From positions 124,001 to 188,000 of the forward strand of contig NZ_WQLV01000006.1 in assembly GCF_009753675.1 (NCBI RefSeq): DNA of 64,000 nucleotides. Direction: 5' to 3'. The position numbers and the translations under genes were made by a program. The notes below the pieces were generated by a model that worked only from the letters and a program-made list of their open reading frames with translations, was not told where the DNA came from and ran no database searches. The stretch comes from Parasedimentitalea huanghaiensis (lineage in GTDB: Bacteria; Pseudomonadota; Alphaproteobacteria; Rhodobacterales; Rhodobacteraceae). Within the stretch, counting starts at the first letter, position 1. Each line of letters opens with the position of its first letter. Shown piece after piece: positions 1 through 64,000 of this stretch.

Positions 1-478
1 CCGCTCCAGCCTTGGAGGTACAATAGGCACTCCAGCCTTCAAGCGGGTTATGAGCCGCACCTGAGCTCACCGTCAGGACCGTGCCGCCACCAGCAGCCTT
101 CATCAGCGGAACAGCTGCGCGCATGCCGTTGAACACACCTTTGATGTTGATGTCCGAGACCAAACCCCATTCGTCCGGATCAGTTTCAACCAGTGAAGCC
201 ATTGGTTTCAGGACCCCGGCATTGTTGATCAGCACATCTAACGAGCCAAAATGTTCGACAGTCTGCTGCACCGCCGCCTCGACCGCTGCGTAGTCGGCAA
301 CATCACAGGCCAGTGCCAGCGCGTTCCCGCCGATCTCTTCCGCAAGCGTATTCAGACTGTCTGCGCTCCTTGCCAGCAAGGCCACATTGGCACCTGCCGC
401 AGCAAAGATCCGTGCAGTTTCTGCACCGATTCCCCGGCTAGCCCCGGTAATGAGAACCGTCTTGCCCTTGAATTCCAT
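1..478 (-). CDS. SDR-family oxidoreductase, partial (C-terminus outside window)
   Basis: Short-chain dehydrogenase/reductase using NAD(P)H; substrate not predictable. The 159 visible residues give a classic Rossmann start (TGASRGIG at residues 11-18), the NNAG motif at 85-88, the catalytic Ser around 138-139 and the YxxxK pair at Tyr152/Lys156. The reading frame runs off the left edge, so only the substrate-loop and C-terminal part is missing. The ATG is preceded on the minus strand by GGAGAT. It is transcribed away from the DUF2125 pair. The family call is firm; annotation as a beta-ketoacyl-ACP reductase would be a guess. Confidence 0.9.
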   Translation of the reverse strand, partial: MEFKGKTVLITGASRGIGAETARIFAAAGANVALLARSADSLNTLAEEIGGNALALACDVADYAAVEAAVQQTVEHFGSLDVLINNAGVLKPMASLVETDPDEWGLVSDINIKGVFNGMRAAVPLMKAAGGGTVLTVSSGAAHNPLEGWSAYCTSKAGA

Positions 479-611
479 GAATTTTATCTCCAAATCACAT
501 CTTCATTTCGTGGTAATATGTATAGGGGGGAACAGTCCAATGTCTGGCCCCTTGACGCAGGATACTCAACTGCCGACCATAGTCCCACCGATTAAAAAGA
601 AAGGTTCTCTT

Positions 612-2135
612 ATGTCAGTTTTCCTCGCACGTGGTTACGGTGCAGCGTTTGTTTTGGTCATTTCCGCTCAGGGAGCATTTGCCGATGTAAATGCCCAAGA
701 GGTCTGGGACGATTGGAAAACCTATCTTTCGGGCACAGGTTATGATGTCGGAGGCTCAGAATCGCTGTCCGGTGGTACCCTCACTGTCACTGATGTGACA
801 ATGGCGATGCCAATCCCTGATGAAGACGCAACAGTTGGGATGTCCCTCCCCGAAATTCAGTTCGTCGAAAATGGCGATGGCACAGTCAATGTGCTCTTCC
901 CCAAAGAGTTCCCACTCACCATCAGTTTCAAAGGTGACGGAGATGAAGGATCAGGTGAACTGATCTATACACATGACGGCAGCCCGATGCTGGTGTCCGG
1001 CGATGCACAGAACATGAGCTATGACTACGCCTCGCCGCTGGTTGAGATCGCGCTGGGTAAGGTGATGGCCGATGGCGAAGCCATGCCCGAAGGAATGGTC
1101 AAAGCAACGATCTCTCTGACTGATGTGGTCACCAAGACCAATATGAAAATCGGCGATATCCGCAGCTACGACCAAAATATGACGGCCGCGTCGTTGAACT
1201 ATGACTTTGGCGCCAAAGAGCCCGGCGGAAGTGATGGCGGATCTGCCAAAGGCAGCCTTCAGGGGGTTAGTTTTGGGGGAACAAGTTCAATTCCAATGGG
1301 ATTGGATTTTGCTGACATCACTGCGATGCTGGCCTCTGGTTTCGCCTTTGACGGGGCCTTTTCCTATACCGGCGGCAGCGCATCTATGTCCGGCGTTGAT
1401 GGCGGCGATACCTTCGGTCTTGAGACCTCGTCAGATGGCGGGAAACTGGCTGTTGCGATGGGCAACGGGCAGCTGTCATATGACCTGTCCCAACTCGCAA
1501 CTGCAATCAACGTGACCAGCAGCGACCTGCCCTTCCCAGTTTCGTTGAGCCTGGCGGAATATGGTGCGAAACTCGCAATGCCGATCGCCAAATCCGATAG
1601 TGAGCAGGACTTTGCACTGGGCCTGACCCTGCGTGATTTTGCTGTACCTGACATGTTGTGGGGTATGGTGGATCCAACCGGCGTTCTGTCGCATGAACCT
1701 GCCACCGTGGAACTGGACCTGTCCGGCAAAGGTAAATTGCTGTTTGATCTGTTCGATCCCGCAGCAATGGAAGCCGTCGATCGTGGTAATCAGGAACCTG
1801 GCGAGTTGAACGCGCTGAGCGTCAACAACCTGCTGGTCTCGGCTGCTGGCGCCAAACTGTCCGGCACCGGTGATTTCACCTTTAACAACGATGATCTGGC
1901 TAGCTTTGACGGTATGCCCGCCCCAACTGGCAGCGCCAACCTGACACTTGTTGGTGCCAATGTTCTGATGGACAAGCTGATTTCGATGGGCCTTATGTCC
2001 GACAGTGACGCCATGGGTGCGCGGATGATGATGGGGATGCTGGCCGTACCGGGTGACGGCGAAGATACCCTGAAATCCAAACTGGAAATCACCGATGATG
2101 GTCAAATTCTGGCCAATGGTCAGCGCATCAAATAA
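612..2135 (+). CDS. DUF2125 domain protein, first of a tandem pair
   Basis: Exported protein of 507 aa belonging to DUF2125, a family of unknown function common in Rhodobacterales. I chose the ATG at 612 because it follows AAGAAAGG and opens a clean signal peptide cut after residue 24 (AFA/D). The open frame extends upstream to 387, but that part overlaps the divergent promoter. The mature protein begins with a VWDDWKTYL-type opening and ends in a conserved C-terminus (SDAMGARMMMG ... ILANGQRIK). The next gene is a paralogue with the same architecture. A rho-independent terminator follows directly. Location is probably periplasmic. No catalytic motif is visible. Confidence 0.85.
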   Translation: MSVFLARGYGAAFVLVISAQGAFADVNAQEVWDDWKTYLSGTGYDVGGSESLSGGTLTVTDVTMAMPIPDEDATVGMSLPEIQFVENGDGTVNVLFPKEFPLTISFKGDGDEGSGELIYTHDGSPMLVSGDAQNMSYDYASPLVEIALGKVMADGEAMPEGMVKATISLTDVVTKTNMKIGDIRSYDQNMTAASLNYDFGAKEPGGSDGGSAKGSLQGVSFGGTSSIPMGLDFADITAMLASGFAFDGAFSYTGGSASMSGVDGGDTFGLETSSDGGKLAVAMGNGQLSYDLSQLATAINVTSSDLPFPVSLSLAEYGAKLAMPIAKSDSEQDFALGLTLRDFAVPDMLWGMVDPTGVLSHEPATVELDLSGKGKLLFDLFDPAAMEAVDRGNQEPGELNALSVNNLLVSAAGAKLSGTGDFTFNNDDLASFDGMPAPTGSANLTLVGANVLMDKLISMGLMSDSDAMGARMMMGMLAVPGDGEDTLKSKLEITDDGQILANGQRIK

Positions 2136-2158
2136 GCGCGTTTCAATCAACAACATTA

Positions 2159-2188
2159 GGCCGCTTCCCTTGGGTAGCGGCCTTTTTT
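2159..2188 (+). terminator. Rho-independent terminator after the first DUF2125 gene
   Basis: Perfect 7-bp stem (GGCCGCT at 2159-2165, AGCGGCC at 2176-2182) followed by six T. It separates the two DUF2125 paralogues, so the second one probably has its own promoter in 2189-2269. Confidence 0.9.
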
Positions 2189-2269
2189 GCGCCTTGTGGT
2201 TGAAACTACACAGCAGAGCAGCTTAATTGCCCCCAACACATTCGAACCAAGTGATTTGAAAGGTTTTTC

Positions 2270-3856
2270 ATGACGTTCAAGACTTCCACCGCCCTGCTGT
2301 CTGTTAGCTTTGCAGCCCTCACCGCCTCACCCTCATTGGCCGACATAACAGCCGACGACATCTGGAACAGCTATCAAGCCATTGCTGAAACCGTTGGTGG
2401 CGAGCTAACCGCAACCACCAATCGCGATGGCAACACGGTGGTATTTGCTGACGCCAAACTCCACATTTCCTTCCCCGGTGATGAAGGGTCCGTCGATATT
2501 TTGTATCCGCTGCTCTCCTACACTGAAAATGGTGATGGAACTCTGGCGATGGATTTGGACGGTCCCCAGACATACAGTTTTGTAGTAACCGGGCCCAACG
2601 CGGAAGCGGATCGTATTTCGGCAGATATGGTTATCACCTATGCCGACGCCGAACTGATCGCAACAGGCGACCCCGATGATATCACGTTCTCATATGCCAT
2701 GGATGGGTTTGAATTCGAGGTTCAAAACTTGGATCTCGGTGAACTCAAAGATCCCGAAGACGTCAACTTTTCACTGACCGGCACAGGTTCGGCAACCAAA
2801 GGGACAAGCCGCCTGTCTCTTGGGGACCTCGTCACTCTTGCCGGGCAGTCTGAAATTACGGGTATCGATTATTCCATGCAGATCGCAGACCCAAGTGGAG
2901 GCATCTCCACTACAAACGGTTCTTACGAAGGCATGTCCAACAGCTCGACCATCACGCTGCCAACTGGCGGCATGTCGATCATGAACCTCGCTGGGGCACT
3001 ACATGATGGGCTATCAATCATGGCTACCAGCAAAATTGGAGGTAGCAATTCAAAGACAGTCATTGTGGCGGATGGAAACGAAGTTTCTTCACATACATCT
3101 CAAACTATGTCAGCCGGGCCTTCAACAAACACAATTTCTGCAAATGCCGACGCCTTTCAGCTAACCGCAGATGGCAACCAAATCCAAATGGCTTTCAAAT
3201 ACGATGAGAACGTCAACGCTGGCTCCGATAATATTAGTGTCACCGGCTTCTCAGAAACTGCGCTAGAAGGTTATGTCGACCGAGCCACTGGCGATTTTCG
3301 CATCCCAGTTTCCAAGTCCGAAGAACAACAGGATTTCACCTTCGCTTTTGGATTGGAAGGGTTTGATCTGGACAAGAATCTGTGGGCACTATTTGACCCC
3401 TCCGAAATCCTGCCACGTGAGCCGGCAACCCTGTTGTTGAACTTGACTGGCAAAACCACACTGCTCCAGAACCTGCTGAACTTCGAAGAAATGATGCAGT
3501 TGTCTGACGGTGATGTTCCTGCACAGTTGAACGAATTGTCAATCAACGACCTGCAGATCTCAGCCGTAGGCGCTTCTGCTTCGGCAACCGGCGACTTTGC
3601 CTTCGACAACGATGATCTCGTCAGCTTTGACGGAATACCTGCTCCTTCGGGCAACGCAGAGGTTCAAATCTCTGGCGCCAACGGTTTGATCGACAAGCTG
3701 ATCGAAATGGGCCTGATTGCAGAATCTGACGCCATGGGTGCACGGATGATGATGGGAATACTGACGGTTCCGGGCGAAGGAGAAGACAGCCTGAAGTCCA
3801 ATCTGGAGATCACAGAGGATGGTCAAATTCTAGCCAACGGTCAGCGCATTAAGTAA
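2270..3856 (+). CDS. DUF2125 domain protein, second of a tandem pair
   Basis: Paralogue of the preceding gene, 528 aa, with an N-terminal signal peptide ending near SLADI. The two proteins share the N-terminal (DDIWN / EVWDD) and middle (LPREPAT / LSHEPAT) motifs. Their last ~45 residues are nearly identical (SDAMGARMMMG, GEGEDSLKS, ILANGQRIK), while the centre has diverged and here carries a Ser/Thr-rich insert around residues 215-300. This looks like an old tandem duplication with constraint, or gene conversion, at the 3' end. Function unknown; probably periplasmic. A strong terminator follows. Confidence 0.85.
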   Translation: MTFKTSTALLSVSFAALTASPSLADITADDIWNSYQAIAETVGGELTATTNRDGNTVVFADAKLHISFPGDEGSVDILYPLLSYTENGDGTLAMDLDGPQTYSFVVTGPNAEADRISADMVITYADAELIATGDPDDITFSYAMDGFEFEVQNLDLGELKDPEDVNFSLTGTGSATKGTSRLSLGDLVTLAGQSEITGIDYSMQIADPSGGISTTNGSYEGMSNSSTITLPTGGMSIMNLAGALHDGLSIMATSKIGGSNSKTVIVADGNEVSSHTSQTMSAGPSTNTISANADAFQLTADGNQIQMAFKYDENVNAGSDNISVTGFSETALEGYVDRATGDFRIPVSKSEEQQDFTFAFGLEGFDLDKNLWALFDPSEILPREPATLLLNLTGKTTLLQNLLNFEEMMQLSDGDVPAQLNELSINDLQISAVGASASATGDFAFDNDDLVSFDGIPAPSGNAEVQISGANGLIDKLIEMGLIAESDAMGARMMMGILTVPGEGEDSLKSNLEITEDGQILANGQRIK

Positions 3857-3880
3857 CTGCACCGTCAAAATATCACAGGA

Positions 3881-3906
3881 GGGGCTGCCATATGCGGCCC
3901 CTTTTT
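3881..3906 (+). terminator. Rho-independent terminator after the second DUF2125 gene
   Basis: Eight-bp stem GGGGCTGC (3881-3888) / GCGGCCCC (3894-3901) with a CATAT loop and a T5 tail. Confidence 0.9.
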
Positions 3907-3975
3907 CTATTGCTGCCCTTGCGGTAGCCCTGTGCACTGGTAGGGTCAGCGCGATTCATTTCAGGAGGTCCCCCC

Positions 3976-5322
3976 ATGACCCAGTCCCCACAAGATCTCT
4001 GCCACGCCTTGATGGATGCCGCCAAAAAGGCTGGCGCTGACGGCGTTGATACAATGGCAGCCAAAGGACAATCGGTATCGATCGAAGTCCGCGAAGGCGC
4101 GCTGGAACATGCCGAGCGTTCAGAAGGTATTGATCTGGGATTGCGGGTATTTGTTGGCAGGCAACAGGCGCTGGTTTCATCTTCGGACGCGCGCCCAGAG
4201 ACCTTGCTGGCTATGGCTGAACGTGCTGTCGCAATGGCAAAAGAAGCTCCTGAAGATCCCTATTCAGGACTAGCGGACCCCTCACAGTTGATCCAAGACT
4301 GGGATTTGGCCGCGTTTGAATTGGAAGATCCTGCAGTTGAACCTGCTCCTGAGGCGTTGAAGGACGACGCCCTTGCGGCCGAAGCAGCATGCCAGGCCAT
4401 CGAGGGAATCACACAGGTGCAATCAGCTGGTGCGTCTTATGGCTCACACTCTGTTCATCTTGCCGCATCAAACGGGTTTTCGGGTGGGTATCGCCGCACC
4501 AGCCGCTCGTTGTCCTGTGTTGGCATTGCGGGTGCTGGCGCTGGAATGGAGCGGGACTATGATGGCGACTCCCGTACTTACCAAAGTGACCTGCGTGCAG
4601 CGGCTGACATCGGCCGCATCGCCGGGGAACGCGCAGTTGAGCGTCTGGACGCCCGCAAACCGGTGACCGGAACCTATCCGGTGCTGTTTGACGAGCGGAT
4701 CTCTTCGTCGCTGATTGGTCACCTTCTTGGCGCAGTCAATGGGGCCTCGATTGCCCGCGGATCTTCCTGGCTCAAGGATAATCTGGGCGAACAGGTATTG
4801 CCTGCACATCTGTCGGTGATCGAAGATCCGTTCCGTCCACGCATCACTGGCTCGCGCCCGTTTGATGGTGAGGGTCTGCCCACTCAGAGACGCGAGATTG
4901 TTCAGGATGGGGTGCTAACCGGCTGGACCCTTGATCTGGCATCCGCCCGCAAACTGGGGCTGGACAGCAGCGGCAATGCTGCGCGTGGCATTGGATCGGT
5001 GCCTTCGCCATCGAACTGGAACATTGAACTGACATCTGGGGACCAATCTCGCGAAGATCTGATCCGGGGCATGGGCACGGGCCTGTTGGTGACGTCGATG
5101 ATTGGATCAACGATCAACCCCAACACCGGCGACTACTCGCGCGGTGCATCAGGGTTTTGGGTGGAAAACGGCGAAATCGCCTACCCAGTGAATGAATGTA
5201 CAATCGCAGGTAATCTGCGTGATATGCTGATGCGCATAATTCCAGCAAATGATGCCCGCAGCTACCTGTCACGTGTGGTACCGTCACTTCTGATCGAGGG
5301 TATGACCCTTGCCGGCAACTGA
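3976..5322 (+). CDS. tldE: TldE/PmbA-type metalloprotease subunit
   Basis: 448-aa member of the TldD/PmbA (peptidase U62) family. The known partner pair TldD/TldE is a cytosolic zinc protease involved in leader-peptide processing and antitoxin turnover. This copy lacks an obvious HExxxH motif, as expected for the non-catalytic TldE/PmbA subunit. The C-terminal half shows family landmarks (GHLLGA near 250, GLLVTSMIGS near 370, TGDYSRGASGFWVENG near 385). CAGGAGG stands 7 nt before the ATG. Its last 14 nt overlap the following cysQ-like gene, giving an operon pmbA-cysQ-waaA-lpxK. No tldD is seen in the window. Confidence 0.88.
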   Translation: MTQSPQDLCHALMDAAKKAGADGVDTMAAKGQSVSIEVREGALEHAERSEGIDLGLRVFVGRQQALVSSSDARPETLLAMAERAVAMAKEAPEDPYSGLADPSQLIQDWDLAAFELEDPAVEPAPEALKDDALAAEAACQAIEGITQVQSAGASYGSHSVHLAASNGFSGGYRRTSRSLSCVGIAGAGAGMERDYDGDSRTYQSDLRAAADIGRIAGERAVERLDARKPVTGTYPVLFDERISSSLIGHLLGAVNGASIARGSSWLKDNLGEQVLPAHLSVIEDPFRPRITGSRPFDGEGLPTQRREIVQDGVLTGWTLDLASARKLGLDSSGNAARGIGSVPSPSNWNIELTSGDQSREDLIRGMGTGLLVTSMIGSTINPNTGDYSRGASGFWVENGEIAYPVNECTIAGNLRDMLMRIIPANDARSYLSRVVPSLLIEGMTLAGN

Positions 5323-6112
5323 TCTTTCACTGTTAGTTGACGCCGCTCAACGGGCCGGTCAGATCGCAACACAGTTCACCGGACCCGAGGCTAAACGTTG
5401 GGACAAACCCGACGGAGCTGGACCGGTAACGGAAGCGGATCTGGCAGTGAATAGCATGCTCGAAGATATGTTGCCCAGCGCACGCGCCGACTATGGATGG
5501 CTTTCAGAGGAAAGCGAAGACAGCGACACCCGTCTCTCTTGCGACAGCGTGTTTATCATCGACCCGATCGATGGCACCCGCAGCTTTGCCGAAGGTGGGC
5601 AAACCTGGGCACATTCTCTTGCGGTGGCAGACAAAGGTGAGGTCACAGCGGCCGTAATCTACTTACCTCAGCGTGAACTGCTATATTGCGCTGCCAGGGG
5701 CATGGGGGCCACGTGTAACGGCACGCCAATCTATGTCGCGGATTTAGCCGATCTTGATCAAGCTAATGTACTGGCGGCCCGCCCCAATCTGGATGGCCGT
5801 CATTGGCGCACCGGCACAGCGCCGATGTTCAAACGAAGCCTGCGCCCATCGCTAGCTTATCGTATGGCACAGGTGGCTGATGGTCATTTTGACGCGATGC
5901 TGACCCTGCGGCCCAGTTGGGAATGGGACATTGCGGCAGGCGACTTGATCCTGCGTGAAGCTGGCGGAATATGTTCGGATCGAACAGGGAAACCGCTAAA
6001 ATTTAACAATCCACAGCCGCTTCTGAGTGGTGTCGTGGCGGCCAATCATGCACTGCATGAAGCAATGATTTCAGCACTTGATCCGACCAGTTCCGGTATT
6101 TCTGCTCGTTAG
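5309..6112 (+). CDS. cysQ: 3'(2'),5'-bisphosphate nucleotidase / inositol monophosphatase family
   Basis: 267-aa Mg-dependent phosphatase of the IMPase superfamily. The metal sites are all present: EES near residue 68, DPIDGT near 87-92, and the late WEWDIAAGD near 210 with its conserved Asp. The likely role is hydrolysis of 3'-phosphoadenosine 5'-phosphate from sulfate assimilation; inositol phosphatase activity cannot be excluded from sequence. The start is a TTG inside the end of tldE, with GAGGG 8 nt upstream. No in-frame ATG exists until well inside the domain. Overlap indicates translational coupling. Confidence 0.85.
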   Translation: MPATDLSLLVDAAQRAGQIATQFTGPEAKRWDKPDGAGPVTEADLAVNSMLEDMLPSARADYGWLSEESEDSDTRLSCDSVFIIDPIDGTRSFAEGGQTWAHSLAVADKGEVTAAVIYLPQRELLYCAARGMGATCNGTPIYVADLADLDQANVLAARPNLDGRHWRTGTAPMFKRSLRPSLAYRMAQVADGHFDAMLTLRPSWEWDIAAGDLILREAGGICSDRTGKPLKFNNPQPLLSGVVAANHALHEAMISALDPTSSGISAR

Positions 6113-6297
6113 AATGAAATCAGCTCGCGGCGAAGTCCGTCGCTTGACCTGCTTTGTCAAAGGCGTAGGTTGCCGCTGATCCGAAAATTGAACGACACTG
6201 GAGACACTGCGAAGATGTCCTGTTCCATAACCCACTCCTTCCGTTTTCACGGCACTTCGCACGAAGCGATCTCTCCTCGGGAGTTGGGCTGATCCTC

Positions 6298-7533
6298 ATG
6301 AGCCGCGCCCAACGCCCTACTGCGGCCACACGGGCCATGTCTTGGCACAAATCTTTTACCGCTGGTGGCATACCCCTTCCCCAACGCGCACCCGGCGAGT
6401 TGATCTGGGCCCACGCCACCAGCGATGAACGATACCTTGCGCTATGTGATCTAGGACATCGCCTAAAGTTGATGCGCCCTGACCTGTCAATCCTGATCAC
6501 CAGAGAGCCAGAGCTATGCACCCTGCCAATCCCTGAAGACTCTCATCTAATCGTTGGAGAATTACCTACCGAGCACATCGCCGAAATCCGCAACTTTCTT
6601 GACCACTGGCAACCGGATATTTGTCTATGGGCAGGTGGAGAACTGCGCCCAGGGCTGATACGAAACTGTTGTGACCGTGGTATCAATGCACTTTTGATCG
6701 ACATTGAAGCCCACGAGCTCCCCGCTCGTAGAAGCCGCTGGCTACCAGACAAGAGCCGAAAACTATTAGATAATTTCTCAGCTATCCTCACTCCTTCAAC
6801 TGCCGCATTTACCAAGTTGCGTCGTGCAGGCATTGCTACAGAAAAAATTACTACAACCACGCGCCTTCGTATTTCTGCCACCCCGCCAGGATATCACGAG
6901 GACGAATTGAGCCGTGTACAAGACAGTTTGGGAAGCCGTCAGGTCTGGCTGTCAGCACATACTCGCATCGACGAGATTCCCACCATCCTTGGCGCCCATC
7001 GCAACGCACTGCGGCTGCTGCATCGGCTAGTGTTGGTCCTGTCGGTCGAGCGTTTTTCGGATTTGGATGCGGCGCGCGATGAACTGAGAGAATTTGGGCT
7101 GCGTTGCACGGATTGGGACGCGGGTGAAGAAGTAGACGACAATACGCAGGTTCTATTGACCTGTGACGAAGATCTGGGACTGTGGTACCGGGTTGCCCCA
7201 CTTAGCCTACTGGCAGGAACCTTGAACGCCAAAGCGAACGGGCATAACCCGCTGGATGCCGCTGCACTGGGATCAGCCATTTTGCATGGGCCAGGTATAG
7301 GTGGGCATGACCCTCTGTATCAGCGCCTGACCGAAGCCGGGGCTGCACATATGATACACAACTCAGACGAGCTAGCTGTGCAGGTCATCCAGCTTTCGGC
7401 CCCAGACAAAGCTGCAGAAATGGCTCTGGCTGGATGGCAAGTCGTAACTGAAAGTGCTGAATTGACCGATCAGCTATTGGACAGAGTTCAGGACATTCTG
7501 GATCTGCGCGAGTCACAAAATGCGGCCTCCTGA
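6298..7533 (+). CDS. waaA: Kdo transferase-like glycosyltransferase (WaaA/KdtA)
   Basis: 411-aa glycosyltransferase of the WaaA (GT30) type, which adds 3-deoxy-D-manno-octulosonate to lipid A precursors at the inner membrane. The N-terminal acceptor domain is recognisable ([17 protein letters not shown] near 33-49, then LSILITRE). The C-terminal donor domain ends with [16 protein letters not shown] near 320, corresponding to the nucleotide-sugar loop. The usual membrane-anchor helix at the extreme N-terminus is replaced by a short basic segment, and the central region reads [12 protein letters not shown], so this is a divergent version. It overlaps lpxK by 14 nt, which supports the lipid A role. 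Confidence 0.8.
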
Positions 7534-8530
7534 ATTCTGGAACAAACCCCCTCAGGCCTTTGACCTGCGAGCAGCTCTGCTTGCCCCTTTGGGTTGGCTG
7601 TATAGCCGCGCAACTGCGCGTCGGATTGCATCTGGGTCACCGGTTGATCCCGGCATCCCTGTGATATGCGTGGGCAACCTGAATGCCGGGGGCACCGGAA
7701 AAACACCAACAGTGATCTGGCTTCTCGAAGCCTTACGGAACATGGGCCACCTTCCGCATGTGGTTAGCAGGGGTTATGGGGGATCACTTAAGGACGTGAC
7801 GGAGGTTGATCCCAGACGACACCGAGCTGCAGATACCGGAGACGAACCACTATTGTTGGCCGCCTTTGCCAGCGTCTGGGTTGCCCGTGACCGGGCGGCG
7901 GGCTGTAGTGCAGCTGCTGAGGCTGGCGCGACAGTTATTGTTCTGGACGATGGATTTCAAAATCCAGCCGTGACCAAAGACCTGTCTTTGATTGTGGTCG
8001 ACGCGCAACGCGGCTTTGGCAATGGGCGCTGCCTGCCCGCCGGACCGCTGCGTGAAACCGTGGCCACAGGCCTCAAACGTGCGGATATAGTGTTGTCACT
8101 TGGTTCGGATACAGCTCAGGCCAGCTTTAATGCCCAATGGGGGATGCAGTTACATGGGCTACCTCATTTCACTGGTGCCTTGCAGCCCCTAGAAACCGGG
8201 ATGCCCTGGAAAGGGACCCGCGTTATGGCCTTTGCCGGTATCGGGTATCCTCAAAAATTCTTCGACACTCTACAGGCACTAGGCGCTGACATTCTTAGAA
8301 GTGAAGCACTAGAGGATCACCAGTCCCTGACCCCTGCCTTAATGACCCGCTTAGAGGCCGAAGCCAAACTATTGGGCGCACAGTTGGTCACCACTGAAAA
8401 AGACTCCGTGCGATTGCCTGCAAGCTTTCGCTCCAAGGTGATCACCCTGCCCGTACGGTTACAAATTAATCGGGATGCGGCTCTGCGCGAAATATTAGAA
8501 ACCGCTGCACCACCGCCATCCAGCGGCTAA
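7520..8530 (+). CDS. lpxK: Tetraacyldisaccharide 4'-kinase
   Basis: 336-aa LpxK phosphorylates the 4' position of the lipid A disaccharide at the inner membrane using ATP. The family's P-loop is clear ([12 protein letters not shown] at residues 52-63), followed by the SRGYGG and DDGFQN segments that form the active site. Length matches the family. It overlaps waaA by 14 nt and is the last gene of the pmbA-lpxK run, converging on the dsbA-like gene. Confidence 0.95.
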
Positions 8531-8569
8531 GCTAAAGTGTCAGCTTATTAAATTCGGTTTGTGTTTGTC

Positions 8570-8597
8570 ATGCGCCCGCCTCAGTCAGCGGGCGCAT
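8570..8597. terminator. Hairpin between convergent lpxK and dsbA-type genes
   Basis: Ten-bp perfect stem ATGCGCCCGC / GCGGGCGCAT with an 8-nt loop in the only space between two convergent genes. There is no T-run on either strand, so a bidirectional transcript end is inferred from position rather than from a canonical intrinsic terminator. Confidence 0.5.
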
Positions 8598-8602
8598 AAA
8601 CG

Positions 8603-9277
8603 TTAACCTTCCAGTTCAGCGTCGATCAACGCCTTGAAGGAATCATAGGCTTGGTTTGAAATTGCTTTTCCGTTCAAAATGAACGACGGGGTGGATTCGA
8701 TGCCATCTTTTTCAGCATTTTCCTGATACCAACTCACCAGCGTCTGCGCCTTGGCACCATCTTGCAGGCAGGCCTCTAGCTGTTCGTTTTCAATGCCGGC
8801 CAAGCGACCAATCTTACGCAGCTCATCAACAATTTCAGACGCACCACCGGCACGTGACCAATCAGACTGCCCCTTGTAGATCAAATCAGAAATGCCAAAG
8901 AATTTTTCGGGACCGGCACAGCGTGCAATCATCGACGCCCACAACCCGTAGCGATCAAAATAGACTTCGCGATAGATGAATTTGACTTTACCGGTATCGA
9001 TATAGTCCGCTTTGAGTTGCTTATACGGGCCAGCATGAAAATTGGCACAATGCGGGCAAGTGTAAGACGCATACTCGATCAAAGTAACGGGTGCATCTTC
9101 GGCTCCCATCACCATTTCGGTAATGGTCGAGGTATCAACCTCAGCCGCCTCTTGTGCAGTGGCCGCACCGACAAACGGATTGGCAGGTAAGCTGCCGGTC
9201 GCGCTCGGCCCCATTAGGGCATAGCCTCCCGCAACAACTGCAACCGCAGCAACAACACCAAACATTACACGGGCCAT
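8603..9277 (-). CDS. DsbA-family periplasmic thiol-disulfide oxidoreductase
   Basis: 224-aa thioredoxin-fold protein with an N-terminal hydrophobic export signal or anchor (residues 5-22). The redox motif is Cys74-Pro-His-Cys77, the DsbA-type CPHC. The cis-Pro segment is ESTPSFILNG near residue 195. It would oxidise or isomerise disulfides in exported proteins. The ATG overlaps the stop codon of the upstream DUF721 gene (TAATG) and has AAAGGGGA ahead of it, so the two are translationally coupled. Confidence 0.92.
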   Translation of the reverse strand: MARVMFGVVAAVAVVAGGYALMGPSATGSLPANPFVGAATAQEAAEVDTSTITEMVMGAEDAPVTLIEYASYTCPHCANFHAGPYKQLKADYIDTGKVKFIYREVYFDRYGLWASMIARCAGPEKFFGISDLIYKGQSDWSRAGGASEIVDELRKIGRLAGIENEQLEACLQDGAKAQTLVSWYQENAEKDGIESTPSFILNGKAISNQAYDSFKALIDAELEG

Positions 9278-9807
9278 TAAGTCCCCTTTCCATGAGTTTT
9301 TTGTTTGCTCAACACATTGCGTCCAAGCCGTTCTAGAGCTTGGCGCAAATCGTCATTATCAACCCCAGTCGCTACCTTGGCGGCCTCAGCCACATCTTGC
9401 GAATCGGGTTTGGGTTTATCCTGCACCTTGGGTGCATACTGAAATTGCGCCTGACCGCCCGCAAAGCCGGTGGGCGCAGTTTGGGTAATCCGCACTTTGG
9501 AAATGGCGTTATACCCATAGACCGCGTTCACCTTTTCACGCAGCCGCTCTTTTTGCATCTCCAGCATGGGGGCCTGAGCCCCAGTGGTCAGCACCGTCAG
9601 GGTGGCACCAAAACCGCCGCGCCCATAGCCAACATTTACCGGGCGGGCGATAGAGGCTATGTCCTCACCGGCAATATCTGCCCAGTGGGTCAACAGACGC
9701 GACACCGCAAAACCGCGGCTTTCGCCAGCTTTGCGGATCTGCTCGTTGAGCAGCGATGCGGTGCGTTTGAAACCGCGCGTTGAAGACCGTCTAAATGCCA
9801 TGACCAT
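9277..9807 (-). CDS. DUF721 / DciA-family protein
   Basis: 176-aa protein of the DUF721 (DciA) family, whose best studied members help load the replicative helicase DnaB. Recognisable family features are the LLNEQIRKAG helix near residue 20, WADIAG near 43 and the strand/helix segment LREKVNAVYGYNAI near 88-101 that binds near DNA. The C-terminal third is low complexity and charged. An alternative start is Met3 (MAFRRSS). It lies divergently from mutY and upstream of the dsbA-type gene. Confidence 0.82.
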   Translation of the reverse strand: MVMAFRRSSTRGFKRTASLLNEQIRKAGESRGFAVSRLLTHWADIAGEDIASIARPVNVGYGRGGFGATLTVLTTGAQAPMLEMQKERLREKVNAVYGYNAISKVRITQTAPTGFAGGQAQFQYAPKVQDKPKPDSQDVAEAAKVATGVDNDDLRQALERLGRNVLSKQKTHGKGT

Positions 9808-9885
9808 GGTTTTGCGTGACTGTTGGGCCTATTGTAAAGACCGCAGAAGCGGGAACCAGTGAAACCGCACTACAAGGGGTAAAGA

Positions 9886-10950
9886 ATGCGTGACCTAAAG
9901 GATGATCCATTGGGGCTGAGTGATCACATTCTCACTTGGTACGACAACCATGCCCGAGCCCTGCCCTGGCGGATCAGTCCGAAGGATCGTGCCCTTGGAA
10001 TACAGCCCGACCCTTACCGAATCTGGCTGTCTGAGGTCATGTTGCAGCAAACCACTGTGGCTGCGGTAAAAGACTACTTTCACCGTTTCACCCAGCGCTG
10101 GCCAACCGTGCAAAAGTTAGCCGCAGCAGAAGATGGCGACGTTATGGGGGAATGGGCCGGGCTGGGCTACTATGCTCGCGCCCGAAACCTGTTGAAATGC
10201 GCTCGTGTGGTTACAGATGAATACGCCGGTGTATTTCCAACGACCCATGATAGCTTGCTGAAGCTGCCGGGCATCGGCCCCTACACCGCCGCCGCGATAT
10301 CCTCGATCGCCTATGACCTACCGGAGACTGTTTTGGATGGGAACGTCGAACGTGTCATGGCCCGGCTGTACAACATTGATGCACCGTTGCCGGGGTCCAA
10401 ACCTCAGTTAAAGACACTGGCTGCGGCATTGACCCCGAACCGCCGCCCCGGCGATTATGCGCAGGCGGTAATGGATCTGGGCGCAACCATCTGCTCTCCG
10501 AAGTCACCCGCCTGTGGCATCTGTCCGTGGCGCGATCCTTGTCTGGCCCGCACCGCAGGCACCGCACAATCGTTACCCCAAAAGACCCCGAAGAAACCCA
10601 AACCAACCCGGCGAGGCCATGTCTATCTGGCCCGAGCAAGTAACGGCGACTGGCTGTTAGAGAGGCGTCCGGACAAGGGGCTATTGGGCGGTATGCTTGG
10701 CTGGCCTGGATCTGAGTGGTCCGAAGACCCCGCGCCGAACCCTCCGTTTGCATCGGACTGGCGGGACCTTGGGGGAGAAGTGCGCCACACATTCACCCAT
10801 TTCCACCTGATATTGCAGGTCCTGGTAACGGAGCTACCGACACAATACCCTCCAACCGAAAGGCATCTTCGCGTTGCCGCCGATGACTTTCGTCCCTCGG
10901 ATCTGCCCACAGTCATGCGCAAGGCCTTTGATCTGTGGCATAGCCAGTAA
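9886..10950 (+). CDS. mutY: A/G-specific adenine DNA glycosylase
   Basis: 354-aa base-excision repair enzyme that removes adenine opposite 8-oxoguanine. It has the catalytic Glu50 in WLSEVMLQQT, the helix-hairpin-helix LPGIGPYTA at 127-135, catalytic Asp151 (VLDGNVERV) and the [4Fe-4S] ligand set Cys203-x6-Cys210-x2-Cys213-x5-Cys219. The Nudix-like C-terminal domain that reads 8-oxoG follows from about residue 240. AAGGGG precedes the ATG. Confidence 0.97.
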   Translation: MRDLKDDPLGLSDHILTWYDNHARALPWRISPKDRALGIQPDPYRIWLSEVMLQQTTVAAVKDYFHRFTQRWPTVQKLAAAEDGDVMGEWAGLGYYARARNLLKCARVVTDEYAGVFPTTHDSLLKLPGIGPYTAAAISSIAYDLPETVLDGNVERVMARLYNIDAPLPGSKPQLKTLAAALTPNRRPGDYAQAVMDLGATICSPKSPACGICPWRDPCLARTAGTAQSLPQKTPKKPKPTRRGHVYLARASNGDWLLERRPDKGLLGGMLGWPGSEWSEDPAPNPPFASDWRDLGGEVRHTFTHFHLILQVLVTELPTQYPPTERHLRVAADDFRPSDLPTVMRKAFDLWHSQ

Positions 10951-11020
10951 CCCCCTTGGGTTGCTTCTCAATCCAGCGTAGGATCTCCCGATCCCACACT
11001 GACACACCCGGAGTTGCCCG

Positions 11021-12154
11021 ATGACTACCTCGAACACCCTTGCCCGCTGGCAAAGCGCGCTGCCGTTCTGGATGTCATTTGCGCTGCTCCCCCTCGTCTG
11101 GATCGGAGCGGTTTATGGCGGTTGGACCGTGTTTTTGGCCCCACTGGTGACGTGGTATCTGTTCGCCGCTCTGGATGGCGTTTTTGGCCTAAACCTAGAC
11201 AATGCAGATCCATTAACATCTGAAGATGAACTGGTTTGGTACACCGCCCTGACGTCGGTTTGGGTACCTTTGCAATTTGTGACCCTCTACGGATTGATCT
11301 GGTACGTCACCCGCGCCAGCCATTTGACCGGATTGGAAAAATTCGGGGTGTTTTTTGGAATGGGCGTCCTCACCGGCACAGTCGGTATTAACTACAGCCA
11401 CGAGTTGATGCACCAAAAAAACAGGGTCGAGCGCTGGTTGGCGGACATTCTGCTGTCGATGGTGCTCTACTCACATTTCCGCTCTGAACACCTGCTGGTG
11501 CATCATCGGTTTGTCGGCACACCGCGCGATCCGGTAACTGCACGTTATAATGAAGGCTTTCTCCGGTTTTACCCAAGGGTGCTAAAGCAAAGCTGGCACT
11601 CATCTTTTCGTGCCGAGCAGGAAATGTTGGCCCGAAAAGACCTACCATGGAGCGATCTGTCTAACCCATTTTTTCGCTATTGGGGGCTTCAGGCCGTGAT
11701 GCTCCTACTGGCGATGTTGTTAGGCGGTTGGGGCGGGCTAGTCCTGTTTCTGGTGCAAGCCGGAGTGGCCATCTGGCAATTAGAGCTGGTGAATTATGTC
11801 GAACATTATGGATTGACCCGTAAACATCTGGGTGACGGCAAGTACGAACATGTGCAACCGCGCCATTCATGGAATGCGTCTCAAAAGGCGTCGAACTGGT
11901 TGCTCATCAACCTGCAACGGCATTCAGATCACCATTACAAACCTAACCGCCGCTTTCCCTTGCTGCAGCACCATGCCGAAGGAGACGCGCCTCAGCTGCC
12001 TTATGGATATCCTGTAATGACTGTGGCAGCGATGATCCCACCGTTGTGGCGCCGTGTCATGAACCCACGAGTGCGCGGTTGGCGCCAAAAATACTATCCT
12101 GAAATCACAAATTGGGCCTCTTACAACAAGTCAAGCAACCCGATGCCAAAATAG
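11021..12154 (+). CDS. alkB: AlkB-type membrane di-iron monooxygenase (alkane 1-monooxygenase)
   Basis: 377-aa integral membrane non-heme di-iron hydroxylase. All four AlkB histidine signatures are present: HELMH (127-131), HLLVHH (157-162), NYVEHYG (258-264) and LQRHSDHH (298-305), set between hydrophobic segments near 16-50, 73-97, 107-125 and 224-255. It would hydroxylate terminal C-H bonds of alkanes or alkyl chains. The gene stands alone: no rubredoxin or rubredoxin reductase adjoins it, so the electron donors must come from elsewhere. GGAG precedes the ATG. Confidence 0.93.
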   Translation: MTTSNTLARWQSALPFWMSFALLPLVWIGAVYGGWTVFLAPLVTWYLFAALDGVFGLNLDNADPLTSEDELVWYTALTSVWVPLQFVTLYGLIWYVTRASHLTGLEKFGVFFGMGVLTGTVGINYSHELMHQKNRVERWLADILLSMVLYSHFRSEHLLVHHRFVGTPRDPVTARYNEGFLRFYPRVLKQSWHSSFRAEQEMLARKDLPWSDLSNPFFRYWGLQAVMLLLAMLLGGWGGLVLFLVQAGVAIWQLELVNYVEHYGLTRKHLGDGKYEHVQPRHSWNASQKASNWLLINLQRHSDHHYKPNRRFPLLQHHAEGDAPQLPYGYPVMTVAAMIPPLWRRVMNPRVRGWRQKYYPEITNWASYNKSSNPMPK

Positions 12155-12816
12155 ATCCCGAACACATCAATCTAAATCCTATTTGCTTGTACACAGCCCA
12201 CACTTCCGACGCTCGCAGCAATTTTAAATTTGCAGCCTCTGCTGCTCACCAAGCGTTGGGCCTGAGCCATTTGGCTTTGCAATCCTAGGCCGCATTTGAC
12301 AACAGCTTACTAAAAGAGATCCTGGCATGTCGCACACACAGAGTGGGACATGTTGAGGGATGTTTTAGATCTCGGGGAAATAAAGCCCGCCATCCCGGTT
12401 CCCGTAAGGAGGATACAGAAACCGGGTTGGCGGTGGCCATATTCTGGACAACCTTTCTTGACGGTACCAAACGTCAAAGCGGTAATCCGGCCTTTCTTTG
12501 CCTGTGTCTTCTACTGCCACCCAATCGAAGTCCATCCAAACTTAGGTAACATTTTTATCCACTTCCGCTTAGAATGTGGTCTTTATTCACCGGGCCAAAA
12601 CAGGCGCTTAACGTGACCCTGAACACCAATTGACTTGCTTGCGCCCTTCACTGGTTAACAACACAATTCTTACAACCCAGCGTTTCAATTTAGTTACCAT
12701 AAGCGCCCCTAAGGGGCGATTTACGCACAAACCCTTAGTTCAATTGGCTATTAAAATTACAGAAAAATCAAAACCACCTTAAAGGCGAAAGGATTACATC
12801 CAAAAGGGGGCCATAT
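12155..12816. other. 662-bp interval without a convincing gene
   Basis: Between alkB and the convergent cyclase. Open frames here (for example 12350-12616) have no ribosome site, no recognisable domain and atypical composition. A short palindrome CGCCCCT/AGGGGCG sits at 12704-12718. The stretch could be decayed coding sequence, but I recognise nothing in it. Confidence 0.6.
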
Positions 12817-14202
12817 TCAACGTAGCGTCCAGAGCGTCATTGTCTGATCCAACCCTCTGACCTCTTGATCGGAGTGCTTCACCAAACCATCAAACAGGCT
12901 AACCTCAACCTCTTCGGCCTCGACCTGAAAGCGGAGCTGCTCGCTGATCACTATATTCGCATTTAGCGCTCGGGTCATCTCTTCCAGCCTTGCAGCCACA
13001 TTCACGGCAGTACCAATCACCGCGTATTCCAACCGGTTGGCACCGATATCGCCCAGAACCGTTTCACCGTAATGAATACCGATGCCTACATGAATTTCTT
13101 TATCCCCCTTGCGGCGGCGCTCCAGGTTCCACTGTTCCAGAACCTCAATCATATCTCTGGCACAGGCCAATGCATTGGTGGCATCTTGTGGACCTGCCAT
13201 TGGTGTTCCAAATGTAGCCATCAGGCCATCACCGAGATATTTATCCAAGGTGCCGTGATGACGGAACACCTCTCGTTCCATCCGTCCATGAAACCCGCGC
13301 AACAGTTCAATCACCTCTAAAGCATCGAGTTTGGCCGCCAAACGGGTAAACCCAACGATATCGATAAACAGGACCGCCACATCCTGCTTTCGAACCTGCT
13401 TCAGCGGGTCATCATTCTGCGAAAGCTGGTCCACCACATTGGGCGAGAAGTACCGGGAAAGATTTGCTCGTTCGCGCGATAGGCTGGCGTTGTTCATCAG
13501 CAGCGCGTTGAACCGGCGTACGGAAAACCCAAGAGTCACCGCAACGATAACAAAAACAACCACTTCTTGAATTCGAAGGTGGAACATAAAGCTATTAGGG
13601 TCCATGAACTTGCTCAAAACTTCATTATCACCAAACAGCTCAACCGCTCGTTGACGCAGGTCTTCATCCACAGATGACACCCACCAAGCAATCAACAACG
13701 CGGCTGACCACATTCCTGCCGACCAGGTCCCAATGGCGATGACAGTCCGCCATGAATATGCAAGCGTTCCAGCTGCCAAAATCACATAAAAATAGATGAA
13801 ATTGTCAAAGCGATATTGCAATGCCAACGGATAGTCATGTGGGTCAAAAGGGTTGGGAACCACCATGGTCACGGTCATAAGAAACAAGTCGAGAAAGATA
13901 AGGAACAATTCAGACTTGGATTGACCAACGCGCCCCGTCCGCCGGATCATCCAGCCGTTGGCACAAAGAAGTATTAGAATAACGTGGTAATACAGTACAT
14001 GCCAATTGGGGTTCAAAAACACTAGCATGACGCCGATGACCGGCATGGCGATCCATCGCGCCCGCACGGCCAGCTCTAGTCCTTGCTGCTTGTGTGCCTC
14101 CAGTGCAGCCTCGGCATAGGCGTTGTCGGCAACTGTGTCAGCGAGGTCAACATGTCGCTCAGGTCGTTCAATTGCCTGCGTTGCAAAGGTAGTATCGGTC
14201 AT
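12817..14202 (-). CDS. Class III adenylate/guanylate cyclase with multi-pass membrane domain
   Basis: 461-aa membrane cyclase making cAMP (or cGMP) from the nucleoside triphosphate. About six hydrophobic segments (roughly 50-64, 70-86, 100-116, 135-150, 152-175, 212-228) precede a linker helix and a C-terminal catalytic domain from about 272. The metal-binding aspartates are Asp281 (FIDIVGF) and Asp325 (KYLGDGLMATF). The transition-state Asn/Arg segment is AVNVAARLEEM. I set the start at 14202, behind AGAGGA; the open frame continues to 14571 only by reading back through the ccrM terminator. The membrane part could sense a signal, but the ligand is unknown. Confidence 0.88.
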   Translation of the reverse strand: MTDTTFATQAIERPERHVDLADTVADNAYAEAALEAHKQQGLELAVRARWIAMPVIGVMLVFLNPNWHVLYYHVILILLCANGWMIRRTGRVGQSKSELFLIFLDLFLMTVTMVVPNPFDPHDYPLALQYRFDNFIYFYVILAAGTLAYSWRTVIAIGTWSAGMWSAALLIAWWVSSVDEDLRQRAVELFGDNEVLSKFMDPNSFMFHLRIQEVVVFVIVAVTLGFSVRRFNALLMNNASLSRERANLSRYFSPNVVDQLSQNDDPLKQVRKQDVAVLFIDIVGFTRLAAKLDALEVIELLRGFHGRMEREVFRHHGTLDKYLGDGLMATFGTPMAGPQDATNALACARDMIEVLEQWNLERRRKGDKEIHVGIGIHYGETVLGDIGANRLEYAVIGTAVNVAARLEEMTRALNANIVISEQLRFQVEAEEVEVSLFDGLVKHSDQEVRGLDQTMTLWTLR

Positions 14203-14275
14203 ATCTATTCCTCTGGGACGACGCCAAGATAAGTACCCATAGATCAAATTGAACCCCAAGATCCAACAATTAGAA

Positions 14276-14303
14276 TCAAAAGACCCCGCCTGATAGGCGG
14301 GGT
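14276..14303 (-). terminator. Rho-independent terminator of ccrM
   Basis: On the minus strand a perfect 9-bp stem (ACCCCGCCT / AGGCGGGGT, 3-nt loop) is followed by CTTTTGATT. It lies between the ccrM stop and the cyclase start, so the cyclase is transcribed separately. Confidence 0.85.
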
Positions 14304-14371
14304 AAGGTGTGGTGCCACGCGACAAGTCGCGAGCACCGGCGGTGTTCCAGTATTTTTGGTATGTTGTGAGG

Positions 14372-15550
<1,179 letters not shown>

Positions 15551-15582
15551 TCAATTTCTTTTTTAAAACAAATACCTGCGGT

Positions 15583-16200
15583 TCAATCTTGATACAACAT
15601 CTTGTGTATCGGCTTGAACGAACGCCTATGATGTTGTGTCACCCCCAGATCGACCAAGGCTTCTCTGTGTTGCTTTGAGGGGTAACCCGCGTTCTTTTCC
15701 CACCCATATCCCGGATACTGTTGCGCCAAATCCACCATCAATCGATCCCGGCACTGCTTTGCCACGATTGATGCCGCTGCAATTGATAGTGACTTTCCGT
15801 CACCCTTGATCACCGCTTCACATGGAATTGTCAGTCCTCTGGGGATCAGATTGCCATCGATCAGCAGGTAGTCGGGCGCAGGATCTAGCATCGCCACCGC
15901 ACGTTCCATCGCCAGATGGGAGGCACGCAGGATGTTTATCTCGTCGATCTCCTCTACTGAGGCATGAGCAATCGCCACTTCAGCAGTATCGAAGATCCCC
16001 TGCTCTACCGCATCCCGCTTTTTTACGCTTAGCTTCTTAGAATCGTTCAGGCCTGAGGGGATGTTTTCAGGATCAAGGATCACCGCTGCCGCAGTGACTG
16101 GCCCCGCAAGTGGCCCGCGCCCCACCTCGTCAACTCCGGCAATTCGCACACGCCCGCGCTGAAGCGCGGCACTTTCAAAACTGTAATCTGGCTGTTCCAT
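15583..16200 (-). CDS. rnhB: Ribonuclease HII
   Basis: 205-aa endonuclease cleaving RNA in RNA-DNA hybrids and misincorporated ribonucleotides. The DEVGRGPLAGPV block (Asp24, Glu25) carries the first two carboxylates. A further catalytic Asp is in LLIDGN near residue 115, and the SIAAASIVAK segment follows. Length is typical. It is co-oriented with ccrM, with a 107-bp gap that holds the GANTC sites. Confidence 0.96.
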   Translation of the reverse strand: MEQPDYSFESAALQRGRVRIAGVDEVGRGPLAGPVTAAAVILDPENIPSGLNDSKKLSVKKRDAVEQGIFDTAEVAIAHASVEEIDEINILRASHLAMERAVAMLDPAPDYLLIDGNLIPRGLTIPCEAVIKGDGKSLSIAAASIVAKQCRDRLMVDLAQQYPGYGWEKNAGYPSKQHREALVDLGVTQHHRRSFKPIHKMLYQD

Positions 16201-16253
16201 ACTCTTGTCAGACCCAATTTCCTGCGTCCTTTCAAGAGCTAATTTTCACGCAG

Positions 16254-16276
16254 AAAAGAGGGCAAGATGCCCCCTC
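16254..16276 (-). terminator. Probable terminator of the small exported protein gene
   Basis: Minus-strand hairpin (GAGGG...CCCTC type stem extended by GCA/TGC with one bulge) followed by TTTTC, just downstream of the gene ending at 16308. Confidence 0.55.
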
Positions 16277-16307
16277 CTCCGACTGCTCAATTTTGTTTCT
16301 GGGAGTA

Positions 16308-16781
16308 TCAGCGACGAACGATGCGATATCCTTTTTGACGCAAGCAATGTGGTCTGTACGCGTTTTTATGGCGGCGGCCGTTCCAGAACGTCACCCGGCA
16401 ATGCTGCGGCAGTGCTTTTGAATGGTGGTAATTTTTGCGCAAACATTTTTGCCCCATCAAGTTCCGACCATCTTTGTAGGCTGGGAAGAACCGCAGGCAA
16501 TGGGCTGGCAAGTCGTAGCGCGACACCCGTGGCGGTAAAGGCCGGGGTTTTGGGTAAACCGGTTCTGGGTCAACAATTGTTCTGGTTACCGTTCTGTTGC
16601 GCTTGCGGTCCTTGTTGATCGCAACGCCTATGATCCCCAACACGGCCAGGCCAGTAAGAATTTTGGCGACATTTTCGTCTGCGCGGGCTGGTGCGGCAGA
16701 GAACCCGGTGATTGCAATTGAGGTGGCAAGAACAAAGGCAATGAACTTACGATGCAGGTTGATCTGTTTGGCGGGTTGCAT
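16308..16781 (-). CDS. Small exported basic protein, function unknown
   Basis: 157 aa. Residues 1-34 form a signal peptide ending at ARA. A second hydrophobic stretch (KILTGLAVLGIIGVAI, about 40-55) is followed by a basic linker, a proline-rich segment (VYPKPRPLPP) and a C-terminal half with six cysteines or so and many basic residues, which could form disulfides in the periplasm. AAAGG lies 8 nt before the ATG. No family function is known to me. Codon use and the signal peptide make it a convincing gene. Confidence 0.75.
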   Translation of the reverse strand: MQPAKQINLHRKFIAFVLATSIAITGFSAAPARADENVAKILTGLAVLGIIGVAINKDRKRNRTVTRTIVDPEPVYPKPRPLPPRVSRYDLPAHCLRFFPAYKDGRNLMGQKCLRKNYHHSKALPQHCRVTFWNGRRHKNAYRPHCLRQKGYRIVRR

Positions 16782-16949
16782 GGTGTGACCTTTCCATTCT
16801 GGGTGCGGTAGTCGGCACTTGGCCGGTATGCCTCAAACTGGTCCAACCCCGTCCAGACAGGCAATAACACTCCACTGTTATCGAATATCAGCGCCTTTAA
16901 CGGCTTGTGGTTATTGAATATCACCCCACCATTGCGCAGGATGTGCCTT

Positions 16950-17243
16950 ATGAAACATCTGGCTCTCAAACCCGCTCTGATTGCTGCTTTGCTAGCGCTT
17001 GCCGCGCCCGCACAGGCAGCGGAATGCTATGCCGATTACAAGGCTAAACAGGACAGTCCCTTGCGACTACACTATGGTGTAATTCAGCTGTCTGGGGCTT
17101 GCAAAAAAGGTGCTGCTAAGGCCGAGATTAGTGGCCGCATTGAATCACAAGGCTGGACCTTATTAAATGTTCTGTCCGTTTTCGGACCTGAGGGATTGCA
17201 GCAAAGGAGAGCAGATGCCGGATCCTACTACCTCCGTTTCTGA
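16950..17243 (+). CDS. Small exported protein, conserved in Rhodobacterales, function unknown
   Basis: 97 aa with a clean signal peptide (residues 1-22, cut after AQA) and a mature part of about 75 residues containing two cysteines (ECYADYK and SGACKKG) that could pair in the periplasm, then WTLLNVLSVFGPEGL. I chose ATG 16950 because GCGCAGG precedes it; longer in-frame starts at 16941 and 16905 would bury the signal peptide. Its 3' end overlaps the next gene by 29 nt, suggesting coupled translation with the membrane winged-helix protein. Confidence 0.75.
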   Translation: MKHLALKPALIAALLALAAPAQAAECYADYKAKQDSPLRLHYGVIQLSGACKKGAAKAEISGRIESQGWTLLNVLSVFGPEGLQQRRADAGSYYLRF

Positions 17244-17916
17244 GGCCCGCAGCGCCGGCAGCCGGGTAATCACATTGGGCATTGTAGCAATTGTTGGCCT
17301 GCTGGTGGCGGCTGGTACGCTCCTGTTGCTGACGCTACCAGATGCCAATGCGTTCAACGCACGGGTTGAACAATTGTTTATTGAAAACGATCTGACCACC
17401 CAAGCTGAAATCAAACTGCTCGAAATCCTGGCCCAATCCGGAACCTCATTTGCAGATACACTCAGCAGCTATCGTATGGTGATTTTTGTCCTGCTGGTCT
17501 TTGCCACCGCAATGATGGTTGCTGCTTTGGTCGTGCTGGCCATGTTAATGATGCTGAACCGACGCATGGCACAAATTGAACGATCCGGCATTCAGGTGAC
17601 CGAGCTGCTGATCAGCCGCGAAGAAAACACTGTTTATCTGAACAATATGGGGTTTCGCCTGACACCAGCGGCGATGGAAACTCTATCAGTCCTGGCCGAA
17701 GCACGGCTGGATGGCGACGTAATGTCAGGCGCGGAAATTGAGGGGGTCATTTCAGGTCGCGACGCGACCGATTGCGAAGAAGCCGCAGGCGCCACCCGCA
17801 TCAAACGCTTACGTGACACATTGGGCAACCAAATGATCAGCGAACTATTAGTCAAAAACATCGCCAAACGCGGTTATGTGCTGGCAATCAGCAAAGATGT
17901 GATCCGAATGATGTAA
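17215..17916 (+). CDS. Membrane protein with C-terminal OmpR/PhoB-like winged helix
   Basis: 233 aa. Two hydrophobic segments (about 21-42 and 88-115) flank a short, probably periplasmic loop of ~45 residues. The C-terminal ~95 residues (from LLISREENTVYL) read like an OmpR/PhoB winged helix: a helix LTPAAMETLSVLAEA, a recognition-helix region TRIKRLRDTLGNQ and a terminal hairpin IAKRGYVLA matching the usual RGxGYxL. This is the reverse order of ToxR/CadC, which have the winged helix first. AAAGGAGA stands right before the ATG. It overlaps the small exported protein and precedes a cyclase. DNA binding is inferred, not shown. Confidence 0.72.
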   Translation: MPDPTTSVSEARSAGSRVITLGIVAIVGLLVAAGTLLLLTLPDANAFNARVEQLFIENDLTTQAEIKLLEILAQSGTSFADTLSSYRMVIFVLLVFATAMMVAALVVLAMLMMLNRRMAQIERSGIQVTELLISREENTVYLNNMGFRLTPAAMETLSVLAEARLDGDVMSGAEIEGVISGRDATDCEEAAGATRIKRLRDTLGNQMISELLVKNIAKRGYVLAISKDVIRMM

Positions 17917-18104
17917 GAAACTGTCATCAGGGTTGAATATCAAAGCGTAGCAAATCAGGGTATCTTGCGGAAAGAAACGCTGCCAGAAACTCTGATGTTC
18001 ACATGGCTTCAATATCGGGTGCAGGCTCTGGAAATCGCTGTACTGCACCCCACATATAGGCCAATCCAGACAAGCTGATGACCGAACACGGAAGGACCCG
18101 GCCA

Positions 18105-19655
18105 ATGAATGTGCATGTAAAGCCGGAACATGATGGCTATGGGATCCTGATCGAGGCGCTTACTGGGACAGTAACGCTGCGCCACAACGGGATGTTACTT
18201 GCGAGCAGTGATCGCGCCAAGGTGATGTATGAAACTCGCCTAAAGCCAACAATTTACTTCCCACCAGAAGATGTCAGCGCTGATTTATCCAAACGCACTG
18301 AATTGCAAACCTTTTGCCCGTTCAAGGGTACCGCGATTTACCGCGACCTGTTGCTACCGGACACTTGCATCAAGAACGCCACTTGGGCTTATGATAGTGC
18401 GCTGCCCGAAGCGGCTGGAATTAAGGGCCATATTGGTTTCATGCCCAATGCCTATACTGACTTGGATCTGGGGGACAATGAATTCCTGGAGCGGAACGAT
18501 GGCAATATTTCGGGACCAGTAATTGATTGGCTGTTGCGCGAGGCTGCTTATCTTCCAACACCGGAAGAGTTCACTGCAGCGCTGGCCGTCAAACTGCGGG
18601 AACAGGGCGTGTTCCTCTCCCGAATGGCAGTAATGGTCTGGTCGCTACACCCCATGATCGCAGGCAAGAATTTTGTGTGGAAAAAGGACAGCGGCGAGGT
18701 CAACACCTTTGCACCCACCTATGAAATTCACGACCACCCTGCTTATCAAAACAGCCCCTTGCGGCACGTATCCAACGGGATGGGCGGGGTACGACACAGG
18801 ATTGGGGGCGACCACCCAACTGATGCCTTCCCCATCCTTGAGGATCTGCGCAAGGAAGGTGCGACCGACTATGTGGCCATGCCACTGCGTTTTTCAGATG
18901 GGCGCATCAACGTGATGACCCTGACCAGCGACCACCCCACCGGGTTCTCCACCGCAAACCTTGGGCTGATCTTTGAATGTTCGGCAGTGATTAGCCGCTA
19001 CTACGAAGTTTTCATGCAGCGCGAGAATGCGCAGTCACTGTTGGAAACCTACGTTGGTAAACGCTCCGGTGCACGAGTGCTGGGCGGTGAAATTCACCGG
19101 GGCGACGGTGACGAAATTGACGCCGCTATCATGTTCTGCGACCTGCGCGGATCCACCCGACTGGAAGAAGATCTCGGCCGGGTGGCCTATATCAAACTGC
19201 TGAACCAGTTTTTTGAGACCACATCAACCATCATCCATGACCATGGCGGCGAAGTGTTGAAATTTATCGGTGACGCGGTTTTAGCGGTGTTTCCCGCCGG
19301 CGAAAACCCACACGAAGCACGTGAACAGGCGCTCAATTCAGCTCGATCCATCGTCAGCACACTTGAAGAACTGGCCAAAGAAGAAGGTGGCCACCGTTGT
19401 GAATGCGCAATTGGCATTGCTTATGGTGGCGTTACCTATGGCAACGTCGGTTCGCGCGAGCGTCTGGATTTCACGGTCATTGGACAAGCCGCCAATATCG
19501 CGGCACGGCTGGGGGACTTTGGAAAATCGCTGGGCCATCCGATTGTGGTCAGCGGCGACATTGTGAATGATGCGGTCAAGTCCAAGCAACTGGGTGCAGT
19601 AAGCCTGCACAATGTCTCGCAACCGGTCGAAAGCTTCGCCATCCTGACCAGCTGA
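18105..19655 (+). CDS. DUF427 - class III nucleotide cyclase fusion
   Basis: 516 aa from the ATG at 18105 (GAAGGA 9 nt upstream); an ATG at 18078 would add nine residues but has no ribosome site. Residues ~10-115 match DUF427 (LLASSDRAKVMYET, YFPPEDV, CPFKGTAIY, WAYDSALPEAAGIKG). A middle region (~150-330) resembles a small-molecule sensor domain as found in soluble cyclases. The C-terminal catalytic domain begins near 340: the metal Asp pair is in MFCDLRGSTRL and KFIGDAVLAVF, and the later motif is GQAANIAARLG. There is no membrane segment, so this is a cytosolic cyclase. The fusion suggests that DUF427 regulates cyclase output. Confidence 0.85.
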   Translation: MNVHVKPEHDGYGILIEALTGTVTLRHNGMLLASSDRAKVMYETRLKPTIYFPPEDVSADLSKRTELQTFCPFKGTAIYRDLLLPDTCIKNATWAYDSALPEAAGIKGHIGFMPNAYTDLDLGDNEFLERNDGNISGPVIDWLLREAAYLPTPEEFTAALAVKLREQGVFLSRMAVMVWSLHPMIAGKNFVWKKDSGEVNTFAPTYEIHDHPAYQNSPLRHVSNGMGGVRHRIGGDHPTDAFPILEDLRKEGATDYVAMPLRFSDGRINVMTLTSDHPTGFSTANLGLIFECSAVISRYYEVFMQRENAQSLLETYVGKRSGARVLGGEIHRGDGDEIDAAIMFCDLRGSTRLEEDLGRVAYIKLLNQFFETTSTIIHDHGGEVLKFIGDAVLAVFPAGENPHEAREQALNSARSIVSTLEELAKEEGGHRCECAIGIAYGGVTYGNVGSRERLDFTVIGQAANIAARLGDFGKSLGHPIVVSGDIVNDAVKSKQLGAVSLHNVSQPVESFAILTS

Positions 19656-20432
19656 TCAGATAGTCACCACCTCGATCTCATGTTGTGCCAAATACTGGGC
19701 AATGTCATCTGGCGGTGTGGCATCAGAGTAGAAAACATCCATGTCGCCCGAGCAGTCCAATGCAACGGGCGCACGTTTGCCGTATTTCTCGCTGTCAGCC
19801 ACAATGATCTTGATCTGGGCATTCGCCGCAGCAGCGCGGGCGATATTGGCCTCTTCTAGATCGTGCAGCATAAACCCCAGACCTGCGTTCACCGCACCAG
19901 CGGAAAACACTGCAAATTGCACGTTAAGCCGCCCGATCATCTCCAGCGCTTCGGTACCAAATGCCCCACCATCATGTGACCGCAGTTCTCCGCCTGCCAT
20001 AAACACGCGGTTGTTGTTTCGTGTCGCTAGAGCCTGCGCCACAAAGGCGGAGTTGGTAACAACATACAAGTTGCTGTGCTGCTTCAACGCCAGCGCAACG
20101 TAGGCCGTGGTGGAGCCGATATCCAAAAACACGGAATCGCCATCACTGATGGTTGCGGCCACCGCCGTTGCAAGCCTCGTTTTAACTGCGGCATTTGTAT
20201 CCATGCGACTGTGGAATGGCGGTTCCGTCACATCTTCGACCAGATGCACGCCCCCATGTACTTTGCGAACAAGTGCTTTGTCTTCAAGCGTGCGGATATT
20301 GCGACGAATGGTTTCTAGAGTCACACCCAACTGGCCGGCCAAAAAACTGACACGACACGAACCGCCCACCAGGCGAATCTCTCGCAGGATTTCCTCCTCC
20401 CGCTGATTGGTGGTTTGTCCACTTGACTGCAT
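19656..20432 (-). CDS. DeoR/GlpR-family transcriptional regulator
   Basis: 258 aa from ATG 20432 (a GTG at 20453 is an alternative). The N-terminal DeoR helix-turn-helix spans about 10-60 (REEEILREIRLVGG, LGVTLETIRRNI). The C-terminal DeoRC sensor has the phospho-sugar isomerase-like fold (VFLDIGSTTAYVALAL, VTNSAFVAQAL, FGTEALEM). It probably represses the divergent phosphotransferase-oxidoreductase genes and responds to a phosphorylated intermediate. Divergent arrangement over a 160-bp gap with repeats supports local control. Confidence 0.92.
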   Translation of the reverse strand: MQSSGQTTNQREEEILREIRLVGGSCRVSFLAGQLGVTLETIRRNIRTLEDKALVRKVHGGVHLVEDVTEPPFHSRMDTNAAVKTRLATAVAATISDGDSVFLDIGSTTAYVALALKQHSNLYVVTNSAFVAQALATRNNNRVFMAGGELRSHDGGAFGTEALEMIGRLNVQFAVFSAGAVNAGLGFMLHDLEEANIARAAAANAQIKIIVADSEKYGKRAPVALDCSGDMDVFYSDATPPDDIAQYLAQHEIEVVTI

Positions 20433-20481
20433 ATGGTCTCTCGCTGAATTCACGCCGACATTAGGATGCCTTACGCAACAC

Positions 20482-20548
20482 TTAGCTTATGTTCCTTCTC
20501 TGCACATCTGAAAAATGTCTTTTTTAGCTTATATGTGGCTTTATGTGG
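20482..20548. promoter_or_regulatory. Repeats in the DeoR-phosphotransferase intergenic region
   Basis: TTAGCTTAT occurs at 20482-20490 and 20524-20532, and TATGTGG at 20532-20538 and 20542-20548 (10 bp apart, one helical turn). DeoR-family proteins often bind spaced direct repeats, so these are candidate operators. Confidence 0.4.
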
Positions 20549-20593
20549 TTTTTTCTTGACCCAACCAAAACCGCACCGCATGCTAGAGCCATA

Positions 20594-21508
20594 ATGAATG
20601 CCACCCTTTGTTGCAGAGGTTTCAGCATAATTACGCCAGACCACATAACCCGCATTCACAGCCTACCCTGCTGGCACGGCACGCTTACAGTGGATCCGCT
20701 GGACGGTGGCATCACCAACGTCAATTACCGAGTTACGGATGACACCGGCACCTATGTAGTACGGCTGGGCGCGGACATTCCTGAACACCATCTGATGCGA
20801 TTCAACGAATTGGCCGCTAGCCGCGCCGCGCATGCCACAGGGGTAGCACCAGCCGTTGTCTACTCTCAGCCAGCCCTGACCGTGTTGCAGTTCATTCATA
20901 GTCAAACGCTCAGCCCTGCGGATGTGGCCCGTCCCGACATGCTCCCCCGCGTATTGGAACTGGTGAAACGTTTCCATCATGAGGCACCAAAGCACCTGCG
21001 CGGTCCTGCGTTAATCTTCTGGGTGTTCCACGTAATCCGCGATTATGGCTCTACCTTGGATGAGCGAGACAGCGCCCATGGTGCTCTGGTGCAAGAACTT
21101 GTGGATATTGGCGATGCGCTCGAACGGGCTGCTGGGCCTTTTGACATGGTGATGGGGCATAACGATCTATTGGCGGCCAACCTTCTGGATGATGGCACCC
21201 GGCTATGGCTGATCGACTTTGACTATGCCGGATTCAACACTCCACTTTTCGATCTGGGCGGATTGGCCAGCAACAACGGTCTGAGTAAAACGCAGGAACT
21301 GACCATGCTGGAGAGCTATTTCGAGTGTCCAGTCACCGATGATCTTATTTACCGTTATGAGGCGATGAAATGTGCCTCGCTGCTGCGCGAAACCATGTGG
21401 AGCATGGTCTCAGAACTCACCTCATCTCTCGACTTTGACTATGCCGCCTATACCGCGGAAAACCTCGCCCGCTTTCGTGCGGCGCATTCCGATTTCCAGA
21501 ACATCTAA
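20594..21508 (+). CDS. Choline kinase / aminoglycoside phosphotransferase-fold protein
   Basis: 304 aa. Protein-kinase-like small-molecule phosphotransferase. GGITNVNYRV (about 38-47) corresponds to the nucleotide-binding loop. The catalytic segment is MGHNDLLAANLL (Asp in HND), and the metal-binding IDFDYAG follows, as in choline/ethanolamine kinases. The substrate is probably a choline- or amine-like alcohol given the adjacent dimethylglycine-dehydrogenase-like gene. The start at 20594 is tentative; the frame is open to 20543. It sits 9 nt upstream of the oxidoreductase, same operon. Confidence 0.83.
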   Translation: MNATLCCRGFSIITPDHITRIHSLPCWHGTLTVDPLDGGITNVNYRVTDDTGTYVVRLGADIPEHHLMRFNELAASRAAHATGVAPAVVYSQPALTVLQFIHSQTLSPADVARPDMLPRVLELVKRFHHEAPKHLRGPALIFWVFHVIRDYGSTLDERDSAHGALVQELVDIGDALERAAGPFDMVMGHNDLLAANLLDDGTRLWLIDFDYAGFNTPLFDLGGLASNNGLSKTQELTMLESYFECPVTDDLIYRYEAMKCASLLRETMWSMVSELTSSLDFDYAAYTAENLARFRAAHSDFQNI

Positions 21509-21517
21509 GGCCACACT

Positions 21518-23962
21518 ATGACCGAATTCCCAACCAGCGCAAAAACCATCGTGATTGGCGGCGGCATCATCGGCTGTTCGACAGCTTATCACCTCGCCAA
21601 ATTGGGCGTTGAATGTGTGTTACTTGAGCGGAAAAAGCTGACCTCGGGCACCACGTTTCACGCCGCCGGACTGGTCGGGCAACTGCGCAGCAACGCCAAT
21701 ATCACCCAGCTGCTGGGCTATTCGGTTGATCTGTATAACTCAATCGAACAGGAAACTGGGCTGGGCACCGGGTGGAAAATGAACGGTGGGCTACGGCTGG
21801 CCTGTAACCAAGATCGCTGGACCGAGGTAAAACGACAGGCCACCACTGCCCACAGCTTTGGCCTGGAAATGCAGCTACTCACGCCGCAAGAGGCACTGGA
21901 CCTGTGGCCGTTGATGAATATCGACGATGTCATTGGTGCCGCATTTATGCCCACCGATGGCCAGGCCAATCCGTCTGATATCACCCAAGCTTTGGCCAAA
22001 GGGGCCCGGATGGCTGGCGCACAGATATATGAAGATACAAAGGTCATAGATCTTGAGATTAAGGAAGGAAAAATTTGCGCTGTGATCACTGAGCAGGGCC
22101 GGATTGAATGTGAAAAAGTGATCTGTTGCGCCGGACAATGGACTCGCAATTTCGCCGCTCGCTTTGGAGTCAACGTTCCTTTGGTGCCGATGGAACACCA
22201 GTATATGGTCACCGAGCCCATTAACGGTGTGCCCGCCAATCTGCCAACCCTACGGGACCCTGACAGGTTGACCTATTACAAGGAGGAGGTCGGGGGATTG
22301 GTCATGGGAGGGTATGAGCCCAATCCAATTCCATGGGCCACCAAGGGCATCCCAAGAGGGTTCCACTACTCATTGCTCGACAGCAACTTTGATCATTTTG
22401 AACAGTTGGTGGAACTGTCTTTAGGTCGTGTTCCCGCGCTGGAATACGCGGGCATCAAGACCCTGACCAACGGCCCCGAAAGCTTTACTCCTGATGGCAA
22501 TTTCATCATCGGTGAGGCCCCTGAACTGGCTAACTTTTTTGTCGGCGCTGGTTTCAACGCATTTGGCATCGCCGCAGGTGGCGGCGCTGGCATGGCGCTG
22601 GCAGAATGGGTACATAAAGGAGAACCACCGTTCGATTTATGGTCCGCCGACATTCGACGGTTTGGACGCCCACATTTCGACAGCGACTGGATCCGCACCC
22701 GCACAATCGAGGCCTACGGCAAACATTACACCATGGACTGGCCGCATGAGGAAAACCGCTCAGGCCGCCCCTGCCGCAAGTCACCTTTGTACGAAATACT
22801 TAAGGATCAAGGCGCTTGTTTTGGTGAAAAGCTGGGGTGGGAGCGCCCCAACTGGTTCGCAGATGTCGCGCTAAACGAAACGCCACAGGACCAATACAGT
22901 TTTGGCCGTCCAAACTGGTTCAACGCAGTAGGCCGCGAACACCATGCAGCGCGCAACAGCGCCGTACTGTTCGACCAAACATCCTTTGCTAAGTTTGCCC
23001 TCAAAGGCCCCGATGCATTAGAGGCCCTTAACTGGATTGCAGCCAATAACGTAGATCGGCCAATTGGAACACTAACCTACACCCAGATGCTGAATGATCG
23101 CGGCGGCATCGAATGCGATTTGACCGTTGGCCGAGTGGCTGAAGATGAATTTTACATCGTCACTGGAACCGGATTTGCCACTCATGATTTTGACTGGATA
23201 AGACGAAACATTCCCGTCGGTTCAAACTGCCAACTGTTCGACATAACCTCCTCCAATGCGGTGTTGTCGCTGATGGGACCAAGGGCGCGGGATATTCTGA
23301 CGGCTGTAACCCGCGACGACGTATCAAACGAAGGATTCCAGTTTGGCACCCTGCGCACCATTGGCATCGCTGGTTGTCCTGTTCAGGCCCTTCGCATCAC
23401 CTATGTCGGAGAGCTAGGCTGGGAACTGCACCTGCCGGTAGAATACGCCACAACCGTCTACACTGCGCTGATGCAGGCTGGACAGTCACACGGGCTGATC
23501 AATGCTGGCTACCGTGCGATCGAATCCTTACGTTTGGAAAAGGGTTATCGTGCCTGGGGTGCCGATATCGGACCGGATCACACACCAGTTGAGGCCGGGC
23601 TGGGCTGGGCTGTCAAGCTGCGAACCAACATCGACTTCAAAGGTCGCGACGCCATTCAGACGCAAAAGACTCAAGGTGTGAATAAACTGCTTGCCTGCTT
23701 TACCTCTGACCCCGACGTAGTGCTGTTGGGCCGCGAAACCATTTTTCGGAATGGGGAACGGGTCGGCTGGCTGTCCAGTGGAGGTTACGGGCATACAGTC
23801 GGGAAATCTATTGGCTACGGCTACATTCGTGCAGAGGGCGGTGTCTCTGCTGAATATGTGGCATCTGGGGAATATGAACTGGAAGTGGCGACAAAGAGGG
23901 TGCCGTGTAAAGTTCACCTGCAGCCACTCTACGACCCAGCCATGAACAAGGTAAAAACCTGA
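21518..23962 (+). CDS. FAD-dependent oxidoreductase with GcvT domain (dimethylglycine/sarcosine dehydrogenase type)
   Basis: 814 aa. N-terminal FAD domain with GGGIIGCSTAYHL (14-26) and a DAO-fold body to about 385 (AAGGGAGMALAEW). An FAO_M linker and a C-terminal GcvT folate-binding domain (from ~430; SALMGPRAR-like LMGPRARDIL, YVGELGWELH, YRAIESLRLEKGYR) follow. Enzymes of this architecture oxidatively N-demethylate methylated glycines and pass formaldehyde to tetrahydrofolate. The exact substrate is unknown. In related clusters a class III aminotransferase follows; here that gene is wrecked. Confidence 0.9.
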   Translation: MTEFPTSAKTIVIGGGIIGCSTAYHLAKLGVECVLLERKKLTSGTTFHAAGLVGQLRSNANITQLLGYSVDLYNSIEQETGLGTGWKMNGGLRLACNQDRWTEVKRQATTAHSFGLEMQLLTPQEALDLWPLMNIDDVIGAAFMPTDGQANPSDITQALAKGARMAGAQIYEDTKVIDLEIKEGKICAVITEQGRIECEKVICCAGQWTRNFAARFGVNVPLVPMEHQYMVTEPINGVPANLPTLRDPDRLTYYKEEVGGLVMGGYEPNPIPWATKGIPRGFHYSLLDSNFDHFEQLVELSLGRVPALEYAGIKTLTNGPESFTPDGNFIIGEAPELANFFVGAGFNAFGIAAGGGAGMALAEWVHKGEPPFDLWSADIRRFGRPHFDSDWIRTRTIEAYGKHYTMDWPHEENRSGRPCRKSPLYEILKDQGACFGEKLGWERPNWFADVALNETPQDQYSFGRPNWFNAVGREHHAARNSAVLFDQTSFAKFALKGPDALEALNWIAANNVDRPIGTLTYTQMLNDRGGIECDLTVGRVAEDEFYIVTGTGFATHDFDWIRRNIPVGSNCQLFDITSSNAVLSLMGPRARDILTAVTRDDVSNEGFQFGTLRTIGIAGCPVQALRITYVGELGWELHLPVEYATTVYTALMQAGQSHGLINAGYRAIESLRLEKGYRAWGADIGPDHTPVEAGLGWAVKLRTNIDFKGRDAIQTQKTQGVNKLLACFTSDPDVVLLGRETIFRNGERVGWLSSGGYGHTVGKSIGYGYIRAEGGVSAEYVASGEYELEVATKRVPCKVHLQPLYDPAMNKVKT

Positions 23963-24084
23963 GCCCCATATGTAAGGGAGGTGTTCGTTCACATTAGCAG
24001 TTACCCTAAAAAAGCGCCCGAAGGAATCGTTTCAGTGGGAGAGTTTGGAACCAGCTTTCTTGAAGTGGTTACCAGAAATTAAAG

Positions 24085-24735
24085 CTCCGAACAGCTGTTC
24101 AACCGTGCGATGGAGGTCCTTGTCGAAGGGTGCAGCTCAGCCTCTCCGGAGGCCGATGAACAACAAACCCTTCCCACCCTATATGCGCGAAGGCAAAGGT
24201 GCCCGCATTTGGAACGTGTATGGCAGCGGGTTCATCGACTGGCAACTGTCGTTCGGGTGCTTGCCAATGGGGTATGCCCACCCAAAGATCATTGAAATGG
24301 TCGAGGAAAAAGTCGCCAGAGGCACCCGTTTTGCCAATACCGGCACCGAGGCCTGTATGACGGGCCTACGCATGGCGCGTGGGATCACCGGGAAGAGCAA
24401 TGTGCAATATGGGTGTGATCCCGCCAAAACCCGGATACCTGAAACACGCACAAGAACTTTGCCGCGCCTATAACGTATTGTTCTATCTGGATGAGACCGT
24501 AACCGGGTTTCGCGTCCCGCCAGGTGGTGCGGCTACGCTGTATGGATTGCAGCCCGACATCGTGACCTATGGCAAAGTTCTGCACTACGGCAGCCACAAT
24601 GCCCCACGTTTGGGTCTCTACACTGCCAAAACCATGCTTGAAGAGATGAGCCGAGATAGCTTTGCCGGATTCCACAAACTCTCGGTCATTGGTGAGCAGA
24701 TTGCCAAGCGTTTGAATCAGGTGGCACGCGACTAG
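24085..24735 (+). pseudogene. Decayed class III aminotransferase (glutamate-1-semialdehyde aminotransferase-like)
   Basis: Pieces of one PLP enzyme lie in three frames. SEQLFNRAMEVLVEGCSS comes around 24092-24140. Then, in another frame, PPYMREGKGARIWNVYG to TRFANTGTEACMTGLRMA runs about 24170-24380. A third frame follows from ~24400: MGVIPPKPGYLKHAQEL, LFYLDETVTGFR and DIVTYGKVLHYGSHNAP, which retains the PLP-type GKV lysine region. Roughly 100 residues of the core between the second and third pieces are missing, and the C-terminus stops early at 24735. Frameshifts plus deletion make it non-functional. It follows the phosphotransferase and oxidoreductase genes and was presumably part of that operon. 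Confidence 0.85.
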
Positions 24736-24953
24736 GCCAGCCAAACCCAAAGGAGACGGGCTTCCTCCTCTCCTTTATTCACCACAAGATGCTCGACACT
24801 GCTGACAAAATAGACAGCATCCCCAACCTTCGTCTTATTGCTGCTTTCTTCTGCGCCGATGAATTCAACTTCTCCTGATAAAACAAAGAAAAACTCTTCA
24901 CCGCCATGTGATGCCGGCCGTTTTAAGGTTTCAATTTGTTTTGCTGGAAGCAT
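24732..24953 (-). pseudogene. C-terminal cupin fragment of an XRE-cupin type regulator
   Basis: 73 codons encode ETLKRPASHGGEEFFFVLSG through VEHLVVNKGEEEARLLWVW, i.e. most of a cupin barrel as found at the C-terminus of XRE-cupin regulators. A stop sits two codons upstream in frame, and family-like residues (FEPNLTVIYA) continue in a different frame, so the helix-turn-helix half has been lost. It overlaps the end of the aminotransferase remnant by 4 nt. A small stand-alone cupin is possible but less likely. Confidence 0.65.
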
Positions 24954-25290
24954 AAATCACTGTCAGATTTGGTTCGAACAGGGATGAGAACCACACTAAT
25001 GAGCATGAAATTGGCCTTGCACAAGAAAATGCACCCTATCGTCGGAGGCATTTCCGGCCTGTTTTGCACCACCCAACAGCACAACACCACTCAATTTATA
25101 GATTGAGAAACCCACAGCTACAGCAAGCAATGTCACATCGAGATAACTGCAGCATAGTAGATTGAAAATAAACATATTTTCAACTCCTGATGTTATCGAA
25201 CATATCGCACATTTCTCCCTCACTTTTGGAGCGTATTCCTCATCCTGACGGACGGCATGGGCTCAAATATCATATTCCCAAAATTCTTTT
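24954..25290. other. Decayed or non-coding interval
   Basis: No recognisable gene. A 75-codon minus frame (24996-25223) has no ribosome site or family match. The low quality of frames on both sides fits continuing decay of the neighbouring remnants. Confidence 0.5.
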
Positions 25291-25292
25291 AT

Positions 25293-25305
25293 GGATTTTG
25301 TATCC
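25293..25305. promoter_or_regulatory. Candidate GntR operator D, ahead of hydroxyproline operon
   Basis: GGATTTTGTATCC, inside the larger inverted repeat ATGGAT-N5-ATCCAT (25291-25307), about 110 bp before the DapA-like gene. It matches GGATA-N3-TATCC at 9 of 10 arm positions. Confidence 0.5.
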
Positions 25306-25410
25306 ATTATCCCTTATCACACATCCAACGCCTACTTCAGGGCCCAACATACATCTCAAAAACCCGCCAGCGCGTTAGCTGACAGAGATCCGACTCCGAA
25401 AGGGAAACCT

Positions 25411-26370
25411 ATGTCCAAGATTGTTTTTTCCGGCACCATGCCTGCCCTGATGACACCCTGCAAAGCAGACCGAACCCCTGACTTTGATGCGCTGGTCAAA
25501 AAGGGCAAAGAGATGATCGATGCCGGCATGTCGGCGGTTGTCTACTGCGGATCAATGGGGGATTGGCCGCTTCTGACTGATGCCGAGCGTATGGAAGGTG
25601 TAGAACGTTTGGTCGATGCTGGCCTGCCAGTGGTTGTTGGCACCGGGGCTATCAATTCCAAGTCGGCCGCGGCTCATGCGGCTCATGCCCAAAAGGTCGG
25701 CGCGGCCGGCCTGATGGTCATTCCCCGTGTCTTGTCGCGCGGTTCTTCTGCGACTGCGCAGAAACATCACTTTAAGGCCATTCTTGACGCAGCGCCTGAT
25801 GTGCCTGCGATCATCTACAACAGCCCGGTCTATGGCTTTGCCACCCGCGCTGATCTGTTCTTTGCCCTGCGCGCTGAGCACAAGAACTTGATTGGGTTCA
25901 AAGAATTTGGCGGTAAAGACGACCTGCGTCTGGCGGCGGAGCACATCACCAGCCAGGATGATCAGGTTACACTGATGGTTGGCGTTGACACCGAAGTTTA
26001 CCATGGCTTTGTCAATTGTGGTGCCACAGGTTCGATCACCGGAATTGGTACTGCGCTGCCCAAAGAAGCCCTGTTGCTTGCAGCCTTGGCGCAAAAGGCT
26101 GCCAAGGGGAATGCCGAAGCACGTAAGCGGGCGCTGGAATTGGAAGAAGCCTTTGGCGTGCTGGCCAGCTTTGACGAGGGCACCGATCTGGTCCTGTACT
26201 ACAAGCATCTTCTCGTACTGAACGGCGAAGAAGAATACACCCTGCATTTCAACGAAACCGACGTGTTGAGCGATGCGCAGCGGAACTACTGTGAGCAGCA
26301 GTATACCCTATTCCGCACATGGTTTGCTGATTGGTCCGCTCAGGGCGGAATCATTGCAGAATGCATGTAA
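25411..26370 (+). CDS. DapA-family lyase, probable pyrroline-4-hydroxy-2-carboxylate deaminase
   Basis: 319-aa class I aldolase fold of the dihydrodipicolinate synthase family. The Schiff-base lysine is Lys164 (IGFKEFGG), and the general-acid Tyr is Tyr136 (IIYNSP). In hydroxyproline clusters this family member deaminates delta1-pyrroline-4-hydroxy-2-carboxylate to 2-oxoglutarate semialdehyde, and the neighbours make that the best call over lysine synthesis. GAAAGGG precedes the ATG at 25411. Its last 10 nt overlap the epimerase. First gene of an operon reaching to 32670. Confidence 0.85.
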   Translation: MSKIVFSGTMPALMTPCKADRTPDFDALVKKGKEMIDAGMSAVVYCGSMGDWPLLTDAERMEGVERLVDAGLPVVVGTGAINSKSAAAHAAHAQKVGAAGLMVIPRVLSRGSSATAQKHHFKAILDAAPDVPAIIYNSPVYGFATRADLFFALRAEHKNLIGFKEFGGKDDLRLAAEHITSQDDQVTLMVGVDTEVYHGFVNCGATGSITGIGTALPKEALLLAALAQKAAKGNAEARKRALELEEAFGVLASFDEGTDLVLYYKHLLVLNGEEEYTLHFNETDVLSDAQRNYCEQQYTLFRTWFADWSAQGGIIAECM

Positions 26371-27317
26371 TCGACAGCCATACCGGGGGTGAGCCCACAC
26401 GGGTTATCCTTGATGGTGGCCCTGATCTGGGATTGGGGCCGCTGGCCGAACGCGCACACCGCCTGGCCACTGACCATGTGGATTTCTACCAGTCGGTGAT
26501 ACTTGAACCACGCGGCCAGGTGGCCATGGTGGCTGCCATGCTTGTGGAGCCTGAAGACACAAACTGTGTGACAGGTGTCATCTATTTCGATGCGGATGCT
26601 GTGTTAGGCATGTGTGGTCATGGCACCATTGGATTGGCTGTCACATTGGCCCACCTCGGAATGATCAAGGTTGGAACGCATAAGATTGAAACCCCAGTGG
26701 GCGTGGTTCAGGTTGAACTGTCTGATGCCAATACCGTCACAGTCACCAACATTGAAAGCCGCCGCGTTCAAAAACAAGTTGCAATCCAGGTCGACGGATT
26801 GGGTAGCGTCAGGGGTGATCTGGCCTATGGTGGCAATTGGTTCTTTATCGTTGATCGAAGTCCAATTCCCGTAGAACCCAGTAATATCCGAGCGCTGACG
26901 GATGCTGCCATCGCCATACGCGACGCCACCATATCCGCAGGTATTTGCGGCGAGGCTGGCGAACCCGTAGACCACGTCATTTTTCAGGACACATCTCCTA
27001 AGGAAGGAGTGCATAGCCGTAACTTTGTGCTTTGCCCCGACGATACCTATGATCGTTCACCCTGTGGCACTGGCAGTTCCGCGCGTTTGGCCTGCCTTGC
27101 CGCTGATGGGCTGCTTAGCCCCGGAGATGAAATCATCCAGGAAAGCGTGATCGGCAGCCCATATCGCCTGTCGTATCAACCCGGTCCCAATGGCGGGGTC
27201 ATCCCGACCATCACCGGCCAGGCATTCGTTATGTCCGAAAGCACATTGATTTTCTCAGAGAACGACCCGTTCAAAAACGGCATCTCACTCAGCACGAACA
27301 CGAAGAGCCCGGATTAA
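26361..27317 (+). CDS. 4-hydroxyproline 2-epimerase (proline racemase family)
   Basis: 318 aa. Proline-racemase superfamily enzyme with both catalytic cysteines: Cys85 in MCGHGTIG and Cys235 in DRSPCGTGSSA. A Cys/Cys pair is the signature of racemases and epimerases, here interconverting trans-4-hydroxy-L-proline and cis-4-hydroxy-D-proline, the first catabolic step. It starts inside the end of the DapA-like gene (GAATGC ATGTAA junction), so translation is coupled. Proline racemase activity cannot be ruled out by sequence, but the context points to hydroxyproline. Confidence 0.9.
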   Translation: MHVIDSHTGGEPTRVILDGGPDLGLGPLAERAHRLATDHVDFYQSVILEPRGQVAMVAAMLVEPEDTNCVTGVIYFDADAVLGMCGHGTIGLAVTLAHLGMIKVGTHKIETPVGVVQVELSDANTVTVTNIESRRVQKQVAIQVDGLGSVRGDLAYGGNWFFIVDRSPIPVEPSNIRALTDAAIAIRDATISAGICGEAGEPVDHVIFQDTSPKEGVHSRNFVLCPDDTYDRSPCGTGSSARLACLAADGLLSPGDEIIQESVIGSPYRLSYQPGPNGGVIPTITGQAFVMSESTLIFSENDPFKNGISLSTNTKSPD

Positions 27318-27379
27318 CCGGGTCACATTTTCTGTCAGTCCACAAGACAGACCAAAAAGTTTCAACAAGAGGAATGCAA

Positions 27380-28444
27380 ATGAAACTAATCTCTACACTT
27401 ACCGCGGGTGCGGTTGCTCTCGCCATCGCCAGCCCAGTTACTGCTGCTGAAGTCGAATGGAAAATGACCGCAGCCATCGGCGAAGGGTCTTTCCTGTACC
27501 AAAACTTCATGGAGCGTTTCGCCAAGAACGTTGGCATGATCACTCAGGACCGTGTGGAAATTCAGCCCTTTGGTGCCGGTGTTCTTGCGCCAGCCTTTAA
27601 GGCGTTTGAAGCTGTTCAGGATGGCATCGTAGAAGCCGGTCACTCAACCCCGTCTTATCTGGTCAACCAGGACCCAACCAACGCCATTTTCGCCAGCTTC
27701 CCCGGTGGCATGTCCCCCGAGGCAACAATGCACTGGGTATACGAAGGTGGCGGCGAGAAGATGCTGCAGGATTTCCGCCGCGCCGACATGGGGCTGCACA
27801 GCCTTGTTGTTGGCATCGGTACGTCTGAAATCATGGCGCACTCGAACGTGAAAATCCAAACCATCGAAGACCTGAAGGGCGTTAAGTATCGCACATCCGG
27901 TGCCTTTGCTGCGGTTCTGCAGGAAGAGTTCGGTGGCGTGCCAACGGTTGTTCCGGGCAACGAAATCTACACGCTGCTGCAGCGTAAAGGTGTTGATGCC
28001 ATCGAGTGGTCGACCCCAGGTGCGAACATCTCCGAAGGCTTCCACGAAGTCGCGCCATACATGATCATGCCTGGCGTCCACCAGCCGTCGTTCCTATGGG
28101 AAGTGTTTGTGAAGCAGGAAACTTGGGACGCGCTTCCAGGCGATCTGCAAAACCTGATCACAGCAGCCGCCAAGCTGAGCACCTATGAAAGCTTCACTCG
28201 CTTTGGCGACAGCGACATCAAAGCCATGGCTCAGTTCCGCGACACCAAGGTCGAAGTGGTACTGATGGACCGCGATGCCTCCGAAGGTATCCGTGAAGCT
28301 GGCCGCAATTGGGCCCGCGCCAAGGCTGCCTCACTGGCCGAAGGTGGCAACACCCGCATGCAGGAAGTTCTCGACAGCTATCTGGCTTACCAGGCTGATT
28401 GGGCTGCCAACTCCAGCTACCTTGTTCGCGACTCCGCCGAATAA
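27380..28444 (+). CDS. TRAP transporter substrate-binding protein (DctP type)
   Basis: 354 aa with a signal peptide (residues 1-22, TAA/E) and the DctP fold: GAGVLAPAF, ATMHWVYEG, the RTSGAFAAVLQEEFGG segment with the carboxylate-binding Arg, and VDAIEWSTPG. The last is a feature of the subgroup taking mannitol-, lactate- or amino-acid-like ligands. Hydroxyproline is the inferred ligand from context. AAGAGGA lies 6 nt before the chosen ATG; the ATG at 27374 would have no spacing. Confidence 0.9.
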   Translation: MKLISTLTAGAVALAIASPVTAAEVEWKMTAAIGEGSFLYQNFMERFAKNVGMITQDRVEIQPFGAGVLAPAFKAFEAVQDGIVEAGHSTPSYLVNQDPTNAIFASFPGGMSPEATMHWVYEGGGEKMLQDFRRADMGLHSLVVGIGTSEIMAHSNVKIQTIEDLKGVKYRTSGAFAAVLQEEFGGVPTVVPGNEIYTLLQRKGVDAIEWSTPGANISEGFHEVAPYMIMPGVHQPSFLWEVFVKQETWDALPGDLQNLITAAAKLSTYESFTRFGDSDIKAMAQFRDTKVEVVLMDRDASEGIREAGRNWARAKAASLAEGGNTRMQEVLDSYLAYQADWAANSSYLVRDSAE

Positions 28445-28456
28445 CTTAACTGACCA

Positions 28457-28486
28457 AAGATGGCCGGCACACCCGTCGGCCATCTT
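28457..28486 (+). other. Intercistronic hairpin between TRAP dctP and dctQ genes
   Basis: Ten-bp perfect stem AAGATGGCCG / CGGCCATCTT with a 10-nt loop and no T-run, immediately after the binding-protein stop. Such hairpins typically protect the 3' end of binding-protein mRNA and raise its level above that of the permease genes. Confidence 0.65.
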
Positions 28487-28501
28487 ACGACGGAGACTTT
28501 C

Positions 28502-29035
28502 ATGACATTCTTTCGAAACAGCGCCGAGATGCTATCAGCATTTCTTGGGGTTATAGGCAGGCTGACCATTTTCTGTCTGATTGCCGCAATGCTATATGAG
28601 GTTGTTGCGCGCTATGCCTTTGGTGCGCCGACCCTTTGGGCGTTTGACATTTCCTATATGTTGAACGGGTCCATCTTCCTGCTGGGGGCCGCCTATTCTC
28701 TGCGCGAGGACGCTCATGTGCGTATTGATTTTCTGTCGCAGAAGTTTCCACTGCGGGTGCAGCAACTCTTGAATGGGTTGATCTATCTGCTGGTGATGGC
28801 GCCGATCTTTGGCGCGTTTACATGGGTGGCTGGCTCCAAAGCGTATAAGGCCTTTGCCAGTGGCGAAGTCGAAGCCGTCAGCCCATGGGCTCCGTTGGTT
28901 TGGCCCTTCTATGCGGTGATTGCGATCGGATTGCTGGCCTTTGCCCTGCAGTTTGTCCTGGAAGCCATCAAATATCTATCCGGCGAAAAGTGTCCTGGCG
29001 GCACCGATGCCGAACTGCAAGACTTGGAGTCTTAA
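28502..29035 (+). CDS. TRAP transporter small permease (DctQ type)
   Basis: 177-aa integral membrane subunit with four hydrophobic segments (about 15-35, 48-65, 86-108, 128-155). DctQ features include the RYAFG motif near 38 and the REDAHVRID motif near 68-76. It forms the membrane complex with the large subunit encoded 3 bp downstream. CGGAG precedes the ATG. Confidence 0.92.
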   Translation: MTFFRNSAEMLSAFLGVIGRLTIFCLIAAMLYEVVARYAFGAPTLWAFDISYMLNGSIFLLGAAYSLREDAHVRIDFLSQKFPLRVQQLLNGLIYLLVMAPIFGAFTWVAGSKAYKAFASGEVEAVSPWAPLVWPFYAVIAIGLLAFALQFVLEAIKYLSGEKCPGGTDAELQDLES

Positions 29036-29038
29036 TCC

Positions 29039-30349
29039 ATGACACCTCTGCTTATGTTTGCAGCACTGTTTGTGCTGGTTTTTGCAGGCATTCCTGTTGC
29101 CTTCTCGCTGATCATCATTGCGGTTGGCTTTGGCTACACGGTGTTTGGTGACCTGATCTTTCTTCAGCTTTATGGGCCTTTGCTGCATACGGCGTCGAAC
29201 TTTGTACTGGCCGCCATTCCGCTGTTCATCTTTATGGGTGCTGTTCTGGAACGGTCTGGCATTGCCAAGCGCCTGTTTTTTGCCCTTCAGCTCTGGCTTG
29301 GCGGCGCGCCTGGTGGGTTGGCTCTGTCGACCATCGCCATGTGCGCCATTTTTGCCGCCGCTTCCGGTGTTGTTGGCGCGGTTGAAATCGTTGTTGGCCT
29401 GATGGCAATCCCCGCCATGATGAAGGCCAAGTATAAGAACGACCTGATTGCCGGCACTATATGCGCTGGTGGATCGCTGGGCACCATCATTCCACCCTCG
29501 GTGATCGTGGTTGTCTATGCATCGATCGCGCAGCTCTCGATCGGCCAGCTGTTTGCCGCCTCGATCCTGCCCGGCCTGCTGATGGTGCTGTTCTTTGTCG
29601 GCTATATTCTGTTCCGAAGCGTTCGAAACCCTGCAGACGCACCGCCGCTGCCACCTGAAGAACGCAGTATGCCGCTGCCCGAGAAGCTGAAGATCACCTT
29701 CACTGCACTAGTGCCGCCCCTTGCGCTGATTGGCATGGTGCTGGGATCACTTTTGATGGGGGCCGCTTCGGCAACCGAGGCTGCGGCAGTGGGCGCGGCG
29801 GGTACGCTGATACTGACCATGCTGTTTCGCGAACTGAACCTGAAACTGCTGATGGATTCGTTGGGTGTGACCCTGCGCATCACCGCTATGATCATGCTGA
29901 TCGTTGCAGGCGGTACCATGTTCACCAGCATCTTTGCAGTGACGGGCGGTGGCAATCTGGTGCGCGACACCGTGGAGACCATTGGCTATGGCAATGCCGG
30001 GATTATCACCTTCTTCCTGCTGGTGGTGTTCTTTGCGGGCTTTGTGCTTGATTGGGTTTCGATTGTTCTGATCTTTATCCCGATCTTTGCCCCCATTGTC
30101 CGCAGTGCCGGCATTGATCCGATCTGGTTTGCGATGATGGTTCTAGTGGTGATCCAAACATCCTATCTGACTCCGCCAATGGCCCCTTCAATCTTCTACT
30201 TGCGCTCGATTGCCCCTCGCAGCATGACTTACGGACAAATGTATCGTGGCGTGTTGCCCTTTGTCGGTGCGCAAATGCTGGTGTTACTTGTGATCATATT
30301 GTTCCCGGCAATTGCAACCTGGCTACCGTCAATACTTGTTGGATTATAG
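29039..30349 (+). CDS. TRAP transporter large permease (DctM type)
   Basis: 436 aa, about twelve hydrophobic segments. Subunit that moves the substrate with sodium. Typical DctM motifs: PLFIFMGAVLERSGIA near 61-76, GGSLGTIIPPSVI near 144-156, and TPPMAPSIFYLRS near 381-393. The start is 3 nt after the DctQ stop and its end is 8 nt before the dehydrogenase, so the gene is firmly inside the operon. Confidence 0.95.
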   Translation: MTPLLMFAALFVLVFAGIPVAFSLIIIAVGFGYTVFGDLIFLQLYGPLLHTASNFVLAAIPLFIFMGAVLERSGIAKRLFFALQLWLGGAPGGLALSTIAMCAIFAAASGVVGAVEIVVGLMAIPAMMKAKYKNDLIAGTICAGGSLGTIIPPSVIVVVYASIAQLSIGQLFAASILPGLLMVLFFVGYILFRSVRNPADAPPLPPEERSMPLPEKLKITFTALVPPLALIGMVLGSLLMGAASATEAAAVGAAGTLILTMLFRELNLKLLMDSLGVTLRITAMIMLIVAGGTMFTSIFAVTGGGNLVRDTVETIGYGNAGIITFFLLVVFFAGFVLDWVSIVLIFIPIFAPIVRSAGIDPIWFAMMVLVVIQTSYLTPPMAPSIFYLRSIAPRSMTYGQMYRGVLPFVGAQMLVLLVIILFPAIATWLPSILVGL

Positions 30350-30357
30350 AGGTGTCG

Positions 30358-31599
30358 ATGAAGCGGGATGATATCATTGTAGTTGGTGCCGGCATTGTCG
30401 GCACCAGCACAGCCCTAGCGTTACAGGCAAAGGGGTATTCGGTGCGTGTGCTTGACCGCAAAGGCGTGGCCGCCGAGGCCTCTCAGGGTAATGCGGGGGC
30501 GTTTGCCTTTACTGATATCATTCCGCTGGCGACGCCGGGGATTATGCGCAAGGCACCAAAGTGGCTGCTGGATCCCATGGGGCCGCTTTCGGTGCCTCTT
30601 GCCTATGCTTTGAAAATTGCGCCATGGATGCTGCGGTTCTGGCGCGCGAGTTGGCCAGATCGCTATGAAGCGGCCATTACGGCTCAGACCAGTTTAATGG
30701 GGTTTTCTCGGGATGCGCTGGAACGTCAGATCGTGGCGGTTGAAGGCCAAGGTCTGATCCGGCGTGAGGGGCAATTGCAGCTGTATGAGGGTGAAAAAGA
30801 GTTTCAGGCCAGCCTGCCGGATTGGGAGGTGCGCCGCAAGCATGGGGTTGAGTTCACCTGCCTAGAGGGGGCAGAGGCCATAGCCGAAATGCAACCCGGG
30901 CTTCATTCCCGCTTTACCCACGGGGTGTTCACCCCAGGATGGATGAGCACAACCGACCCCAAGGTATGGACCGAACATTTAGCCAAGGTGTTTTGCAACC
31001 GCGGTGGTGTGATTGATACGGCGGATGTTCAAAAGATGGAACAGCAGGGTGATCTTGTTTCTCTGCAGACCTCGGATGGGCCGATCATCGCGCAGCAGGT
31101 GGTGGTTGCCTGTGGGGCCTGGTCGCATCATCTGGCGCGTACAGTTGGAGATCACCTGCCGCTGGAAACGGAACGCGGTTATAACACGACGCTTCCAACC
31201 GGGGGTTTTGACCTGCGCACTCAGCTGACCTTTGGCGGGCACGGGTTTGTTATCACCAAGATTGGCGATGGTTTGCGGGTCGGCGGTGCGGTTGAACTGG
31301 GTGGGTTGAAGCTTCCCCCAAATTACAAGCGGTCGGAACACTTGTTGCAAAAAGCGGCGCGGTTCATTCCGGAGCTGGATACCAAGGGTGGTACTCAATG
31401 GATGGGCTTTCGCCCGTCAATGCCAGACAGCCTGCCAGTGATTGGTCGCTCACCTCGTGCCAAAGGCGTATTGTATGCGTTTGGCCACGGGCATCTTGGC
31501 CTAACCCAGTCTGCCGGGACAGCTGAATTGATCGCTGCCCTTGCCGATGGTGCCTCGCCCGAAATATCAATTGAAGCCTACGCCCCAACGCGGTTTTGA
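30358..31599 (+). CDS. FAD-dependent D-amino acid dehydrogenase, probable cis-4-hydroxy-D-proline dehydrogenase
   Basis: 413-aa DAO-family flavoprotein: GAGIVGTSTAL from residue 10 binds FAD, the C-terminal FAD loop is YAFGHGHLGLTQS near 371, and WMGFRPSMPDSLPVIGRSP near 342-360 is typical of DadA-like enzymes. It would oxidise cis-4-hydroxy-D-proline from the epimerase to pyrroline-4-hydroxy-2-carboxylate, with electrons going to the quinone pool. AGAGG lies 6 nt before ATG 30358; the GTG at 30352 has no spacing. Confidence 0.9.
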   Translation: MKRDDIIVVGAGIVGTSTALALQAKGYSVRVLDRKGVAAEASQGNAGAFAFTDIIPLATPGIMRKAPKWLLDPMGPLSVPLAYALKIAPWMLRFWRASWPDRYEAAITAQTSLMGFSRDALERQIVAVEGQGLIRREGQLQLYEGEKEFQASLPDWEVRRKHGVEFTCLEGAEAIAEMQPGLHSRFTHGVFTPGWMSTTDPKVWTEHLAKVFCNRGGVIDTADVQKMEQQGDLVSLQTSDGPIIAQQVVVACGAWSHHLARTVGDHLPLETERGYNTTLPTGGFDLRTQLTFGGHGFVITKIGDGLRVGGAVELGGLKLPPNYKRSEHLLQKAARFIPELDTKGGTQWMGFRPSMPDSLPVIGRSPRAKGVLYAFGHGHLGLTQSAGTAELIAALADGASPEISIEAYAPTRF

Positions 31600-31644
31600 G
31601 CGCATTTGCCTCGCGTTGCCATTCACTGACATAGAGGACCAGAC

Positions 31645-32670
31645 ATGCGAAGCCGTAAAACAATCCATGTGATCTCGGCCCATGCAGAGGGTGAAGTGGG
31701 GGATGTTATCGTTGGTGGTGTGATGCCGCCACCGGGGGACACCCTGTGGGAGCAACGTTCGTTCATTGCACAGGATCAGGTTCTTCGGAATTTTGTGCTG
31801 AATGAACCGCGCGGTGGGGTGTTTCGCCATGTGAACCTGCTGGTCCCGCCAAAACACCCCGATGCGGATGCCGCCTTTATCATCATGGAGCCGGAAGATA
31901 CGCCGCCGATGTCGGGGTCAAACTCTATCTGCGTGTCAACGGTGTTGCTGGATGGCGGTATCATTCCGATGCAGGAACCCGAAACACATATGACGTTAGA
32001 GGCCCCCGGCGGGCTGGTGCGTGTGCGGGCCGAGTGTCGCGATGGCAAGGCAGAGCGGATTTTTGTGCAGAACGTGGCCAGCTTTGCCGGACAGATCTCT
32101 GTGCCGCTTGACGTGCCGGGACTTGGAACCATTACGGTTGATACTGCCTATGGGGGCGATAGCTTCGTCGTGGTCGACGCCAAAGCACTGGGGTTTGATA
32201 TTGTCGAGCAGGAGGCCAAGGAGCTGGCTCGCCTAGGGGTGGTCATCACCAATGCGGCCAATGAGCAATTGGGTTTCATGCATCCTGAAAACCCCGATTG
32301 GACGCATATTTCGTTCTGCGCGTTCTGTGGGCCTTTGAGTGAGACAGCAACCGGGTTTACCGGAAAATCAGCTGTCGCGATCCAGCCGGGCAAGATTGAC
32401 CGATCCCCAACCGGCACTGCGGTTTCGGCGCGGATGGCGTTGATGGCGGCCAAGGGGCAGATGCAGGTGGGGCAGACGTTTGAGGCCACCTCGATCATCG
32501 GGTCATGCTTTACTGGCAAGATCATTGAACCCGCGCAGGTGGGGGACCGGGCCGCGATTATCCCTGAAATAAGCGGGCGCGGCTGGATCACCGGGACACA
32601 TCAGCACATGCTGGACCCCGATGACCCTTGGCCGGGTGGCTACCGGTTAAGCGATACCTGGGGCGCTTAA
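31645..32670 (+). CDS. Proline racemase-family protein with Ser/Thr active site, probable trans-3-hydroxy-L-proline dehydratase
   Basis: 341 aa. Same superfamily as the epimerase upstream, but the first catalytic Cys is replaced by Ser90 (PPMSGSNSI) and the second by Thr256 ([11 protein letters not shown]). Loss of the second Cys is known for dehydratases acting on trans-3-hydroxy-L-proline, which need only one base. The product, delta1-pyrroline-2-carboxylate, is the substrate of the reductase encoded convergently next door (4-nt overlap of the 3' ends). The double replacement is unusual enough that activity should be tested. Confidence 0.82.
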
Positions 32671-33683
32671 TCCAGCATTGCCGAGAGTTCTGCGTGTAGT
32701 GCTGCCGGCATTTCGACATAGCCGCGTGCTGTATTGCGGGCGCGTGCCTCAAACCGGCGCTGCGAGGGCAACCGGGCACCTTGGTCCAGGATGTCGGCAA
32801 ACAGCCGTTCCGCGCGAGCATCATTATCCGCGACACGACCACCGCTAAAGTGGTCCGGATCAAAGGCCAAAATGATCTCGCCATGATAGGGCGCGCCGCC
32901 GGTGCCTTCGGCAAACGCCATGCTTTCCATGCTGGTCAGATCATCAATCAACGGCCCGGCCATCAGTTCGATCATGATGGACAGGGCCGAGCCTTTGTAG
33001 CCGCCAAATGTAAGCATCGCGCCGTCCAGCGCAGCTTGCGGATCTGTAGTTGGATTGCCCTCTGCGTCCACCGCCACGCCCTCGGGCAGGGGTTTCCCGG
33101 CGCGCAGGTACAGTTCGATCTCTCCACGGGCGAAGCCGCTGGTCGCAAAATCGAAGGTGAATGGCGTTTGGTTCTGCCTTGGCCAGCTGAACGCCAATGG
33201 GTTGGTACCAAGGGTCCCCCGTTTGCCCCCCGCTGGGGCAACCCAGGAATGGCTTGGGACCATGGCAAGCCCCGCAAGGCCTGCGGCTGAAAGCTGCTCC
33301 ACCTCAGGCCAAAGCGCTGAAAAATGGAAACAGCGATTGATTGCCATCGCAGCGATGCCATACGTGCGCGTTTTTTCGATGAGCAGCGGCATCCCAGCTT
33401 CCACAGCCAAGAGGGACATGCCTCCTCTAGCGTCAACCCGAACAATGGCAGAATCACTGGCTTCAACCACTGGCAAGATGTGACCGTCGATTTTACCACC
33501 CCGCATGGTCTGACAACACATCAGTAACCTGAATAGCCCGTGCGATTGGCAATCGTCTAACTGGCATGTAGATAACATTTTAGAAATCGCAGCTGCATGC
33601 ACACCACTGAACCCGGACCGTGTCAGGATAGCAGTGCTAAGCGCATACAATTCATCAAGTTCTACCTGGACCGACTCAACCAT
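32667..33683 (-). CDS. Delta1-pyrroline-2-carboxylate reductase (Ldh2/malate dehydrogenase family)
   Basis: 338 aa, NAD(P)H-dependent Ldh2/MdhY-like fold. Landmarks: [13 protein letters not shown] near 41-53 with the catalytic His, the GSGMSL-like [39 protein letters not shown] split around 154-178 binding the nucleotide, and [14 protein letters not shown] near 247. Next to a 3-hydroxyproline dehydratase it would reduce the pyrroline to L-proline. Opposite strand to the main operon, with its own promoter region containing a GGATA repeat. Confidence 0.88.
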
Positions 33684-33715
33684 TTTCTATTCTTCTTCTT
33701 GAAACCATCGCTGCT

Positions 33716-33730
33716 GGATATTGGATACAT
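33716..33730. promoter_or_regulatory. Candidate GntR operator C, ahead of the reductase
   Basis: GGATATTGGATACAT: two GGATA half-sites 7 bp apart, 33 bp upstream of the reductase start. A direct rather than inverted arrangement, so weaker than sites A, B and D. Confidence 0.35.
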
Positions 33731-33804
33731 GTTTTCACCCGGGATTCACAGTCCATTTCTTGCAAGGCCGAGACAGATTTTGGTTTAAATAACAGCGTGA
33801 AACC

Positions 33805-33817
33805 GGTAAATGTATCC
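33805..33817. promoter_or_regulatory. Candidate GntR operator B, ahead of the regulator gene
   Basis: GGTAAATGTATCC (reverse complement GGATACATTTACC), 29 bp before the GTG start of the GntR gene. Eight of ten arm positions match GGATA-N3-TATCC, which suggests autoregulation. Confidence 0.5.
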
Positions 33818-33845
33818 AAAATTCACATAGTCGAAGGAACCCAAT

Positions 33846-34526
33846 GTGGCAGGAAAACGTGCGATCCCAAGACTGAGCCTACCCGAAGTCATTGCAAATG
33901 ATCTGCGTGAACGAATTCTGTCTGGTGATCTCGCGGAAGGTGAGACAATTCGACAAGAGAATCTGGCTGAAGAGTACGAGGTCTCTCGCATGCCAATCCG
34001 CGAGGCGCTCAAGCGGCTTGACGCTGAGGGCCTTGTCAACCTGACCACAAACCGGGGGGCGACGGTAACCAAGCATTCGCTTGCCGAAATGGGGGAGATC
34101 TTTGATCTTCGCACGTTGCTCGAAGTTGACCTATTTCGACGCGCTATTCCACTGATGACAGAGAGCGACTTTGCACGCAGCACCAAGATCCTTGACCAGA
34201 TGGAAGAATCCTATGACGCTGACGATGTGAGCCGCTGGGGAGCGTTGAACTACAACTACCATTCGGCGCTGTATTCAGCAGCTGGGCGCGGGCTAACAAA
34301 TGAGTTGTTGCAACGGATCAACCTGCAGACAGATCGCTATGTCCGCATGAACCTGAGCGTTATGAAACAACGCGAACCTGCCAAAGAAGAGCACCGCAAA
34401 TTGCTGACTTTGGCGCAGCAAGGTCGAACCGAAGAGGCCTGCGCGCTGCTGGCTGATCACATCAAACGGACTAAAGAGCAATTGCTTCAGATGGTTGCCG
34501 CTAAGCGGGAAGCCGAAGACCCCTAA
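33846..34526 (+). CDS. GntR-family (FCD) transcriptional regulator of hydroxyproline genes
   Basis: 226 aa. Winged helix at about 10-75 (LPEVIANDLRERILSGDL, EYEVSRMPIREALKRL, LVNLTTNRGATV) and an all-helical FCD effector domain (LRTLLEVDLFRRAIP, NYHSALYSAAGR, EEHRKLL) with metal-binding type Asp/His positions. Starts at GTG 33846, behind GAAGGA with 6-nt spacing; an ATG two bases earlier is out of frame and short. Position between the reductase and the semialdehyde dehydrogenase makes it the likely cluster regulator. Confidence 0.92.
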   Translation: MAGKRAIPRLSLPEVIANDLRERILSGDLAEGETIRQENLAEEYEVSRMPIREALKRLDAEGLVNLTTNRGATVTKHSLAEMGEIFDLRTLLEVDLFRRAIPLMTESDFARSTKILDQMEESYDADDVSRWGALNYNYHSALYSAAGRGLTNELLQRINLQTDRYVRMNLSVMKQREPAKEEHRKLLTLAQQGRTEEACALLADHIKRTKEQLLQMVAAKREAEDP

Positions 34527-34571
34527 CAATTCAATCATTTGAGTGTGTGGCCTTGTAGTTTTTGGAATTTT

Positions 34572-34584
34572 GGATACATTATCC
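34572..34584. promoter_or_regulatory. Candidate GntR operator A, ahead of the semialdehyde dehydrogenase
   Basis: GGATACATTATCC, a perfect GGATA-N3-TATCC inverted repeat 48 bp before the start. It is the best example of the motif and defines the consensus. Confidence 0.55.
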
Positions 34585-34632
34585 ACAAATAACCAACCAC
34601 CCGCATTGCCACTGGCAGAACTCGAGGATTCC

Positions 34633-36144
34633 ATGACCTTTCAACCCCACGGAAAACATCTGATTGCAGGCGAATGGATCGCCGGAGACAGCTCGTTCGC
34701 CTCATCTCCCGCATCGGGGCCGACACATAATTTTGCCATCGGCCGCGTCGCGGATGTCGACACCGCTGTGCAGGCCGCCGAAGACGCATTCTGGAGCTTT
34801 GGCTATTCCACTCGCGAAGAGCGCGCTGCATTTCTGAACGCCATCGCCGACGAAATCGAAGCCCGTGGCGAAGCGATCACCCAGATCGGCACCCAGGAAA
34901 CTGGTCTTCCCGAGGCGCGGCTTCAGGGCGAGCGTGGCCGCACCACTGGCCAATTGCGTATGTTTGCGCAGCACATCCTGCAGGGCGACTATCTTGACCA
35001 CCGCCTTGACGCCGCACTGCCAGACCGCGCGCCCCTGCCCCGTCCTGACATGCGGATGATTCAGCGTCCAATCGGCCCGGTGGCTGTGTTTGGCGCCTCG
35101 AATTTCCCGCTGGCCTTTTCAACTGCTGGCGGTGACACCGCAGCGGCACTGGCGGCTGGCTGTCCAGTTATTGTCAAAGGTCACAGCGCCCACCCCGGCA
35201 CCGGTGAAATCATCGCCGAAGCCATCCACGCGGCGATCAAAACCTGTGGTCTGCATGCGGGCGTATTCAGCCTGATCCAGGGCGGCGACCGTCAGGTCGG
35301 TTCCTCTCTGGTCCAGCACCCGCTGATCAAGGCGGTTGGCTTTACCGGATCGCTGGCCGGTGGTCGTGCACTATTTGATCTTTGCGCCGCCCGCCCCGAG
35401 CCCATCCCGTTCTTTGGCGAGTTGGGATCGGTCAACCCGATGTTCCTGTTTGACGCTGCGATGAAAAACCGCGGAGGCGACATCGCCAAGGGCTGGGCCG
35501 GGTCATTGACCATGGGCGCAGGCCAGTTTTGCACCAACCCCGGCATCGCCGTGGTTCTGGCGGGTGAACAGGCCAATCAGTTTATTGAAACCGCCCAAGG
35601 CGCGCTGTCTGACGTGGGTTCCCAGACCATGCTGACCGATGGCATTGCATCGGCCTATCACGACGGGCAAAAACGGATCGCCGCCACCAGTGGTGTGCAG
35701 GACGTGTTGACCACCTCTTGTGATCTGCGCAACGCAACACCGTATCTGTACACCACCAGCGCCAAAACCTGGCTGGCCAACGAAACCCTGGCCGAAGAGG
35801 TGTTTGGACCGCTGGGGCTGGTTGTTGTTGCTGACAACCAAGACGAGATGCGCGACATTGCCAAGAACCTGCAGGGCCAGCTGACCTGTACCGTTCACAT
35901 GGACGATGCAGACACCGACGAAGCTGCGGCGATGATGCCGATCCTCGAACGCAAAGCTGGCCGCGTGCTGGCCAACGGTTTCCCAACCGGCGTTGAAGTC
36001 AGCGACACCATGGTGCATGGCGGGCCCTATCCGGCCTCAACAAACTTCGGTGCAACCTCGGTTGGGTCTCTGTCGATCCGCCGCTTCCTGCGCCCGGTTT
36101 GCTATCAGAACATGCCAGCAGCGCTGCTGCCTGCTGATCTTTAA
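34633..36144 (+). CDS. Alpha-ketoglutaric semialdehyde dehydrogenase
   Basis: 503-aa aldehyde dehydrogenase. The oxyanion/NAD segment is GASNFPLAFSTAGGDTA near 154-170. Catalytic Glu263 (FFGELGSVNP) and Cys300 (GAGQFCTNPG) are both present. This ALDH subgroup oxidises 2,5-dioxopentanoate to 2-oxoglutarate, the last step of hydroxyproline (and some sugar acid) breakdown. The ATG at 34633 follows GAGGA; the frame is open back to 34543 but that part contains the operator. A GC-rich hairpin follows the stop. Confidence 0.93.
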   Translation: MTFQPHGKHLIAGEWIAGDSSFASSPASGPTHNFAIGRVADVDTAVQAAEDAFWSFGYSTREERAAFLNAIADEIEARGEAITQIGTQETGLPEARLQGERGRTTGQLRMFAQHILQGDYLDHRLDAALPDRAPLPRPDMRMIQRPIGPVAVFGASNFPLAFSTAGGDTAAALAAGCPVIVKGHSAHPGTGEIIAEAIHAAIKTCGLHAGVFSLIQGGDRQVGSSLVQHPLIKAVGFTGSLAGGRALFDLCAARPEPIPFFGELGSVNPMFLFDAAMKNRGGDIAKGWAGSLTMGAGQFCTNPGIAVVLAGEQANQFIETAQGALSDVGSQTMLTDGIASAYHDGQKRIAATSGVQDVLTTSCDLRNATPYLYTTSAKTWLANETLAEEVFGPLGLVVVADNQDEMRDIAKNLQGQLTCTVHMDDADTDEAAAMMPILERKAGRVLANGFPTGVEVSDTMVHGGPYPASTNFGATSVGSLSIRRFLRPVCYQNMPAALLPADL

Positions 36145-36151
36145 CACAGCT

Positions 36152-36176
36152 TGCGGCGGATCTTGGGTCCGCCGCA
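36152..36176 (+). terminator. Terminator-like hairpin after the hydroxyproline cluster
   Basis: Nine-bp perfect stem TGCGGCGGA / TCCGCCGCA with a 7-nt loop right after the stop codon; no T-run follows. Confidence 0.5.
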
Positions 36177-36226
36177 GACCGCCATTCACACAACAGCATT
36201 CAACGGTTGCCCAGGTCGAAGTTTCT

Positions 36227-36565
36227 TCAATTGAGAACTATCCTATTCCCCCAATCTGGCGAAGTAGTTCCAGGCCGTTTGCACACGAATTGAAATTGCC
36301 TTTGTGGTGCTCGAAGCAGGAACAGGGTCAATGGGGCTGCATCTTCGAACTGGTTTAGGTGGATCAGTTGCCCAGCATCTGTCAGACGCAGAGACCGGGT
36401 CGACCGGATCAACAGGGCTGAATCCAGAATGGCTTCTAGTCTGGTCACCTGCTTTGCCACCCAAGCAGGTGACATATTTAGCTCACGCCCGGCTGCGGAA
36501 AAGCTGTCAACATCCACAACTGCCCTAAAAACCAACAGAAGGTCGGAGAGTTTCTCGCTGCCCAT
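36227..36565 (-). pseudogene. Truncated LysR-family regulator
   Basis: The first ~55 codons from ATG 36565 give an intact LysR helix-turn-helix (LLLVFRAVVDVDSFSAAG, MSPAWVAKQVTRLE, RSTRSLRLTDAG). The frame then loses similarity and stops after another ~57 codons, so the whole effector domain is missing. It is divergent from an Old Yellow Enzyme remnant, a classic regulator-target pair, and both are broken. Confidence 0.8.
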
Positions 36566-36661
36566 TATGTATCGATTTGGAAAAGATGACTGAACATTTT
36601 GACTAATTCTCGCAGTTGTCCAACCAAATATAGCTGAAAGGACAGTAACAAGGATGATCAG

Positions 36662-37340
36662 ATGTCCCACTCTCGCCTTTTTGAGGCCGCCCTGCTTGGC
36701 AAAATCGAATTACGAAACAGAACCCTAGTCGCACCAATGACACGTACCAGTGCAGAAGTACGGGTGAGGTCAGCTCATTGATGCAACCTTACTACGAAGC
36801 CTTTGGCAGGGGTGGGTTTGGAGCCATTATTACCGAAGGTGTCTATACCGACCGCCAATTTAGCCAAGGTTACCAGTATCAGCCGGGTATTACGGATGCA
36901 GCGCAGGCTGCCAGTTGGGCTGGCTTGATCGAGGGGGTACACTCCACCGGTGCGAAGATCGTCCTACAGTTGATGCACGCTGGGGCATTGTCCCAGTTTA
37001 ATCGGTTTAAGAATGAAACCGGTGCACCATCGGCAGTGCAGCCCAAGGGCACCCAGATGGAGTTTTACCGTGGTCTCGGCGCATATCCTGTAACTGTCGA
37101 AATGACACCCGCTGAAATTGAAACGGCAATTTCTGGTTTTGCTGAAGCTGCGAAACGTGCCCAGGATGCTGGCGCAGACGGGTCGAAGTGCGTGGCGCAA
37201 ATGGATATTTACTAGATCAGTTCCTGACCGACTATACCAACCGTCGAAACGACAAATACGGTCAGGACGTTTTTGGGCGAATTCGTCTGACCTGCGAAGT
37301 CATCGAACGTGTTCTCGAAGCTGTCGGAACTGAATTCCCA
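36662..37340 (+). pseudogene. Decayed Old Yellow Enzyme (NADH:flavin oxidoreductase)
   Basis: Starts well (LFEAALLGKIELRNRTLVA, then PMTRTSA), shifts frame near 36755 to TGEVSSLMQPYYEAFGRGGFG with IITEGVYTD and VLQLMHAGA, then shifts again near 37190 to GANGYLLDQFLTDYTNRR and NDKYGQDVFGRIRLTCEV. The barrel's C-terminal third is absent after about 37340. At least two frameshifts and a truncation rule out function. Confidence 0.88.
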
Positions 37341-37559
37341 AATCGGTTTCAGCAGCATTTTTGAGCGCACCAATCAGCGCAACGTCAGTCCCAAGTACAC
37401 ACAATTTGGACATCTTGGAGTGAACGGATGGGGTTTTCAAAGGACCCGGCATTCAATTCCTTAAACCAGTCGAACAAGTTTCACGTTCTTACAAATTTCT
37501 CAAAAGACAAGCGATGTCGCGTCATATCGAGATAACGGGTAATAAACACGAGGCGTGAC

Positions 37560-37965
37560 TTCTCGTCAGATGCAATTTCACTGTCAAGGTGGCGGGGATG
37601 GTGCAGCGCATGCCCAAAACGCCGTCAATCAACACTGGGCCTATCTCTTCAGTATTCAACAGGTGCTTTACGCGCAGAAGCTTTGCACTGTGACGATGAA
37701 TAAGCGCAGATAGCCAACCCATTCCAGTTGCGCTGAATGAATAGTTGCTCCGTTTTGAGAGACAGTGTCGACAGAATTTGCGAGGAGTCAGCAAGGCCGG
37801 TGGTTTCGATGACGATTTTCTCAAATGTTGGAATCTCATCTCATTCAGCACGGGTGATTACATCCAAAATTGCGGCTTTCAACTCTCCTCGGATTTGGCA
37901 GCATATGCATCCGAAGTTCAACAACACAGTGTCGGGCGCGATGGTGCCCACCAACAGGTCGCAAT
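37560..37965 (-). pseudogene. Decayed CobW/COG0523-type GTPase
   Basis: Minus-strand translation from about 37965 gives APDTVLLNFGCICCQIRGEL, which includes the CxCC metal motif of COG0523. It continues into AAILDVITRAE, an in-frame stop, and then EIPTFEKIVIETTGLADSSQ. After a frameshift and deletion, the C-terminal domain appears as LLRVKHLLNTEEIGPVLIDG. The Walker A region was not found upstream. This is one relic gene, presumably a former metallochaperone. Confidence 0.75.
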
Positions 37966-38338
37966 GCTGACCCACAGGTGGTTACTTCACTTGCTTGATC
38001 AAAAATGTCTTTCCAAACCACACTCAAGCCAGCCAGCGGCCCAAGTGGCTCCTCTATCACATGCCCTGCGTCTGCTTCAACGGCGTACACCATCGCCCGA
38101 TTGGTGGTGATCGCTGTGCAGGCGCTTTTCCACTGCTTTTTCTCCAAATAAAATAAGGCTTTAGCGGTTCTTGACCGAAACGATGGTACATCGACGTCAT
38201 GAGCCCAGTTCTGATTTCTAATGTGGGTATCTAACACAACTGCATCGTTAGCGTGCCGACGATGCCTACAAGTACGATGCTCGCCGTGTAAGAAATACTT
38301 GGTGCGCCGGCATTTATCCAGCATTAGAATTGTTGAGA

Positions 38339-38415
38339 TGGTGGGCCGTGCAGGAATCGAACCTGCGGCTTCCAAATTAGGAATTTGGCACTCTATCCGG
38401 CTGAGCTAACGGCCC
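38339..38415 (-). tRNA. tRNA-Arg (anticodon CCT)
   Basis: 77 nt on the minus strand with encoded CCA. The acceptor stem GGGCCGT/ACGGCCC is fully paired. The anticodon stem CCAAA/TTTGG encloses loop TTCCTAA, giving anticodon CCT. The T arm GCAGG-TTCGATT-CCTGC is canonical. It reads AGG codons. tRNA-Arg genes are frequent integration sites, and a stretch of broken genes lies directly next to its 3' end. Confidence 0.95.
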
Positions 38416-38812
38416 ACACACTATGTGTTTTGAAAGAAACCCCAACTCATGTCAACTCAGTAGGCACCTGCCAAACCTAATAGAAATAAACCACTGAAAA
38501 CACTACACTTACACTCAATGTAAGACGTAGGCGGTTGTTTCGCACTATTCAGTTGAACCACGCCGCTATGCAGCTGCATTAGTACCCTATGGAGCGCCAT
38601 GCTAGCCTGACCCCATGCAGAGAAGCCAGGTCGTATTTTGTAACACCGCGCGAATTGAGCTCGAAAACACTTGAATATCAGCCCAAAACTGTTTCCCAAA
38701 AGGCGCTAAATTACCATCACGCAAAGACCGAATATCCACTTACAATGGCCCCATTGTACTGTGAGGCTTGATTGCGCTAACCTCCTATAAACAACAACAT
38801 GAGGCAGCCAAC
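38416..38812. other. 397-bp interval without a recognised gene
   Basis: Between tRNA-Arg and the LacI-type regulator. Short frames on both strands (e.g. 38457-38699, 38589-38771) lack ribosome sites and family features. It presumably holds the promoter of the regulator; I see no clear operator or terminator. Confidence 0.55.
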
Positions 38813-39838
38813 GTGACATCGGACAACAAACGCCCCCTGACCCTCCGCGATGTATCCGAAGCCACAGGGGTTTCCGAGATGACCGTCAGCCGTGTGCTGC
38901 GCAATCGTGGCGACGTATCGGAAAAAACACGCGTCAAGGTGCTCGCCGCCGCCAAAGAATTGGGATATGTGCCGAACAAAATTGCTGGCGCTTTGGCCTC
39001 TAACCGGGTCAATCTGGTGGCCGTGATTATTCCATCGCTGTCCAACATGGTGTTCCCGGAAGTCCTAACCGGTATCAATGAAGTTCTTGAAACCACCCAG
39101 TTGCAGCCAGTTGTCGGCGTTACCGATTATCAACCAGAAAAAGAAGAAAAAGTACTCTACGAGATGCTTTCATGGCGGCCTTCGGGCGTGATAATCGCTG
39201 GACTAGAGCACACCGATTCTGCGCGCGCGATGCTGAACGCTGCAGGCATCCCAGTGGTTGAAATCATGGATACCGACGGCAAGCCAGTGGATGCGATGGT
39301 GGGAATTTCACACCGCCGTGCAGGCCGTGAAATGGCCAAAGCCATTCTCAAGGCTGGCTATCGCCATATCGGGTTTATGGGCACAAAAATGCCACTGGAC
39401 CATCGCGCCCGTAAACGATTTGAAGGCTTTACGGAGGCCTTGGCCAAAGAAGGCGTCGAGATCGAGGACCGCAATTTTTACTCAGGTGGTTCAGCGCTGG
39501 CCAAGGGCCGCGAAATGACCGCCGAAATGCTGGAACGCTCCCCCGACTTGGATTTTCTCTATTACTCCAATGACATGATCGGTGCCGGTGGCTTGTTGTA
39601 TCTGCTGGAGCAAGGCATTGATATTCCAGGACAGATCGGTCTGGCCGGTTTCAACGACGTTGAACTTCTGCAAGGGCTACCTCGAAAATTGGCCACCATG
39701 GATGCCTGCCGACTTGAGATAGGGCGCAAAGCGGCCGAGATCATCGCCGCCCAACTAGACAATCCTGAGGAAGAAATCGAAACCCGGATTACGCTGAACC
39801 CTACCATCAGTTATGGCGACACGCTAAAGCGACGCTAA
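38813..39838 (+). CDS. LacI-family transcriptional regulator
   Basis: 341 aa from GTG 38813, which has GAGG about 9 nt upstream (a TTG at 38768 would extend it by 15 residues). The LacI helix-turn-helix is TLRDVSEATGVSEMTVSRVL (about 9-28), with a hinge helix at VPNKIAGALASNR. The periplasmic-binding-protein-like sensor spans 60-335 (LVAVIIPSLSNMVFPEVL, GFMGTKMPLDHRA, GLAGFNDVELLQG) and resembles gluconate-type GntR. It is translationally coupled (TAATG) to a YcaQ-family gene, not to sugar genes, so its target is unclear. Confidence 0.9.
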   Translation: MTSDNKRPLTLRDVSEATGVSEMTVSRVLRNRGDVSEKTRVKVLAAAKELGYVPNKIAGALASNRVNLVAVIIPSLSNMVFPEVLTGINEVLETTQLQPVVGVTDYQPEKEEKVLYEMLSWRPSGVIIAGLEHTDSARAMLNAAGIPVVEIMDTDGKPVDAMVGISHRRAGREMAKAILKAGYRHIGFMGTKMPLDHRARKRFEGFTEALAKEGVEIEDRNFYSGGSALAKGREMTAEMLERSPDLDFLYYSNDMIGAGGLLYLLEQGIDIPGQIGLAGFNDVELLQGLPRKLATMDACRLEIGRKAAEIIAAQLDNPEEEIETRITLNPTISYGDTLKRR

Positions 39839-41052
39839 TGGCCCTGCAACAACTCGACAATCGCGCAGCGCGACGGCTGTTTATGGACCGGCACGCGCTG
39901 ATCGAGTCTCCGACCGGTTCTGCCAAAGGCGCTGAACTACTGGAGCTGATTACCCGGCTTGGCTTTGTCCAGCTGGACAGCATCAATACCGTGGCTCGGG
40001 CCCATGATATGATCTTGTATTCCCGGCGCCCGTCATACCGCGCCCAAAACCTGAAACAGCTGTACGAAGGTGACCGGGCGCTGTTTGAACATTGGACCCA
40101 TGATGCGGCCGTCATCCCAATGCAATTCTACCCTCAGTGGCACCTACGATTCAAACGGGATGCCGCTCGTCTAAAATCGAGATACCGCAACTGGCACCGT
40201 GACAACTACGAGGCGCAGTTCGACACTGTGCTGCAACATATCCGCGATCACGGGGCAGTTGGGTCGTCCGACGTTGGCAAAGACGAGAAAAAGGGATCGG
40301 GTGGCTGGTGGGACTGGCACCCCTCAAAAACAGCACTGGAATACCTGTGGCGCTCCGGCGCGCTAACCGTAGTTGGCCGCAAGGGGTTCCAAAAACAATA
40401 TGACCTGACCGAACGGGTGATTGAAGAGCATCTATGCCCCGGTGTCTCGCCCTTTGACGAAGCCAAAACGCTCGATACCCTTTGCAGTGGAGCCTTAGAT
40501 CGGCTTGGCTTTGCCACGTCGCGTGAGATCGCCGCGTTTTGGGATACTGTCTCAACCACCGAAGCCCGGGACTGGTGCAAAACGCAGCTGGAACAGGGCA
40601 ACCTCGAAGAGGTCGACGTAGCCCATACCGATGGCAAGTTGCGTCGCGCCTTTGCCCGACCAGGAACAGTTGAGTCCGCTCAGGATATTGGACCAGCACC
40701 TGGCCGTATGCGGGTGCTCAGCCCCTTTGATCCCGCTCTGCGCGACCGAAAACGCGCCGAGCGGTTGTTTGGGTTTCACTACCGGATCGAAGTTTTTGTT
40801 CCCGCCCCCAAGCGCATCTACGGCTACTACGTTTTCCCCCTATTCGAGGGCGAGCGCATGGTGGGCCGGATCGACATGAAAGCACAGCGGGATGCTGACC
40901 TGTTGCAAGTTACAGCCGTCTGGCCGGAACGCAGTGTTATTTGGTCCCCCGGCCGTATACGTAAGCTGGAAAGCGAACTTCAGCGCGTTGCGCGGTTTGC
41001 AGGGCTGTCCGAAGTGGTGTTTGCCGATGGATGGCTACGAGAGCCTGTCTGA
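39838..41052 (+). CDS. YcaQ/AlkZ-type winged-helix DNA glycosylase
   Basis: 404 aa, HTH_42 superfamily. The E. coli YcaQ relative excises crosslinked and N7-alkylated bases. The family's catalytic QxD motif appears as Gln45-Leu-Asp47 (FVQLDSIN). Other family blocks are FEHWTHDAAVIP near 83-94 and LSPFDPALRDRKRAERLFGF near 299-318, followed by YYVFPLFEGERMVGRIDMKA split around 325-345. The ATG shares its A with the LacI-type stop codon (TAATG), so the two genes form a coupled pair. Confidence 0.88.
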   Translation: MALQQLDNRAARRLFMDRHALIESPTGSAKGAELLELITRLGFVQLDSINTVARAHDMILYSRRPSYRAQNLKQLYEGDRALFEHWTHDAAVIPMQFYPQWHLRFKRDAARLKSRYRNWHRDNYEAQFDTVLQHIRDHGAVGSSDVGKDEKKGSGGWWDWHPSKTALEYLWRSGALTVVGRKGFQKQYDLTERVIEEHLCPGVSPFDEAKTLDTLCSGALDRLGFATSREIAAFWDTVSTTEARDWCKTQLEQGNLEEVDVAHTDGKLRRAFARPGTVESAQDIGPAPGRMRVLSPFDPALRDRKRAERLFGFHYRIEVFVPAPKRIYGYYVFPLFEGERMVGRIDMKAQRDADLLQVTAVWPERSVIWSPGRIRKLESELQRVARFAGLSEVVFADGWLREPV

Positions 41053-41098
41053 GAAACTCGAATGCCGCGACATTCAAAACTGTCAGAATGGGGTTGAA

Positions 41099-42016
41099 CT
41101 AACCTAAAAAGCCTCGATCTCGGATTAGATCAACCAAACCCGCCAAGGTTTCTTCAACTCCCTGCCCCGAGGTATCCAGCTGCGCCAACGCCTTGCCGTA
41201 CAACGCCTCACGGCTGGTCAAGATGGATCGTAACTGCTCCATCGCTTCGGGATTGCCGGCCATTGGGCGTTCATCCCCCTGTGCACGGACCCGCGACATG
41301 TGTTCATCCGGGCTCGCCTTGATCCAAATGGTATGAAACCCGGTCAACAGGCTGTTGTAGGTCTCTGGTTCACCCACCACACCACCTGCTGCGGCCAGGA
41401 TCAAACTGTCATGTGTGGCGGTAATCCGTGAAATCGCTTGCGCCTCCAGCTTGCGATATCCCTCTTGTCCATACAGCGCCATGACCTCATCTACCGGCAT
41501 ACCGCTTTGAGCTTCAATTTCCGAGTTCAGCTCGACAAAGGGAAGTCCAAGTTCCTGCCCTGCCAGCGCACCAAGTGTAGATTTACCAGCGCCCCGCAAA
41601 CCCACCAGACAAATACGCCCCGCACGCAGGTTCGCCTCTGGTTCGGGCGCCAGCAAACTCATCACTTTCTGCTGAGTAGCTACACTGGAACTGCTAAACA
41701 AATCACCGACGCGCATTGCATCCGATGTCCACGGGTCCTCTTCACCCGTCAACCACTCAATACGATGATCCAGCGCAATTGCCACACGTTGTAACAACCC
41801 GATCGAGATATTACCCTCACCACCTTCAAGCTGAGCCAGATAGCGCGGCGACACACCGGATTGTTCGGACAGAACACGGCGGGAAATACCTTTGCGTTCA
41901 CGCGCTCGACGAACCCGCTCACCCACCCGCGCGATTAGGGCCGATACCGAAGTGTCGATTTGATCGCTATCCGACACCGAACTGGTCTCGCCGCGGAAAT
42001 TGGTGATTTCACTCAT
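41099..42016 (-). CDS. boxR: BoxR/BzdR-type regulator: XRE helix-turn-helix fused to shikimate kinase-like domain
   Basis: 305 aa. XRE-type helix-turn-helix at about 28-85 (RARERKGISRRVLSEQSGVS, YLAQLEGGEGNISIGLLQRV). From ~133 a shikimate-kinase-like domain carries Walker A GLRGAGKS (139-146), which in BzdR binds benzoyl-CoA as inducer. The open frame extends to 42076 but passes through a putative operator, so ATG 42016 is preferred. It sits at the end of the box gene run and would repress it in the absence of benzoyl-CoA. Confidence 0.92.
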   Translation of the reverse strand: MSEITNFRGETSSVSDSDQIDTSVSALIARVGERVRRARERKGISRRVLSEQSGVSPRYLAQLEGGEGNISIGLLQRVAIALDHRIEWLTGEEDPWTSDAMRVGDLFSSSSVATQQKVMSLLAPEPEANLRAGRICLVGLRGAGKSTLGALAGQELGLPFVELNSEIEAQSGMPVDEVMALYGQEGYRKLEAQAISRITATHDSLILAAAGGVVGEPETYNSLLTGFHTIWIKASPDEHMSRVRAQGDERPMAGNPEAMEQLRSILTSREALYGKALAQLDTSGQGVEETLAGLVDLIRDRGFLG

Positions 42017-42031
42017 AAGGTTGCCGAAATG

Positions 42032-42045
42032 TGTAACATATTGCA
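42032..42045. promoter_or_regulatory. Candidate BoxR operator, boxR-proximal
   Basis: TGTAACATATTGCA, a TGCA-N6-TGCA variant (one mismatch in the arms), 16 bp before the boxR start. Confidence 0.5.
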
Positions 42046-42104
42046 CGAATCTAAAGCGACTAAGCCGCACGTTCAAACAGAAACCCGTCTAACAGCAGAG
42101 AACC

Positions 42105-42118
42105 TGCATTATTTTGCG
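42105..42118. promoter_or_regulatory. Candidate BoxR operator, boxR-distal
   Basis: TGCATTATTTTGCG (reverse complement CGCAAAATAATGCA), sharing the ATAATGC core with sites ahead of boxC, bclA and the TRAP gene; 89 bp upstream of boxR. Confidence 0.55.
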
Positions 42119-42127
42119 GTTACAGGA

Positions 42128-42574
42128 TTACTCAGGCCGGAGGAGTGGGGTCACAATATCGCGAATGTCAGGCGGTGCTGGCTTTGTTGTGAATGTTTCG
42201 GGCGCGATGAAAACGCAAACAAATTTGCCCTCAAAGCACAGCTTACCATCCTGCCGCGCATTGACCCGAAACGCGATGGAGCTGCCTCCCAGTTTGCAGG
42301 GCCAAACTTCACAGATCAGCCTATGACGCGGTGTCACCGGTGACCGAAAATCAATGCTCATGTGTACAAATGGTGTTCCGGTTCCACGGTCCAACTCCAT
42401 CTGAAACCAGCCGTCACCGCCTAGAACATGCTCCCACCAAGCGTCGATTGCTTCAAGCGCAAACCAAGGGAGACGACCGGTGTAGGCAATCTGCGCCGGG
42501 TCACAGTCGCCCCAGCCAACCCGAATTTGATGGATGAAATTAGCTGGTTCTGTTGATGCTTCCTGCGATGTCAT
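42128..42574 (-). CDS. 4-hydroxybenzoyl-CoA thioesterase-type acyl-CoA thioesterase
   Basis: 148-aa hot-dog fold thioesterase. VGWGDCDPAQIAYTGRLPWF near 19-38 carries the active-site Asp and the 4HBT pattern. It would hydrolyse benzoyl-CoA or a dead-end CoA ester to release trapped CoA, a role proposed for thioesterases in box clusters. Its ATG directly abuts the boxA stop codon, so it is translated from the same message. Confidence 0.88.
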   Translation of the reverse strand: MTSQEASTEPANFIHQIRVGWGDCDPAQIAYTGRLPWFALEAIDAWWEHVLGGDGWFQMELDRGTGTPFVHMSIDFRSPVTPRHRLICEVWPCKLGGSSIAFRVNARQDGKLCFEGKFVCVFIAPETFTTKPAPPDIRDIVTPLLRPE

Positions 42575-43768
42575 TCAGTAAGTTTCCACATGATATCTTC
42601 CGTCGTCACGCATGCTATCTCTCAACTCAGGCCAATTCAAATTGATACCACGGGCGATATCCCTTAAGGCCTCTTCGACCCCCTGTTCCATCGCCTTTAG
42701 TCCGCAAATGTAGATATGCCCATTCGGGTTCTGCAACAGCTTTGCCACCCGATCCGCTTCCTCGCGCAGACGGTCCTGCACATATTGTTTGGGCGCATCT
42801 TCTTGACGGGAAAATGCAAAATGCTTGGCCATAAAACTGTCTGGGATTTTCTTGAGCGGCCCAAAGTAGGGCAATTCCCCCGGTCGGCGAGCGCCGAACA
42901 CCAGTGTCATACTGTCCTTGTCCTGCGGCGAGACCCGCTGGCGGCGCATAGTGAAGCCGCGAAACGGAGCTGATCCGGTGCCGGTACAAATCATCAATAT
43001 GTCGGCCTGTGGATCGCTGGGCATTAGGAAAGTAGATCCAAACGGGCCAGTTAGCTGAACCTCATCCTCCGCCGCCAGGTCGCAAACGTAATTTGAACAC
43101 ACGCCCTGCGGTTCTCGTTTGACCGTCAGCGAAATGTTCAAATAGCCCGGCCGTTCACCGTCGCGAGGGCTTGAAACTGAGTACAGGCGCGGCAAGTGCG
43201 GCTGACCGTTGTCATCAGTACCCGGTGGAATGATCCCGATGCTTTGACCTTCGAGAACCGGAAATGGCAAGCCACCAAGATCAAGAATAATATGTCGGAC
43301 ATCGGCATCACTGGTTTCTTCAGTCAACCGATAATTGCCCTGAACTCGTGCGGTGGCCGGTTTGCCAAGGTTATACATATTAATCGAGGGCTTGGAGGCA
43401 CTGGCCGGGGCTTTGGCTTTTCCACCAGCACCCGCGTGCGCTTTGGCCAACAGCTCTGCCATAGCTTCGTCCAGGGCTTCCAAGCCACTTTCAGCTTCCC
43501 CACCTTCGGCAATATCTGCCTGTTCCGGCATTTCCTCCCAAGTGAATTGATCATCAACTGAGTATGGGCTTGTGACCACCCGCCATTCGTCGATCGAACC
43601 GGTTGGGCAAACCGGGATACAATCCATGCAAAAGTTACACTTGGACGCGTCAACAACCACATTGACATCATCATGCACGATCGCCTCTTCGGGGCATGTC
43701 ATCTCGCAGGTATAGCAGCGGATGCATATCTCGGGATCGATCAGGTGTTGCTTTACAGCTTGGGTCAT
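42575..43768 (-). CDS. boxA: Benzoyl-CoA 2,3-epoxidase reductase subunit BoxA
   Basis: 397 aa. Two [4Fe-4S] ferredoxin motifs open the protein (Cys15, 18, 21, 25 and Cys44, 47, 50, 54). A ~60-residue acidic/Ala-rich linker and a ferredoxin-NADP reductase-like module follow (LPRLYSVSS binding FAD near 198; MICTGTGSAPFRGF near 269-282 binding NADPH; terminal VETY). It passes electrons from NADPH to BoxB. The ATG overlaps the stop of a small Cys-rich gene upstream (ATGA). Confidence 0.96.
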   Translation of the reverse strand: MTQAVKQHLIDPEICIRCYTCEMTCPEEAIVHDDVNVVVDASKCNFCMDCIPVCPTGSIDEWRVVTSPYSVDDQFTWEEMPEQADIAEGGEAESGLEALDEAMAELLAKAHAGAGGKAKAPASASKPSINMYNLGKPATARVQGNYRLTEETSDADVRHIILDLGGLPFPVLEGQSIGIIPPGTDDNGQPHLPRLYSVSSPRDGERPGYLNISLTVKREPQGVCSNYVCDLAAEDEVQLTGPFGSTFLMPSDPQADILMICTGTGSAPFRGFTMRRQRVSPQDKDSMTLVFGARRPGELPYFGPLKKIPDSFMAKHFAFSRQEDAPKQYVQDRLREEADRVAKLLQNPNGHIYICGLKAMEQGVEEALRDIARGINLNWPELRDSMRDDGRYHVETY

Positions 43769-43941
43769 TGGGGCCTGTTGGATTTGCTCAGGATTAGGTC
43801 AGGTAGAATTAGTGCATCGATCAATGCCTGACACATACCAGTGCAGTTGGTACAGCCCACACATGGCCCTTTCAGGCCGACAATTTGGTCTGACAGGTTA
43901 TTGATATTAGGCGTCTCTGCTTTGGTGCGGCTGATTTTCAT
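43765..43941 (-). CDS. Small four-cysteine (ferredoxin-like motif) protein coupled to boxA
   Basis: 58 codons on the minus strand with an excellent ribosome site (GGAGGA, 7 nt before ATG) and a stop that overlaps the boxA start (ATGA). Residues 27-37 read CVGCTNCTGMC, a CxxCxxCxxxC spacing identical to one [4Fe-4S] half of a bacterial ferredoxin, but with Gln instead of the usual Pro after the last Cys and only one cluster motif in the protein. The N-terminus is polar (KISRTKAETPNINNLSDQ), the C-terminus Leu/Ile rich. It lies between boxB and boxA, so a role in electron transfer to, or assembly of, the epoxidase is inferred. I recall no named family. Confidence 0.8.
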   Translation of the reverse strand: MKISRTKAETPNINNLSDQIVGLKGPCVGCTNCTGMCQALIDALILPDLILSKSNRPQ

Positions 43942-44001
43942 TGCGAATCCTCCGTGAAGTGAAACAACCCGGCCCCAAAAATGGCGCCGGGTCTGTGGGC
44001 A

Positions 44002-45453
44002 TCAGGCCATGTGCAACTGCACGTATTCAAAATCGCCGGGTTTATTATCAATGCCTACTTTCGGCGGCGCAATCCAACTGGCGAATTTGCCCGGCTCCAT
44101 ACAGGGTTTCATCAAAGATTGGATGAAATCGCCATCTGCTTTGGTTGGAAGCCAATCCTTTGCTCGGGCATCCCATTCTTCTTTGGGAAGGATATCACCA
44201 TCAGGCGAGATGTTAACTGCTGCAAAGACACCAATCTTACGGTGAAAGCCTTCGTGCGGTATGGTCATCTCAAATTCGACCCCCAGTTTGGCAATCAATT
44301 TGTTCCAGCGCCCGACACCGCCAGCGGCATCTTTTACATAGTCATCGCGCAACCGCATATTGATCGCAGTCAGTGCTGGGACTTCCTCTGAGACGATACG
44401 ACCATCTTTGATCGAACGCACCATATAGCTGTCGTTGGTCAACTTGTGATCGTCCTTGATCCGCTGCTCCATGAAGCGGCCCTTGATGCCTGAGTTGAAA
44501 GCATTGGCTGCATTAGTCGATACTTCTTGGCCAAACAGGTCCAATGAAAGAGTGTAGTGCAGGTTTAGCTTTTTCTGGATCGTAGGCAGGTCGATGACAC
44601 CCAAATCACGGATCTTGTCGATGTCATATGGATCAGTAATCCCGGCCTTTTTCATTGCATCACAGGTGGCCTGAATAGTGCGCCCTACCCCGGTTTCACC
44701 CACAAACATGTGGTGGGCTTCTTCGGTCAGCATGAACCGGCAGGTGCGGCTGAGCGGATCAAAACCCGATTGCGCCAGGCTCTCTAACTGCATCTTGCCG
44801 TCGCGGTCGGTGAAATATGTGAACATAAAGAAGGACAGCCAATCCGGCGTTTCCTCGTTAAACGCACCCAGCATCCGTGGTGCTTCTTCGGAACCAGAAG
44901 ACCGGATCAGCATATCGTTGGCTTCTTCACGACCATCCCGGCCAAAATACTTTTGCAGCAGGTAGACCATCGCCCAGAGATGGCGACCCTCTTCGACGTT
45001 CACCTGAAACAAATTGCGCATATCATAGAGAGACGGTGCGGTCAGGCCCAGGAAACGTTGCTGCTCAACCGATCCCGGTTCGGTATCGCCCTGAATCACG
45101 ATCATCCGCTTCAGCATATTGCGATATTCGCCTGGGACCTCTTGCCAAGCGGGCTCGCCGTAATGCTCACCACACGGAATAGTACGGCCTTCGACCTGTG
45201 GAGCAAGCAGCACTCCCCAGCGATACTCTGGCATTTTCACGTAATCAAACTTGGCCCAGCCCTTGGGATCGACAGAAACCGCAGTGCGCAAATAGATCAT
45301 GCTTTGCTGGAACTGCTGCGGAATCAGGTCGTTCCACCAGTTAATGTACCCGGGATGCCATTTCTCAAGCGCCTTCAGCACCTTTTTGTCGCTGCTTAGG
45401 CCAACGTTATTTGGAATTTGAGTGTCATAGCTAACATTAATCAGGTCGAGCAT
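44002..45453 (-). CDS. boxB: Benzoyl-CoA 2,3-epoxidase oxygenase subunit BoxB
   Basis: 483-aa di-iron oxygenase forming 2,3-epoxybenzoyl-CoA from benzoyl-CoA and O2. The iron ligands are in two EExxH-type motifs: VNVEEGRHLW (Glu154/155, His158) and LTEEAHHMF (Glu244/245, His247/248). Start set at 45453, behind GGAGGA; the open frame extends to 45489 through an intercistronic hairpin. Followed by the small Cys-rich gene and boxA, preceded by boxC. Confidence 0.96.
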   Translation of the reverse strand: MLDLINVSYDTQIPNNVGLSSDKKVLKALEKWHPGYINWWNDLIPQQFQQSMIYLRTAVSVDPKGWAKFDYVKMPEYRWGVLLAPQVEGRTIPCGEHYGEPAWQEVPGEYRNMLKRMIVIQGDTEPGSVEQQRFLGLTAPSLYDMRNLFQVNVEEGRHLWAMVYLLQKYFGRDGREEANDMLIRSSGSEEAPRMLGAFNEETPDWLSFFMFTYFTDRDGKMQLESLAQSGFDPLSRTCRFMLTEEAHHMFVGETGVGRTIQATCDAMKKAGITDPYDIDKIRDLGVIDLPTIQKKLNLHYTLSLDLFGQEVSTNAANAFNSGIKGRFMEQRIKDDHKLTNDSYMVRSIKDGRIVSEEVPALTAINMRLRDDYVKDAAGGVGRWNKLIAKLGVEFEMTIPHEGFHRKIGVFAAVNISPDGDILPKEEWDARAKDWLPTKADGDFIQSLMKPCMEPGKFASWIAPPKVGIDNKPGDFEYVQLHMA

Positions 45454-45472
45454 ATTATTCCTCCTACTGGGC

Positions 45473-45529
45473 GGTGCGTGCAAGCACACACCCTACGGGT
45501 TCAAGGTGGGGTGCGTGCTTGCACGCACC
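45473..45529 (-). other. Long intercistronic hairpin between boxC and boxB
   Basis: Arms 45473-45493 and 45509-45529 form a 21-bp stem with a single mismatch (core GTGCGTGCAAGCAC), 15-nt loop, no T-run. It fills nearly the whole gap between the boxC stop and the boxB ribosome site. The likely effect is RNA processing or differential stability; it also contains TGCA tetranucleotides. Confidence 0.75.
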
Positions 45530-45537
45530 GTTGTGTG

Positions 45538-47199
45538 TCAGACGCGTTCCATGTTGTATTCGCCGCGCTTGCCTGTTCCGTAGCGCTGCAAGGCACCCTC
45601 AGGTCCTACTGCGTTGGGACGCTGAAAGATCCAGTTCTGCCAGGCGGTGAGGCGACCGAAGATACGGGTTTCCATGGTTTCCGGACCTGCGAAGCGCAGG
45701 TTGGCCTCCATACCGGTCATCGCATCTGGGGAGAAACTGGCACGTTCTTCCATGAAGATCCGCACTTCGTCTTCCCAGTCGATGTCGTCAAAGGCATAGG
45801 TGATCAGACCACAGTCATCAGAGGCGTCAGCATCCAATGGCTCGCCCATTTGTTCTTTCAGCGCATCAACGTTTTCCGGATCACCCAGGAAACGGGTTTG
45901 CAGGCGGGTCAGACCATTCCCCATTGGATAGCAACCAAAGTTCGACTCACTCAGAGTTATGGTGGCCAGAGCCCGGTTGTCGCCTTCGAACTCTTCTAGC
46001 ATCATGTAGCTGCGATCGACTGACCACAGCAGTTCAGCCAACACTCCGGCAAAGCAAGACCCATGCTCGACCAGTGCCACCATTGAACGAGACGTCATGT
46101 CGACCCGCTTCAACACCCGCTTCCAATATTTCAGGATCTCGTTCGCCAGCCAGTGATCACTGTTGGACAACAACAGTTCTTCATGAGCCAGCAAAACTTC
46201 AGGGTGGCCCTGAGTGCGAAACACAACCAGCCCGATTTCACGTTCGTTCAATCGCAGATGCAGCAGGGCATCATCGAATTCGCGAGCCAGCCGCAACATG
46301 TAGGCTTCAGCCCCCTGCGCTTGCAAGGCAGCCATGTCAGCCGGAGCAACCTCGTCCGGCCCCTTTAGGGTGATATTGGCACGACCATTTTTACGATCGA
46401 TATCGACCTCTACCGTGGAATAGGTCACTGAACCATCGTCACCAAAGCTGCGATTCAGCGGTGTTAGTTCAATGCCTGTCAGACCCGATGGCTTAGAACT
46501 GGCCGCGGCAAGCTCTGCCGCGCGATCAGTCACCGCTGCGTCAAACTTGGAATTGGCAATCACTTCGTCGACCAGCTTCCAATCTACCGCGCGCTGGCCT
46601 TTGACACCTTCTTCAATCGAGCAGAACACATCCGCAAGATCACGGCGCACTTTGCGTTTATCCGTCACCCGTGTCAGCCCACCAGTGCCTGGCAACACCG
46701 CCAGCAACGGCACCTCGGGCAGAGCAACCGAGGAAGCGCTGTCGTTGGTCAGCATGATGTAATTGCAGGCCAGCGCGAGTTCGTAGCCACCTCCGGCGCA
46801 AGCACCTTTGATTGCTGCCATGTACATCTGCCCCGAATCCGCTTCGGCAGCTTCGAATGTGTTGCGGGTTTCATTGGTAAACTTACAGAAATTCACCTTG
46901 TGCGCATGGCTGGCACCGCCCAACATTCGAATGTTGGCCCCGGCGCAGAATACTTTTTCCTTAGCCGATTGCATCACCACCACTTTGACTTCTGGGTGCT
47001 CGAACCGCATCCGTTGCACCACATCGGCTAGCTCTATATCAACGCCCAGATCATAAGAGTTCAGCTTGAGCTGGTAGCCTTCAAACAACCCACCATCTTC
47101 ATCTACATCCATGAACAGGTTGGCGACTTCACCGTCATAGCTCACCCGCCAGTGGCGATAGTTTGACGGGTCAGTTTGAAAGTCAATTATCTGTGTCAT
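45538..47199 (-). CDS. boxC: 2,3-epoxybenzoyl-CoA dihydrolase BoxC
   Basis: 553 aa, crotonase superfamily with two enoyl-CoA hydratase-like halves. It opens and hydrolyses the ring of 2,3-epoxybenzoyl-CoA to 3,4-dehydroadipyl-CoA semialdehyde and formate. The oxyanion segments are KEKVFCAGANIRMLGG near 81-96 and IKGACAGGGYELALACNY split around 129-146. ATG 47199 is used (AAGGAA 8 nt upstream); a GTG one codon earlier is possible. First gene of the boxC-boxB-orf-boxA-thioesterase unit. Confidence 0.95.
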   Translation of the reverse strand: MTQIIDFQTDPSNYRHWRVSYDGEVANLFMDVDEDGGLFEGYQLKLNSYDLGVDIELADVVQRMRFEHPEVKVVVMQSAKEKVFCAGANIRMLGGASHAHKVNFCKFTNETRNTFEAAEADSGQMYMAAIKGACAGGGYELALACNYIMLTNDSASSVALPEVPLLAVLPGTGGLTRVTDKRKVRRDLADVFCSIEEGVKGQRAVDWKLVDEVIANSKFDAAVTDRAAELAAASSKPSGLTGIELTPLNRSFGDDGSVTYSTVEVDIDRKNGRANITLKGPDEVAPADMAALQAQGAEAYMLRLAREFDDALLHLRLNEREIGLVVFRTQGHPEVLLAHEELLLSNSDHWLANEILKYWKRVLKRVDMTSRSMVALVEHGSCFAGVLAELLWSVDRSYMMLEEFEGDNRALATITLSESNFGCYPMGNGLTRLQTRFLGDPENVDALKEQMGEPLDADASDDCGLITYAFDDIDWEDEVRIFMEERASFSPDAMTGMEANLRFAGPETMETRIFGRLTAWQNWIFQRPNAVGPEGALQRYGTGKRGEYNMERV

Positions 47200-47268
47200 C
47201 ACGCGCGTTCCTTATACCGGCCTTGAATGCAGCATATCGCACTTCAAAGATGTTCGTAAAGCATTTTG

Positions 47269-47282
47269 TGCACGATAATGCA
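47269..47282. promoter_or_regulatory. Candidate BoxR operator 1 of boxC
   Basis: TGCACGATAATGCA: perfect TGCA-N6-TGCA, 70 bp upstream of boxC. Confidence 0.65.
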
Positions 47283-47333
47283 GAATATACCCACTCAACC
47301 TAACCAAACAGTCTACGACACTCACGCAAATTG

Positions 47334-47347
47334 TGCATAATAATGCA
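47334..47347. promoter_or_regulatory. Candidate BoxR operator 2 of boxC
   Basis: TGCATAATAATGCA: perfect TGCA-N6-TGCA with the same ATAATGCA half as operator 1; 19 bp from the end of bclA. Confidence 0.65.
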
Positions 47348-47366
47348 AGGGCTGAACAATTGGAGC

Positions 47367-48920
47367 TCACAAGCCACCTCCTTCGTCCTTCTCACGGAGT
47401 TTGAACCTTTGGATTTTACCTGTGGCCGTTTTAGGCAAGTCTTCCGCGAACTCTACCCAACGGGGGTACTTCCACTTGCCGATCTTCTCTTTGACAAAGG
47501 CTTTCAGCTCGGCTGCCAACTCGGGACTGGCATCACCTTCCTTTAACACAATATGTGCTTTTGGTTTTTCCAAGCCTTCCCCATCGCGAACGGCAACGAC
47601 AGCTGCCTCCAACACCGATGGGTGCGAGACCAGAGCCTGTTCGACTTCAAATGGCGATAGCCAGATGCCCGAAACCTTGAACATATCATCCGTACGACCG
47701 CAGTAGATGTAGCGCCCTTGTGGGTCGCGCTCGTATTTGTCGCCGGTGCGGGTCCATTCCCCTTCAAAAGTTGCTCGACTTTTGTCTCGCTGGTTCCAGT
47801 ATCCCTCTGCCGCCGAGTCCCCACGCACCAACAACTCACCAATCTCGCCCTGCTCAACCTCATCTCCCGCCTCATCTGCCAGGCGCAACTGATATCCAGG
47901 CACTGCCACACCCGAGGTTCCATAGGTCACGTCTCCCGGTGCGTTAGAGAGAAAGATGTGCAGCATCTCAGTGGACCCAACGCCATCCAGAATATCAACG
48001 CCCCAGAGATCTCGCCATTTTCGCCCGACATCTTTGGGCAGCGCTTCACCAGCTGAAATACAGCACCTTAGCGACGCATCTGGTTTGGCTGCCAATTCGA
48101 GTTTCGCCAATGTAGCCGCATAGAGCGTTGGCACGCCGCAAAATATTGTTGGTTGCTCGTTTCTCAGGATATCCAACACAACATCAGGCGTTGGGCGATC
48201 ATGGAACAGGATCGTTGTCGCACCCACCGCCATTGGGAAGGTCATCGCATTGCCCATTCCGTAGGCAAAAAATAGTTTGGCGACTGAAAACACCACGTCA
48301 GTCTCACGAATTTGAAGCACTTGCGCGCCATATGTCTCAGCAGTGGCCCGCAGCGCCCCATGCACGTGCCGTACTCCTTTGGGCTGTCCAGTCGAACCCG
48401 AAGAGTAAAGCCAGAATGCTGTTTCATCCGCAGAGCAGGTTACCGCCTGCAGCGGATCTGCACCCGCCATGAATTCGGCCATGCTAATGGTGCCTTCGGG
48501 AGCTTCGCCACCGATGACCACAATCTGCTTCAATTCAGGTACGATCTGGACAGCGGCCTGTACCACGGGCCATAGCTCTACACTGACAAACAAAGCACTG
48601 GCGCGACTGTCACGCAAAATGGCTTCGTAGACCGAGGTTGCAAGCAGGGTATTAATGGGCACCGGTACCACACCAGATTTGAGTGCACCCCAAAAGATCT
48701 GTGGAAACTCGATCGTGTCCAACACCAGCATGGCTACGCGCTCTTCACGCGCAATACCTGCGCTACGCAATGCTCCGGCGATCAAGTCACTGTCTTTGGC
48801 TAATTGACCGTAACTTAAACTGCGTCGCTTGCCGGCAGCCTCACGAAAGGCAATTTTGTCTGAGCGTTCCTGACGGTGGCGGTCAACGAAGTAGCTGGCT
48901 GCATTTGAGCTGGCTGTCAT
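47367..48920 (-). CDS. bclA: Benzoate-CoA ligase
   Basis: 517-aa AMP-forming acyl-CoA synthetase. The P-loop is WLYSSGSTGQPKGVRH near 173-188; the later motifs are YGTSGVAVPGYQLRL, TGDKYERDPQGRY and PKTATGKIQRFKLR near the C-terminus, with the catalytic Lys in GKIQR. It makes benzoyl-CoA from benzoate, ATP and CoA, the entry step of the pathway. Start at ATG 48920 with GGGAGA upstream; the frame stays open to 49040 but this overlaps an operator. It has its own promoter with two candidate operators. Confidence 0.93.
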   Translation of the reverse strand: MTASSNAASYFVDRHRQERSDKIAFREAAGKRRSLSYGQLAKDSDLIAGALRSAGIAREERVAMLVLDTIEFPQIFWGALKSGVVPVPINTLLATSVYEAILRDSRASALFVSVELWPVVQAAVQIVPELKQIVVIGGEAPEGTISMAEFMAGADPLQAVTCSADETAFWLYSSGSTGQPKGVRHVHGALRATAETYGAQVLQIRETDVVFSVAKLFFAYGMGNAMTFPMAVGATTILFHDRPTPDVVLDILRNEQPTIFCGVPTLYAATLAKLELAAKPDASLRCCISAGEALPKDVGRKWRDLWGVDILDGVGSTEMLHIFLSNAPGDVTYGTSGVAVPGYQLRLADEAGDEVEQGEIGELLVRGDSAAEGYWNQRDKSRATFEGEWTRTGDKYERDPQGRYIYCGRTDDMFKVSGIWLSPFEVEQALVSHPSVLEAAVVAVRDGEGLEKPKAHIVLKEGDASPELAAELKAFVKEKIGKWKYPRWVEFAEDLPKTATGKIQRFKLREKDEGGGL

Positions 48921-49023
48921 TTGTAATTCTCCCTCTACGACGGCCGGATCGTGTCTCCGGCAATGTACCACCCTCCCCGATGATACGCATTCGAAGGGCC
49001 ATAATGCACCCGCTTCAGAGATA

Positions 49024-49037
49024 TGCAACATATTGCG
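49024..49037. promoter_or_regulatory. Candidate BoxR operator 1 of bclA
   Basis: TGCAACATATTGCG, one mismatch in the TGCA-N6-TGCA arms and the same ACATAT spacer as the boxR-proximal site. Confidence 0.55.
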
Positions 49038-49046
49038 CAATTTTCA

Positions 49047-49060
49047 TGCATGATAATGCA
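49047..49060. promoter_or_regulatory. Candidate BoxR operator 2 of bclA
   Basis: TGCATGATAATGCA: perfect TGCA-N6-TGCA, 127 bp upstream of the bclA start. Confidence 0.65.
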
Positions 49061-49190
49061 TCATAATTTCACGCGAAAATACTTGGCTGCTGACAAACTG
49101 TCGAAAACAACAGCCCATGAATGCTGTGAGCAAGCACCAAGTCGGGCCGCTCCAAGTTCATCTTGTCAACATGAGGTCGAAGGCATGACC

Positions 49191-49229
49191 AATCCGCAAC
49201 GTGTAATCACCGATTACTCATTGCGGATT
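49191..49229. terminator. Double-stem hairpin downstream of the TRAP operon
   Basis: Outer stem AATCCGCAA/TTGCGGATT (9 bp) and inner stem GTAATC/GATTAC (6 bp) separated by a 3x3 internal loop, 20 bp beyond the DctM stop on the minus strand. No T-run, so a transcript end or RNA-stability element is inferred. The surrounding 48921-49249 interval has no gene. Confidence 0.5.
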
Positions 49230-49249
49230 GGAGACTGTAATCTATCTGG

Positions 49250-50755
49250 TCAGTGCATCAACATGAGTGGCAGCAACGTAATGACTGGGAACAGCACCAG
49301 TATGACCACACGGATCAGGTCTGAGGCGACAAAGAACATCACCGCCTTGTAAGTGTCGATCATCTTGGTCTTACGGTCCATCGCGTTGATGATGAACAGG
49401 TTCATCCCAACTGGTGGAGTAATCAAGCCAACCTCAACCACGATCAGAACCAGAATACCAAACCAGATGGCAACGTATTCTGCCTCGATCCGGTTTGCCA
49501 TGCCTTCAGTCACCCGAATGCCCAACTCTTTCATTTGGTCGCGGGTCAGCTCCATACCGCCTGCAATAGCCTCTTGTATCGAGGCAAGCATCCCATCCGC
49601 CATGCCGTCGGGCACCCCGGCATTTAGCACTTCCATCGCTGCGCTCGCCTGCATGGCAGGAAGCGAGACCATGTTAAAGTCCATTGCCGAGATCACCGGA
49701 AAGAAGATTGGAATGGTCAGAAGAATCATACTGAGACTGTCCATTAAACAGCCAAACAGCAGATAGAAAACCAGGATCAGCGTCAGTACCATCCATGGGC
49801 TAAAGCCTTGACTGACAACAAAGTCAGCCAATTCTTGCGGCACCTTTGTTAGGGCCAGAAAGCCATTGTAAAAGCCCGCACCCAGCACGATGAAAAAGAT
49901 CATCGCAGTTGAGCGAGCCGTGACCATAAAGCTATCAGTCAAACTCTCACGATTCAGGCCACCATTCAGCCAGGCAATCAACCCGGTGCCAAAGGCCCCC
50001 ACTGCAGCACCTTCGGTCGGGGTAAACCAACCCAAGTAAATGCCTCCAACAACCAGACCAAACACCATCAACACTGGCCAAACCTTGAACAGCGCCGCAA
50101 AGCGTTCGCCCCAGGGAACTGCTGGTCGTGTGCCAGCAGATTCGGGAAACAGGCGAACATAAATAGAGATAACAATCACGTAGCCGAATGCCGCCAACAA
50201 GCCGGGAATAAAGGCCGCAAGAAACAGTTTAGCAATGTTTTGCTCGGTCAGAATGGCGTAGATCACCAGCACTACCGAGGGTGGGATCAAAATACCAAGA
50301 GTACCACCAGCCGCCAAGGTAGCCGCTGAAAATCCGCCTGCATAACCATATTGCTTTAACTCCGGCAGCGCCACGCGCCCCATAGTGGCCGCAGTGGCCA
50401 GCGAACTACCGCAGATCGCGCCAAAACCAGCACAAGCACCAATGGCTGCCATCGCGACACCACCTCTGCGGTGGCCAAGAAACCCCTCGGCTGCCTTAAA
50501 CAGGGCGCTGGACATACCGCCGAGTGTCGCAAAGTGTCCCATCAGCAAGAACATCGGCACGATGGTCAAGGAATAGGAGGAAAACGTCGAATAGGTCTCG
50601 TTTTTAAGGCGACCAAACGCCACGAGTGTACCGTCTGTGACGATCATCAGCCCACCCAGACCAACAAGAAACATCGACAGGCCAATGGGGACGCGCAGAA
50701 AGATCAGCACCATCAGGAGCGGGAAAGAGGCAATTCCGATTTCAAGAGCAGTCAC
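49250..50755 (-). CDS. TRAP transporter large permease (DctM type), benzoate island
   Basis: 501 aa, about twelve hydrophobic segments. DctM landmarks: VPMFLLMGHFATLGGMS near 66-82, GGTLGILIPPSVVLVIY near 152-168, LITPPVGMNLFIINA near 449-463. A ~60-residue hydrophilic loop (GVPDGMADGMLASIQEA...) is inserted before the last segments, which distinguishes it from the hydroxyproline DctM. GTG start overlaps the DctQ stop by 4 nt (GTGA). Confidence 0.93.
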   Translation of the reverse strand: MTALEIGIASFPLLMVLIFLRVPIGLSMFLVGLGGLMIVTDGTLVAFGRLKNETYSTFSSYSLTIVPMFLLMGHFATLGGMSSALFKAAEGFLGHRRGGVAMAAIGACAGFGAICGSSLATAATMGRVALPELKQYGYAGGFSAATLAAGGTLGILIPPSVVLVIYAILTEQNIAKLFLAAFIPGLLAAFGYVIVISIYVRLFPESAGTRPAVPWGERFAALFKVWPVLMVFGLVVGGIYLGWFTPTEGAAVGAFGTGLIAWLNGGLNRESLTDSFMVTARSTAMIFFIVLGAGFYNGFLALTKVPQELADFVVSQGFSPWMVLTLILVFYLLFGCLMDSLSMILLTIPIFFPVISAMDFNMVSLPAMQASAAMEVLNAGVPDGMADGMLASIQEAIAGGMELTRDQMKELGIRVTEGMANRIEAEYVAIWFGILVLIVVEVGLITPPVGMNLFIINAMDRKTKMIDTYKAVMFFVASDLIRVVILVLFPVITLLPLMLMH

Positions 50756-51336
50756 TGTTCAGTCTCCACGCCGTCCCAGATCAGGATGCGGCCGGTAAGA
50801 AATTCGAAGGTGCGAATTGCACCCATGTATAGGCCAACTATGGCAGCAACCACTGCGGCAACCAGACTGGCGGCATAGGCCCACCAGACAGGGAATTCGA
50901 GTAGGAACGAAGTTTCACCATTGTTCAGTTTGCTAATCATCCCAGCCTCAAGTCGCCACGCGATGAGAACCAAAACTCCAGCAAAAACAATTTCGGTCAC
51001 CATGCGCAAAAATCTATTTACACGAGCCGAAAAACTATTCGCCAGAATATCAACCGATGCGTGCCCTGAGGTGATTTGACAAAGCGGTAAGAAAGCGAAG
51101 ATAGCAAAGGCTACACCTGCTTCAACCAGTTCAAAATCTCCATTGATGGGACCAACACCAATCGCGATCATCCACTCAGCCAATTCAGGCGCCATGCCCT
51201 GCATGAGGTTGCCGTGAAAAAATCCGTTTAGCAGGCGACCGGTTATTGAAAGACAGGTCAGAAAAATCAGCAGCGTGAGAACTAACCCACCGGTAGCAGC
51301 CATGAACCTGGCCAGCTTTAGCATGAACTTGTGCAT
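50752..51336 (-). CDS. TRAP transporter small permease (DctQ type), benzoate island
   Basis: 194 aa with four hydrophobic segments (about 12-36, 60-80, 96-118, 140-165) and the GHASVDIL motif near 84. AAAGGAA lies ahead of ATG 51336; an upstream in-frame start at 51360 is less likely. Middle gene of the dctP-dctQ-dctM order. Confidence 0.88.
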   Translation of the reverse strand: MHKFMLKLARFMAATGGLVLTLLIFLTCLSITGRLLNGFFHGNLMQGMAPELAEWMIAIGVGPINGDFELVEAGVAFAIFAFLPLCQITSGHASVDILANSFSARVNRFLRMVTEIVFAGVLVLIAWRLEAGMISKLNNGETSFLLEFPVWWAYAASLVAAVVAAIVGLYMGAIRTFEFLTGRILIWDGVETEQ

Positions 51337-51411
51337 AGTTACGCATTCCTTTCGCGTCACAAGTAAGGCCGCGGCGAAGTCATCGCCGCGGCCCTTTGAT
51401 GAGTACCAGAC

Positions 51412-52446
51412 TTACTTCGAGTACTTCTCGATCAGCATAGTTGCTTCGTCGATCAACGCCTGACCGTCGATACCTTTTTCAGTCATGTCAGCCAGCCATT
51501 TATCATAGATAGGCTGAGCCCGCACACGCCATTCGGCAGTTTGCTCTGCATCCAGGGTGATGACATTGTTGCCCATGTCCAGTGCCATTTCACGCGAAGG
51601 ACCATCGGAATCGGCCTGCGTACCACCGGCAAACACTGAGAATTCCAAGCCCGAGTTGTCATCAATGATCTGCTGCAGGTCAGCAGGTAGACTATCAAAT
51701 TTGGGCTTGTTCATCGCCAGAACGAAAGTCAGCGTGTAAAGCGCCTTACCAGTGAATTCGGTGTGGTTTGTGACCAGTTCTGGAACTTTCAGCGCTGCAG
51801 TGACTTCCCATGGGATAGTTGTACCGTCGATCACACCTTTGGACAGACCTTCAGGTACCGCTGGAACTGGCATACCAACTGGAGTTGCGCCAAGTTCGGT
51901 CAGTAGTGAGTTGACCGAGCGCGAACCACCGCGGATTTTCATGCCACGCAGATCATCAGGTGTTTCCACTGGATCTGAAGTGTGGATCATACCAGGACCG
52001 TGAACCCAAGTGCCGAGGATTTTAAGATCCTTGAACTCGGTGTCCTTCATGTGGGTTTCGAACATTTCCCAATAGGCGCGTGACACAGCACGGGCGTCGG
52101 TCATCATAAATGGAAGTTCGAACACTTCTGTCGACGGATAGCGGCCTGGGGTGTAGCCAACCACAGTCCAAACAATGTCGGCAACGCCATCAATGGCCTG
52201 ATCCATCAGCTCTGGCGGCTTACCACCCAGCTGCATGGATGGATAACGGTCGATCTTGATGCGGCCTTCGGACGCTTCTTCGATCTTATCCGCCCAGACA
52301 TCCAGGATCAGTTTTGGCACATTGGCCTGTGCAGGCAGAAACTGGTGCAGTTTCAAAGTAACTTCCTGCGCCATTGCTGATGATGCGCCCATCGCCATGA
52401 TGGCTGCAGCACCAAAGGCGCCGAGTAGCTTTCTCCGAGTGGTCAT
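51412..52446 (-). CDS. TRAP transporter substrate-binding protein (DctP type), benzoate island
   Basis: 344 aa from ATG 52446 (GGGAGGA upstream). The signal begins TTRRKLLGAFGAA, so export could be by Tat (twin Arg) or Sec; cleavage after AMA/Q near 26. The DctP body has the GMKIRGGSRSVNSLL segment with the carboxylate-binding Arg near 166. Two operators shared with boxC and bclA make benzoate or a related aromatic acid the likely ligand. The frame to 52506 overlaps both operators. Confidence 0.9.
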   Translation of the reverse strand: MTTRRKLLGAFGAAAIMAMGASSAMAQEVTLKLHQFLPAQANVPKLILDVWADKIEEASEGRIKIDRYPSMQLGGKPPELMDQAIDGVADIVWTVVGYTPGRYPSTEVFELPFMMTDARAVSRAYWEMFETHMKDTEFKDLKILGTWVHGPGMIHTSDPVETPDDLRGMKIRGGSRSVNSLLTELGATPVGMPVPAVPEGLSKGVIDGTTIPWEVTAALKVPELVTNHTEFTGKALYTLTFVLAMNKPKFDSLPADLQQIIDDNSGLEFSVFAGGTQADSDGPSREMALDMGNNVITLDAEQTAEWRVRAQPIYDKWLADMTEKGIDGQALIDEATMLIEKYSK

Positions 52447-52472
52447 GTGATTCCTCCCTAGGACCGTTGTCA

Positions 52473-52486
52473 CGCAATATAATGCC
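52473..52486. promoter_or_regulatory. Candidate BoxR operator 1 of the TRAP operon
   Basis: CGCAATATAATGCC, sharing the ATAATGC half with the boxC and bclA sites; 27 bp upstream of the start, where it could block transcription. Confidence 0.5.
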
Positions 52487-52501
52487 TTCATTTTTGAAGT
52501 T

Positions 52502-52515
52502 TGCAATATAATGCC
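52502..52515. promoter_or_regulatory. Candidate BoxR operator 2 of the TRAP operon
   Basis: TGCAATATAATGCC; with operator 1 it forms a direct repeat of GCAATATAATGCC with 29-bp period. Confidence 0.55.
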
Positions 52516-52710
52516 AAATTATTCTCGTTTCTTTCTCCCAAAGGCCGCGTGCCCTGCTCTACAGAGCTGCCGCCACCTATGTCTGGTTCATAAAACAAAC
52601 CGGTTACACACCTGCTATTAGGCGCATTTGTAACTATCAACCATGAACATGCATTTTCCAATCAACAAAGTTTCCGGAAACTTTGCCGCAAGCAAACAAT
52701 ATTTCAAGCT

Positions 52711-53409
52711 TCATCTCAAATCCGTCAAACTCAGGGAAATAGGGTCAAGCCCATCGATCCCACCCTCAATGATATCGCCGGCGACAACTGGGCCGACACC
52801 TGCTGGAGTACCGGTAAGGATCAGATCGCCGGGGCGCAGGTGATAGAACTGCGATAAATGACAAAGGATCTCTTCGACCGACCAGACCAGTTCGGCCAAT
52901 GTCGCATCCTGACGGATCTCGCCATTAACGTTCAGAAATATCCGCTGCGCGTCGGGAGATCCCCATTCCTTGGCGCGGGTCAACGGCGCCATAACTGTGC
53001 CGTTTTCGACATCCTTACCGAGATCCCACGGTCGTTGTTTTTGCCTCTCTCGAATTTGCAAATCACGTCGTGTCATGTCCAATGCGCAGCCATACCCATA
53101 GATCGCCGCGCGCGCCTGCTCGGAAGTGGCACGAAATAGCGGCGCGCCAATGGCCAGGGCCAGTTCCATTTCATAATGGAAATTGTCGGTACCAAGTGGA
53201 TAAGGAGTCTCTGCTCCGCTTAGAACCATGTTGGCTGGTGACTTTGTAAAGTAGAACGGTGCCTCGCGGTCGACTTCGACCCCCATCTCTGCGGCATGAG
53301 CAGCATAATTTCGTCCCACGCAAAAAATTCGCGCAACTGGGTACCCCGCCTCTTCATTTCTTACCGGTACCAAAGGTACTTCAGGTAGTTGAAATAGAGA
53401 ATTTACCAT
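52711..53409 (-). CDS. Fumarylacetoacetate hydrolase family protein, fumarylpyruvate hydrolase-like
   Basis: 232 aa. FAH fold: IFCVGRNYAAHAAEMG near 28-43, metal ligands in NFHYEMELALAIG (Glu) and GCALDMTRRDLQ (Asp), and the LTGTPAGVGPV loop near 199-209. The closest functional group I recall is the fumarylpyruvate hydrolases of gentisate pathways, so an aromatic-degradation role near the box genes is plausible. GAGGAG precedes ATG 53409. No BoxR-type site is seen ahead of it. Confidence 0.88.
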   Translation of the reverse strand: MVNSLFQLPEVPLVPVRNEEAGYPVARIFCVGRNYAAHAAEMGVEVDREAPFYFTKSPANMVLSGAETPYPLGTDNFHYEMELALAIGAPLFRATSEQARAAIYGYGCALDMTRRDLQIRERQKQRPWDLGKDVENGTVMAPLTRAKEWGSPDAQRIFLNVNGEIRQDATLAELVWSVEEILCHLSQFYHLRPGDLILTGTPAGVGPVVAGDIIEGGIDGLDPISLSLTDLR

Positions 53410-53496
53410 TGATCGCACTCCTCACCACAGCGGCTTGCGGAATTCATAACATGGCAACCAATGGCCTGCACCCTTGTTCATCCGCACAGGTAAACT

Positions 53497-55299
53497 CTAG
53501 TCGGTCATAATCACATCCAATGGATCATGTTCTGCAACAAAATGAGCTGGGTTTATCTCTTGCAGCTTGGGTATATATCCGATTTCCCCAGTATTCAGTC
53601 GGCTGGGCAAAAACCGAAGTGCAGCAGACGGATCTAAAGGAGAGGGTAGCTCGCCTGGTATTTTAAGGCGGTTTCGAGACCGCTCAATATCCGGGTCCGG
53701 AATTGGCACTGCCGAAATCAAAGATTTAGTATAGGGGTGTAGGGGTTGCGAACAAATCGTTTCACCATCCGCCAGCTCAACCACGCGTCCCAAGTATAGT
53801 ACCATGATCCTGTTAGAAATCGCCCGCACCACCGATAGATCATGACTGATGAAAATCATCGCAAGACCAAATTCAGCCTGTAAATCACGTAAAAGTTGAA
53901 TGATCTGCGCCTGAATAGACACATCCAACGCCGATACCGCCTCGTCGCAGATGATCAATTTGGGCTGGTTGATCATGGCCCGAGCAATACCAACTCTTTG
54001 GTTCTGCCCCCCTGACAGTTCGTGTGGGTAACGGTTAAACAGATGCCGCTCCAAGCCTACCTTTTCCATCATTGCCGCCACGTGCTCTTTTCGCTCACGA
54101 GTGGTCAGGTCGGGTCGATAAGTAAGGAGTGGTTCAGCAATAGACGCAGAAATCGTCATCCTCGGATCCAAGCTGGCCAGAGGGTCCTGGAAAACAATTT
54201 GGAGGTTTTTCCGGTACTTGTTCAGTTCGGACCGCTTCAAGCCTACAATTGGCTGACCCAACCAACTCACACCGCCGCCGGTAGGTTCTATCAGTTGCAA
54301 AACTGCTCGTGCCAGGGTGGATTTCCCACAACCACTTTCCCCCACCACACCAAGAGTTTCACCCTGACGGATTTCAAAACTGACCCCGTCCACTGCCTTG
54401 AGCGGGACATGACGACCAAACAACCCGCCTGACATTTTCATCTGGAAATGAACTTTGACGTCATCAACCCGCAGGATTGGTTCAGCTTTGGCCTCGAACA
54501 TCTGTGGCGCGTCAGCTGCATCAATGCGGGGCATCGCTTCTAACAAGGCACGCGTATAGGTGTGTTTGGGGGCGTGAAAAATCTCACGAACATCGCCATC
54601 TTCAACAAACTCGCCCTGTCGCATGACCTGGATGCGATCACACATCCGAGCGACCACCCCCATGTCATGCGTAATCAGTGCAATTGCAGTGCCCTGCTCT
54701 TTTTGCAGCCCAGCCATAAGCTCGAGTATCTCTGCCTGCACAGTCACATCCAGCGCCGTTGTAGGTTCATCGGCAATCAACAGTTTCGGATTACACAGCA
54801 TAGACATGGCAATCATAACCCGCTGGCGCATACCCCCAGACAATTCGTGCGGAAACTGATCCAATCTGCGCGCAGCTTCGGGGATCCGAACCCGATCCAA
54901 CCACTCGAGGCAACGTTGCCGGGCCCCCTTGCCGACAATCCCCTCGTGAACCTGCAGAACTTCTCGCATTTGATCGCCGACACGAAGATGAGGCGTCAGC
55001 GCGGTTAGGGGATCCTGAAAAATCATCCCAACATCACTGCCACGAATGTGATTTAATTCGGGGATGGCCAAATTAAGGATCTCGCTGCCATTCAATTTAA
55101 CAGAACCACTCGCCCGCCCATTTGGCGGCAGCAGTCCCATCGCCGCCATAAAAGTCTGGCTTTTACCCGATCCACTTTCACCTACGATGCCTAGACATTC
55201 ACCTGGCTGGATATCAAAGGAGATCCCTTTGGCTGCGGCCACGGCCCCATCTGGTGTGGAAAATTCAACGCTGAGGTCTTTTACACTTAGCAGGCTCAT
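53497..55299 (-). CDS. Peptide-type ABC transporter, fused double ATP-binding subunit
   Basis: 600 aa: two complete OppD/OppF-type ATPases in one chain. The first half has Walker A GESGSGKS (~36-43), signature LSGGMRQR and Walker B LLIADEP. The second half, from ~275, has Walker A GESGCGKS, signature LSGGQNQR and Walker B LIICDEA, with Ala where Pro is usual. Such fusions occur in Yej- and Gsi-type importers. Powers the permeases encoded immediately upstream. Confidence 0.95.
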
Positions 55300-55301
55300 A
55301 A

Positions 55302-56231
55302 TCAGCGGTCCTTGGGGTCAAGCGCGTCACGCAGACCATCACCGATGAAAAACATAGTGATAATAATGGTAACGTAAAAAAATAGGGGAAAGGCCAGTTG
55401 CCACAGTGTGCCATAGGCCATCGTACCTGCACCTTCGGAAATCAGACTGCCCAACGAAGTATAGGGCTCCGAAACCCCCAAACCGAGGAAGGAGATGAAA
55501 CTCTCCGCCAAAATCATTTCGGGCACCAACAACGAAGCGTAGACGATCACCACCCCCAACAAATTCGGTAGAATATGTCGATACATGATGGTGATCTCAC
55601 TGACGCCAGAGGCTCGTGCAGCTTCGATGAATTCTCGGTGCTTCAAGGCGAGTGTTTGCCCCCGTACGATCCTAGCCATGCTAAGCCAACTGACCGCACC
55701 AAGGGCGATAAACAGCATAAAGAAGGAGCGGCCAGCGACCACCAGCAATAGTATAATGATTAAGACAGTGGGGATCGCCATTAGTATGTCCACAATTCGC
55801 ATCATGATGTTGTCGGCACGGCCACCAACAAAACCAGAAATAATGCCGTAAATCGTTCCAACAAACAGCGCCATTGCAGCGCCAACCAATCCGACTAGTA
55901 ATGATGTTGTGGTCGCCTGAATGACCCGGCTGTAGAGATCCCGCCCCAAGTCATCGACACCAAAGTAGTGTCCCGTCGCAAAGGATGGCATTCCCCGCTC
56001 CGCAGCGCTCCCCATGATGTCCCAGTCAATTTCTTCATTGTTCCATTGCGCGAAGTAAGGTCCAAAAATGGTGAAGGCGACGATCAAGGCTAGGATTAAG
56101 ACGCAGGTACGCGCAGCCCGGTTTTGTACAAAGCGCGTGCGCGCATCCTGCCAGAGCGAACGCCCCTGAACAGCCGTGAAATCAGTGACTTCTTCGGCCA
56201 GTTGGGCGGATTTTTGAGAGCTTCCAAACAT
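55302..56231 (-). CDS. Peptide-type ABC transporter permease (OppC/DppC type)
   Basis: 309 aa, six hydrophobic segments starting near 46, with the OppC N-terminal extension and the permease loop [20 protein letters not shown] near 205-224 that docks on the ATPase. AAGGGG stands before ATG 56231 (the frame to 56273 overlaps the upstream permease). It ends 2 bp before the ATPase gene. Confidence 0.93.
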
Positions 56232-56241
56232 GTTGCGCCCC

Positions 56242-57165
56242 TTAATATCGGATCTTGGGATCGAACCAGGCATAAGCCAGGTCGGTCAAAAGGTTCACAA
56301 CTACGGTAAGAGTACCGTACAAAATCGTGACTCCCAATAGCACTGCGTAGTCGCGCGACAAGGCTGAGCCAACGTATGCCTGCCCCAAACCGCCGGTGGA
56401 AAAATAGATGTCGACAAAGACCGAGCCGGTCAGAACGTAAACAAAAACCGGCCCGAGGTATGACACCACAGGCAACAAGGTAGGTTTCAGGGCATGCCGC
56501 CAGATTACACTGCGAGTTGGAAGCCCTTTGGCCCGTGCTGTGCGTATGAAGTTCGAATTCAGCACCTCAAGCATCGAACTGCGGGTGATCCGGGCAATCG
56601 ATCCCATGTAGGATGTAGACAGGGCGATCACTGGCATGATCAGGTATTGCCACTGCCCCCCATTCCAACCTCCGCCCGGTAACAACCCAAGCCACAGGGT
56701 AAACGTCAGAATCAGAATTGGCCCCATAATGAAATTTGGCAACGCCTGCGCGGCGATACCCAGCCCCACAGCAACGTAGTCGATCCATGTATTGTGCCGG
56801 ATGGCTGCGGCAATCCCTAAGGAAATCCCAACAACAGAAGCCGCGAGAAACGATAGAGCACCATAAGTGAGCGAGATCGGAAAGCCCTGCGCAATGATGT
56901 CATTTACATCGCGATCTTTGAACTTGAAGGACGGGCCAAAATCAAAGTGAAAGATAATGTTGAAGAGATAATCATACAGCTGCTTCCACAACGGTTGATC
57001 CAAACCATATCGTGCTTCGATATTGGCAAGCACCTGTGGTGGCAGTGGACGCTCTGAGGTGAACGGACCACCCGGCGCAAAGTGCATCAAAAAGAAGGAT
57101 GCTATGATTAAAACAAGTATAGTCGGGATGGCGACAAGGAGACGCCGGATAATATAGGCGATCAT
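56242..57165 (-). CDS. Peptide-type ABC transporter permease (OppB/DppB type)
   Basis: 307 aa, six hydrophobic segments; N-terminal RRLLVAIPTILVLIIASFF, HFAPGGPF, and the ATPase-docking loop NSNFIRTARAKGLPTRSVIW near 205-224. PGGGWNGGQWQYLIMP resembles the YejB/OppB periplasmic loop. Ten bp separate it from the downstream permease. Confidence 0.93.
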   Translation of the reverse strand: MIAYIIRRLLVAIPTILVLIIASFFLMHFAPGGPFTSERPLPPQVLANIEARYGLDQPLWKQLYDYLFNIIFHFDFGPSFKFKDRDVNDIIAQGFPISLTYGALSFLAASVVGISLGIAAAIRHNTWIDYVAVGLGIAAQALPNFIMGPILILTFTLWLGLLPGGGWNGGQWQYLIMPVIALSTSYMGSIARITRSSMLEVLNSNFIRTARAKGLPTRSVIWRHALKPTLLPVVSYLGPVFVYVLTGSVFVDIYFSTGGLGQAYVGSALSRDYAVLLGVTILYGTLTVVVNLLTDLAYAWFDPKIRY

Positions 57166-57236
57166 TCGAGACCTCAGTCAGAACGGAAACCCCGCCCCCA
57201 AGATCAGGGGCAGGGCGGCGTTAGAAGATCACGCGA

Positions 57237-58865
57237 TCATTCTGCAATTTTGTAGAGGTTCTTTGAGTACCAGTTCTGCTCGACGTTATCGACAGGCCAG
57301 TTTCCGACATCGCTGTCCATCATATAAACACCGGCATAGTGATAGATCGGAATAATCGGCGACTCTTGCGCAAGAATCTGTTCGACTTCAGTATAGATCT
57401 TGGTGGTATCACTTGCGATCTTGGCCGATGCCAACAGTTCATCAACGCGGGTGTTTTGGAATTTACCATCGTTGTATCCAGAGTCGGATTGCAGCAGATC
57501 AAGGAAGGTCGATGCCTCATTATAGTCGCCACACCAAGCCCCACGCGCCAGATCAAAGTCTTGATTGCCACGTGTTTCTAGGAAGACCTTCCACTCCAAG
57601 TTACCAAGGTCGGTTTGTACACCTAACTTCTGTTTCCACATCTGCCCCAACGCGACAGCGATCTTCTTGTGCGATTCAGATGTGTTGTAGATCATGTTGA
57701 AAGTCAGAGGGTTATCCGGGCCATACCCAGCCTCTGCCAAGAGTTCCTTAGCCAGCGAATCCCTCTCTGCCTGTGTCATGGCGGACATTTCGACCTCCGG
57801 CACAGTAAATCCAGCTGTGGCCTCCGGGGCAAAGGTGTATGCCTCTGGCTGTCCACCAGCGAGGATTTTCTCGGTTATGATCTTGCGATCAACCGCCAAA
57901 GAAAGCGCTTGGCGAACGCGTGGATCCTTGAATGCCTCTGGACCATCTTCGGACAGATTGAATGTGTAGTAATAGTTGCACAGGCGTGGAAAGCTGATGG
58001 CTTCAGCAGGGTGTTCCTTTTGCAATCTCGGGAACTGTCCTGCAGGCACTTCAGTTCGGTCAAGCTCACCCGCTAAATAGCGTGTCAGAGCTACATTTTC
58101 GTCGTTGATGACCAGCGCTACAACCTTGTCCACAATGGTGCTTTCATTATCCCAGTACATCGCGTTCCGCTCACGTACTGACCGTTCCTGAGGCAGATGC
58201 TCGGTCAAAACGTAAGCCCCGTTCGAGACAATGTTTTCAGGCTTCGTCCAGGCATCGCCATGAGCCTCGATCACCTTTTGGGGGGCCGGGAACGTAGTGG
58301 CGTGTGTGGTCATCTGAGCAAAGTATGGGAGAGGTGCGGACAGGCGTACTTCCAGTGTATGATCATCAATTGCTGTGACTCCCAGCTCATCCACTGCCGT
58401 TTCCCCAGCTATGATTGCACCCGCATTCTCGATCGACATCAACTGGACGAACCAAGCATAAGGCGACGACAGTTCAGGATCGACAGCGCGCTTCCAAGCA
58501 AAAACGAAATCGCTGGCAATCACCGGGTCACCATTGGACCACTTGGCCGTATCTCTCAGTGTAAAGGTATAGACATCTTTTGTGTCATTAGTGGTGAACC
58601 CTGTGGCCACACCCGGCACCAGATTTCCATCCCGATCCTGATTCATCAGGCCTTCAAACAGGTCCCGTACAATTTCTGCACCAGAAACATCTTCGACCAC
58701 TTGCGGATCAACCGAGCTGTGTTCGTCCAGAATACGATAAGTAAAAGTTTGATCATCAGCCAATGCCTCACCCGTCGTTGGGTGAACACCTGCTGCAAAT
58801 GCAGCCCCGGTGATGAATGTACTTGATAGAAAGCTGGCAATTAATAGGCGTGTTTGCTTATTCAT
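57237..58865 (-). CDS. Peptide-type ABC transporter substrate-binding protein (OppA type)
   Basis: 542 aa, signal peptide to about residue 25 (AFA/A), SBP_bac_5 fold. VVEDVSGAEIVRDLFEGLMN near 57-76 and KWSNGDPVIASDFVFAWKR near 112-130 are the classical OppA family motifs, and the terminal half has VYMMDSDVGNWPVDNVEQNW. Di- to oligopeptides are the usual ligands. AGGGAG lies 6-7 nt before ATG 58865. First gene of the four-gene operon. Confidence 0.94.
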   Translation of the reverse strand: MNKQTRLLIASFLSSTFITGAAFAAGVHPTTGEALADDQTFTYRILDEHSSVDPQVVEDVSGAEIVRDLFEGLMNQDRDGNLVPGVATGFTTNDTKDVYTFTLRDTAKWSNGDPVIASDFVFAWKRAVDPELSSPYAWFVQLMSIENAGAIIAGETAVDELGVTAIDDHTLEVRLSAPLPYFAQMTTHATTFPAPQKVIEAHGDAWTKPENIVSNGAYVLTEHLPQERSVRERNAMYWDNESTIVDKVVALVINDENVALTRYLAGELDRTEVPAGQFPRLQKEHPAEAISFPRLCNYYYTFNLSEDGPEAFKDPRVRQALSLAVDRKIITEKILAGGQPEAYTFAPEATAGFTVPEVEMSAMTQAERDSLAKELLAEAGYGPDNPLTFNMIYNTSESHKKIAVALGQMWKQKLGVQTDLGNLEWKVFLETRGNQDFDLARGAWCGDYNEASTFLDLLQSDSGYNDGKFQNTRVDELLASAKIASDTTKIYTEVEQILAQESPIIPIYHYAGVYMMDSDVGNWPVDNVEQNWYSKNLYKIAE

Positions 58866-59085
58866 GATTGTACTCCCTGATGTAAGAAGTGTCGTGCAAC
58901 CTCTGAAAATGGGTCGCATTACGCACCACTATCCGAGCTTAGACTCATTTTGCAGCCAATATCCACAACTATCAAACAACCACAGTTTGAATGACTTATT
59001 GAAAAACCAGATACGGCGCTGTTAGGCAGCGCATGTTGAGTATCTACAAAAAGGGTGAACAAAGTTTTTGTGAGCCAAACTGAGA

Positions 59086-59113
59086 AAGGCTCAGGCGTTT
59101 CCGCCTAAGCCTT
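59086..59113 (-). terminator. Terminator of tRNA-Lys
   Basis: Twelve-bp stem (AAGGCTTAGGCG/CGCCTGAGCCTT on the minus strand, one G-T) closed by a GAAA tetraloop and followed by TTTCTC, 8 bp beyond the tRNA 3' end. Confidence 0.75.
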
Positions 59114-59120
59114 TTAAAAG

Positions 59121-59196
59121 TGGTGAGCCGTGATGGGCTCGAACCATCGACCTACTGATTAAAAGTCAGTTGCTCTACCAACTGAGCTAACGGCCC
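59121..59196 (-). tRNA. tRNA-Lys (anticodon TTT)
   Basis: 76 nt on the minus strand, CCA encoded. Anticodon stem ACTGA/TCAGT encloses loop CTTTTAA, anticodon TTT. D arm GCTCAGTTGGTAGAGC and T arm GATGG-TTCGAGC-CCATC are canonical. The acceptor stem has one G-T pair. Confidence 0.95.
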
Positions 59197-59407
59197 ACTT
59201 TCTTCGAAGCGATCTGATCGCTTCTGTGTCGCTCTTTAAGCTGAATGATCGAAGAAGATCAAGAACTTAATTTGCTTCGCGACCGTTTGAACTTGTCATT
59301 CACACCGTCCCGATAGGCGCTCTCTCTAGGGCCAGCTTGCCAGACGGTCAAGAGCTTTTTTCAACTTTCTTGGCCCAAGGGTGGATTCATTCTTTGGGCA
59401 GGGTTAT

Positions 59408-60250
59408 ATGGCCGACATGAACACCAAAACCTCCTCCGGATTGCCGTTTATGAAGATGCATGGGCTGGGCAACGACTTCGTCGTTGTTGATGCACGCTTG
59501 CATCCTGTCGAAATTACTCCTGCCTTGGCACGGGGAATCGCCCACCGTCAGTTTGGGATGGGCTTTGATCAGCTGACGGTGATTGAAAACGGGACTGCGG
59601 ACGCGCACCTGACTTTTTACAATGCCGACGGATCAACTTCTGCGGCCTGCGGCAATGCCACTCGCTGCATTGCCCGGTGGCTAATGGATGAAAGTGACAA
59701 GGCCGAATTACACTTGACCACAGATCGAGGTGATCTGTTCGCGCGCGATGCGGGACGTGGGCTAACTTCGGTCAACATGGGGCATCCGCAGTTGCTATGG
59801 AATGAAATCCCGCTGGCCGAAGAGATGGACACATTGGAACTACCAATCGAGGGTGCTCCGACGGCAACCGGCATGGGTAATCCGCACTGTACCTTTTTCG
59901 TCGAGGATGCCGAGCAGGTCCGGTTAGAGGAGTTTGGTGGCCGTTTGGAACACCACCCTTTGTACCCGGAACGCACCAATGTGCAGGTGGCTCAACTGGT
60001 CGCCCCTGACCACCTACGTATGCGGGTCTGGGAGCGTGGCGTAGGTATTACGCTGGCCTCCGGCTCGTCCTCCTGTGCAACGGCCGTTGCTGCGGCCCGC
60101 CGTGGGCTAACCGGTCGCAAGGTTCAGATCGAACTGGATGGTGGCACCTTGTGGATCGATTGGCGCGAGGATGGTGTCTGGATGACCGGAAAAACAATGC
60201 ATGTGGCTAACGGTGTTTTTACATCTGAATTTCTGGCTAGCCTGAGATGA
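59408..60250 (+). CDS. dapF: Diaminopimelate epimerase
   Basis: 280-aa cofactor-free epimerase converting LL- to meso-diaminopimelate for lysine and peptidoglycan. The catalytic Cys residues lie in SAACGNATRC near 84-93 and ASGSSSCATAVA near 220-231. The family opening MKMHGLGNDFVVVDA is intact. Starts at 59408 or at ATG 59417. The last 4 nt overlap mtaB. Confidence 0.95.
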   Translation: MADMNTKTSSGLPFMKMHGLGNDFVVVDARLHPVEITPALARGIAHRQFGMGFDQLTVIENGTADAHLTFYNADGSTSAACGNATRCIARWLMDESDKAELHLTTDRGDLFARDAGRGLTSVNMGHPQLLWNEIPLAEEMDTLELPIEGAPTATGMGNPHCTFFVEDAEQVRLEEFGGRLEHHPLYPERTNVQVAQLVAPDHLRMRVWERGVGITLASGSSSCATAVAAARRGLTGRKVQIELDGGTLWIDWREDGVWMTGKTMHVANGVFTSEFLASLR

Positions 60251-61503
60251 GCGTTCCCAAATTCACCACTCTCGGCTGCCGGTTGAATGCTTATGAAACC
60301 GAGGCAATGAAAGAGCTGTCGCAGCAAGCAGGTCTGGAAAACGCCGTAGTGGTCAACACCTGCGCCGTGACAGCCGAGGCTGTGCGTAAGGCCCGGCAGG
60401 AAATTCGCAAGTTACGCCGCGAAAACCCCGACGCACGGTTGATCGTAACCGGCTGTGCGGCACAGACCGAACCAGAGACCTTTACCAAAATGGAAGAGGT
60501 CGACGCCGTCATCGGCAACACCGAGAAGATGCAGCCGGAAACCTGGACCGGCATGGCAGCGGATTTCATCGGCGAGAGCGAAGCGGTTCAGGTTGATGAC
60601 ATCATGTCGGTCACGGAAACCGCTGGCCATCTGATTGACGGCTTTGGCACCCGCAGCCGCGCCTATGTTCAGGTTCAAAATGGCTGCGACCATCGTTGTA
60701 CATTTTGCATCATCCCCTATGGCCGTGGTAATTCACGTTCAGTGCCAGCCGGAGTGGTAGTGGATCAAATCAAACGATTGGTCGATCGCGGCTATAACGA
60801 GGTGGTGCTGACCGGGGTTGATCTGACCTCCTGGGGGGCTGACCTGCCTGCGGCGCCCAAGCTGGGTGATCTGGTGATGCGGATCCTGAGGTTGGTGCCC
60901 GACCTGCCCCGTTTGCGGATCTCTTCCATCGATTCGATCGAGGTGGACGAGAACCTGATGATGGCCATCGCCACCGAACCGCGCCTGATGCCACATCTAC
61001 ACCTGTCGCTGCAGCATGGCGATGATCTGATCCTGAAACGGATGAAGCGCCGCCACCTGCGCGACGATGCCATCCGGTTCGCCGAAGAGGCCCAAAAACT
61101 GCGCCCCGACATGACCTTTGGTGCCGATATCATTGCCGGCTTTCCAACAGAGACCGAAGCGCATTTTGAAAACTCGCTGAAACTGATCACCGAATGCGAC
61201 CTAACTTGGCTGCATGTGTTCCCCTATTCCAAACGGACCGGCACGCCGGCGGCCAAGATCCCCAGCCAGATCAATGGCAACGTCATCAAGGATCGCGCCG
61301 CCCGTCTGCGTACTGCCGGCGACGCACAGGTCCAGCGTCACTTGCAAGCACAGTTAAACAAAACCCATCACATCCTGATGGAAAACCCACATATGGGCCG
61401 CACCGAGCAGTTTACCGAAGTGACGTTTGCCACCCCCCAAGCCGAAGGGCAGATTGTCTCGGCGTTGATCACTGGGATTGACGGCAACCAGCTGACGGCC
61501 TGA
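60247..61503 (+). CDS. mtaB: tRNA ms2t6A37 methylthiotransferase MtaB
   Basis: 418-aa radical-SAM enzyme that adds the methylthio group to t6A37 in tRNAs reading ANN codons. N-terminal MTTase domain cysteines: LGCRLNAYE, NTCAVTAEA and TGCAAQTEP. Radical-SAM motif CDHRCTFC near 145-152, followed by a short C-terminal region. It overlaps dapF by ATGA, forming a two-gene operon ended by a strong terminator. Confidence 0.95.
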   Translation: MSVPKFTTLGCRLNAYETEAMKELSQQAGLENAVVVNTCAVTAEAVRKARQEIRKLRRENPDARLIVTGCAAQTEPETFTKMEEVDAVIGNTEKMQPETWTGMAADFIGESEAVQVDDIMSVTETAGHLIDGFGTRSRAYVQVQNGCDHRCTFCIIPYGRGNSRSVPAGVVVDQIKRLVDRGYNEVVLTGVDLTSWGADLPAAPKLGDLVMRILRLVPDLPRLRISSIDSIEVDENLMMAIATEPRLMPHLHLSLQHGDDLILKRMKRRHLRDDAIRFAEEAQKLRPDMTFGADIIAGFPTETEAHFENSLKLITECDLTWLHVFPYSKRTGTPAAKIPSQINGNVIKDRAARLRTAGDAQVQRHLQAQLNKTHHILMENPHMGRTEQFTEVTFATPQAEGQIVSALITGIDGNQLTA

Positions 61504-61593
61504 GCAAATCTAAGTGGTTTCTTTTTGCTAAAAAATACTCCGGGGGAAGCGCACAGCGCTGGGGGCTGGCCCCCGTTGTACTGCACCACAAAG

Positions 61594-61625
61594 AAAAACC
61601 CCCGTGCAGATGCACGGGGGTTTTT
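61594..61625. terminator. Bidirectional terminator between mtaB and petC
   Basis: Fifteen-bp perfect inverted repeat (AAAAACCCCCGTGCA / TGCACGGGGGTTTTT) with T5 on both strands, serving the convergent mtaB and petABC transcripts. Confidence 0.95.
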
Positions 61626-61646
61626 GATTTTCTATCCAACCAGCGT

Positions 61647-62435
61647 TTAGCTGTCTTTGCGGCCCTTGACCGGCGCCCAGATGCGCTTGTTGGTCAGGTA
61701 CAGCAGAACCGACAGGATGGTCAGGATCAGCACACCAACAAAACCAGCCTGCTGGCGCGCCATCATCTTGGGCTCAGCCGTCCACATCAGGAAGGCCGCA
61801 ACGTCCTGAGACATAGCGCGTACGTCGTTAGCATGACCGTCACTGAACTCAACGAGTTCGTCCGACAGTGGTGGTGCCATCGAAATCCAGCCACCAGGGA
61901 AAGCGGTGTTTTCATACAGGGTAGTCCCTGCTTCCTCTTTCTCTTCACCAGTATAGCCGTCTAGCAATGATGCAATGTACTCAGCACCGCCCATGCCCTT
62001 GAACAACTGGTTCATACCCGATCCATAAGGACCGTGGAAACCTGCTCGCGCTTTGGCCATCAGGCTCAAATCAGGTGCACCAGCATTCGTATTCGCTGGG
62101 AAATTGTCCACCGGAGTTGCCGGACGATCTTCATCTTCTACGGAATCATAAACCGAGAAGTATTCAGCTGCGTAGGCGCGCACCTGATCTTCTGGCATGT
62201 GTGGTCCACCCTCGTCCGACAATGTGCGGATAGGAACAAACTTCAGCCCGTGACAGGCTGCACAAACCTCGGTGTAGATCTGCAAGCCGCGCTGCAGCTG
62301 GTTTTGGTCGTAGGTGCCAAACGGACCTTCGAACGAGAACGCAAAATCCTCGATGTGCTGGTCGCCGCCCCCTGCTGCCATTGCGGCAACAGGAGTCAGA
62401 GCAAGAGCGGCACCGATTACAAGTTTCTTCAACAT
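61647..62435 (-). CDS. petC: Cytochrome c1 of the bc1 complex
   Basis: 262 aa with a signal peptide (1-20), covalent heme site CAACH (Cys58, Cys61, His62), a Met-containing segment near [14 protein letters not shown] for the axial ligand, and a C-terminal membrane anchor ([17 protein letters not shown]). It passes electrons from the Rieske centre to soluble cytochrome c in the periplasm. Last gene of petABC. Confidence 0.97.
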
Positions 62436-62453
62436 AGTTTCCGGTCCCTTTTC

Positions 62454-63782
62454 TTATTCGGCAGCTTTGGCGTCGGACGCCTTGCCATAATGCGCATCAA
62501 AATCTTCTTCGATGGTCGCAGGAATGGCAGTTGGTTTTTCGATGACACCCAACAGCGGCAGGATCACCAGGAAGTACCCAAACCAGTAAGCCGAAGCGAT
62601 CAGTGAGAAGCTCGCATAAGGTTCTTCCGCAGGCATCGCACCCAGCCACATCAGGGCAAAGAAGTCGACGATCAGCAGGTAGAACCACCATTTGAACATC
62701 GGACGGTAAGTACCCGAACGTACACGGGATGTGTCCAGCCAAGGCACCAAAGCCATCACAGCGATCGCACCAAACATTGCCATCACACCAAAGAACTTGG
62801 CGTCGATGATGCCACCAGTGATGAACGAGGTGAACTGAACAACCCAAACTTCGGCGGTGAAAGCCCGCAGGATCGCGTAGAACGGCAGGAAGTACCATTC
62901 AGGAACGATGTGTGCAGGTGTCACAAGCGCGTTTGCTTCGATGTAGTTATCAGGGTGACCCAGGTAGTTTGGCATAAAGCCAACAATCGCCCAAAACACG
63001 ACCAACACAACAACCAGCGCAAACACGTCTTTGATCACGAAGTAAGGCCAGAACGGCAGAGTGTCTTTCTTGGCTTCTTCTTTCGATCCTTTACGGACAT
63101 CAACACCCGATGGGTTGTTGTTGCCGGTAGTGTGGAACGCCCAAATGTGAACAATCACCAGAGCAGCAATCACAAATGGCAGCAGGTAGTGCAACGAAAA
63201 GAAGCGGTTCAGCGTGGCGTTTCCAACTGCAGGTCCGCCCAGCAGCCAAGTTTGCAACGCTTCGCCAATAAAGGGAATCGCGCCAAACAGGCCGGTGATC
63301 ACGGTTGCACCCCAGAACGACATCTGCCCCCAAGGCAGGACGTAGCCCATAAAGCCGGTGCCCATCATCATCAGGAAGATCAGCATGCCGACAATCCAGG
63401 TGATTTCACGTGGGGCCTTGTATGAGCCGTAGAACAACCCACGGAACATGTGGATATAGACCGCGACAAAGAACAACGAGGCGCCGTTCATGTGCACGTA
63501 GCGCAACATAAAGCCGCCATTCACGTCACGCATGATGTGTTCAACACTGGCAAAGGCCAGGTCAACATGCGGTGTGTAATGCATCGCCAGAACGATGCCT
63601 GTGATAATTTGCAGCACCAGGCAGAACGCCAGTACAATGCCCCAGATCCACCACCAGTTGAGGTTCTTGGGCGTGGGAATCATGATTGTGTCATACAGCA
63701 ACCCAACAATTGGCAGGCGGCTGTGCAGCCACTTTTCACCACCAGTTTTGGGTTCGTAATGATCGTGCGGAATTCCGGACAT
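62454..63782 (-). CDS. petB: Cytochrome b of the bc1 complex
   Basis: 442 aa, eight membrane helices and four heme-ligand histidines in helices B and D ([33 protein letters not shown] split; [17 protein letters not shown]). Other family motifs are [18 protein letters not shown] near 166-183 and the Qo-site PEWYFLP near 283-289. Contains the bacterial-length C-terminal extension. Gap of 18 bp to petC. Confidence 0.97.
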
Positions 63783-63793
63783 AAAAGGTTTCC

Positions 63794-64000
63794 TTATCCC
63801 AGTTTGATCGTTGTTTCGTCGAGGAACACAGCGACTGGAACCGGGAGGTTCTCAGGTGCGGGTCCCTTACGGATACGGCCAGATGTGTCGTAGTGCGACC
63901 CGTGGCATGGGCAGAACCAGCCATCAAAATCGCCAGCACCATCACCCAAAGGCACACAGCCCAGGTGGGTACAAACGCCCATCATCACCAGCCATTCGCC
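63794..64000 (-). CDS. petA: Rieske iron-sulfur protein, partial (N-terminus outside window)
   Basis: Final 68 residues only. Both [2Fe-2S] ligand motifs are visible: CTHLGC and CPCHGSHYD, followed by [15 protein letters not shown] and the end TTIKLG. The frame runs in from beyond the right edge (GEWLVMMG). Eleven bp separate it from petB, establishing the petABC operon. Confidence 0.97.

Follow-up and report, generated by a model that had tools for sequence, protein, structure and literature searches.

Small, a conserved CxxCxxCxxxC protein encoded beside boxB in Rhodobacteraceae, and its possible place in electron delivery to BoxB

Enzymes of the plant-type FNR class usually have ferredoxins or flavodoxins as partners, and flavodoxins are themselves electron carriers. 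For the aerobic benzoyl-CoA (box) pathway, the available part of PMC4498308 names BoxA as the reductase feeding BoxB and reports the contact between the two proteins as transient; the C-terminal part of BoxA is a plant-type FNR according to the available part of PMC3200346, and FNR chains are also matched in the PDB. The phenylacetyl-CoA epoxidase, a related diiron enzyme, has in its operon the gene for the small accessory protein PaaD (DUF59/SufT-like), needed in vivo and not in vitro (PMC4498308, same part). This article describes a 58-codon gene, here called Small, located between boxB and boxA in Parasedimentitalea huanghaiensis; the window is the whole stretch of 64,000 nucleotides that was analysed. 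No description of Small was found in the open-licence literature, including the available parts of PMC9873259, PMC5064897, PMC10803450, PMC3200346, PMC4498308 and PMC7284936, a body of text that mostly leaves subscription papers outside and is weak evidence of absence.

Small resembles the 2[4Fe-4S] ferredoxins and PsaC in the CxxCxxCxxxC spacing by which bacterial 2[4Fe-4S] ferredoxins are recognized, in the Gly that precedes the second Cys in most members, and in a profile that aligns to both PsaC 4Fe-4S motifs (best chain E 3.9e-5 over the whole sequence; 0.08 and 0.24 for the separate stretches). It differs from them in carrying one motif per chain instead of two, in the window protein and in every copy inspected, in usually lacking Pro after the fourth Cys and in having its own conserved segments at the N-terminus and the C-terminus. 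The window protein is below every Pfam and NCBIfam cut-off, its Fer4_18 score being 13.9 bits against a cut-off of 27, and Fer4 models gave some weak matches among 51 Small members (best E-value 0.0019). By its sequence, the motif of Small is of the ferredoxin-type 4Fe-4S class ('half-ferredoxin'); the ferredoxin spacing that the first-pass annotation read into Cys27, Cys30, Cys33 and Cys37 is borne out by the PsaC profile match. The same annotation pointed to Gln in place of Pro: residue 38 of the window protein is indeed Gln, but this is not a family trait, as the position is variable and holds Pro in G109 and G267. An AlphaFold model computed from alignment A2 contains two helices, residues 11-21 and 36-54, on either side of the cysteine loop and no strands (pLDDT 65, pTM 0.35), and Foldseek with this weak model returned nothing at E<=0.001 and two matches with E about 7.

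The N-terminal ferredoxin domain of BoxA (TIGR03224) is encoded by the adjacent gene, and hhalign places Small on its first motif. However, the window BoxA has two 4Fe-4S motifs and eight cysteines, and the hhalign probability is 3.8%, so that no duplication between Small and the BoxA domain can be demonstrated. As a separate observation, the second cysteine of the second BoxA motif (residue 47 of the BoxA encoded in the window) is Glu in G142, G216 and G116 (L171, L186, L190), all of them without Small. Compared with PaaD, Small has about the same setting, as a small protein in the operon of a diiron epoxidase, but it is one third of the size, has no match to DUF59 or another assembly family among the matches listed, and is missing from 20 of 62 boxB genomes, whereas PaaD is required in vivo (PMC4498308, available part).

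The gene order in the window is benzoate-CoA ligase, boxC, boxB, Small, boxA, thioesterase, boxR (Table 1); the true start of the ligase probably lies further inside its ORF. Small runs from 43941 down to 43765, with 58 codons plus a TGA stop, and encodes MKISRTKAETPNINNLSDQIVGLKGPCVGCTNCTGMCQALIDALILPDLILSKSNRPQ. The first-pass annotation, which gave no strand, had placed a gene of this length with a GGAGGA site between boxB and boxA, sharing an ATGA junction with the latter, and both statements hold. The signals recur in other genomes: SD-like 4-mers precede 47 of 51 copies compared with 70 of 510 control windows, and in 35 of the 42 copies measured boxA starts within -10 to +20 of the stop codon of Small, 34 of them having it exactly at -4. 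The cluster is flanked, at window 38768-41052 and 49250-52518, by putative TRAP-type transporter genes on its upstream side and, on its downstream side, by putative YcaQ-like and LacI-like genes in convergent orientation, an order kept in several genera, even after loss of box. A second unnamed box-linked gene, DUF309-like, was detected by tblastn in 49 of 76 loci (L130-L205), mostly in box clusters and usually with the ligase gene on one side and boxC on the other (for example L172:4700-5170 and L196:8932-9393); two of three tested pass the DUF309 Pfam cut-off and the third is just under it, and tblastn did not find the gene in the window.

Table 1. Positions of the features discussed, given for the window unless a locus is named.
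Feature	Position	Strand	Basis
Small (58-codon gene, CxxCxxCxxxC protein)	43765..43941	minus	ORF; homologues elsewhere
Cys27-x2-Cys30-x2-Cys33-x3-Cys37 codons, ferredoxin-type half motif	43831..43863	minus	invariant in alignments A1 and A2; profile match to PsaC
GGAGGA ribosome-binding site	43948..43953	minus	six bases ahead of Small ATG
ATGA, Small stop overlapping boxA start	43765..43768	minus	sequence; same -4 overlap in 34/42 copies measured
boxA, NADPH reductase, two 4Fe-4S motifs and plant-type FNR domain	42575..43768	minus	TIGR03224, 535 bits; FNR chains in PDB
boxB, diiron benzoyl-CoA 2,3-epoxidase	44002..45450	minus	TIGR03225, 901 bits
boxC ORF, 2,3-epoxybenzoyl-CoA dihydrolase	45538..47202	minus	TIGR03222, 956 bits
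Benzoate-CoA ligase ORF	47367..49040	minus	TIGR02262, 747 bits, match from residue 45
4HBT-type thioesterase, between boxA and boxR	42128..42574	minus	PF13279
boxR-type regulator ORF, HTH and shikimate-kinase-like domain	41099..42076	minus	NF006015, 375 bits
Flavodoxin gene between boxB and thioesterase (G186)	L178:10752-11207
Flavodoxin gene between boxB and thioesterase (G287)	L181:10485-10943
Flavodoxin gene between boxB and thioesterase (G103)	L182:8729-9178		tblastn only

Small is a real conserved gene and not a chance ORF. Its four cysteines are invariant in alignments A1 (14 rows) and A2 (23 rows), and all four are present in 22 of 22 loci confirmed by a pattern placed outside the cysteines, an outcome that upholds the annotation on the point by which it had proposed to be judged, their conservation between boxB and boxA in other genomes. 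Closely related box carriers were compared in five pairs, four from the genus of the window; the dN/dS of Small is 0.024, 0.054, 0.115, 0.221 and 0.241, and more distant pairs of this genus reach up to 0.264. As a check for relaxed selection in box-less copies, dN/dS was compared between genera, where dS is near saturation; the medians are alike for 698 box/box pairs (0.594) and 14 box-less pairs (0.58). Of 758 tests for co-variation between Small and BoxA, the top one concerns Phe46, located next to the second cluster; its p of 1.5e-4 is non-significant after correction, with phylogeny not removed.

In a set of 101 genomes, made up of 100 relatives and the genome of the window itself, a Small homologue (E<=0.01) was found in 16 and boxB in 23, and all 16 carriers are boxB-positive; the strict dependence on box suggested by these numbers was overturned by a sample of 295 Rhodobacteraceae genomes. 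There, boxB occurs in 62 genomes, Small in 49 (E<=0.01) and both in 40 (Fisher p 6.6e-25, for one genome per genus and with genera that are not mutually independent), so that boxB is present in 40/49 carriers versus 22/246 non-carriers. In the boxB genomes Small adjoins boxB, and closer inspection added two diverged copies (G178 and G024), which raises the share of boxB genomes with a copy from 40/62 by profile to 42/62. Two frame-broken copies were noted, L155 (G016), the one such case among these 42 and inside a box cluster, and L192 (G190), in a genome without boxB. Nine genomes have Small without boxB, six clearly (G153, G190, G240, G264, G286, G313) and three marginally (G013, G143, G217; E 0.003-0.009). 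The association of Small with box is strong and partial, neither universal nor exclusive: Small is a box-cluster gene across genera, but 20/62 boxB genomes lack it and six boxB-less genomes carry it.

A scan of 84,980 species with the pattern LI[DE]A[LM][TIM][LV]PD gave the 22 confirmed loci, titled Rhodobacteraceae, Rhodobacterales, genera of the Rhodobacteraceae or, once, only Alphaproteobacteria. In 385 class-wide genomes, at least five of them Rhodobacteraceae, the genome of the window was the single strong match, and three further matches were marginal (E between 4.7e-4 and 8.7e-4). Neither search found a clear member outside the family. The viral contigs searched held no relative of Small and the plasmids searched by tblastn gave no match, while boxB is present on 11 plasmid records (Mycetohabitans, Nonomuraea, Embleya). 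Small looks like a Rhodobacteraceae trait rather than a general feature of box.

Of the 20 genomes that have boxB and lack Small, 15 have boxA beginning 17-119 bases past boxB, measured between tblastn matches, and in another (G156) a 211-base gap holds no recognisable copy; since boxA directly follows boxB in these 16, Small is dispensable, and its absence from 20/62 means that a box cluster can exist without it. One contig (G149) ends after boxB. The remaining three genomes (G103, G186, G287) have boxB followed by a flavodoxin gene in the position of Small and boxA, and neither Small nor BoxA (E<=1e-40) was found anywhere in them. These flavodoxins belong to a family unrelated to Small; those of G186 and G287 match PF00258 and, used as queries, found besides each other only the G103 counterpart among the loci tested. 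In the three clusters the electron donor of BoxB has apparently been exchanged. BoxA is encoded at the boxB locus in all other boxB genomes except G267 and G149, and except G127 and G260, which have it on another contig. A boxB tree was built from 70 rows, of which 61 come from the family sample and seven from the genus of the window, the others being G061 and G100; the own genome was left out, and G016 and G024 were taken as carriers. The presence of Small needs 12 changes on the best tree, and well-supported branches force only three.

Small also occurs away from boxA. In the split clusters of G127 and G260 it remains beside boxB while boxA accompanies the ligase gene on another contig, and in G267 (75% complete), where boxA was not found, the order is TRAP, DUF309, boxB, Small, boxR. 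Without box genes, Small lies between TRAP genes and YcaQ (G153, G240, L052), after a ligase and a DUF309-like gene (L057), ahead of a thioesterase (L062), beside YcaQ (G286), after TRAP and DUF309 (G313), or elsewhere (G264). BoxA (E<=1e-40) was not found in the six clear boxB-less genomes, five of which have Small intact (all except G190), and boxA, boxB and boxC were not found in the locus stretches L052, L057 and L062. Six box-less loci fall in three places of a YcaQ+LacI tree (29 rows). Dependence of Small on the TRAP transporter or on YcaQ was considered and rejected: the box-less copies have differing neighbours among the matches listed, and the YcaQ loci of boxB-less genomes are often without Small. 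In 20 control YcaQ loci (the first 20 listed without boxB and Small, several cut by contig ends), the thioesterase gene is kept without box genes in two and TRAP genes in three, so that survival as a single gene is not special to Small; one control (G166) retains boxA and boxR at a contig end, so that its status as box-less is doubtful. Since searches with Small itself led to the box-less Small loci, these cannot gauge how often it is retained.

Position, co-occurrence, the flavodoxin exchange and the motif, and no longer position alone, suggest a role for Small as shuttle, cluster donor or assembly factor. The data establish the gene, its conservation, its position, its overlap with boxA and the class of its motif; its co-expression, cluster binding, electron transfer and partner we infer. 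The reading tentatively preferred here, at somewhat less than even confidence, is that Small may be a single-motif Fe-S carrier in the electron path from BoxA to BoxB. It would be a [4Fe-4S] 'half-ferredoxin' made together with BoxA and BoxB, most likely optional, and would carry electrons from BoxA (NADPH, FAD, two 4Fe-4S motifs) to the diiron BoxB or serve the two as a docking adaptor. The PsaC match and the weak Fer4 scores of some members, the enrichment of boxB among carriers, the adjacency to boxB even in split clusters, and the FNR domain of BoxA, of a class partnered by ferredoxins or flavodoxins, are consistent with this. Small would improve the contact between BoxA and BoxB, reported as transient (PMC4498308, available part). 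A place in electron delivery is favoured because the flavodoxin clusters lack both BoxA and Small, BoxA has an FNR-type domain and the contact is transient (PMC3200346 and PMC4498308, available parts). Against the carrier stand the 16 clusters with boxA and without Small, the two 4Fe-4S motifs that BoxA already has, the weak hhalign result, the scores below all Pfam and NCBIfam cut-offs, the poor model without a fold match at E<=0.001, and the low number of flavodoxin clusters (n=3).

The patchy, dispensable occurrence of Small and its retention near boxB where boxA is elsewhere also fit a maturation or repair factor, which by analogy with PaaD might supply BoxA, or the diiron site of BoxB, with iron or an Fe-S cluster. 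This is a possible, if doubtful, explanation: the precedent of a small protein needed in vivo and not in vitro speaks for it (PMC4498308, available part), while the lack of an assembly-family match among those listed speaks against it, as does absence from the three flavodoxin-type clusters, few as they are, in which a diiron BoxB is needed all the same. What counts most against both the carrier and the maturation factor is that Small is retained without box, in genomes where BoxA was likewise not found. Such copies would be expected of an iron- or redox-responsive protein acting beyond Box, for example on the nearby transporter or regulators, and present in the box operon by linkage, an idea that we regard as unlikely. 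The intact box-less copies, their three places in the tree and the dN/dS of 0.17 (bootstrap 0.07-0.39) for L057/L062 agree with it; however, only 9/233 boxB-less genomes match, three of them marginally, other genes of the locus also survive alone, no single neighbour is common to all box-less copies among the matches listed, and the value for G240/L052, 0.60 (0.30-1.16), is compatible with relaxed constraint.

A single-motif ancestor has been proposed for ferredoxins, and Small might be its counterpart, a half-ferredoxin whose homodimer would rebuild a two-cluster ferredoxin, with Cys37 perhaps ligating the cluster of the partner, and which an aromatic epoxidase would have recruited as its mobile carrier; this elaboration is quite unlikely. 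Very improbable is a zinc-binding structural or docking peptide without redox chemistry, to which the four cysteines and the two helices that the weak model places around the loop would be suited, as the spacing, the C-[VI]-G-C start and the PsaC match are ferredoxin-like and matches to zinc-binding families such as Anti-TRAP are isolated (1/51 members, E 0.04). That the ORF is a translated leader coupling boxA translation, its peptide being irrelevant, would fit the frequent ATGA-type overlap and is barely credible, already contradicted by conservation, namely the dN/dS of 0.02-0.24 in five close pairs and the invariant cysteines, and by copies kept away from boxA in G127, G260 and box-less genomes.

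Small is a conserved gene family for which Pfam and NCBIfam have no model, and a short candidate for learning how much cluster binding one ferredoxin motif supports. With a conserved extra Fe-S-type protein, and with clusters that have a flavodoxin in the place of BoxA, electron delivery to BoxB would be modular in Rhodobacteraceae.
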